From contig JABDEZ010000011.1 of assembly GCA_013286835.1 (NCBI GenBank), forward strand, positions 4,573 to 43,041: 38,469 nt of DNA, written 5' to 3'. Below are positions 1-38,469 of this stretch, piece by piece; the stretch's first letter is position 1, and each line of letters begins with the position of its first letter. The notes under the pieces are model-generated. The model had not been told where the DNA came from. It made no database searches and was given only the letters and a program-made list of their open reading frames with translations. The position numbers and the translations under genes were made by a program. The DNA is from Bacteroidota bacterium. GTDB lineage: Bacteria > Bacteroidota > Bacteroidia > Chitinophagales > Chitinophagaceae.

Positions 1-1245
1 GTTTGCCTTGGTTGTACCATCTCCATCGGTAACACGCAGTATGTAGTGGCCAGCTGCAAGGTCGCTCAGCATGTACTCGCCAGTTGTACCTGTGGCTTCA
101 TATACTGCGCTTACGCTACGGCCTGCCATATCATATACAACCAACTTGTCTCCAGCCTTTAAGCCATTCACACTTACTTTGCTCGTAAACGGATTGGGAT
201 AAACACTGATACCATTGTTATTAGCTACATTGCCTACTCCTTCGTTATACGGCGTAAAGTCTATCTCCAGCGGGGTTGCCGTTGTTACTGCGTTGTAGCA
301 GGTACCGTTATATGGTGTAACAGGTACTATGCGGGCTGATATATAATCTATAGTTGGACGCGGGCTCTTTTTAAAGTTAATGTAGTTGACATTATGTGTA
401 GTGTCTATATAGGTGCTGGCATTTGCCCAATATATAGTGTAGTTACCGCCGCCATAGTTGCTGATGTTGGCTGTTACCGTTACTACCTGGTCGTCTATTG
501 CTGTCTTCGGGGCGCTCAGCTGGATGGTTGGCGTAACTCCATACTGGGTGGTGGCTACTACCGGCTGGCTGGTTACGTTGGTGGTATTGTAGCAACCGTT
601 AGCTGGTGTGTTCACTACTTCTGTTACCAGGTCGCCATTGTTGGGTGCATATGAATACGTGCTGGCTGTAGCACCGGCTACCGGTTGGCTGTTCACATAC
701 CATTGGTACGATCCCCCATATACATTACCATAACCCGTATAGTCAACTATTACGCCTGAGCAACCATTGTTGCTGCTGGCTGCTACTGAATCGTATGGCG
801 TGAAATTGCTGCCTACGACCGGGCTTACCTGGTTGCTCACTGCTACCGGTACCGTATAGCACGCTATAGCTGCATTGTTGGGCGTTGTTACTACTGCATA
901 TACCTGGTCGCCCGGGTTAGGTACAAAGCCATATTGACTTGCTGTAGATACAGGGTTTACCGCACTTGGGTATTTATACCATGCATATGTTGGGCTTTGC
1001 ACATTGGTTACTACTGTATAGGTAGCATTGGTGTACTGGCAGGCAGGGTTAGGACCTGTTATATTGGCCACCGGGGTTACCGCTGGTGAGGTGTTGATGC
1101 TTAGTGTGGCCGGGTTGCTGTAACCCGTACCGCAGGTACTGGTCATATAGGCACGGTACTGATAACCGTTCTGCGCTGCGGTGGCACCGCTTATGGTAAG
1201 AACAGACTGGTTAACGCCTGTGTACAAGCTGTTGCTGCTCAGGTT
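1..1245. repeat. Direct repeat copy A (identical by eye to 2679-3923)
   Basis: Constant offset of 2678 bp. First mismatch seen at 1246 (G versus T at 3924), followed by scattered substitutions to about 1400. Confidence 0.88.
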
Positions 1246-2325
1246 GACCCAGCTATTGCCATTGTTTACCTGCCACTGGTACGTGGTGGCCTGCCCACTG
1301 GCTATTGAGGTAAATGTTGTATTGGTGCCAGGGCATACCAGCTTGTTTACAGGATCTATATACGCACTACCATTGATCTGGGTATCCGGTATGTACGTAA
1401 CATAACTGTTCTGAACGGGAGTTAGATAATACATAATATCGCCAAAGCCTTCGGTATAAGGTGCTATATAAACGGGAGGTGCTGTAGTAGCAATAGGAGG
1501 TGTTGAGAACAAACCATTATCAGCCCCTCCTAAGATAGTCACTTGCGATGAAGACAGCGGCATAGAAGAGCTAGCAGAATAATAATAGAGATACGTGTTG
1601 CCGCCTATAGCTGTGCTGACAGCAAACGTCTTATTGTTTGACGGATCGATAACAACAGGGGAAGGTAAATTTACAAACGACCAGTTTTGATATGACGCTG
1701 AAGAAAGCGGTTGATTAGCAATGACTTTGCCACTTAAACTAGCATCGTAGGAAGAAAGCTGCAAAAGCAGATTTGCTCCTCCGTTAAATTGATAGGTACC
1801 TAATGCTGTAACTATTAATTGTTGGTTAGGTTTGAAGTAAACTCCTGTTTGCTCAGTATCTGTTGTTGGGATAGAAAAATAATAGGTATAAGATCCTATA
1901 CTACTCATGGCTTGTCCATTAAACATGGTATATGGACCATCTAACGCTCCGTAGCCTGAAGCTGCTGTTGTATCAGGATTACCGTAGAACATGTAAATGG
2001 TACGTGTGCTGTTTGGTTTCAGGCTATCTATGCGAACGTATATCAACGTTGTAGCAGTATTAATGCCGGAGTCTATAAAATAACTGAACATTTTGAGGCC
2101 ATTGCAAGGTGTACCGAACCGAATGTCCTGGCCACTGTCCTGCATTTTATGGGCACTGATGAGTGCCTGTGTATTTACAGTTACCGCCATGGTGTAATTA
2201 AGAATGAGCTGGGGACTACTATTGGTTACGGCAAATGGCTTTTCGTACAGCCAGCCTGCAGGTTGTGCATAGGTTATGGCGCTGAGGCACACCATGATAA
2301 AGGAAAAAAGTAAGTTTTTTTTCAT
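1..2325 (-). CDS. DUF2341-type surface protein with Ig/PKD-like region and T9SS type A sorting tail (3' end truncated by window edge)
   Basis: Frame read on the minus strand from ATG at 2325 (MKKNLLFSFIMVCLSAITYAQPAGWLYEKPFAVTNSSPQLILNYTMAV...), open to position 1. Near-duplicate of 2658-5000, including its C-terminal sorting tail. Absent from the ORF track because the stop lies outside the window. Confidence 0.9.
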   Translation of the reverse strand, partial: MKKNLLFSFIMVCLSAITYAQPAGWLYEKPFAVTNSSPQLILNYTMAVTVNTQALISAHKMQDSGQDIRFGTPCNGLKMFSYFIDSGINTATTLIYVRIDSLKPNSTRTIYMFYGNPDTTAASGYGALDGPYTMFNGQAMSSIGSYTYYFSIPTTDTEQTGVYFKPNQQLIVTALGTYQFNGGANLLLQLSSYDASLSGKVIANQPLSSASYQNWSFVNLPSPVVIDPSNNKTFAVSTAIGGNTYLYYYSASSSMPLSSSQVTILGGADNGLFSTPPIATTAPPVYIAPYTEGFGDIMYYLTPVQNSYVTYIPDTQINGSAYIDPVNKLVCPGTNTTFTSIASGQATTYQWQVNNGNSWVNLSSNSLYTGVNQSVLTISGATAAQNGYQYRAYMTSTCGTGYSNPATLSINTSPAVTPVANITGPNPACQYTNATYTVVTNVQSPTYAWYKYPSAVNPVSTASQYGFVPNPGDQVYAVVTTPNNAAIACYTVPVAVSNQVSPVVGSNFTPYDSVAASSNNGCSGVIVDYTGYGNVYGGSYQWYVNSQPVAGATASTYSYAPNNGDLVTEVVNTPANGCYNTTNVTSQPVVATTQYGVTPTIQLSAPKTAIDDQVVTVTANISNYGGGNYTIYWANASTYIDTTHNVNYINFKKSPRPTIDYISARIVPVTPYNGTCYNAVTTATPLEIDFTPYNEGVGNVANNNGISVYPNPFTSKVSVNGLKAGDKLVVYDMAGRSVSAVYEATGTTGEYMLSDLAAGHYILRVTDGDGTTKAN

Positions 2326-2579
2326 ACCCGGGATTGTTTTCTGCTTATAAAAATGCCACAGCAGCCGCTATGCGGTTACTGTAAAACGAAATGTACAGAT
2401 TTTTTTTAAAACTATTAACTTTTTTTTGACAACAGTATGATTTTTGCTATTTGTACAATACTGTGTATGAGGAAAAATCTGTTTTATATTCAGCTACTTA
2501 TATATAAATGCTTTTCAGTGTCTTTTCTGTAGTGTTGCCGAGCCTGGAAATTAAGACCGGTCTGACATTTCATTAATAA

Positions 2580-2609
2580 AACAATCCCGCAGGGTGTGCG
2601 GGACTGTTG
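2580..2609 (-). terminator. Rho-independent-like hairpin downstream of 2658-5000
   Basis: aacaatcccgca-gggtg-tgcgggactgtt: strong GC stem directly downstream of the minus-strand gene. Confidence 0.6.
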
Positions 2610-2657
2610 GTTAGTTATGTATAGTATGAAGTGGGGTAGCCCCGCTTCGATCGTTTC

Positions 2658-5000
2658 TTAGAGTTTGCTTACCGGCAGGTTTGCCTTGGTTGTACCATCT
2701 CCATCGGTAACACGCAGTATGTAGTGGCCAGCTGCAAGGTCGCTCAGCATGTACTCGCCAGTTGTACCTGTGGCTTCATATACTGCGCTTACGCTACGGC
2801 CTGCCATATCATATACAACCAACTTGTCTCCAGCCTTTAAGCCATTCACACTTACTTTGCTCGTAAACGGATTGGGATAAACACTGATACCATTGTTATT
2901 AGCTACATTGCCTACTCCTTCGTTATACGGCGTAAAGTCTATCTCCAGCGGGGTTGCCGTTGTTACTGCGTTGTAGCAGGTACCGTTATATGGTGTAACA
3001 GGTACTATGCGGGCTGATATATAATCTATAGTTGGACGCGGGCTCTTTTTAAAGTTAATGTAGTTGACATTATGTGTAGTGTCTATATAGGTGCTGGCAT
3101 TTGCCCAATATATAGTGTAGTTACCGCCGCCATAGTTGCTGATGTTGGCTGTTACCGTTACTACCTGGTCGTCTATTGCTGTCTTCGGGGCGCTCAGCTG
3201 GATGGTTGGCGTAACTCCATACTGGGTGGTGGCTACTACCGGCTGGCTGGTTACGTTGGTGGTATTGTAGCAACCGTTAGCTGGTGTGTTCACTACTTCT
3301 GTTACCAGGTCGCCATTGTTGGGTGCATATGAATACGTGCTGGCTGTAGCACCGGCTACCGGTTGGCTGTTCACATACCATTGGTACGATCCCCCATATA
3401 CATTACCATAACCCGTATAGTCAACTATTACGCCTGAGCAACCATTGTTGCTGCTGGCTGCTACTGAATCGTATGGCGTGAAATTGCTGCCTACGACCGG
3501 GCTTACCTGGTTGCTCACTGCTACCGGTACCGTATAGCACGCTATAGCTGCATTGTTGGGCGTTGTTACTACTGCATATACCTGGTCGCCCGGGTTAGGT
3601 ACAAAGCCATATTGACTTGCTGTAGATACAGGGTTTACCGCACTTGGGTATTTATACCATGCATATGTTGGGCTTTGCACATTGGTTACTACTGTATAGG
3701 TAGCATTGGTGTACTGGCAGGCAGGGTTAGGACCTGTTATATTGGCCACCGGGGTTACCGCTGGTGAGGTGTTGATGCTTAGTGTGGCCGGGTTGCTGTA
3801 ACCCGTACCGCAGGTACTGGTCATATAGGCACGGTACTGATAACCGTTCTGCGCTGCGGTGGCACCGCTTATGGTAAGAACAGACTGGTTAACGCCTGTG
3901 TACAAGCTGTTGCTGCTCAGGTTTACCCAGCTGTTGCCGTTGTTTACCTGCCACTGGTACGTGGTGGCCTGACCGCTGGCTATTGAGGTAAATGTTGTAT
4001 TGGTGCCAGGGCATACCAGTTTGTTTACAGGATCTATATACGCACTGCCGTTGATCTGTGTATCCGGTATGTACGTAACATAACTGTTAGGAACGGGTTG
4101 CAGGTAGTATTTAATATCTGTATAGCCTGCTATAGAAGATGATGGATTTGCAAATGGAGCTGTTACTGCTGTAGGCGTAATAAAAAAAGAGTTATTTACA
4201 TATCCCAACACGGAAACTTGCGATGATGTTGGCGGAATAGAAGTAGTTCCTCCATAATAATCGTTGAAGTCATCATCTAACGCGATAGATACACCATATG
4301 TTGAATCCGGATTGAGGAGAATAGGCTTGGCCAGATCAACAAATGTCCAGGTGGTTGAACCAAAAGTCCCCATTGCTTTGTTCGCAACCACAGCTCCACT
4401 TAAAGTTATAGGGTCATACTGTGACAACTGCATTATAGTTTGAGTAAATATTCCGAATGGTGAAAAAGCACCTAATGCAGTAACTAACAATTTCTTATTT
4501 GGCTGAAAATAAACACCTGTTTGCGTTGTATCGGTATGTGCACCACAACAAGTATTGTTTATAAAGGTGGAGTATGAACTATAATCCTGACCATTAAACA
4601 TTGTATATGGCCCATCTAGCGCGCTATAATTAGATGCCGCAGTAGTATCAGGGTTACCATAGAACATATAGATAGTGCGTGTGCTGTTTGGTTTTAAACT
4701 ATCAATAGTTACATAAATCAAAGTTGTTGCAGTGTTAATGCCGGAGTCAATAAAATAATTGAACATCCTGGTACCATCACATGGCGTACCAAAACGAATA
4801 TCCTGGCCACTGTCCTGCATTTTATGGGCACTGATGAGCGCTTGTGTATTTACAGTTACCGCCATGGTGTAATTAAGAATGAGCTGAGGGCTGCTGTTGG
4901 TTACCGCAAATGGCTTTTCGTACAGCCAACCAGCCGGCTGGGCATGTGCTGCGCCCAAGGAAAAAACAATAACCAATAGCGATAGTAATACTTTTTTCAT
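2658..5000 (-). CDS. DUF2341 domain-containing protein with Ig-like repeats and T9SS type A sorting domain
   Basis: 780 aa; signal peptide; N-terminal WLYEKPFAVTNSS...DIRFGTPCDG...IYMFYGNPDTT typical of DUF2341; C-terminal ISVYPNPFTSKVSVNGLKAGDKLVVYDMAGR...GHYILRV typical of a T9SS sorting tail. Confidence 0.9.
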   Translation of the reverse strand: MKKVLLSLLVIVFSLGAAHAQPAGWLYEKPFAVTNSSPQLILNYTMAVTVNTQALISAHKMQDSGQDIRFGTPCDGTRMFNYFIDSGINTATTLIYVTIDSLKPNSTRTIYMFYGNPDTTAASNYSALDGPYTMFNGQDYSSYSTFINNTCCGAHTDTTQTGVYFQPNKKLLVTALGAFSPFGIFTQTIMQLSQYDPITLSGAVVANKAMGTFGSTTWTFVDLAKPILLNPDSTYGVSIALDDDFNDYYGGTTSIPPTSSQVSVLGYVNNSFFITPTAVTAPFANPSSSIAGYTDIKYYLQPVPNSYVTYIPDTQINGSAYIDPVNKLVCPGTNTTFTSIASGQATTYQWQVNNGNSWVNLSSNSLYTGVNQSVLTISGATAAQNGYQYRAYMTSTCGTGYSNPATLSINTSPAVTPVANITGPNPACQYTNATYTVVTNVQSPTYAWYKYPSAVNPVSTASQYGFVPNPGDQVYAVVTTPNNAAIACYTVPVAVSNQVSPVVGSNFTPYDSVAASSNNGCSGVIVDYTGYGNVYGGSYQWYVNSQPVAGATASTYSYAPNNGDLVTEVVNTPANGCYNTTNVTSQPVVATTQYGVTPTIQLSAPKTAIDDQVVTVTANISNYGGGNYTIYWANASTYIDTTHNVNYINFKKSPRPTIDYISARIVPVTPYNGTCYNAVTTATPLEIDFTPYNEGVGNVANNNGISVYPNPFTSKVSVNGLKAGDKLVVYDMAGRSVSAVYEATGTTGEYMLSDLAAGHYILRVTDGDGTTKANLPVSKL
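2679..3923. repeat. Direct repeat copy B (identical by eye to 1-1245)
   Basis: Same sequence as 1-1245. The track ORFs 394-654 and 3072-3332 have identical translations. Confidence 0.88.
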
Positions 5001-5171
5001 AGAGTCATTATTTGTAACGATAGAGAACTTAGTTTACAAGACGTACTAAAATTAAAATACGTTTGTGTATAAGTGGAAAATTACGACTGTTTGCTTTTAT
5101 TAACAAAATATTCTTGTTTATCCACAAAGTAGTGGGAGCATTAGAAATAATAGACGGAAAGCTTTATAAAC

Positions 5172-5214
5172 AAATAAAGTGTGAAGGCGGGCTAGCACCA
5201 ATCACACTTTATTT
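5172..5214 (-). terminator. Hairpin downstream of apaG
   Basis: 13-bp inverted repeat AAATAAAGTGTGA...TCACACTTTATTT. Confidence 0.55.
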
Positions 5215-5231
5215 ATTTAAAACATGAGTGA

Positions 5232-5618
5232 TTAATTCATTTTAAATGGTGCTATTAGTTGGAATTCCGGTATGCCCACTATTAACAGCTTTTTATTGTA
5301 CAGATTCTCCATTTTATAGGTGCCATACATTTTGCCCATTTCGCTGCGCAGGTTTACTGCCGATACGTACTGGTAGCTTTCACCGGGATCTATTACCGGT
5401 TGCTGGCCTATTACACCCTCACCTTCCACCTCGCGATGAGAGCCATTGCTGTCTGTGATATACCAATGTCGGCTGAGTAACTTTACAGGCATTGTGCCCA
5501 GATTCTCTATTGTAATGCGGTAAGCAAAAAGATATTCTGAGCTGAGCGGGTTGCTTTGGGCCGGCTGGTAGTAGGTTTCTACCGTTATGCTTACCCCTTC
5601 GGTTACCTGTTGCACCAT
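5232..5618 (-). CDS. apaG: ApaG-family protein (Co2+/Mg2+ efflux protein ApaG annotation)
   Basis: 128 aa; VTEGVSITVETYYQPAQSNPLSSEYLFAYRITIENLG...LLSRHWYITDSNG...VEGEGVIGQQPVIDPGESYQYVS is the ApaG signature. Confidence 0.93.
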   Translation of the reverse strand: MVQQVTEGVSITVETYYQPAQSNPLSSEYLFAYRITIENLGTMPVKLLSRHWYITDSNGSHREVEGEGVIGQQPVIDPGESYQYVSAVNLRSEMGKMYGTYKMENLYNKKLLIVGIPEFQLIAPFKMN

Positions 5619-5673
5619 ATGTAATGCTGTTAGTATTGTAAATATACTAAATAAACAAACGAACTTCCAGCAT

Positions 5674-6126
5674 TCACGTATTTATCAATTTGTTAACCAG
5701 GTCCATTACTACATCTCGCTCATAACCTTTCTGCAGCAGGTAGGTATATAGTTTGGCTTTTTTTGCTGTTTTGCTGTTTACCTTCTTTAAACTCAGTGTT
5801 TTAGCAACAGCGAGTTTTTGCATCGTGGCAATGTAGGCATCATCATCTATTTCTTTCAGGGCCTTCTTAATGCAGTAAGGTGAAATACCATGAGATTTTA
5901 ACTGGTTTATGATCTTTACCTTACCCCATTGCAGCATCCTGAATTTGCCCCGTGCAAATGCTTTGGCATATCGTTCTTCATTGAGCAATCCAACTTCTAT
6001 AAGGGTAGCAATGTGTTGTTCCACTTCCGGGGTAGTACATCCCAGCTCGTAAAGTTTATTGCGTACATCTTTATGGCAACGTTCGCTATAGTTGCAGTAG
6101 TGATGAATTGCTGCTTGTATTTCCAT
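5674..6126 (-). CDS. recX: Regulatory protein RecX
   Basis: 150 aa with RecX-type three-helix repeats (YCNYSERCHKDVRNKLYELG...LNEERYAKAFARGKFRMLQWGKVKIINQLKSHGIS). Confidence 0.88.
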   Translation of the reverse strand: MEIQAAIHHYCNYSERCHKDVRNKLYELGCTTPEVEQHIATLIEVGLLNEERYAKAFARGKFRMLQWGKVKIINQLKSHGISPYCIKKALKEIDDDAYIATMQKLAVAKTLSLKKVNSKTAKKAKLYTYLLQKGYERDVVMDLVNKLINT

Positions 6127-6216
6127 ACAGGGTTAATATACTCTAATCAGGTTTATACTACAAATTGCGTGTAAACTTGTTAATTGACCAGTCAAACATA
6201 TAATTTGCAAAAATCC

Positions 6217-8085
6217 CTACCTACCCATGTACACCATAAGTATTTGCACATCGCTGGGGTTTACCCCACTTATGCGACTTGCCTGGCCTAAGGTACGTGG
6301 TTTTATCTTTGCCAGCTTCTGTCGCGCTTCGGTAGATATGGCGTGCAACTTTTCATAATTGAAGGTTTCCGGTATCATAAGGCTTTCCAACCCTTCCATC
6401 TTTTTCACCAATTCCTTTTCTTTTTCAATATACACATCATACTTCACCTGTATCTCGGCCTGCTCTACCACCAACATATCCGGTTCATCCATTTCAGCAG
6501 CAAGTGTCGGTATGGCGGCGGCCATCTCCTTAATACCTATGCCTGGCCGCAGTAACAATTTTATTGCCCTGGTGCGCTCTACCAGTGCCGATGAATTGTT
6601 TTCCTGCAAAAACCCGTTGGCTTGTGCAGGCTCCACAGAGAAAGAAGCGAGTTTATTTTTCAGGTTTTCAACCTTTCCGCGTTTGGCTTGCATCAATGCC
6701 AGTCTTTCATCGCTGGCAAGCCCAATGCTGTGGCCCAGTTCTGTAAGGCGCAGGTCTGCATTATCTTGCCTGAGCAATGTTCTGAACTCAGCACGAGAGG
6801 TGAACATACGGTATGGTTCGTCTGTGCCTTTATTTATAAGGTCGTCTATGAGTACTCCTATGTAAGCTTCATTTCTGCCCAGGCTTACGGGTTCCAGTTC
6901 TTTAGCTTTGCGATGCGCGTTTATACCGGCCATTAGCCCCTGGCAAGCAGCTTCTTCATAACCTGTTGTGCCATTTATTTGTCCGGCAAAGAAAAGGTTA
7001 TTCACCAATTTGGTTTCAAGCGTATAGGTAAGCTGTGTTGGTGGAAAGTAATCGTATTCAATAGCATAACCGGGACGGAAGAACTTACATTTTTCAAAAC
7101 CGGGTACACTGCTTAATGCTTTGTATTGTACCTCTTCGGGCAACGACGTGCTGAAACCGTTTACGTATATCTCCACTGTATTCCAACCTTCAGGCTCTAC
7201 AAATAGCTGGTGACGGTCTTTCTCTGCAAAACGGGTAACCTTATCTTCTATGCTGGGGCAATACCGGGGACCACTTCCTTTGATCCTGCCCTGGTACATG
7301 GGCGATTTCTCAAACCCTGTCTTTAGTATATCGTGTACTTCCTGGCTGGTATAGGTTATCCAGCAGCAGCGTTGTTGTTTAGGTTGTATTCGTTGTATAG
7401 GCAGGTAAGAAAAGCCTACTATCTCTTCATCACCATCCTGTACTTCCATTTTGGTATAATCGAGACTCCGGCCATCTATACGCGGGGGCGTGCCTGTTTT
7501 GAGGCGGGCGCTATCAAAACCCAGACTAACCAGTTGTTCGGTAATACCAGTTGCCCCTTTCTCCCCCATTCTGCCACCTCCAAATTGCTTTTCGCCAATG
7601 TGTATTACCCCGTTTAGAAACGTACCATTGGTAAGCACCACCGATTTAGCGTATATACTATGCCCCATTCCTGTTACTACACCTTCAATTGTTCCACGTG
7701 AAACAATTAGTCCGTTAACGGTATCTTGCCAGAAATCTATGTTAGGTGTCTGTTCCAGCATTTCCCTCCAGGTGTTAGCAAACAGCACACGATCGTTTTG
7801 GGTACGAGGGCTCCACATTCCAGGACCCTTACTCTTGTTCAGCATCCTGAACTGTATCATGCTCTTATCGCTCACTATACCACTATAACCCCCAAGCGCA
7901 TCTATTTCTCTTACAATCTGACCTTTAGCTATACCACCCATTGCTGGGTTGCAACTCATTTGTGCAATGGTCTGCATATTCATAGTTACGAGCAGTACCT
8001 TACTGCCCATGTTTGCAGCAGCAGCAGCAGCTTCGCAGCCAGCATGGCCAGCGCCAACTACAATTACATCGTACTTTAAAAACAT
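6217..8085 (-). CDS. mnmG: tRNA uridine-5-carboxymethylaminomethyl(34) synthesis enzyme MnmG (GidA)
   Basis: 622 aa; YDVIVVGAGHAGCEAAAAAANMGSKVLLVTMNMQTIAQMSCNPAMGGIAKGQIVREIDALGG is a diagnostic GidA/MnmG N-terminus. Confidence 0.98.
   Translation of the reverse strand: MFLKYDVIVVGAGHAGCEAAAAAANMGSKVLLVTMNMQTIAQMSCNPAMGGIAKGQIVREIDALGGYSGIVSDKSMIQFRMLNKSKGPGMWSPRTQNDRVLFANTWREMLEQTPNIDFWQDTVNGLIVSRGTIEGVVTGMGHSIYAKSVVLTNGTFLNGVIHIGEKQFGGGRMGEKGATGITEQLVSLGFDSARLKTGTPPRIDGRSLDYTKMEVQDGDEEIVGFSYLPIQRIQPKQQRCCWITYTSQEVHDILKTGFEKSPMYQGRIKGSGPRYCPSIEDKVTRFAEKDRHQLFVEPEGWNTVEIYVNGFSTSLPEEVQYKALSSVPGFEKCKFFRPGYAIEYDYFPPTQLTYTLETKLVNNLFFAGQINGTTGYEEAACQGLMAGINAHRKAKELEPVSLGRNEAYIGVLIDDLINKGTDEPYRMFTSRAEFRTLLRQDNADLRLTELGHSIGLASDERLALMQAKRGKVENLKNKLASFSVEPAQANGFLQENNSSALVERTRAIKLLLRPGIGIKEMAAAIPTLAAEMDEPDMLVVEQAEIQVKYDVYIEKEKELVKKMEGLESLMIPETFNYEKLHAISTEARQKLAKIKPRTLGQASRISGVNPSDVQILMVYMGR
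7690..7705. promoter_or_regulatory. parS-like ParB/Spo0J binding site (intragenic in mnmG)
   Basis: TGTTCCACGTGAAACA, exact match to the parS consensus TGTTNCACGTGAAACA. Confidence 0.85.
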
Positions 8086-8090
8086 AACGG

Positions 8091-8098
8091 CAAAGGTA
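8091..8098 (-). promoter_or_regulatory. Putative Bacteroidota -7 box of mnmG
   Basis: Minus strand TACCTTTG (TAnnTTTG), 5 nt before the ATG at 8085. Confidence 0.5.
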
Positions 8099-8231
8099 GG
8101 ATGAAATAGTGATTAACCATCAATACCCCTATATAAACGCAATACACCACAACAGAGAGGAAGAAAGTGAAATTATATTGTACCTTAGCAATAATTTAAA
8201 CAATTTTACGTTAAAATAAAAAGACATTTTT

Positions 8232-8837
8232 GTGAAAAGGTTTGTCATCACTTCATTTTGTTTACTCTCAATGCATGCACCAGCAGCATTAGCACAAACA
8301 ACATGGCATAAACCTAAGAAGCTATTAACAATTGGGTTCACAACAGGTGTAAATACATCTAAGACCAATTACTTCAAATCAATACCTTGTTCTACTTGCT
8401 ATACCAATGGCTTATATCTCCGCAGGTATATCAACAGGCATCTTTCGATGGAAAGTGGAATACAATTCTCTGCAGATCATTTTACTACTCCTGTAGTTAG
8501 GGTAACACCAGGTTACTATATATCTCGTACCCAACCTATTGCAACTAATATCCCATTTGCTATTCGTTACTATATGGGCCATGCTGATAAAAAACTGGTG
8601 CCTTCTATTGGTGCCGGCTGTTATTATAGCTTTGGATATAGAGTAATAAATAAAACAGACGGTTTACAACAAACGCCATCATCAAATCCTGCTTTTATTC
8701 CTTTTTATATGATGCAGGGCTTATCTTATAAGATAAGTACAAAGATAGAGTTGAATGAAACCATTCATTTTACTCCAAAAGACGAGAACCACTGCACTCA
8801 GCTTGGCATTGATTTAGGTATAGGATACCATTTATAA
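8232..8837 (+). CDS. Putative outer-membrane beta-barrel protein
   Basis: 201 aa from a GTG start; signal peptide MKRFVITSFCLLSMHAPAALAQ; alternating aromatic strands ending IGYHL. No specific family recognised. Confidence 0.7.
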   Translation: MKRFVITSFCLLSMHAPAALAQTTWHKPKKLLTIGFTTGVNTSKTNYFKSIPCSTCYTNGLYLRRYINRHLSMESGIQFSADHFTTPVVRVTPGYYISRTQPIATNIPFAIRYYMGHADKKLVPSIGAGCYYSFGYRVINKTDGLQQTPSSNPAFIPFYMMQGLSYKISTKIELNETIHFTPKDENHCTQLGIDLGIGYHL

Positions 8838-8853
8838 TGTTCCACGTGAAACA
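8838..8853. promoter_or_regulatory. parS-like ParB/Spo0J binding site (intergenic)
   Basis: TGTTCCACGTGAAACA, identical to the site at 7690-7705. Confidence 0.88.
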
Positions 8854-9184
8854 TTCTTAACTTCTAATTTCGGCTAAGGTTATAGCCAGAATCTAATTTT
8901 TCCCCTTCTATTTAAATAACTTAAGAACAGTATTGGACATACTGCAATATTAACCAGACAGGAATAGTTCTGTTAATTCTACCACGCAAAAGAAAAGAAC
9001 ATTTAATTGCACTTTAGCTGCCCCCTCCTTTAGTTTTTAAACAGATTTATGGATTAGATCTCAAATACCTCACGTTAATAGCATTCCAATACTATAATAA
9101 TTAGTACAAAAACTAATGGCATTAATAATAAAACCAATCGCTTTCTTTATCAACTTGTTCGATACACTACTATTTCTAAAATAA

Positions 9185-9214
9185 AAAAGCCATCCAGAGT
9201 GCTGGATGGCTTTT
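9185..9214 (-). terminator. Hairpin terminator downstream of 9235-11163
   Basis: AAAAGCCATCCAG-agtg-CTGGATGGCTTTT perfect 13-bp stem. Confidence 0.8.
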
Positions 9215-9234
9215 CAAATACTATTGGTTATTTC

Positions 9235-11163
9235 TTATTTAGACAAAACTGTAAATGGTTTTGACATTGTAACACCATCAGCAATTACGAACATGTAATA
9301 CTGTCCGGCTGGCAGATTAGAAGTAGAGAAAGCGATATCTTCATTCTGAAGATTGCTCCTGTTATCCCACATCATGCCGCGACCTACAGCGTTCATAATA
9401 TTGAAGTAAACTTTAGAAGCACGTGTTGGCAGATCCAATTTAACATGAATATCTGTACCTACAGCAGGATTAGGATAAACTGAGAAATGAGAAGGAACGA
9501 CAGCAACATTCTGAACTGAATTCTGATGATTTTTTGAAGTATAGAACGCCATAGCAGGAGTTAATGCATCAAAATCCCTAATGCTAACTTGTGTAGGATC
9601 AGTAGTAGAAGTAACGAAAGGAATCATATCGAGACCCTGAGATACTGCACCTGTAAAGGCATCAGATGTGCTCTGGAATTCACCTCCAAAGAAATGCAAT
9701 GTATCAGTTAATTCAGATGCAACCAAGCGTCCCCAATAGTTAGTACGATCATCAGATACCAAAGAGAAACCAGACGGCATGTCAACAGCAAAGAAATAAG
9801 TGCTATTAGGCTCTGTATATGCTGTGGTACCTATATCACCAGCAGGATCGTTAATAGGTACAGTGAAAAACTTATAATTAGAATCGTTTGCAGTGAAAGT
9901 TTTAGAAGCTGTACCTATTTTGGTAAGTTCTGCACCCTGTATAATACCATCTTGTGCCTGACTATTTGAACCATCTACCCATTTAAACATAGAAATCAAC
10001 AGTGCACCATCCAACGTAAGATTATGTCTGCTGAAGTTTGTTGTATCATTATCTAATATAGCCAACTGAACCTGGGCAGCGCGGTAAGGACCATCTTTAA
10101 GGAAGAATAAAGGACCGTATATGTAATTAGTTGTACTTCCACCACCAGTTTCACCACCTATCATTGGTGCGCTTGCTACTGGATCCCAGCGACCCATACA
10201 GAACACAGAGTCAGTGATATATGAATATGTTTTTAGTGTATCATCGTTTGGATCAAGATCTGTAGCACCAAAAGATACATAGCTATTCATATCGTAACGA
10301 CCTTTTTGTGTTGCAACCGGATGGTAGATGCTATCATTAAACCTATTCTTCAATGAATCGCTGACAAGTATTGAACCAACATTCAATGTATCGGCACGCA
10401 GTTGGCTTTTAGCCCCACCTGTAGGAGTAAAATAAAGATCGTTATGGATAACAACGTTAGATTCTGCATTAGTACCTATATTAGCTACAGTACCAATATT
10501 GAACATATTATACTGAGATACCAAACCATTTGCACCGGTTACATGCGCCAAAGGTATTGCACCATATGCTGATACAGGAGTACTACCTGAAAGCATTGCA
10601 AGGTCATCAGCTAAACCAAAACCCCATGGAGATATTGAGATAGTATCAACACCACCTGCATATAAATTATTATTCAATGCAAGACCATCTGTGTTAGAGA
10701 TCATAATCACGGGAATATTGATCAATGTAGAATAGTTATTAGATGTGTTAGCAGCCATGTTTATTGGATCTGCACCTGGTACATTGTTTACTATAATAAC
10801 GCCCTGAGCATGTGCCAACCAGCAATAGTATGCTTTATCGCTAAAGAAATACTGACCTCTGAAGATAAGCGCCCACTTACCTGAAATCTTCGCGGAGTCT
10901 GCAGGGCTAAGTTTACCGCTCACCAAAGAATCAGTGATATTTGCTACCGGCACGTGATAATGACTGCCCAAAGCACCACCCCAAAAAGCTGTAACTACAG
11001 GGTTTGAAGAATAAGTAAACGTTTTAGGTCCACTTTGACTTGCAGGAGAGTTTACAATAAAGTGCCCTCCAAAATTTTGTTGCGCAAACTGCGCATTTGC
11101 ATTAAAAGATAAACCGGCTACCAGCGAAGTAAGCAACAGGTTGAGTAAAAAAAATTTCTTCAT
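9235..11163 (-). CDS. PA-domain-like secreted protein with T9SS type A sorting domain
   Basis: 642 aa; signal peptide; KWALIFRGQYFFSDKAYYCWLAHAQGVIIVNNVPGADPINM...IPVIMISNTDG resembles a protease-associated domain; FSVYPNPAVGTDIHVKLDLP...AGQYYMFVIADG sorting tail. Confidence 0.8.
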   Translation of the reverse strand: MKKFFLLNLLLTSLVAGLSFNANAQFAQQNFGGHFIVNSPASQSGPKTFTYSSNPVVTAFWGGALGSHYHVPVANITDSLVSGKLSPADSAKISGKWALIFRGQYFFSDKAYYCWLAHAQGVIIVNNVPGADPINMAANTSNNYSTLINIPVIMISNTDGLALNNNLYAGGVDTISISPWGFGLADDLAMLSGSTPVSAYGAIPLAHVTGANGLVSQYNMFNIGTVANIGTNAESNVVIHNDLYFTPTGGAKSQLRADTLNVGSILVSDSLKNRFNDSIYHPVATQKGRYDMNSYVSFGATDLDPNDDTLKTYSYITDSVFCMGRWDPVASAPMIGGETGGGSTTNYIYGPLFFLKDGPYRAAQVQLAILDNDTTNFSRHNLTLDGALLISMFKWVDGSNSQAQDGIIQGAELTKIGTASKTFTANDSNYKFFTVPINDPAGDIGTTAYTEPNSTYFFAVDMPSGFSLVSDDRTNYWGRLVASELTDTLHFFGGEFQSTSDAFTGAVSQGLDMIPFVTSTTDPTQVSIRDFDALTPAMAFYTSKNHQNSVQNVAVVPSHFSVYPNPAVGTDIHVKLDLPTRASKVYFNIMNAVGRGMMWDNRSNLQNEDIAFSTSNLPAGQYYMFVIADGVTMSKPFTVLSK

Positions 11164-11265
11164 AATACTTTTTTAAGTTTTCAGATAGATTAATAAAGAT
11201 AAAGACGACTAAAAACAAATTTAGTCCTAATAATGTGAATAAAAAATCTTTTTTTGTGGGTAAAG

Positions 11266-12270
11266 CTATACCAGCCCGAACTGCCTGCTCAATTTTAACA
11301 TACGATCTATTGGCTTTTTAGCTGCCAGCCGTATGTTTTCATCCATTTTTATTTCCGGCAATTCATATTTCATTGCCAAATAGATCTTTTCAAGTGTATT
11401 AAGTTTCATATGTGGACAGTCATTGCACGCACATGCATTATCTGGTGGTGCAGCTATAAAAGTTTTATTGGGTGCATTTTTTTGCATTTGGTGTAAAATA
11501 CCGGTTTCTGTTGCTACAATATAAGTACTTGCAGTATCTGCCTGGCTATACTTTAATATTTGCGTTGTAGAACCTATAAAATCAGCAATGCGTAAAATGG
11601 GCTCTTCACATTCAGGATGTGCTAATAATTTAGCTTCAGGATGACGCAGTTTTAGCCTGGTTATTTTCTCGAGCGAAAATAATTCATGCACCATACATGC
11701 ACCATTCCACAACAACATACTTCTTCCTGTTTTCTTGTTAATGTACCCACCCAGATTTTTATCTGGTGCGAAAATTATCTTCTGATCCACTGGTAAGCTT
11801 TCTACTATTTGCTGTGCATTAGATGAGGTGCAAATAATATCGCTTAATGCTTTAATGCCAGATGAACAGTTGATGTATGATATGACAAGATGATCTGGAT
11901 GTTTATCTTTAAATGCTTTGAAGAGCGGAGGAGGACAACTATCGCTTAATGAGCATCCTGCTTTAAGGTCTGGCAGAATAACCTTTTTTGAAGGGTTTAA
12001 TATTTTAGCTGTTTCAGCCATAAAGTGAACGCCAGCAAAAACAATCATATCGGCCTCTGTACCAGCAGCGTTTTGTGCAAGCCCCAAACTATCACCAATA
12101 TAGTCTGCAATATCTTGTATATCTGGTTCCTGGTAGTAATGTGCAAGTATAACTGCATTCTTCTCTTTCTTCAATTTACGAATCTCCTCAAACAAATCGA
12201 GAGAAGGATCAACGAGAACATCAACGAAACCATTTGTTTCAACCTGGGCGAGAGCGTTATCCACAGTCAT
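11266..12270 (-). CDS. nadA: Quinolinate synthase NadA
   Basis: 334 aa; [39 protein letters not shown]...[21 protein letters not shown] and [12 protein letters not shown]. Confidence 0.97.
12257..12265 (+). promoter_or_regulatory. DnaA box (TTATCCACA)
   Basis: Exact TTATCCACA overlapping the nadA N-terminus. Confidence 0.6.
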
Positions 12271-12442
12271 AATAACTATAGTTAAAGTTTTTTAAAAAAA
12301 TATTATTATTAATTAGGGCTGTTAATATGGGGATTAAAATAAGTTTCCCACATTGCAAATTAGCACTTTAAAGGTTTACGGAAAGTTATTAATACTCTAT
12401 ACACATATCAAACAGCTTTAAACAGCGGTTCTAACATGAAAA

Positions 12443-12451
12443 TGTGGATAG
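12443..12451 (-). promoter_or_regulatory. Near-consensus DnaA box (CTATCCACA on the minus strand)
   Basis: TGTGGATAG on the + strand; one mismatch to TTATCCACA. Confidence 0.4.
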
Positions 12452-12580
12452 TGGATTAAAAAAGCTGTGAGTAATTAGTTGGATGTTGATATCGTAGCAG
12501 GTGGTGTAAAAAGTCTAGTTCAAAAAGGGTAAAAATATTTTAAGCCGGAAACAAAAATCTTATCCTTTTTTAAAGTGCCA

Positions 12581-12599
12581 TTATACACAGTTATCCACA
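12581..12599 (+). promoter_or_regulatory. Tandem DnaA boxes TTATACACA-g-TTATCCACA
   Basis: Two matches to TTWTNCACA, 10 bp start to start. Confidence 0.65.
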
Positions 12600-12675
12600 C
12601 GCTATACATACGCTAAGTGTATAACGCAATGGTTATTAAAAACTTGCAAATATTAATAGGATAATTAATCGCTGA

Positions 12676-12906
12676 GAAATACTCGTTATATATAGTGTAA
12701 TAAAAAAAGTACCACGAAATCAGGACCACATATTATATGGTATAGAAGAACCGATTAGGGTTAAGTTAAAAACGGACTATTGTTGCCGTATATATAATGG
12801 TACAGATAAGGATGTTGCAGAAAATATCAAATATGGAGTATTAAATGGGAGGATAGTACCGAAATATTTAATAACAAATAAACTATTTGATACAATTAGT
12901 TTATAA
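12676..12906 (+). other. ATG-less open frame (77 codons including stop), possible gene remnant or non-canonical ORF
   Basis: Hand translation: EILVIYSVIKKVPRNQDHILYGIEEPIRVKLKTDYCCRIYNGTDKDVAENIKYGVLNGRIVPKYLITNKLFDTISL*. No in-frame ATG, GTG or TTG found. Confidence 0.3.
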
Positions 12907-12959
12907 TCTCAATTTTTCGTATAAATTTGCCGTCCTTACAATAAATATAAACAACCGTT

Positions 12960-15131
12960 ATGGCTGTAATTCAAAAAATAAGAAATAAGTACGGTAAAGT
13001 GGCGGCAGGTGTCATAGTGGTGGCGCTGCTCGGCTTTATACTCATGGATGCTGCGAGTGGCAGGTTTGGCGATTTGTTCGGTCACAACACTAGTGTTGTA
13101 AAGATCAATGGTGACAAAATAGATACCAGGGAATATTCGCTGAGAATGAAAGAGTTTGAAGTACTCTACACTATGTATAGTAAAACACATACGCTTGATG
13201 ATGCTACACGTGCCCAAATGAATGAGGAAGCCCTGAAGCTAATGATCTATGAAAAACTATCGGGCGAACAGTGCGATAAATTAGGATTGACAACTACTAA
13301 GGAAGAAGAACGCGAAATATTGTACAGCCCTAATGCTGACCCTATGGTTCAGCAATTTCAACTGCAAGGCCAGCCTATTTTTGCTAATCCGGAAACCGGC
13401 CAGTTCGATCCTCAGCGTGTACAGGCTTTTGAAAAACAAGCTGATCAATATGACCCTACAGGTAAAGCACGTGAACAATGGGAAACTGTAAAATCTTATG
13501 TGCTGCACAACAACAGGATCACAAAATTCAACTACCTGTTCATTAATGGTGTGCACACACCAAAATTTGTACTTGACCGCCAGCAAGCAGATGCAAATAC
13601 TATGACTAACATCAGTTATGTAAAAGTGCCGCTTACTGCTATTGCAGATAAAGATGTACCTGTAACCGATGATGACATGCAGGCTTACATGAAAAAATAT
13701 CCTGCAAGATTTAAAATAGATGAGCCTACACGTACTATAGAATATGTATCATTCGATATCAAACCATCTCACGAGGATACCGACCGTGCTGTAACAGCTC
13801 TGGCACAAGTAAAAAATGATTTCACTGCTGCAACAGATAATGAAAGCATAGTGAACCGTAACTCTGAAGATAAATATGCACCTGTATGGGTGAACAAAAA
13901 AGCTGCTACTAAAGGTTACGAAGATTCTATAGTAAATATGCCTGCAGGTGCCGTGTTCGGTCCGTATTTTATGAACAACATGTACCGCCTTACTAAAGTT
14001 ATAGAAAAGAAAGACCAGCCCGATTCTGTAAAATGCCGCCACATACTGGTGCGTACAAAAGCACAGGGTAAAGATGTACTGCCTGATAGTATAGCCAAGC
14101 AACGTGTAGATAGCATTGCTGAAGCTGTAAAAGCAGGCGCTGATTTTAAAGCACTGGCTCTTAAATATTCAGACGATGATGGCAGCAAAAAACAAGGGGG
14201 TGAATATTCCTTCCAGCTGGCACAAAAAACAGGATTATCTAAAGAATTTGGTGATTTTATTTTTGATGGCAAAACCGGCGAACATAAAATAGTAAAAGTA
14301 GAAAACGATAATTATAGCGGTTACCACTATATAGAGATACTGGATCAGAAAAATATAGCTCCGGCTGTTAAAATAGCATCGATAGACAAACCACTTTATG
14401 CAGGCGATAATACTGTAAACGCAGCCTACGCAAAAGCAACTGAATTTGCAGGTAATAATACCAACGCAAAAGCATTTGATGACATTGCTAAAAAACAAGA
14501 CCTGAACAAAAGGGTTGGTGATAATATAAAGATCCACGATTTCCAGGTACAAGGTTTAGGCCCTGCCCGCGAAATTGTAAGGTGGACCTATGAAGCTAAG
14601 CCAGGTGATATTTCTACTGTGTTCACTTTATCAGATGGCCGTTATGTGGTGGCTAAACTGCTGAGCGTACAAGATAAAGGATTGATGGCGATAACAGACC
14701 AGATACGCCCTCAGTTAGAGTCTATTGTAAGAAATGATAAAAAAGCTACCCAGTTGCTAGCAAAATATAAAGGCGTAACCAGCCTTCAGGCTGCGGCTCA
14801 AACCTCAGGCCAACAAGTAATGCATACAGATTCAGCAAGCCTTTCTGCTACTTACCTACCCAACCTGGGTTATGTACCTTCGGTTTTAGGTTATGCATTT
14901 TTCTCTGGTCTGCAACTGAATGCTGTATCGCCAGCTATAAAATCAGAAGATGGTGTTTATATAATAAGCCCTACCCAAAGATGGACAAAACCAGCTAGCG
15001 CAGCAGCTGCCCAGATGGAAATGCAACAAAGAGGCCAGATGGAAATGCAAACCCGCAACATGGTGGGCCAGCAATTGCAAGATATATTGATCAACAAAGC
15101 CAAGGTGGTTTATACCCCGGCCAATATGTAA
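12960..15131 (+). CDS. ppiD: SurA N-terminal/PpiD-like peptidylprolyl isomerase (membrane-anchored, parvulin domain)
   Basis: 723 aa; N-terminal TM segment (MAVIQKIRNKYGKVAAGVIVVALLGFILMDA); parvulin motif SVKCRHILVRTKAQG...ADFKALALKYSDDDGSKKQGGEY. Confidence 0.88.
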   Translation: MAVIQKIRNKYGKVAAGVIVVALLGFILMDAASGRFGDLFGHNTSVVKINGDKIDTREYSLRMKEFEVLYTMYSKTHTLDDATRAQMNEEALKLMIYEKLSGEQCDKLGLTTTKEEEREILYSPNADPMVQQFQLQGQPIFANPETGQFDPQRVQAFEKQADQYDPTGKAREQWETVKSYVLHNNRITKFNYLFINGVHTPKFVLDRQQADANTMTNISYVKVPLTAIADKDVPVTDDDMQAYMKKYPARFKIDEPTRTIEYVSFDIKPSHEDTDRAVTALAQVKNDFTAATDNESIVNRNSEDKYAPVWVNKKAATKGYEDSIVNMPAGAVFGPYFMNNMYRLTKVIEKKDQPDSVKCRHILVRTKAQGKDVLPDSIAKQRVDSIAEAVKAGADFKALALKYSDDDGSKKQGGEYSFQLAQKTGLSKEFGDFIFDGKTGEHKIVKVENDNYSGYHYIEILDQKNIAPAVKIASIDKPLYAGDNTVNAAYAKATEFAGNNTNAKAFDDIAKKQDLNKRVGDNIKIHDFQVQGLGPAREIVRWTYEAKPGDISTVFTLSDGRYVVAKLLSVQDKGLMAITDQIRPQLESIVRNDKKATQLLAKYKGVTSLQAAAQTSGQQVMHTDSASLSATYLPNLGYVPSVLGYAFFSGLQLNAVSPAIKSEDGVYIISPTQRWTKPASAAAAQMEMQQRGQMEMQTRNMVGQQLQDILINKAKVVYTPANM

Positions 15132-15151
15132 TATTTATAGAGTATTGATAA

Positions 15152-15186
15152 AAAAGAGAGGCAACCGTTTGGGTTGCCTCTCTTTT
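15152..15186 (+). terminator. Rho-independent terminator of ppiD
   Basis: AAAAGAGAGGCAACC...GGTTGCCTCTCTTTT perfect stem with T-tract. Confidence 0.88.
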
Positions 15187-15221
15187 GGTTATTACACTAT
15201 ATGAGTAATAATTGCTGCGAG

Positions 15222-15839
15222 TTAGTGGTTATTATTTATTGTGTTTATAGCATTTTGTTGCGAGGTAATTATAATACGATACATCTTACTATTGATGTCT
15301 TTTATTTTTTGCAGTTCAGTAGCAAGGCTTGCTTCTGGATGCGGACCATCGAAATAAAAGTGCCAGAAATTTTTGATCAGAATATTTGAATAATCTTTGA
15401 GTACGTAAACAGTTAAATCCGGATCTGAAACAACCCTATCGTGCATACCATCCTGGAAATAACTCACTGCGTCTATCGCCCACTGCCCGCCAATTGCAAT
15501 ACGTACCATCTTTTTGTAGTAGGCAGTATCATTTACCACAAACAGTTTATTGAACAAGCCAATATGGTTTTTGGCATCGTAATACAAAAGGGCGCTAGTA
15601 TTTTCGCCACGTCCGTACAACGCGCACAGCTCTGTGAAGCTATTGGGGAAAACATCAAAAAACTGAAGTTGGTAGATGGCACCGTTTGGTTCTGTAGATT
15701 TAAAATAAAACAGTTTCAAAGAGTCTGCCTTTTTAATAAGGTTATCATTTGTTGTACTGAAGGCTGTTTGCGCTGCAATGTTGCTAAAGCCCAGAAATAA
15801 AAACGAACAGAGTGCCGGTATGAGGATATTAGATTTCAT
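15222..15839 (-). CDS. Hypothetical secreted/periplasmic protein
   Basis: Start at 15839 gives MKSNILIPALCSFLFLGFSNIAAQ, a clean signal peptide. The track start at 15881 lies beyond an upstream hairpin. Confidence 0.65.
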   Translation of the reverse strand: MKSNILIPALCSFLFLGFSNIAAQTAFSTTNDNLIKKADSLKLFYFKSTEPNGAIYQLQFFDVFPNSFTELCALYGRGENTSALLYYDAKNHIGLFNKLFVVNDTAYYKKMVRIAIGGQWAIDAVSYFQDGMHDRVVSDPDLTVYVLKDYSNILIKNFWHFYFDGPHPEASLATELQKIKDINSKMYRIIITSQQNAINTINNNH

Positions 15840-15851
15840 TATTTTACAAAA

Positions 15852-15880
15852 TGCCCTGTCGCAAATATAACGACAGGGCA
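15852..15880 (-). terminator. Hairpin terminator downstream of the aldo/keto reductase
   Basis: TGCCCTGTCG-caaatataa-CGACAGGGCA. Confidence 0.65.
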
Positions 15881-15901
15881 TATAATAGTGTTACTTATTT
15901 C

Positions 15902-16885
15902 TTAGGCTATTACTGGTTTGTTTACCATTATGCGGTCTATCTTTTCCATAATTTCCCGTGTCAGCAGTGGGTAGAGTTCTACCGCTTTTAAATTTTCGGT
16001 GAGTTGCGAATCTCTTGTTGCGCCCAATATAGCTGTAGTAACGTTGGGGTTATGGATGCACCATGCAAGCGAAAGCGTTGCCAATGGGGTATTCAGTTCT
16101 TCAGCTATTTTGCTGAGCTCGCGTACTTTATCCAATTTATCGTCTGTGAGCACACTTTCTTTAAGCCATCCATATTTTTCAATTGCCAACCGCGACCCTT
16201 CGGGTACACCATTATTGTACTTGCCAGTAAGCAACCCCGAAGCTAAAGGACTCCAGATGGTAGTACCCATACCCATGTTTTTAAAAATGGGTAAATAATC
16301 GTGCTCCATTTTCTGGCGCTCAAAAAGGTTATATTGTGGTTGCTCCATAGCAGGGCCTATAAGGTGCAATTCTTTGGCCACTTTATGTGCTTCCTGTATT
16401 TCTTCGGCACTCCATTCGCTGGTACCCCAGTACAATATTTTGCCCTGTTGCAGCAATATGTTCATGGTCCACACAATTTCTTCCATTGGTGTGTTGGGAT
16501 CGGGGCGATGGCAAAAGAAAAGATCCAGATAATCGCTTTGCATTCTTACAAGTGCCTGGTGGCAGGCTTCGGTAAGGTGCTTACGACTCAAGCCCATTTG
16601 GTTGGGTTTGTTGTCTTTGCCTTTCATACCAAAAAATGCTTTGCTGGATATAACATAGGTAGTACGGTCCCAGTTTTTTCCTTTCAGTACGCGGCCCATT
16701 AATTCCTCGCTCCTGCCGCCTTCATAGGCTTCGGCATTGTCAAAAAAATTAATACCGTTATCGTAAGCGATGCCCATGAGCCTATCGGCTATGTGATCAT
16801 TATTTTGGTTGGCAAATGTAACCCATGACCCGTAACTGAGTACACTGAGTTGCAAACCAGACTTCCCCATTCTCCTGTATTCCAT
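15902..16885 (-). CDS. Aldo/keto reductase (KCNAB/YghZ-like)
   Basis: 327 aa; MEYRRMGKSGLQLSVLSYGSWVTF...GINFFDNAEAYEGGRSEELMGRVLKG...YLDLFFCHRPDPNTPMEEIVW. Confidence 0.95.
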   Translation of the reverse strand: MEYRRMGKSGLQLSVLSYGSWVTFANQNNDHIADRLMGIAYDNGINFFDNAEAYEGGRSEELMGRVLKGKNWDRTTYVISSKAFFGMKGKDNKPNQMGLSRKHLTEACHQALVRMQSDYLDLFFCHRPDPNTPMEEIVWTMNILLQQGKILYWGTSEWSAEEIQEAHKVAKELHLIGPAMEQPQYNLFERQKMEHDYLPIFKNMGMGTTIWSPLASGLLTGKYNNGVPEGSRLAIEKYGWLKESVLTDDKLDKVRELSKIAEELNTPLATLSLAWCIHNPNVTTAILGATRDSQLTENLKAVELYPLLTREIMEKIDRIMVNKPVIA

Positions 16886-16927
16886 AAAAATTGTTGTTAG
16901 CTTGTTTTTAAACTGGAAGAATAAAAA

Positions 16928-18376
16928 CTATTCCAGCAATTTGTCTATCATTTTCACCAGCTTGTCGCCAGCGCTTGGCCGTATCTGTTCATCAGTTGCA
17001 AAGTTGCCGTTCTTATCTACAATGAAGTAAGCTGGTATGCCACTTATACCATACTGTTTCAGTTCTTCTGCCTGGAAGCCACCTGGCACACGTGTATTAA
17101 TTGCATCAGCCAGTTCATGTTTTTCCATGCCCTTTTTCCATGCCTCGTCCTGCTCATCTATAGACACGTAAACGAAAGCAACATTTTTATCTTTAAAATG
17201 TTCGCGAAGTAATTTTGCCGGTGGCATTTCTTTTGCGCAAGGCACGCACCAGCTTGCCCAGAAATCGACATACACTACTTTACCCTTCAGGTCGCTCAGT
17301 TTCATCTTTTTTCCACCAGAGGTATTAATAACAAAATCTATTGCCGGCATACCGGGGCTCATTTTCTTTTTTAAGTTCAGCTTGCTTTCTACCTCTGCGG
17401 TATAAGCACTCTTGGGGAAATGCGTTTTAAAATCCTTTACCTCTTGTTCCACCTCGGCAAGCGACAAATATTTTGAATAGGTTTCCACATGATGGGCCGT
17501 ATTGAACTCTGCTGATTTGGGGGGCATATGGGCATATGCCTGTTTTATTGAAATTGCAGTGAGCTGTTCGGTAGTATCTTTTGTAAAATGTGCCTTACCC
17601 CAAGCATGCACCTGAGCATCGTAAAAGGTATTGATGTACACATGGTATATAGGCATCATCAGCCACTCGTCATTGAATTTTTCAGGCACGTGCTGTACCA
17701 CGGTATATTCGTCCTTGGTAATGCTATCTATATTTATGCTATAGCTTTTCCTTTTTTTCATCTCGTGAAAGGTGGGGTACACCAACATGCTGTAATAGTT
17801 CTGGTATTGGTAAAATGTTTTCCAATACATTGCAAAGGATGGCGGAAGGCCGGTTTTATTTTGTTCCAGGTAATTGAGCTGTTTTTGAGCAGCGTCCTGC
17901 ACGCTTTTTTCAAATTCGGCAGGTTCCTGTATGTATATCTTGTTTACTTCTTGCTGGTAAGCATCCATAGGCTCGTATGTCAGGCTATGATGTGCCAGCA
18001 AATTTTGTATAGCTGCACCCTTACCGCTAAAAACAAGCGAGCTGTCAAAATTTTGTGCATTGTCTTGCATTACCAGATCATACCCCGGTTCTACTATCAT
18101 ATCGGTGCCCTGGTCACCGTGCTCTATGGTTACACTTGTATAGGGCATTGCCACAGGAAAGGTTATTGAAAAATTCCCTTGCGCATCGAGTTTTGAGTAA
18201 TACTTTTTATAGGGGTATGTTATATCTGGCTCGTACAGGTATTTTACATTTATACTGTCTGAGAGGCGATTGGTGATCTTTCCTTTCAGGGTAACTGTGC
18301 CCTTGGGTGTATCTTTTGCAGTAAGATGCCCTATTATCAGCTGGCAGGCAAGAAGTAAATAAATAGAGTGTTTCAT
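16928..18376 (-). CDS. Thioredoxin-like TlpA/ResA-family protein with N-terminal DUF4369-like region
   Basis: Start at 18376 (MKHSIYLLLACQLIIGHLTAKD); C-terminal GKVVYVDFWASWCVPCAKEMPPAKLLREHFKDKNVAFVYVSID. Confidence 0.9.
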   Translation of the reverse strand: MKHSIYLLLACQLIIGHLTAKDTPKGTVTLKGKITNRLSDSINVKYLYEPDITYPYKKYYSKLDAQGNFSITFPVAMPYTSVTIEHGDQGTDMIVEPGYDLVMQDNAQNFDSSLVFSGKGAAIQNLLAHHSLTYEPMDAYQQEVNKIYIQEPAEFEKSVQDAAQKQLNYLEQNKTGLPPSFAMYWKTFYQYQNYYSMLVYPTFHEMKKRKSYSINIDSITKDEYTVVQHVPEKFNDEWLMMPIYHVYINTFYDAQVHAWGKAHFTKDTTEQLTAISIKQAYAHMPPKSAEFNTAHHVETYSKYLSLAEVEQEVKDFKTHFPKSAYTAEVESKLNLKKKMSPGMPAIDFVINTSGGKKMKLSDLKGKVVYVDFWASWCVPCAKEMPPAKLLREHFKDKNVAFVYVSIDEQDEAWKKGMEKHELADAINTRVPGGFQAEELKQYGISGIPAYFIVDKNGNFATDEQIRPSAGDKLVKMIDKLLE

Positions 18377-18392
18377 AGCATAATAAATATAA

Positions 18393-18423
18393 AAAAACTG
18401 TTGCATGCTTTGCAACAGTTTTT
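18393..18423 (-). terminator. Hairpin terminator downstream of the DUF1015 gene
   Basis: AAAACTGTTGCA-tgctt-TGCAACAGTTTT. Confidence 0.75.
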
Positions 18424-18448
18424 AATGAGTTCAGATTAACATTAGAGT

Positions 18449-19690
18449 TTAAAATCTATACACCACCAAACCGTCACGCACTTTGGGTTCAAACCATGTG
18501 CTTTTGGGTGGCATCACCTCGCCGCTGTCGGCTATGGCAAAAAGTTGTTGTATGCTAACTGGGTACAGGGCAAAAGCTGCTGCGGCTTCTCCACTATCTA
18601 CACGCTGCTGCAATTCGTGCAGCCCGCGGATGCCACCAACAAAATCTACCCTTTTATCTGTGCGGGGGTCATTTATGTTCAGCAGTTTCGATAAAATGTT
18701 TTCCTGCAGTATGCTTACATCCAGCACATCTATAGGTGTATCGGTAAAACTGTCGGGCAATGCTTCCAGCCTGTACCATGTTCCGTCCAGGTACATTCCA
18801 AAATCGTGCGGGCATTGTGGTTTATAGGGTTCCGGACCAATTTCTGAAACTGTAAAATCCTGATCGAGGTACTCCAGGAACTCTGCAATGTTCATTCCGT
18901 CCAGGTCTTTCACCACACGGTTGTAATCCATAATGTGCAGTTGGCTCGCCGGGAATATGCAGGTAATAAAATAATTGTATGGTGCGGTGTTGTCGCTATG
19001 TGCATCTTCTTCGCGCATTTCCATACACACCTTTGCTGCCGACGCTGCCCTGTGGTGGCCATCAGCTATGTAAGTGCATGGTACATTATTGGCATAGCCG
19101 GCAGTTATTGCATCTACTGTGGCAGCATCGTCAACCACCCATAGGGTATGTTGCACGCTATCTTCGGCAGTAAAATCGTAAGCAGGCGCATGATTACTTT
19201 TCCAGTCAGCAATTATCTGTTCTACAGTAGCCTCATCATTGTACGCCAGAAAAACCACCCCAGTTTGTGCCCGTGTTGCTTTTATGTGGTTGATGCGGTC
19301 CAGCTCTTTCTCAGGCCGGGTAAACTCGTGCTTCTTTATAGTGCCGTCAAAATAATCGTTCAGCGATGATCCGCAAACCAGGCCGGTTTGTGAGCGGCCG
19401 TTCATTACCAGGCGGTAGATATAGTAGCATGGAGTGCTGTCCTGTATTAATGTGCCATCGGCTATCATCTTTTCCAGGTTCTGTGCTGCTTTTTCATACA
19501 CAACGCTGCTGTGTACATCAATATTTTCCGGGAGATCTATTTCAGCACGTGTTACGTGGTAAAAGTTGTAAGGGTTGCTTGCAAAACGACGTGCTTCAGC
19601 TACGCTTACTACATCGTAAGGAAGCGTAGCCACTTTTTCGGCCAGTTCTTTTTCAGGCCGTAGCCCTTTAAATGGTGTTATAATTGCCAT
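18449..19690 (-). CDS. DUF1015 family protein
   Basis: 413 aa; ITPFKGLRPEKELAEKVATLPYDVVSVAEARRFASNPYNFYHVTRAEIDLP...YIADGHHRAASAAKV is characteristic of DUF1015. Confidence 0.94.
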   Translation of the reverse strand: MAIITPFKGLRPEKELAEKVATLPYDVVSVAEARRFASNPYNFYHVTRAEIDLPENIDVHSSVVYEKAAQNLEKMIADGTLIQDSTPCYYIYRLVMNGRSQTGLVCGSSLNDYFDGTIKKHEFTRPEKELDRINHIKATRAQTGVVFLAYNDEATVEQIIADWKSNHAPAYDFTAEDSVQHTLWVVDDAATVDAITAGYANNVPCTYIADGHHRAASAAKVCMEMREEDAHSDNTAPYNYFITCIFPASQLHIMDYNRVVKDLDGMNIAEFLEYLDQDFTVSEIGPEPYKPQCPHDFGMYLDGTWYRLEALPDSFTDTPIDVLDVSILQENILSKLLNINDPRTDKRVDFVGGIRGLHELQQRVDSGEAAAAFALYPVSIQQLFAIADSGEVMPPKSTWFEPKVRDGLVVYRF

Positions 19691-19735
19691 GTTTGTTTGT
19701 TATGCCGGATGGTACCGGCTAAAAAGTGATCAATA

Positions 19736-20833
19736 CTATTGTCTATTTTTTTCAAAATCATGCATTGCCTGCGCCAGTGTTTCTACTGCTGTGAGGCTCA
19801 CCGCGTTATATAACGACACTCTGAACCCACCCACAGAACGGTGTCCCTTTATGCCGGTAATATTCCGCGTTGCGCAAAAGTCGATAAAAGCTTTTTCATT
19901 ACTGCTATCGTGGGCAATAAAACATACATTCATCATACTCCTATCGGCTACAACATCTACCACGGGTTTAAAAACGGAATTTCGTTCTATTTCTGAGTAT
20001 AATAGTTGTGCCTTTTGTATGTTTTCAGCCTCAATGGCATTTATGCCCCGGGCCTTTGTCCACCGCAGCATGAGCAGCGATACATAAATAGCAAATACCG
20101 GCGGCGTATTGAGCATGCTTTGCTGTGCGGAATGTGCTTTATAAGTAAGCATATCGGGCATCGTGCGTTTCACCCGTTCCATAAGGTCTTTACGCAAAAC
20201 CACAAGAGTTACGCCAGCTGCCCCCAGGTTTTTTTGCACGGTTACATAAAACATGGCGTACTTGCTATAATCGCGGTGACAGCTGAAAATGTCGCTGCTC
20301 ATGTCGGCTATCAGCGGCACATCGCAAGTGGGGGTTGTATGCAATTGCGTACCGTAAATAGTATTGTTGGTAGTACAGTGCACATACTGCAGGCCGGCCG
20401 GTAATTGTGCGGGCCACATGGGTAGGTGTGTGTAGTTAATATCTTTTGTTGATGCCAGCAATTGTGCATTGCCATAGTACTTTGCTGCTTTGTATGCACT
20501 TTCGGCCCAGTACCCGCTATCTATGTAGCCTGCGTTTTCGCTCTCGCCTAAAAAGTTCATGGGTATCATACAAAATTGCATGCGGCCACCACCTTGCAGC
20601 CACAGTACCTCGTAGTCATCATTTAGGTTGCACAGTTCCTTTACCAATTGCCGGCTTTCATCCATTATGGCTACAAAGGCAGCATCGCGGTGGGGAATTT
20701 CAAGTATAGATAAACCACTGTTATCATAGTCGAGCACAGCTGCTGCGGCCTGCTGCAAAACTTCGGCAGGTAGGGCGGCGGGGCCGGCGTTAAAATTAAG
20801 TTTCCGTGTAAGGTCCGTGTTTGTCATCGTCAA
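19736..20833 (-). CDS. serC: 3-phosphoserine/phosphohydroxythreonine transaminase
   Basis: 365 aa; LNFNAGPAALPAEVLQQAAAAVLDYDNSGLSILEIPHRDAAF...LQGGGRMQFCMIPMNFLG...VQKNLGAAGVTLVVLRKDL. Confidence 0.97.
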   Translation of the reverse strand: MTMTNTDLTRKLNFNAGPAALPAEVLQQAAAAVLDYDNSGLSILEIPHRDAAFVAIMDESRQLVKELCNLNDDYEVLWLQGGGRMQFCMIPMNFLGESENAGYIDSGYWAESAYKAAKYYGNAQLLASTKDINYTHLPMWPAQLPAGLQYVHCTTNNTIYGTQLHTTPTCDVPLIADMSSDIFSCHRDYSKYAMFYVTVQKNLGAAGVTLVVLRKDLMERVKRTMPDMLTYKAHSAQQSMLNTPPVFAIYVSLLMLRWTKARGINAIEAENIQKAQLLYSEIERNSVFKPVVDVVADRSMMNVCFIAHDSSNEKAFIDFCATRNITGIKGHRSVGGFRVSLYNAVSLTAVETLAQAMHDFEKNRQ

Positions 20834-21395
20834 TATTTGTTATTCCACCGCTTACTGCAAATTTCATCGCCTCGGCAGCGTTCATCCTGGTCACCGGTTT
20901 TATATATTTTGAATCGGTAACTATTACCCAACCGCTAATGGCATATGCATGTGGCATATATACAGCAGCCTTATTGCTCATGCCCAGGTGTGCCATATCT
21001 ACCTGCGTCATAAAACCAATGCGCCATATTTCTGGCGCCAGGTTCACACATACCCATACCGGCTTATTAAACCTTTTTTTATCGCCCACAAAAGAACTCA
21101 CCATATCGCGTATGGCAGAGTATAAATATTTTACGCCCGGTGTGCGCTCCAGCAAATGCCCAAAAGAATCGAACACCCACTTGCCTATAAAGAAGCGTGT
21201 ACCGAGGAAACCTACAAAAGTGACAAAGAGCACTATAATAAGAAAGCCAACACCACGTGGTATATGCTGTATGGGTATGAGGGTATCTATTTTATCGAAA
21301 ATGACATAGATAACATACGCAGTAATGGCCAAAGGGCTTAACAGGATAAGCCCCTGCAGGAATGACCTGAAAAACATGACCGCTAATTTGCGCAT
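20796..21395 (-). CDS. DUF502 family membrane protein
   Basis: 199 aa; two N-terminal TM helices; GVKYLYSAIRDMVSSFVGDKKRFNKPVWVCVNLAPEIWRIGFMT...VYMPHAYAISGWVIVTDSKYIKPV. Confidence 0.9.
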   Translation of the reverse strand: MRKLAVMFFRSFLQGLILLSPLAITAYVIYVIFDKIDTLIPIQHIPRGVGFLIIVLFVTFVGFLGTRFFIGKWVFDSFGHLLERTPGVKYLYSAIRDMVSSFVGDKKRFNKPVWVCVNLAPEIWRIGFMTQVDMAHLGMSNKAAVYMPHAYAISGWVIVTDSKYIKPVTRMNAAEAMKFAVSGGITNIDDDKHGPYTET

Positions 21396-21585
21396 CCGGC
21401 TGAGTGGTTTCTACTGCAAGATACAAAAAGGTAAAACCCTAAAGGTTAAGGAAAATGGTAAATGTGGAGGAATTTGAAAGAAAAATTATCGGTCACAATA
21501 AAAGCAAAAATTACACTTTTATCTAACCCTCCCATATGGTAAAACAAAAGTCTTTGAAATTCTCCATTCCTCTTATATTTGTTTT

Positions 21586-22710
21586 ATGCGCCTATTGCTT
21601 TTTCTTATTCTATCGTTTGTATTAGGTACGACTGCTTTTGCGCAACAGGAAAACCCATTGACCGGCATTGGAATAGAGAATAATGAAATAGTGGGTAAAG
21701 TATTTAAGCATACCCCCAAATTTATATTGCCCATACCCAGCATCAGCAGCGCTTACGAGCTGAATATAGTGTTCAAAACCCATGGAACTAAGGAATGGCA
21801 GCAACGCCGCCGCTTCCCGGTATTGGGGGTGGCTTTTACTTATACTAACTATGGCATAGACTCTATATATGGCAGGGGTTTTGGTATCATCCCCAACTTC
21901 CAGATACCATTGGTGACGGGGAAAAAGCTGGAATGGACCCTGCGTATGGGTTTTGGCCTGGGCTACCTGACCAAGAAATATGAGCGTGCCCCCGGTTACG
22001 ACACCCTCAATGATGCCATAGGTTCCAACATCAATAACTTTACCCTTATCATGACCGACCTGCGGTATCACCTGAACCGCGACTGGGATATACAACTGGG
22101 AGGTAATTTCTCGCATATGTCCAATGCATCATTCAAACAGCCCAATCTGGGCATTAATATGTATGGCGCTCATATTGGGTTTCGTTACTTCCCCGAAGGA
22201 TCTAATCCTCAGCATACCATGCGTACATTAAAGCCACTGAAAGATCGTTGGCTGTTCCAGGTGCGCACCTCGCTTGCCATGGATGGATATGGTTCGTCAA
22301 ACGGGCCAGCCTTCCCGGTGTACCTGGCCGATGCTTATGTGAGCACGCGCTGGCTGAGCAAGAATAAAGCATTCGTGGGGATTGATTATGCTTACTATAC
22401 AGATATATATGCATTCTTGCGCAACAACGAAATATTGCCTGGACAGGAAGCAAAGAACTCTTATAAAAGCGCAGTTTTTGCAGGCAACGAATTTTTAATG
22501 GGCCGGGTAGGTTTGGTTTTGCAACTGGGCTACTATATAAAAAATGCCTACCTGCGTGCCCCGCAACCATACTACGAGAAAATTGGCGCTAACTTATATT
22601 TGGTAAAAAGAGAACAAGGCCCGCTGAAAGAACTTTTCTTAAGCGCTATGCTTAAAGCACACTCTACCATCGCAGAGCTGGCACAATTGGGGTTGGGTTT
22701 TGGATTTTAG
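21586..22710 (+). CDS. PagL-like acyloxyacyl hydrolase (lipid A deacylase family)
   Basis: 374 aa; signal peptide; barrel protein with GNFSHMSNASFKQPNLGINMYGAHIGFRYF, like the PagL His/Ser active-site segment. Confidence 0.8.
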   Translation: MRLLLFLILSFVLGTTAFAQQENPLTGIGIENNEIVGKVFKHTPKFILPIPSISSAYELNIVFKTHGTKEWQQRRRFPVLGVAFTYTNYGIDSIYGRGFGIIPNFQIPLVTGKKLEWTLRMGFGLGYLTKKYERAPGYDTLNDAIGSNINNFTLIMTDLRYHLNRDWDIQLGGNFSHMSNASFKQPNLGINMYGAHIGFRYFPEGSNPQHTMRTLKPLKDRWLFQVRTSLAMDGYGSSNGPAFPVYLADAYVSTRWLSKNKAFVGIDYAYYTDIYAFLRNNEILPGQEAKNSYKSAVFAGNEFLMGRVGLVLQLGYYIKNAYLRAPQPYYEKIGANLYLVKREQGPLKELFLSAMLKAHSTIAELAQLGLGFGF

Positions 22711-22718
22711 AAAATATT

Positions 22719-23357
22719 TTACCATGGAGCTGTTGAAAAAACGCTGTCGGGTTGTTCCGGTATCTCTTTTAGTCGTTGTTCCAGTTTTTGCCAACTATAC
22801 TTAGCGTTCAATAAATGTATAGGCTCATGTTTATTTATTTCATCTGTATATTCAAGAGATTTTAAGATGATATAAGGATTTCTTTGTTTATATTTTGATT
22901 CGTAGGCGTTCACCATTTGTTGGAATGATAAGTAACAAGAAAGGCAAGCTATATCGATGAAATCTTTTAGTCGGGTGCCATTGCTTATAATAGCATTTAA
23001 TTTCATGGCTGCTATATCCTCAAGGCTGGCAAGCCTTATACCAGCAACAATCTGCAATGATTTTACCAATGGATAAGCATGTGTGATCAAATCGGTCTGG
23101 ACATTATTGATCTGGCCTTTAAGTGTATTTTTAGATTGGTAGTTTAACAGGAAATTTTTTTCTGAGAGACGGGCAAGTATTTCATCTTCATCAAAAGGAT
23201 TTATGGAAAATAAGTCAATATCAATACTGATCCTGTGTCCAATTTGTAAAGAAAGTGCCGTTCCTCCAACAAGGAAAAATTCGTTCAGCACTTCATCATT
23301 CATCAGTTCTTTTAAGAGTTCCAGTGTCCCTGGCGTGACTGTTTCCGTTCGTAACAT
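22719..23357 (-). CDS. Nucleotidyltransferase AbiEii/AbiGii-type toxin family protein
   Basis: 212 aa; LVGGTALSLQIGHRISIDIDLFS matches the GG-x-A-L-x5-GHR-S-DIDLF nucleotidyltransferase motif. Confidence 0.9.
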   Translation of the reverse strand: MLRTETVTPGTLELLKELMNDEVLNEFFLVGGTALSLQIGHRISIDIDLFSINPFDEDEILARLSEKNFLLNYQSKNTLKGQINNVQTDLITHAYPLVKSLQIVAGIRLASLEDIAAMKLNAIISNGTRLKDFIDIACLSCYLSFQQMVNAYESKYKQRNPYIILKSLEYTDEINKHEPIHLLNAKYSWQKLEQRLKEIPEQPDSVFSTAPW

Positions 23358-23638
23358 TTCATTTCAGATAATGGGATATGGAAGACATTGCTTACAAAAT
23401 TCATATCCTTATCATTAAGATAAGGAATGTCTTTAATTATTTTTTTCACGCCGTCTTCACTATACATATTTAATATGGCGTTCCAGTCTTCAGGCCAGCC
23501 CCGCTCTATAACCCGCTGTACTACTATGTTTTTCATTAACTGGTAATCAAAATTAGCCAGATCATACTCCCAAAGCAGCGAAGGGTTTACCTTAGCGTCA
23601 GGATATTTTTTATGGTCTCTTAAATAAATATAGTTCAT
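23312..23638 (-). CDS. DUF6922-like putative antitoxin/partner
   Basis: 108 aa; NPSLLWEYDLANFDYQLMKNIVVQRVIERGWPEDWNAILNMY; overlaps the downstream AbiEii gene by 46 bp. Confidence 0.8.
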   Translation of the reverse strand: MNYIYLRDHKKYPDAKVNPSLLWEYDLANFDYQLMKNIVVQRVIERGWPEDWNAILNMYSEDGVKKIIKDIPYLNDKDMNFVSNVFHIPLSEMKCYERKQSRQGHWNS

Positions 23639-23788
23639 AACAGCGTGCTATGTAAATACGAATATAAGAAAATAAGCAAAGGTTTTTTTAATGTCCTTAC
23701 CACCGCTTACAAAACCTATCCATATAAATCGTACGAATGAAGGCTCTGTGCAAAACAATGCAACTGTCATGCAAAAGTCACAATCTGA

Positions 23789-24679
23789 ATGACAATGACA
23801 AATCTACCTACCTTTGTCCTTGTGCCGAATGTAAAACAGATCACTAAGCCCCGTGCCGCCCAGCCTACACAAAGGTTTTTGGGAGATAATGCCACCGTAC
23901 TCAATAGCGAAGTATTGGAAATAAGCCGCCAAGTGCAGGCGGAGGTGATGGATGTAGCGTTCACAGAAGCAATAGAAGAGAAAGCCTGCTTATACCTTTT
24001 CCCCATAGATACCGGCAAATACTGCTTGCAACTGGCCTACTTGAAACGCAATGATACCGCAGTTAATACAGTCCAGGTATATTACATTACTTATTTACCA
24101 GAATATTTTGACCAGTTTGAAGCCGGGATATTGATGGCAAACCGTCCTTTCCGTTTCGACCAAACTACGGAACAGGAGTTCGCACCTTGCAGTACTGCAC
24201 ATATGCTGCTATCGCAATTGTCGAAGAAAGATGTGGTGAACCAATTTGTGCAGGCATTGCAACTTACAGAAACCACAACCCAGCTCTTGCGCCGTGCGCT
24301 ACAAAGCATTACCCTGCCATTTACATCCTGCCAGGTACCTGCATGTCGTTTCCTGGCAATGGATAGTGAGCGAGAAAAAATTTACGAAGCCCGTACCTAT
24401 ATAGAAAACAACCTGACGCAGATATTTACTATAAAGGAATTGAGCCGGAAAGTGGCCATGAATGAGTGCTATCTGAAAAAAGGATTTAAAACACTGGTAG
24501 GCAAGACCATACACGAATACCAGCAGTTCCTGCGTATTGAAAAAGCCAAAAGGCTGCTACAGGAAGAGGGCCAGACGGTGACTGATGTAGCAGGTACACT
24601 TGGTTTTAGCAGTATATCTCACTTCAGTACCGCGTTTAAAAAAGCCACGGGCATGAAGCCTTGTGAGTTGTTGAAGTAA
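23789..24679 (+). CDS. AraC family transcriptional regulator (true start may be the GTG at 23822)
   Basis: C-terminal double HTH: IYEARTYIENNLTQIFTIKELSRKVAMNECYLKKGFKTLVGKTIHEYQQFLRIEKAKRLLQEEGQTVTDVAGTLGFSSISHFSTAFKKATGMKPCEL. Confidence 0.94.
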   Translation: MTMTNLPTFVLVPNVKQITKPRAAQPTQRFLGDNATVLNSEVLEISRQVQAEVMDVAFTEAIEEKACLYLFPIDTGKYCLQLAYLKRNDTAVNTVQVYYITYLPEYFDQFEAGILMANRPFRFDQTTEQEFAPCSTAHMLLSQLSKKDVVNQFVQALQLTETTTQLLRRALQSITLPFTSCQVPACRFLAMDSEREKIYEARTYIENNLTQIFTIKELSRKVAMNECYLKKGFKTLVGKTIHEYQQFLRIEKAKRLLQEEGQTVTDVAGTLGFSSISHFSTAFKKATGMKPCELLK

Positions 24680-24686
24680 GACGCAA

Positions 24687-26204
24687 TTACCCTTTTACAA
24701 ACTTGCCAAGAAAAGGCAATTGTTTCATTTCTTTTTGCTCAGCGGAAAATACCAAGCGTAAAAACAAGAAGAAGAGTACGCTTGCAGAAGTGACGTGTAT
24801 AACAATGTTATTACTTAATAAGCCCACGCCCTGTTGTACAAAGAAAAGGGTTATCATTACTACAAGGTAGGCCAGTAGCTTTTTAGGATTGTACGGTACC
24901 GGGAAATACATTTGCCCTACGAAGTAGGATAATATCATCATGCTGCTATAGGCTGCAAATGTGGCCCATGCGCAGGCATACATACCATACAAGGGTATAA
25001 AAGCAAAGTTGATAACCAATGTGATAACAGCACCTACCAATGTGATGATCATGCCCCAGTACATGCGATCTGTTATCTTGTACCACACGCTAAGATTGTA
25101 ATAGATACCCAGGCATACATTGGCGCTGAGCAATATAGGTACTACGCCCGCACCACTGCGATAAGAAGAACCCAGTATGAGGAAACGCTCCCAAACATCT
25201 ATATACAAAGAGGTGAACAGGAATGCAACACAGAGTACAATAACAAACCACTTCATAACCCTGGCGTAGGTTTTAGGTGCGTTTTTGTCTTTGCTCTGGT
25301 TAAAGAAGAATGGCTCAGCACTCATGCGAAAGGCCTGTATGAACAGTGTGATGAATATAGCCAGTTTATACTGAGCTGAATATATACCCACTGCTATCTT
25401 AGCCGCTTCCCGACTTCCGGGCATTAGCTTATCCAGCATAATACGATCCAGCGTTTCATTCACCATGCCGCCCAGCCCTACTATTACCATAGGTGCGCTG
25501 TACCACATCACCTTCTTCCAGATGTCTGCATAAAAACGAAAGCGATATGCACCCCATTCCTGCACCAACAATAGAAATGTAACTATGCTCTGTCCCAGTA
25601 AAGCCAGCAGCAAGAAGCCTGTGCTGTTATATTGTGCATACCATGTAGCATATGCCCCGCTGGGATGTTGTGCCACATACGTGGGGCTATAGGCTATAAA
25701 AAAAACAGTAAGAAAAATATTGACCACAATACCTGCCAGCTTGGTGAAAGCATACTTGCGTGGCCGCTCTTCCTGCCGTAGCCGTGCAAAAGGTATAGCG
25801 CTTAGTGTATCTATACTTACTACCAGCACGCACCAGGTTATATATTCAGTGTGTGTACCCAGCCGCAGGAAACCTGCAATGGGTGCACGGAGACCAATGA
25901 GTGCTGCGCTTAATAAAAAGGTACTTATAATAAGCGTTGTAAAAGTGGTTTGGAACAACTTCTTCTGGTCGGTACCCGAAGATGAGAACCTGAAGTAAGC
26001 GGTTTCCATACCGTAGGTATAGACAACGTTTACAAAAGCAAGGGCTGCCATCAGCACACTATAATCTCCGTAGTCGCCCTGGCCACGGGGCGAGTTAAGT
26101 AGGTACGTGACAATAGGAGTAAGCAGGTAGTTAAGCAGTCGTGCCCCTATATTGCTAAGGCCATACCATGCTGTTTGTCCTGCTAGTTTTTTTAATGAGG
26201 CCAA
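24687..26204 (-). CDS. Polysaccharide biosynthesis/oligosaccharide flippase family protein (TTG start)
   Basis: 505 aa, about 12-14 TM helices; MASLKKLAGQTAWYGLSNIGARLLNYLLTPIVTYLL typical of Wzx/PST flippases. Confidence 0.9.
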   Translation of the reverse strand: MASLKKLAGQTAWYGLSNIGARLLNYLLTPIVTYLLNSPRGQGDYGDYSVLMAALAFVNVVYTYGMETAYFRFSSSGTDQKKLFQTTFTTLIISTFLLSAALIGLRAPIAGFLRLGTHTEYITWCVLVVSIDTLSAIPFARLRQEERPRKYAFTKLAGIVVNIFLTVFFIAYSPTYVAQHPSGAYATWYAQYNSTGFLLLALLGQSIVTFLLLVQEWGAYRFRFYADIWKKVMWYSAPMVIVGLGGMVNETLDRIMLDKLMPGSREAAKIAVGIYSAQYKLAIFITLFIQAFRMSAEPFFFNQSKDKNAPKTYARVMKWFVIVLCVAFLFTSLYIDVWERFLILGSSYRSGAGVVPILLSANVCLGIYYNLSVWYKITDRMYWGMIITLVGAVITLVINFAFIPLYGMYACAWATFAAYSSMMILSYFVGQMYFPVPYNPKKLLAYLVVMITLFFVQQGVGLLSNNIVIHVTSASVLFFLFLRLVFSAEQKEMKQLPFLGKFVKG

Positions 26205-26334
26205 TGAGTTGTAAGATAGTCGTTAGTCAAAGTATAAGTAGAAAGCAATGTTCAGTCTGTTTATTGCGCACAGGCACACAGCCCCATTTTACCCTGCCTG
26301 TTTGTTGGCAGGTTCGCTCACATTCCCGTACTAT

Positions 26335-27372
26335 TTATTCTATCACCCAGGTTTCATTGCCCTGCAGCAATGCATCCAGTTTGCCTTTACCTTTTATGGC
26401 TATAGCTTCTTCCAGTTGCAGCTGCATTTCATCCTCGTAAGTAGCGCGTTCTGTGGCATAAAATACACCAAAAGGGCGTGGGAAGTGACCTGCTGTAGCC
26501 GGGTTGTCAAAAAAGCGGGTCAGTATCTGTGCTTTATAAAAATCGTGATCATCGTGTATCCACAGGTCGTCTGCGCTGTGGCCATTGTTCAGGTCCACCA
26601 GTCTGGGCTTATATCCATCCAGTACTATGCCTTTATCTTTATTGGCACCGTAAATAAGTGGTTTACCTTGCTCCAGCATCAGCGTTTCTTCCTGGCGACT
26701 GCTTTTTTCTGTAAAGACCTCGAAAGCACCATCATTGAAGATATTGCAGTTCTGGTATATTTCAAGCATAGATGTACCGTGGTGGTCGTTGGCACGGAGC
26801 AGCATTTGCTGAAAGTGCTTAGGATCACGGTCCATACTGCGGGCTATAAAAGTAGCATCTGCACCCAAGGCCAGAGCCAGTGGATTGAAAGGATGATCTA
26901 TACTACCCATTGGGGTACTTTTGGTCACCTTATTCTCTTCAGATGTTGGTGAGTATTGTCCCTTTGTAAGGCCGTATATCTGGTTGTTGAACAACAGGAT
27001 ATTTACATTAAAATTCCTGCGCAACAGGTGTATAGTATGGTTACCACCAATGCTCAGTCCATCGCCATCTCCTGTTACTATCCAAACACTCAGTTCGGGC
27101 CTTGTGGCTTTAAGGCCGCTGGCTATAGCCGTTGCACGACCATGAATGCTATGCATACCATAGGTATTCATATAGTACGGGAAGCGAGAGCTGCAACCTA
27201 TGCCCGATATAATAACAATATTTTCCCTGGGTATGCCGGTTTGGGGCAATATGGTCTGTACTTGTTTTAAAATAGAATAGTCTCCACATCCGGGGCACCA
27301 GCGCACTTCCTGGTCGGTAGCAAAATCTTTAGCTGTTAGGGCAGGGCCCTGTGGCGTTAATACATCACTCAT
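26335..27372 (-). CDS. korB: 2-oxoacid:ferredoxin oxidoreductase subunit beta (KorB-like)
   Basis: 345 aa; VRWCPGCGDYSILKQVQ...ISGIGCSSRFPYYMNTYGMHSIHGRATAIASGLK...IVTGDGDGLSIGGNH (TPP-binding) ...NNQIYGLTKGQYSPTSE. Confidence 0.95.
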   Translation of the reverse strand: MSDVLTPQGPALTAKDFATDQEVRWCPGCGDYSILKQVQTILPQTGIPRENIVIISGIGCSSRFPYYMNTYGMHSIHGRATAIASGLKATRPELSVWIVTGDGDGLSIGGNHTIHLLRRNFNVNILLFNNQIYGLTKGQYSPTSEENKVTKSTPMGSIDHPFNPLALALGADATFIARSMDRDPKHFQQMLLRANDHHGTSMLEIYQNCNIFNDGAFEVFTEKSSRQEETLMLEQGKPLIYGANKDKGIVLDGYKPRLVDLNNGHSADDLWIHDDHDFYKAQILTRFFDNPATAGHFPRPFGVFYATERATYEDEMQLQLEEAIAIKGKGKLDALLQGNETWVIE

Positions 27373-27557
27373 AACAATAAATAGTATGGTAAAGTTACGC
27401 TATTGGGAGCATATTACATTTAGTGCAGCATCCATTTTGCCTATTGTAGAATAAGGAGCTATCATTTGCAAATGCCGCTTTGGTAATGCCAGGTAAAAAT
27501 ATTTCAATAAAAACGCGGATATTGATGCCGGGTTTCAGCTAAAAGCAGCTACAGCTA

Positions 27558-28472
27558 ATGAAAGAATTTGTAAAACGGCTTCTCCTCTTTATTTTACCAA
27601 TATTCATTGTTGCCATTATCCTGGAAGTAGTACTGCGCAGAATACCCAATAACTATTCCTATAAAAGAAAATACCTGGATGCGAATGCTCCATACATCAA
27701 TGTATTGGTCCTTGGCAATTCTCACGCTTTTTATGGCATAGACCCTTCCTATATTCATGGTAACTGTTTTAATGCCTGCTGTAATTCACAATCATTAGAC
27801 TATGACTGGGCAATCCTTCATAAATACAGCCATAAGTTGAATCATCTTAAATATATTGTGGTGCCCATAGATTATCCTTCGTTATACAAAAATCTAAATA
27901 ATACTGCAGAGGCGTGGAGGGTTAAAGATTACGTTATCTATTATGGCTTTTACCGGTCGACAAATATTGCTGACTATAGCGAACTTACAAGTAATAAGCT
28001 TTTAAATAATCTGCAAAGGATCATTAACTACTATTATAACAGGTCTTCTACAGATATTTATTGTTCAGCAACAGGCTGGGGAACAGATGACAACTCCAAA
28101 AACAAGCAAGACCTAACCTCAACCGGAGAAGTTACTGCAGCCAGGCACACAGAAAAGAATCCCGACTGTTTTAATGAAAATGTTGGAGTTGTAAAGGCTA
28201 TTATTGATGTAGCAAAGGCACAACATGCTAAAGTTATATTTTACACATCGCCGGCATACAAAACGTATGTACAGCACCTGGATACCAGCCAAATGAATAC
28301 TACTGTAAGAACAATGGCAAAAATAGTTGCTGATTGTAATAACAGCAGATATTATAACCTGCTTACAGACACTTTATTTACAGCAGCCGATTACTACGAT
28401 GCAGACCATCTAAACGAAAAAGGAGCAAAAAAACTCTCTTTGAAAATAGACAGTTTAATATTGACAGATTGA
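27558..28472 (+). CDS. SGNH-hydrolase-like membrane-anchored protein
   Basis: 304 aa; N-terminal TM; LVLGNSHAFYGIDPSYI block I and DADHLNEKGAKKL block V. Confidence 0.7.
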   Translation: MKEFVKRLLLFILPIFIVAIILEVVLRRIPNNYSYKRKYLDANAPYINVLVLGNSHAFYGIDPSYIHGNCFNACCNSQSLDYDWAILHKYSHKLNHLKYIVVPIDYPSLYKNLNNTAEAWRVKDYVIYYGFYRSTNIADYSELTSNKLLNNLQRIINYYYNRSSTDIYCSATGWGTDDNSKNKQDLTSTGEVTAARHTEKNPDCFNENVGVVKAIIDVAKAQHAKVIFYTSPAYKTYVQHLDTSQMNTTVRTMAKIVADCNNSRYYNLLTDTLFTAADYYDADHLNEKGAKKLSLKIDSLILTD

Positions 28473-28479
28473 TGTAAAG

Positions 28480-29499
28480 TCATCTTGCCTTGCCATATAG
28501 TTTTGCAAGGATAAATGACTGGAATTTTTGAACGCCGTAAACATTTAAATGGCCGCCCTGGTCTCTGAAGCTGGCATCGCTATAAAATGCCGTATCATAA
28601 ATGAAGTTCTTCCCAAACTGTTTATCAAGTTCAGCTACCTGTTTTTCTAACATACTGTCTGCGGCTGATCTTTGGCTGGGCATCATAATAAAAAAGGCTG
28701 TTACATTTTTCTCATTACAGAGGTCCAGCATTTTCTGCAGGTATATTTTATTTACTACCGACGTTTTTATATTCGATAACTCTTCCTCGTACAAAGGTTT
28801 TTCGGCGCTCCTTTTATAGAGTACTGAATCTGTAGAAAGCCCTACCACCCTGCCATAAGTAAGTTGGGTATTGCCATTAATGGGATGGCTTGTACCTGTA
28901 AATGCAAGGGGATTACTATTGTTACGCAGATAAACGTAAGCGCTATTAAGGCCACCAATTACAAAATCTTTTACCACCCGTATTTTTGAGCTGAGCACAG
29001 GATCGTTAAATGCGATATCTAATGGCGTTGAAAAATCAGAATGGCTGAGCGCATAATTCTCGTCATTATACTGCCTGGCTAATACCCTTACACTATCCAG
29101 ATAACTAGTAGGAATAATGCCATTGTAATAACTGCCGGTATAAAAAAAATATTGGCTTACCAGGTGGGTAAGTGTATAAGAAATGAAAACAGTATCGACC
29201 TTGTTAGTCGGATTTTGAAGGAGTAACCTTAGCTGGTAATATCCTTCAACGGGCGAAACACCTCCCATACATAAATTGGTAGCGTGAAGGTTCCTGGCAT
29301 CGAGCCCCAACTGCGTTTTGCTGTCGCCTATTATTACGTTTCCTTTTAAACCTCCTGCGGTAATTTTTTTATAAAGGGTAGTTTGTAATTCGTACTCGTA
29401 GCTTGCATAATACTTACGGGGTATCACCGTGTATAGTGCTGAAAAAATGAAGATCCAGATGAGTAAGAATATCGCTGCATTATATAGAAATCCTTTCAT
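28480..29499 (-). CDS. SGNH/AlgJ-DltD-like membrane-anchored protein, probable partner of the MBOAT
   Basis: 339 aa; N-terminal TM; NVIIGDSKTQLGLDARNL block I-like; C-terminal GGHLNVYGVQKF; 6-nt gap from the MBOAT gene. Confidence 0.7.
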   Translation of the reverse strand: MKGFLYNAAIFLLIWIFIFSALYTVIPRKYYASYEYELQTTLYKKITAGGLKGNVIIGDSKTQLGLDARNLHATNLCMGGVSPVEGYYQLRLLLQNPTNKVDTVFISYTLTHLVSQYFFYTGSYYNGIIPTSYLDSVRVLARQYNDENYALSHSDFSTPLDIAFNDPVLSSKIRVVKDFVIGGLNSAYVYLRNNSNPLAFTGTSHPINGNTQLTYGRVVGLSTDSVLYKRSAEKPLYEEELSNIKTSVVNKIYLQKMLDLCNEKNVTAFFIMMPSQRSAADSMLEKQVAELDKQFGKNFIYDTAFYSDASFRDQGGHLNVYGVQKFQSFILAKLYGKAR

Positions 29500-29505
29500 C
29501 CGGGG

Positions 29506-30951
29506 TTAAAATTTAAGGTAGATAAAAGGTTGTTCAAAACCGCTGAAAGTGAGTATCAGCAAAACCGCCAAACTATAAAAACCCCACCGGTATATTTTGG
29601 GCCATGTAAGCGCTATGTTTTCAAGTGCATGCTGTTTGTCTCTTTGCATCCACTCAAGTACTATCATAAAAGAGATGAAGAACAGGTTCATGGCATATGC
29701 CCACAGCGGAAAAAACAGCGGACTGGACGATGAAAACTTGAAGATATTGCAGTAGTACTGGAACGCTTGCGAAACACTGGCAGAGCGGAACAGCACCATA
29801 CTAAACATAACAAACAAGAAAGTGCCTGCTATATTTTTAAATTCGGTTAACGAAGGTAATGGTTTACCGGGCGCTACTTCTTTCCTTTTATTCATGCGGC
29901 CAGCCAGTATAAGGGGTATATAGCAGCAGCCATGTAAGAATCCCCACACCACGAATGTCCAGTGTGCGCCATGCCAGAAGCCAGAGATAAGAAAAGTAAC
30001 AAGTATAGAAATGATAAGCCCCCAATTGCCATAATAACGAAATCGGATGGACACAGGGGTAAACACATAGTCTGTAAGCCAAGAGGTAAGAGAGATATGC
30101 CACTTGCGCCAAAACTCAGCAATATTTTGTGCAAAGAAGGGGTAGTTGAAATTTCGTGTGATATTAAATCCGAGCAGTCGTGCAAAGCCTATGGCCATAT
30201 CAGAATAGCCTGAAAAGTCAGCGTATAGCTGCATGGTAAATAAGAAAACGCCGATGATCAAAATACCGCCATGCAGATTGGGCATATCGAAAATATAGTT
30301 GCTGATGGTAACACAGTTATCGGCTATCACTACCTTTTTAAATAAGCCCCATAATATTTGTCGCAGTCCATCGGTGGCCTGGTTGCGAATGAACATTCTC
30401 TTTTGTTCTAATTGTGGTACCAGGGTCCTAGTCCTGTCTATAGGCCCGGCAACCATACTTGGGAAGAAGGAAATGTAGGTAAAGAATATTATAATATCAG
30501 TTACTGGTTTTATTTTTCCGTTTTTTACATCGAACAGGTAGCTAAGCAAACGAAAGGTATAGAAGCTGATACCCAGCGGCAACAGTATATTTAAAGTTTG
30601 CAGGCTGGTATGTACATGCAGCTTGCTGGCTACAACAATAAATGATGCAATAAAAAAATTGGTGTACTTAAAATACAACAGTGTACCCACTAGCAACAGC
30701 AACCCTGTATTTAGAAATTGTCTTTTTGCCTTGGGGTTGGTTGATCTGTAAATGCCTATACCCAGCAAGTACGTGGCTAATGAACTGAAGATAAGAAGGA
30801 ATAGAAAATGCCAGTTCCACCAGGCATAAAAAAAATAGCTGCCTGCAAGCAACAGTACATTCTGAACTTTTACCGATCGATTGAATACAAACCAATACAA
30901 AAAGAAAAACAGCACGAAGAATGCAGCAAATGGCAGGGAATTAAAAAGCAT
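29506..30951 (-). CDS. MBOAT family O-acyltransferase (AlgI-like)
   Basis: 481 aa; ADFSGYSDMAIGFARLLGFNITRNFNYPFFAQNIAEFWRKWHISLTSWLTDYVFTPVSI...FLISGFWHGAHWTFVVWGFLHG. Confidence 0.96.
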   Translation of the reverse strand: MLFNSLPFAAFFVLFFFLYWFVFNRSVKVQNVLLLAGSYFFYAWWNWHFLFLLIFSSLATYLLGIGIYRSTNPKAKRQFLNTGLLLLVGTLLYFKYTNFFIASFIVVASKLHVHTSLQTLNILLPLGISFYTFRLLSYLFDVKNGKIKPVTDIIIFFTYISFFPSMVAGPIDRTRTLVPQLEQKRMFIRNQATDGLRQILWGLFKKVVIADNCVTISNYIFDMPNLHGGILIIGVFLFTMQLYADFSGYSDMAIGFARLLGFNITRNFNYPFFAQNIAEFWRKWHISLTSWLTDYVFTPVSIRFRYYGNWGLIISILVTFLISGFWHGAHWTFVVWGFLHGCCYIPLILAGRMNKRKEVAPGKPLPSLTEFKNIAGTFLFVMFSMVLFRSASVSQAFQYYCNIFKFSSSSPLFFPLWAYAMNLFFISFMIVLEWMQRDKQHALENIALTWPKIYRWGFYSLAVLLILTFSGFEQPFIYLKF

Positions 30952-31033
30952 TGTTACTGTTTAGAATAATGCCTAAAATTAAAGTTTTTGATCAAAAGAT
31001 ACGGAATGGTTTGTAGGACATTATTACCAGCCT

Positions 31034-31549
31034 TTACAACAATAGCTCATAATATAGTATATCTTCTATAATGCCGTCGGGCCATGCGCGTGGCTCGCGG
31101 TAGGTGTATTTAAAATTGAAATGTTGATTTGCTGCTTTAGAAATAATATTACTTTCCCTGTGTCCTACAAGCAGGCGTTTCAATCCATGTACGTGTGCCC
31201 AGCTTATCCGGGCCTCGTAAAGCATACGCGACAATCCTTTTCCTCTATGCACTTCTCTAATATAAGATTGCATCATTAATGCCGTTTCAGGATTGTTCTT
31301 GTCTATTATTATTCCTGTTATACCGATGGGCACTTCATTTAGGAATAGACCAAAATAGCCGGCATCGGGATTACTTACTTTGGCTGTCCAATAACTATCC
31401 GACAAGATTGATTCTTCAGCATGCCAGACGCTGTATTTCTCGGGCTCCAGGTACAACGCCTCAAGACGCATTTTTTTATAAATAGAAACATCTTCTGCAG
31501 TTAATTGCCGAATTGTATAGTTTGCATTTGTAGTGTTCATTTCGTCCAT
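31034..31549 (-). CDS. GNAT family N-acetyltransferase
   Basis: 171 aa; YTIRQLTAEDVSIYKKMRLEAL...SYIREVHRGKGLSRMLYEARISWAHVHGLKRLLVGHRESN. Confidence 0.9.
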   Translation of the reverse strand: MDEMNTTNANYTIRQLTAEDVSIYKKMRLEALYLEPEKYSVWHAEESILSDSYWTAKVSNPDAGYFGLFLNEVPIGITGIIIDKNNPETALMMQSYIREVHRGKGLSRMLYEARISWAHVHGLKRLLVGHRESNIISKAANQHFNFKYTYREPRAWPDGIIEDILYYELLL

Positions 31550-31893
31550 TCCTCAACTTTAAAGCCTGTTATTATAGAATCTTTCGAAAGAGTAAAATTT
31601 AAGGTCTTGACATGATCGGGATCAATACCATCCCAATGGATAATGATATTATAGCCTAATGAAATACTGTCAGAATAATCAGGGGTTGATAAAATGCCAA
31701 TTAGCTGATCATATTTTAACCCAACTAGTTTATGATTTGTTATTAGTTCTTTCAGCATTTTCTCACGACTTGGTAGAGGTAATGAAGGATCATTCATTTC
31801 AGTCCATTTCCTTTTATCGAAAGAAATATTGCATGCTGCAATTATTAGTAATGCTGTACAGAAAAGTATTATCCAAGAAAATTTTCTGATCAT
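31537..31893 (-). CDS. Putative lipoprotein of unknown function
   Basis: 118 aa; IILFCTALLIIAAC lipobox; overlaps the GNAT start by 13 bp. Confidence 0.65.
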   Translation of the reverse strand: MIRKFSWIILFCTALLIIAACNISFDKRKWTEMNDPSLPLPSREKMLKELITNHKLVGLKYDQLIGILSTPDYSDSISLGYNIIIHWDGIDPDHVKTLNFTLSKDSIITGFKVEEWTK

Positions 31894-31921
31894 TAACCAA
31901 CCATTTTATTGGGGCATTAAT

Positions 31922-32173
31922 CTAAGAACACTGCACATCCGCTTTCTCATTTATGAATTTTCGACGATCCATAGGGACAGGACCTAATTCGTATCCAAAT
32001 AATTTTAGTACTTGGTTAACCTTGTCCATCCTAAGTGTATTCTTCCCTTGTTCCATATCCCGCACAAAACGCAAGCCCACTCCTGCTTTTACGGCAAGGT
32101 CTGCCTGGGTGAGACCAGTTCTTTTTCTTCTTTCTTTTAGAAATAAAGAAATTGTATGAGGTGAATATTCCAT
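31922..32173 (-). CDS. HipB-like XRE/HTH transcriptional regulator
   Basis: 83 aa; ISLFLKERRKRTGLTQADLAVKAGVGLRFVRDMEQGKNTLRMDKVNQVLKLFGYELGPVP, the HipB-type HTH. Confidence 0.9.
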   Translation of the reverse strand: MEYSPHTISLFLKERRKRTGLTQADLAVKAGVGLRFVRDMEQGKNTLRMDKVNQVLKLFGYELGPVPMDRRKFINEKADVQCS

Positions 32174-32174
32174 T

Positions 32175-32192
32175 TATACCTGATAGGGTATA
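32175..32192. promoter_or_regulatory. Operator 1, TATACC-TGATAG-GGTATA
   Basis: Perfect palindromic half-sites adjacent to the HTH gene start codon. Confidence 0.8.
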
Positions 32193-32214
32193 AAGATGCA
32201 AAAATACTCTATTT

Positions 32215-32232
32215 TATACCTGATAGGGTATA
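32215..32232. promoter_or_regulatory. Operator 2, TATACC-TGATAG-GGTATA
   Basis: Identical 18-bp copy, 40 bp from operator 1. Confidence 0.8.
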
Positions 32233-32255
32233 AAAAAATCAAATAGTTACCTAAA

Positions 32256-32273
32256 TATACTCAATCGGGTATA
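32256..32273. promoter_or_regulatory. Operator 3 (imperfect), TATACT-CAATCG-GGTATA
   Basis: Same half-sites with one mismatch, 41 bp from operator 2. Confidence 0.6.
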
Positions 32274-32307
32274 TTTCGCGTTTCAAAGAATTTGCGAACA
32301 ATGCAAA

Positions 32308-32343
32308 AAAATAAGCCGCTCCGTGAAGGGAGCGGCTTATTAA
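32308..32343 (-). terminator. Hairpin terminator downstream of the OmpA-family gene
   Basis: AATAAGCCGCTCC-gtgaag-GGAGCGGCTTATT. Lies between the OmpA-family gene (start 34658, end 32364) and the HTH operators. Confidence 0.8.
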
Positions 32344-32363
32344 AAGACAATTTATAAAAGGTT

Positions 32364-34658
32364 TTAGCTTTTTTTCAGCTCAAGGTGTACCCTGCGGTTT
32401 TTAGCCCGGCCAATTTTTGTTTTGTTGCTGGCGGCTGGGTGCTCTTCGCCATGTCCTGCAGCATGAAGCCTGTCGGCAGATATACCTTCTTTTACGAAGT
32501 AAGCTTTAACTGCTTCAGCACGCTCTTTTGATAATTTCATATTCATTTCAGGTTTACCAACGTTGTCGGTATAGCCGTCAATATTCATGTCGTTATCAGG
32601 GTATTCTTTCAGTATTTTCACAATATCGTTGAGCAGTGGGTAAGATGTAGTTTTTATTACACCTCTGCCGGTTTCAAATTCAATAGCGGTTGCTGCAAAG
32701 TCAAGTTTCTTCTTCACTTCCTGGGCTACTTCTTTTTTCTTAACAGGGCAACCATCATTTGATATTGGTCCGGGATCGTTAGGGCATTTATCCAGATTGT
32801 CTGGTATATTATCGCCATCGGTATCGGGGCAACCTTTAAATTTGGCAGGCCCGGCTTGCAAGGGGCAAGCATCTTCATTGTCAGGTATGCCATCACCATC
32901 AGTATCGGGGCAACCGTGAAACTGCGGAAGGCCAAATTTGTAAGGGCAGGCATCTTCACTGTCAGGCACACCATCACCATCACTATCGGGACAGCCATGC
33001 AGTTCTGCAAGCCCAGCTTGTGTAGGGCATTTGTCATCTATATCAGGTATGCCATCGCCATCCTTGTCGGGGCAGCCTTGTAGCGCAACTGCTCCAGAAT
33101 CATCAGGACAACGGTCATCACCATCGGCCACGCTATCCCTATCCCTGTCAGGGCAGCCCTTAGCAGTCAGCACACCTGGTATTAGCGGGCATTTGTCCAT
33201 ACGGTCAGATATATGGTCATGATCCCTGTCGCGTATTTTTTTCCTATTGATAGGTACAAATCCACCAGCATGTATGTTAAAGCCATATTGATTGTTATTG
33301 AATAATGCCAGCATATCATCGCTGCCTACAAAGAAGCCTGACACGCGTACACCAAAACCCAATTTGAAATGATCATCAAGGGAGCTATAGGTAACCGGTA
33401 CTGATACACCAATAAGTCGGGTATCGTAACGAGGAGTAAATGTGATCTGGTTATAATAGTAGTTACCAAAATCATTTTTGTTAGCCAGGTTAGCCAGATA
33501 GTTAACGCTTATGTAGAACTTGCTGTAGATGTGGTAGTCAACACCTGTCATTAAGGCGGTAGGTAGGTGAACTGTTGTAGATTTATGACTGCCGGTATCT
33601 ACCGATAAGTTATGAGACAGGGCATAATCACGGAAATCATTGTAGTTTTTAAATTGGGTAATAAGGTCGTTACCTGATAAGTAGCCATTGCCGGTGAAGT
33701 TTGCAGTAAAATTGCTGCCTTTGTAGGTGATGCCGCCAATATCAGTTACAGCAACTGATAATTTTAATTTATAACTGGCTTTATTCGGGTCTTTGTGCAT
33801 CGCCCCATCCATTTCGTAATAGTTGTTTTCAGAAGCTGGGTTCCACTCATATACCAAACCCAGATCGCCACCAACACCCGCTCCGCCGTTGGTGCCGCCA
33901 AAGAAACGGCTCATGATATCAGAACCAGCTATACCATTACTCAGATCTACCTGGGAATTAATAACGTTGCTGCCATATTCAAGATCGGTATTGTTGATCT
34001 GTAAAGAATCTGCTTTTGAATAATAGTGTGCATCCAGGTTTTTGCCTTTTATACCGGCATAACCTATGCCGCCCAGGTAGCGCGCAGTAAGCCCACCTTT
34101 TATTTCATGGTGCTCGTTTCTGAAAATGACGGCACTGTAACTAAGGCCAATTTCGCTCCATACCTGTGCTGTCCAGTTATAATTTTTTGAAGTAAAACCA
34201 TAGTCTGAGCTTGAACTGAATGTAGGATCGGTAATAATGCGATATACACTTTGGTCGAAGTTTGAAAATTGGTTGAACGCCCTTACACGGGTGGTTAGCG
34301 CAAGGGTATTTTTATCATTTATAGCATACATGATCCCAGGCCCACGCACCTCGCCATAAGGCGCCAGCATGTTAAACGGATTCTGTGAACCATAGTTAAA
34401 TATCTGATCGGTGGTAAGAGACTTATTATAGTTTGCCAATATATTGCTGGAACGTAACGTACCAATATTGGTGTTCACACCAGCATTGACAGAAAGGATA
34501 TCTACTGATATTTTTAAATGGTTATCAGCGCCATTTGCCGGGTTTAGGTATAGGCTATTGGTACCGCTCCAGAGACTGGTGGCTTCGCTAAAATACATCT
34601 GTGCCCGAGCTTGAGCAGCTATTATAATTATTATAACTGTGAGTGTAAATTTCTTCAT
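32364..34658 (-). CDS. DUF5723-like barrel with thrombospondin type 3 repeats and C-terminal OmpA peptidoglycan-binding domain
   Basis: 764 aa; repeated DRDxDGIPDxxDKCPxxxGxxxxxGCPDxDGDG units, then IEFETGRGVIKTTSYPLLNDIVKILKEYPDNDMNIDGYTDNVGKPEMNMKLSKERAEAVKAYFVKEGISADRLHAAGHGEEHP. Confidence 0.93.
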   Translation of the reverse strand: MKKFTLTVIIIIIAAQARAQMYFSEATSLWSGTNSLYLNPANGADNHLKISVDILSVNAGVNTNIGTLRSSNILANYNKSLTTDQIFNYGSQNPFNMLAPYGEVRGPGIMYAINDKNTLALTTRVRAFNQFSNFDQSVYRIITDPTFSSSSDYGFTSKNYNWTAQVWSEIGLSYSAVIFRNEHHEIKGGLTARYLGGIGYAGIKGKNLDAHYYSKADSLQINNTDLEYGSNVINSQVDLSNGIAGSDIMSRFFGGTNGGAGVGGDLGLVYEWNPASENNYYEMDGAMHKDPNKASYKLKLSVAVTDIGGITYKGSNFTANFTGNGYLSGNDLITQFKNYNDFRDYALSHNLSVDTGSHKSTTVHLPTALMTGVDYHIYSKFYISVNYLANLANKNDFGNYYYNQITFTPRYDTRLIGVSVPVTYSSLDDHFKLGFGVRVSGFFVGSDDMLALFNNNQYGFNIHAGGFVPINRKKIRDRDHDHISDRMDKCPLIPGVLTAKGCPDRDRDSVADGDDRCPDDSGAVALQGCPDKDGDGIPDIDDKCPTQAGLAELHGCPDSDGDGVPDSEDACPYKFGLPQFHGCPDTDGDGIPDNEDACPLQAGPAKFKGCPDTDGDNIPDNLDKCPNDPGPISNDGCPVKKKEVAQEVKKKLDFAATAIEFETGRGVIKTTSYPLLNDIVKILKEYPDNDMNIDGYTDNVGKPEMNMKLSKERAEAVKAYFVKEGISADRLHAAGHGEEHPAASNKTKIGRAKNRRVHLELKKS

Positions 34659-34839
34659 ATGAATTGTGTAATGTGGCTAAAACTAATTCACTTTAACATT
34701 TTCATGACAAAAATGATTGAAAAATAATGATTTAATATCAATTATTATAATCAACTTTTTGTGCCGGGGGTAAAAGGAAATATGTAACACTTAAAAAGAA
34801 CCCGTTTAGGATTTAATATTTTGCCGTATTATCGCAACC

Positions 34840-35991
34840 GTGAGTGCAGAAAAACAGGAAAAGTATGATGTAGTGATAGCTGGTGCCGGGCCGGCCGGTT
34901 GCGCATGTGCATTGGCATTGAAAGATGCAGGACTGAAAGTGGCCATGCTGGATAAAGAAGACTTTCCGCGCGATAAGGTGTGTGGAGATGCTATACCCGG
35001 CAGGGCAATAAAAGTGCTTAAAAACATATCACCAGTATTTGCAAAGGCTTTTAGTGATTTTCCTAAAAAATGTGGCACTCGCAAAACGCAACTTAACTTC
35101 AAAGGCAAACAATCTGAGTTTACCTGGGTAGTTGAAGCCTATACCTGCGCGCGTATGCAATTTGACAATTTCCTGTTCGACCTGGTGAAAAAACATACCA
35201 ATACGCATATATTAACAAGGCATAATATAGCAGGTGTTGACGTGCAGGAAGAAGATGTGACCATACAGATAAAAAACAAACCATCTATAACGGCTGATAT
35301 ACTGGTTGGTGCAGACGGAGCACATTCTATAACTGCAAAGCAGCTTACAGCCCGCATGCTGGATAGGGCGCACCATGTAGGATCGGTAAGGGCCTACTAT
35401 AAGAATGTGACCGGATTACAGGATGACACTACCGAGCTTTATTTTGACAAGCGCTACCTGCCCAGTTACCTATGGGTGTTCCCCCTACCCAACAATGTTT
35501 GTAATGTGGGTTTTGGTATGCTGAGTAGTGAAATAGCCAAAAGAAAAATAAATATTAAAAATACCTTTTACGATTTTATAAAAGAAACCCCTCTGCTGGC
35601 CGAAAAATTTAAAGGTGCTGAACAAATAAGTGCTTTAGAAGGATTTGGTTTACCGCTGGGGTCGAAACGGGTTCCAATGTCTGGCGACCGTTTTCTGCTG
35701 GCAGGTGATGCAGCATCACTGATAGATCCTTTTTCGGGCGACGGGATAGGAAATGCAATGACCAGTGGGCAAGCGGCTGCATTGCAGATTATAAAATGTT
35801 TTGAGGCGCATAATTTTACTGCCGCATTTATGCAACAGTATGATGCCGAAGTGCACCGCAAATTGGGTAAGGAGTTAAAAACACATGCTATAGCCCAGAG
35901 TGCGCTATCAAAAATGCCTGTATTGCTGGATATTTTATTTGCCGCTACCCGAAATAAAGTGCTGAAAAAAAGATTGCAGAAATACCTTTAA
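34840..35991 (+). CDS. Geranylgeranyl reductase family/FAD-dependent oxidoreductase (GTG start)
   Basis: 383 aa; YDVVIAGAGPAGCACALALKDAGLKVAMLDKEDFPRDKVCGDAIPG...GDRFLLAGDAASLIDPFSGDGIGNAMTSG. Confidence 0.92.
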   Translation: MSAEKQEKYDVVIAGAGPAGCACALALKDAGLKVAMLDKEDFPRDKVCGDAIPGRAIKVLKNISPVFAKAFSDFPKKCGTRKTQLNFKGKQSEFTWVVEAYTCARMQFDNFLFDLVKKHTNTHILTRHNIAGVDVQEEDVTIQIKNKPSITADILVGADGAHSITAKQLTARMLDRAHHVGSVRAYYKNVTGLQDDTTELYFDKRYLPSYLWVFPLPNNVCNVGFGMLSSEIAKRKINIKNTFYDFIKETPLLAEKFKGAEQISALEGFGLPLGSKRVPMSGDRFLLAGDAASLIDPFSGDGIGNAMTSGQAAALQIIKCFEAHNFTAAFMQQYDAEVHRKLGKELKTHAIAQSALSKMPVLLDILFAATRNKVLKKRLQKYL

Positions 35992-36054
35992 TATATTGAC
36001 AGCGTGGTATAATATTGCTGTATAGATTTTTATCCATCCTTCTAAACATGCAGT

Positions 36055-36435
36055 ATGAAAACAGTAGTAATACCTAAGGGTTACCAGCAGGTGATGCCAT
36101 ACCTCATCCTGGATAATGCATCAGTCTTTATAGACTTTATGATAGATGTGTTTGATGCCGTAGAAATAATGCGCCACATGCGTGACGAACAAGTAATAAT
36201 GCATGCCGAAATAAAGCTGGGTGAGAGTGTAATAATGATAGCAGAAAGTACTGATAACTATACCAGCAGCCCGGCAGGAATGTTTGTATATGTGCCAGAT
36301 GCTGATGCTACATACAATAAAGCAATTGCAGCCGGAGCCACATCTGTAGCAACCCCATCTGATCAATCTTACGGGCGCAGTGCAGGTATAAAGGATGTAT
36401 ATGGCAACACCTGGTGGATAACGACAAATAAATAG
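36055..36435 (+). CDS. VOC/glyoxalase family protein (PhnB-like)
   Basis: 126 aa; KGYQQVMPYLILDNASVFIDFMIDVFDAVEIMRH...HAEIKLGESVIMIAES...YGRSAGIKDVYGNTWWITT. Confidence 0.92.
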   Translation: MKTVVIPKGYQQVMPYLILDNASVFIDFMIDVFDAVEIMRHMRDEQVIMHAEIKLGESVIMIAESTDNYTSSPAGMFVYVPDADATYNKAIAAGATSVATPSDQSYGRSAGIKDVYGNTWWITTNK

Positions 36436-36981
36436 CTAAGCTTTCTTTGCGCTCACACTCAGGTTAACATTCACCTGGTCTTCAATTTTGCCTTTTTCAC
36501 CTACTGTATAGTCTAGCCTGTTTAAGGTAAAATTGCCTTTAAACAACAAGCCATCATTGATTGGTGTAACTGTAAAAGGTATCATAATGGCTTTGGAAAT
36601 GCCTTTGATGGTGAGCTTACCATATAGTACATATGTACCAGGAGCGTTGCCTTTTTCTACCCGGCTGGAGATAATATGGACAGCAGGAAATTTACTAGCG
36701 TTGAAGAATTCTTCTTTTTTAAGATGTTCATCGCGCATGCCTATCCCTGTTTTAATACTTTCTGCATTTACGGATACATCAAAGGAAGAGCCTGGCAGAT
36801 CGGCCGGGTTGAAGGTGATACTACCTCTTAAATTGCTAAGTGTCCCTTGCACGGTACTTTTTACCAGCATATGGTTCACCACCTTAAAACTCACTTTTGA
36901 ATTTTGGCTCTCTGGTATGTAGTGTTGGCCGTTTGCAGCAGTGCTTAGCAGCAATAGCAATGAAACAAATAGTGTTTTCAT
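36436..36981 (-). CDS. YceI family protein
   Basis: 181 aa; signal peptide; NSKVSFKVVNHMLVKSTVQGTLSNLRGSITFNPADLPGSSFDVSVNAESIKTGIGMRDEHLKKEEFFNASKFP. Confidence 0.95.
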   Translation of the reverse strand: MKTLFVSLLLLLSTAANGQHYIPESQNSKVSFKVVNHMLVKSTVQGTLSNLRGSITFNPADLPGSSFDVSVNAESIKTGIGMRDEHLKKEEFFNASKFPAVHIISSRVEKGNAPGTYVLYGKLTIKGISKAIMIPFTVTPINDGLLFKGNFTLNRLDYTVGEKGKIEDQVNVNLSVSAKKA

Positions 36982-37023
36982 AGAAACTTTTTATGCGGTA
37001 TTGTAAAGGTCAGTAAAATAGCA

Positions 37024-37407
37024 TTATACCAAAGCACTCTTCTTTTTTCTTTGCCTGGTGTATAGCCAGGCCCACCTTATAAGTATCAGTTGCAAGGGCA
37101 GCCTGATGACACTGATCCAGAAACGGATGTCATGCTGGTACCCATAGTTCAGCGTGGTTTGTATGTTGGCCGGGAATACAGCTATAAGTAGCAGTATAAT
37201 GAGCCAGGTGGCAACACGCCTTGTTGCAACGGGCAGCAATAATACACCAAGCAAGGCCTCGCAAATGCCACTTATATATACCAGCAATTTTGGATAAGGT
37301 AACCACGGCGGCATTATAGAAACATAAACAGGCGTGTTTACAAAATGATTGATGCCTGCGCCTATGTAAAGTAACACCATTAAGTAGAACCAAAATTTCC
37401 ATTTCAT
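37024..37407 (-). CDS. DoxX-like small membrane protein
   Basis: Start at 37407 (MKWKFWFYLMVLLYIGAGINHFVNTPVYVSIMPPWLPYPKLLVYISGICEALLGVLLLPVATRRVATWLIILLLIAVFPANI). Confidence 0.82.
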   Translation of the reverse strand: MKWKFWFYLMVLLYIGAGINHFVNTPVYVSIMPPWLPYPKLLVYISGICEALLGVLLLPVATRRVATWLIILLLIAVFPANIQTTLNYGYQHDIRFWISVIRLPLQLILIRWAWLYTRQRKKKSALV

Positions 37408-37516
37408 GAGCCGGCAGGTTAAGATAACATTATAATATACGCAAAAACAGCCCAATGGGATGGATAATAAAACCTTTGGTATTGGGTATATGCCACTGCG
37501 CATTAACTTTGCGGCT

Positions 37517-38101
37517 ATGAATAATGCATTTGAACAGGTAAAAGCAACCATAACGCAAAGACGTAGTGCCAAACTGGCCACGATGAACGGCAACATAATA
37601 CCCGATGAGCAAGTAAAAGAGCTATTGGAACTGGCACACTGGGCACCAACACATGGCCGTACAGAACCATGGAACTTTTTTGTTTATACTGGTGAGGCTT
37701 TGAAACAATTTGGTAAAGATCATGCTGATCTGCATTGGGGCATTACACCCGAAGAAAAGAGGCTGGAAGCGACTTATGAAAAACTAAAACATAATGGCGA
37801 TAATGCATCGCACCTCATTATTGCGGTAATGAAGCGCGGTACTAATGAAAAGATACCACAGATAGAAGAAATAGCTGCTGCATCTGCTGCAGTGCAAAAC
37901 ATATTGCTGGGTGCAACGGCTATGGGTATAGCATCTTTCTGGAGTAGCGGTGGCCTTACCCACAAACCTGAGCTGAAAGAATACCTGAAACTGGGACCAG
38001 ATGATATTATATTAGGTCTTATATACCTGGGCTATACTGACGAAGCAGTAGCAGAAGGCATGCGCAAAACTACCAGCGCTGAAAAAGTGTTTTGGATGTA
38101 G
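37517..38101 (+). CDS. Nitroreductase family protein
   Basis: MNNAFEQVKATITQRRSAKLATMNGNIIPDEQVKELLELAHWAPTHGRTEPWNFFVYTG...NILLGATAMGIASFWSSGG. Start chosen downstream of the TAACTTTG box. Confidence 0.92.
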   Translation: MNNAFEQVKATITQRRSAKLATMNGNIIPDEQVKELLELAHWAPTHGRTEPWNFFVYTGEALKQFGKDHADLHWGITPEEKRLEATYEKLKHNGDNASHLIIAVMKRGTNEKIPQIEEIAAASAAVQNILLGATAMGIASFWSSGGLTHKPELKEYLKLGPDDIILGLIYLGYTDEAVAEGMRKTTSAEKVFWM

Positions 38102-38138
38102 TTGTTAAAACGATCAGCTAATATTTAAGAAAACAGAT

Positions 38139-38164
38139 AGATCAGGCGGGATACTTCCTGATCT
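38139..38164 (+). terminator. Hairpin downstream of the nitroreductase gene
   Basis: AGATCAGG-cgggatactt-CCTGATCT followed by a T-rich run. Confidence 0.5.
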
Positions 38165-38469
38165 TATTTTTTTGTGCCCACACACTTCATCATGCTCTCC
38201 CAAAGCCTATCGGCACAGTTATCCCAGGTAAATTTTTCAACCTGTGCAGGGGCGGCAGCTATCAGTTTTTTACGCAGTACTTCGTCTTTAAACAGCAGCT
38301 CCATTTTGTTGGCTATGTCCTGGGTATCGGTAGGGTCAACCAGCAAGCCGGCATCGCCTGCCACCTCTGGCATGCTGGATGTATTGCTTACTATAGCAGG
38401 TACATTGCATTTCAGTGCCTCAAGTATAGGTATGCCAAATCCTTCGAACAAGGATGCATATACCATAGC
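38164..38469 (-). CDS. Glycosyltransferase (GT4-like, C-terminal part; 5' end beyond window)
   Basis: YASLFEGFGIPILEALKCNVPAIVSNTSSMPEVAGDAGLLVDPTDTQDIANKMELLF is the GT4 EGFGxPxLEA motif; frame open to the window edge. Confidence 0.92.
   Translation of the reverse strand, partial: AMVYASLFEGFGIPILEALKCNVPAIVSNTSSMPEVAGDAGLLVDPTDTQDIANKMELLFKDEVLRKKLIAAAPAQVEKFTWDNCADRLWESMMKCVGTKK

Follow-up and report, generated by a model that had tools for sequence, protein, structure and literature searches.

Two identical copies of the 16-mer TGTTCCACGTGAAACA in the window (the whole 38,469-nucleotide stretch of DNA analysed) are best explained as the chromosomal parS centromere, of the standard ParABS type, of a Chitinophagaceae-type bacterium, with a probability of roughly 0.94. 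This reading draws on the sequences themselves, their clustering and conservation, the constraint on synonymous codons at one of them, the nearby candidate origin and the canonical ParAB of a genome of the same genus. By analogy with established ParABS biology, ParB encoded elsewhere on the chromosome would bind and nucleate on the two sites, load CTP, close as a clamp and slide over the mnmG–nadA–oriC neighbourhood. ParA, probably with SMC, would act on the ParB complex and so separate newly copied origins. One of the two copies is intergenic, and the other lies in the mnmG reading frame, where selection on DNA maintains it.

Two parS sites at the mnmG locus

The two sites and the genes around them are as follows.

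8838–8853, + strand: parS site 1, TGTTCCACGTGAAACA, intergenic, abutting the TAA stop codon (8835–8837) of the ORF at 8232–8837
7690–7705, + strand: parS site 2, TGTTCCACGTGAAACA, within mnmG codons 127–132
6217–8085, − strand: mnmG (gidA), tRNA uridine modification enzyme (Pfam GIDA, 1.5e-161), host of site 2
8232–8837, + strand: ORF for a possible small outer-membrane barrel protein, with a signal-like N terminus

Both copies match the 16-bp parS consensus TGTTNCACGTGAAACA exactly and are spaced 1,148 bp apart. Site 1 sits 768 bp upstream of the mnmG start, and site 2 reads ATT GTT TCA CGT GGA ACA on the mnmG coding strand, giving the peptide IVSRGT. The initial annotation had called a perfect parS at 8838–8853 directly after the stop codon of the barrel-protein gene, and it was right on both counts; the second exact copy, inside mnmG, was absent from it. 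Its judgement that such a match is very unlikely by chance also holds, the expected number of exact matches on both strands at window composition being 9.6e-5 for the window and 0.0067 for the 2.67-Mb assembly. A Pfam search with the ORF at 8232–8837 gave no match. In a genome of the same genus, the counterpart of site 1 also abuts the stop codon of that ORF, at −766 from the mnmG start.

The assembly is a metagenome-assembled genome (MAG) of 152 contigs and 2.67 Mb that is 69% complete, and site positions were assessed by assembly-wide pattern searches together with sampled 20-kb stretches. Beyond 8838–8853 and 7690–7705, the assembly-wide search returned no further site at 0 or 1 mismatch, and the three 2-mismatch sites elsewhere in the assembly are on a par with the counts for a reversed-pattern control. 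The motif is thus not scattered: within the scope of this 69%-complete MAG, the only two sites with at most one mismatch lie 1.1 kb apart. A search of the window's mnmG promoter for a third site, at up to 4 mismatches, found none.

A candidate origin beside mnmG

An AT-rich intergenic region between divergent nadA and ppiD genes, rich in DnaA boxes, is the candidate origin.

11266–12270, − strand: nadA (Pfam NadA, 1.4e-123), left border of the candidate oriC
12257–12265, + strand: DnaA box TTATCCACA, 5′ end of nadA
12271–12959, no strand assigned: candidate oriC, AT-rich divergent nadA/ppiD intergenic region
12581–12589, + strand: DnaA box TTATACACA, within the candidate oriC
12591–12599, + strand: DnaA box TTATCCACA, within the candidate oriC
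12960–15131, + strand: gene for a ppiD-like SurA_N/rotamase chaperone, right border of the candidate oriC

The region begins 3.4 kb from site 1 and ends 4.1 kb from it, in agreement with the earlier placement of a candidate origin about 3.4–3.7 kb away. In many relatives nadA and ppiD are also found near mnmG, with the nadA/ppiD region 1–10 kb from that gene. Across 47 loci that carry the divergent pair, 47 DnaA boxes fall in 32 kb of intergenic sequence against 50 in 900 kb elsewhere, an enrichment in density of about 26-fold; a reversed DnaA-box control over the same loci gave 0 intergenic and 15 other matches. Two more DnaA boxes (TGTGTATAA and TTATCCACA) lie at 5064–5126 of the window, in the intergenic region 5001–5231 on the opposite side of mnmG.

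GC skew was compared with the position of mnmG in complete genomes. In G023 the cumulative minimum falls at ~636–641 kb and mnmG at 631–633 kb (about 3–7 kb apart), with the opposite switch near 2.1–2.3 Mb. In the closest complete relative, Chitinophagaceae bacterium LGM1 (G041), mnmG at 153.5 kb is inside a broad minimum, a position compatible with a nearby origin. The sampled skew of a third complete genome, G006, is weak, and its minimum is about 0.65–0.9 Mb from mnmG. A Hi-C study of gut bacteria that included a Bacteroides likewise placed the origin by parS clusters and GC skew, and noted that dnaA and the origin can lie apart (PMC10197239).

parS is anchored on mnmG in relatives

Sites with at most one mismatch are present in 36 of the 41 genomes searched (the organism's own and 40 relatives, 35 of which have them), and those of the relatives are usually clustered on a single contig. 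We took 120 mnmG loci, from 80 GTDB species genomes, 39 relatives and the window, with four genomes represented twice, and scanned them with TGTTYCACGTGRAACA at up to 2 mismatches, using the reversed pattern as a control. The scan gave 266 parS-like sites, 229 of them between −1000 and +500 of the mnmG start: 162 from −500 to the start, 43 between −1000 and −500, and 24 within the opening 500 bp of the gene. The control gave 1 match over all 120 loci. Both the number of sites per locus (1 to 9) and their positions vary, while proximity to the locus is retained. The earlier expectation that parS would cluster near oriC is therefore borne out by the pair 1.1 kb apart, the DnaA-box-rich region nearby and the recurrence of the same locus in relatives.

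Of 119 genomes sampled evenly across the phylum, 87 contain an exact parS. Manual comparison of listings for 43 of the genomes with an exact site placed it in or beside mnmG in 40, that is, inside the gene or within ~160 bp of it (~770 bp for the intergenic copy of the window). The exceptions among these 43 are G133, where the site is 25 kb from mnmG, and G088 and G125, where the two are on different contigs. Many of the phylum genomes listed have sites flanking both ends of mnmG. The parS cluster is thus anchored on mnmG across the order and in most of the phylum sample.

An alternative is that the sites are chiefly ParB-dependent operators that couple expression of mnmG, or of a neighbour, to the chromosome cycle, with a centromere role that is secondary or absent. 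Sites do lie in the 5′ region of mnmG or inside it across the order, and at both ends of the gene in many phylum genomes, and ParB is reported to affect promoters near parS in Pseudomonas aeruginosa (PMC5521831). Yet the mnmG promoter of the window has no site, one copy being 768 bp upstream and the other intragenic, and what is kept among relatives is proximity to the locus rather than number or position. Since the locus is accounted for by its closeness to the origin, regulation of mnmG by the sites, though possible, need not be invoked, and we regard operators as the chief function as very unlikely. A less exclusive proposal is that ParB loading at mnmG would matter for mnmG too, and that parS for this reason stayed with or inside the gene across Bacteroidota while parAB moved. 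Such an arrangement would couple the chromosome cycle to tRNA modification or translation, and in one clade the bond would be strong enough for parS to have been written into mnmG and the protein rewritten; we hold this to be improbable, if less so than the operator function just described.

Variant sites in relatives

Some Chitinophagaceae without a canonical parS near mnmG carry asymmetric variants (such as TGTTTCACGGGACACT, TGTTCCACGAGTCACA or TGTTCCACGAATCACA) at the same places, usually paired, in which one half-site is canonical and the other altered. In L104, L116, L136 and L141 they lie near −713 and −682 relative to the start of mnmG, in L124 at −117 and −66, in L105 at −811 and −715 and in L110 at −799 and −737; L138 and L147 have them too. 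In several genomes these variant pairs account for most or all of the matches across the genome. They may be diverged parS sites, and the inverted pairs could also be hairpins. A change of ParB specificity behind the variants was considered and rejected, there being no consistent change in the HTH, one genome excepted.

Up to three copies of another variant, TGTTCCACGGGGAACA or its complement, lie 5′ of mnmG in L181 (−208, −134 and −60), L085, L139 and L140; in the genome of L181 (G037, 93% completeness) ParB was sought and not found. Locus L137 has CACATG-centred sites, GGTTCCACATGGAACC and CGTTCCACATGGAACC, at −282 and −198. In ParB L290 of the same genome, SVSLAKML replaces SMGHARAL, which alters an otherwise conserved G201-type residue. 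The L137 sites and ParB L290 are possibly a co-changed ParB–parS pair.

The copy inside mnmG is under selection at the DNA level

At the homologous mnmG codons 127–132, 24 of the 120 loci carry parS with 0 or 1 mismatch, at offset 380 (or 377 in a single sequence whose start is shorter), and the remaining loci have at least 6 mismatches at that position. A phylum genome outside the 120 loci, G080, also has the internal site at offset 380. All 16 positions are kept in carriers, including the TGTT/AACA arms. The peptide encoded by carriers is [IL]VSR[GE]T, whereas non-carriers have variable peptides such as LVKDGR. Within the carrier peptide V, S, R and T are invariant, and the sole residue that varies within the site is G/E131 (GGA or GAA), which falls on the degenerate R position of parS.

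Synonymous codon use separates the demands of DNA from those of protein. Among the 24 carriers, a conserved residue with a four- or six-fold codon occurs in 270 columns, whose mean pairwise synonymous identity is 0.31. Only four of these columns are synonymously invariant, namely codons 128, 129, 130 and 131, so that synonymous freezing is confined to the part of the gene that encodes parS. The frozen codons occur only within parS and point to selection acting on the DNA rather than on the protein, and away from recent ancestry. The invariance might otherwise be put down to protein constraint on VSRGT or to recent gene exchange, considering that V, S, R and T do not vary in carriers and that most carriers belong to one clade. 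This explanation is extremely improbable: the peptide of non-carriers is different and variable there, synonymous codons are free elsewhere in mnmG and frozen here only, and a residue change (G/E) is permitted exactly at the degenerate parS position. The mnmG copy is clearly under DNA-level selection, which fixes both codons and residues in a variable stretch of MnmG.

On a quick tree from which the parS stretch was left out, most carriers group in one clade and the carrier label needs three changes. A constraint that groups every carrier with L145, which presumably lost the site, stands up to the test and gives a better likelihood (p-AU 0.98). We therefore prefer a single gain with one loss, as the simplest history, over the independent gains implied by those three changes. 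Two carriers of the codon 127–132 site, L106 and L143, are without upstream sites; they have a second exact parS in mnmG near its 3′ end, at offset 1595, with the peptide VPRETI.

ParB and ParA

In this 69%-complete MAG a family search did not find a canonical ParB, and a search with the parAB DNA of the same-genus genome, run without a positive control, gave no match. A 554-aa ParB-like match in the MAG (G000 contig C26:22682–22939; L035 169–1833) was rejected as the segregation ParB, since in it a ParB_N-like domain is joined to an N6/N4 DNA methylase. The check for parA and parB that had been proposed with the initial annotation thus came out empty in the 69%-complete MAG itself. A canonical ParB of about 300–350 aa is present in 24 of 24 near-complete genomes of the family, and in the same-genus genome ParA (273 aa) adjoins ParB (311 aa, with ParB_N, HTH_ParB and ParB_C). 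The latter has arginine and glycine at the equivalents of R173 and G201, the residues that set preference for parS rather than NBS (PMC7383237). In the two complete genomes G023 and G041, ParB is 0.74 Mb and 0.86 Mb from parS, respectively, which indicates that linkage of parS to parAB has been lost in the group while linkage to mnmG has been kept.

That the 16-mer is a chance match or a non-ParB element, for example the site of a CACGTG-type regulator, as its CACGTG palindrome core and the ParB missing from a 69%-complete assembly might suggest, can hardly be credited against an expectation of 0.0067 per genome, the retention of 16/16 positions with both arms in carriers, ParB in every near-complete family genome and the proximity of the origin.

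Comparison with known systems

The sites resemble chromosomal parS of ParABS (Soj/Spo0J) in being a 16-bp palindrome, TGTTYCACGTGRAACA, in few clustered copies adjacent to the origin, with an HTH_ParB-domain ParB in relatives. The textbook arrangement is gidA–gidB–parA–parB; unlike it, parAB here lies away from parS and gidA, by the distances given above for the two complete relatives. The 16-bp palindrome is shared with the NBS of Noc, a nucleoid occlusion protein of the same superfamily. NBS differs at two specificity bases, however, and the site here is of parS type; together with R173 and G201 in the same-genus ParB, instead of the Q and R of Noc (PMC7383237), this sets it apart from NBS. 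An intragenic location near oriC has a precedent in P. aeruginosa, where 9 of 10 parS sites are predicted within coding sequences (PMC4368675). In contrast to that species, here one codon position of one gene holds the site across many genera, with synonymous freezing measured and the peptide rewritten.

This is a well-known kind of element, and parS sites in coding regions are already on record. What may be new to specialists is the long-term freezing of parS in mnmG, at a cost to both codon choice and the protein sequence, together with the strong linkage of parS to mnmG across the phylum sample despite distant parAB. A search of the open-access literature, with the survey by Livny et al. 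2007 outside its scope, returned no report of a parS inside mnmG or of linkage to that gene in Bacteroidota; we do not claim priority.

For this uncultured lineage of Bacteroidota, sequence alone has been enough to locate the centromere and the origin, and the simple rule of looking beside mnmG held for 40 of the 43 listed phylum genomes that have an exact site. The copy within mnmG offers a clean example from nature of a centromere that overlaps a protein code, in which DNA-level selection dictates codons and residues, and the effect of parS position becomes testable by synonymous mutation in cultivated relatives.
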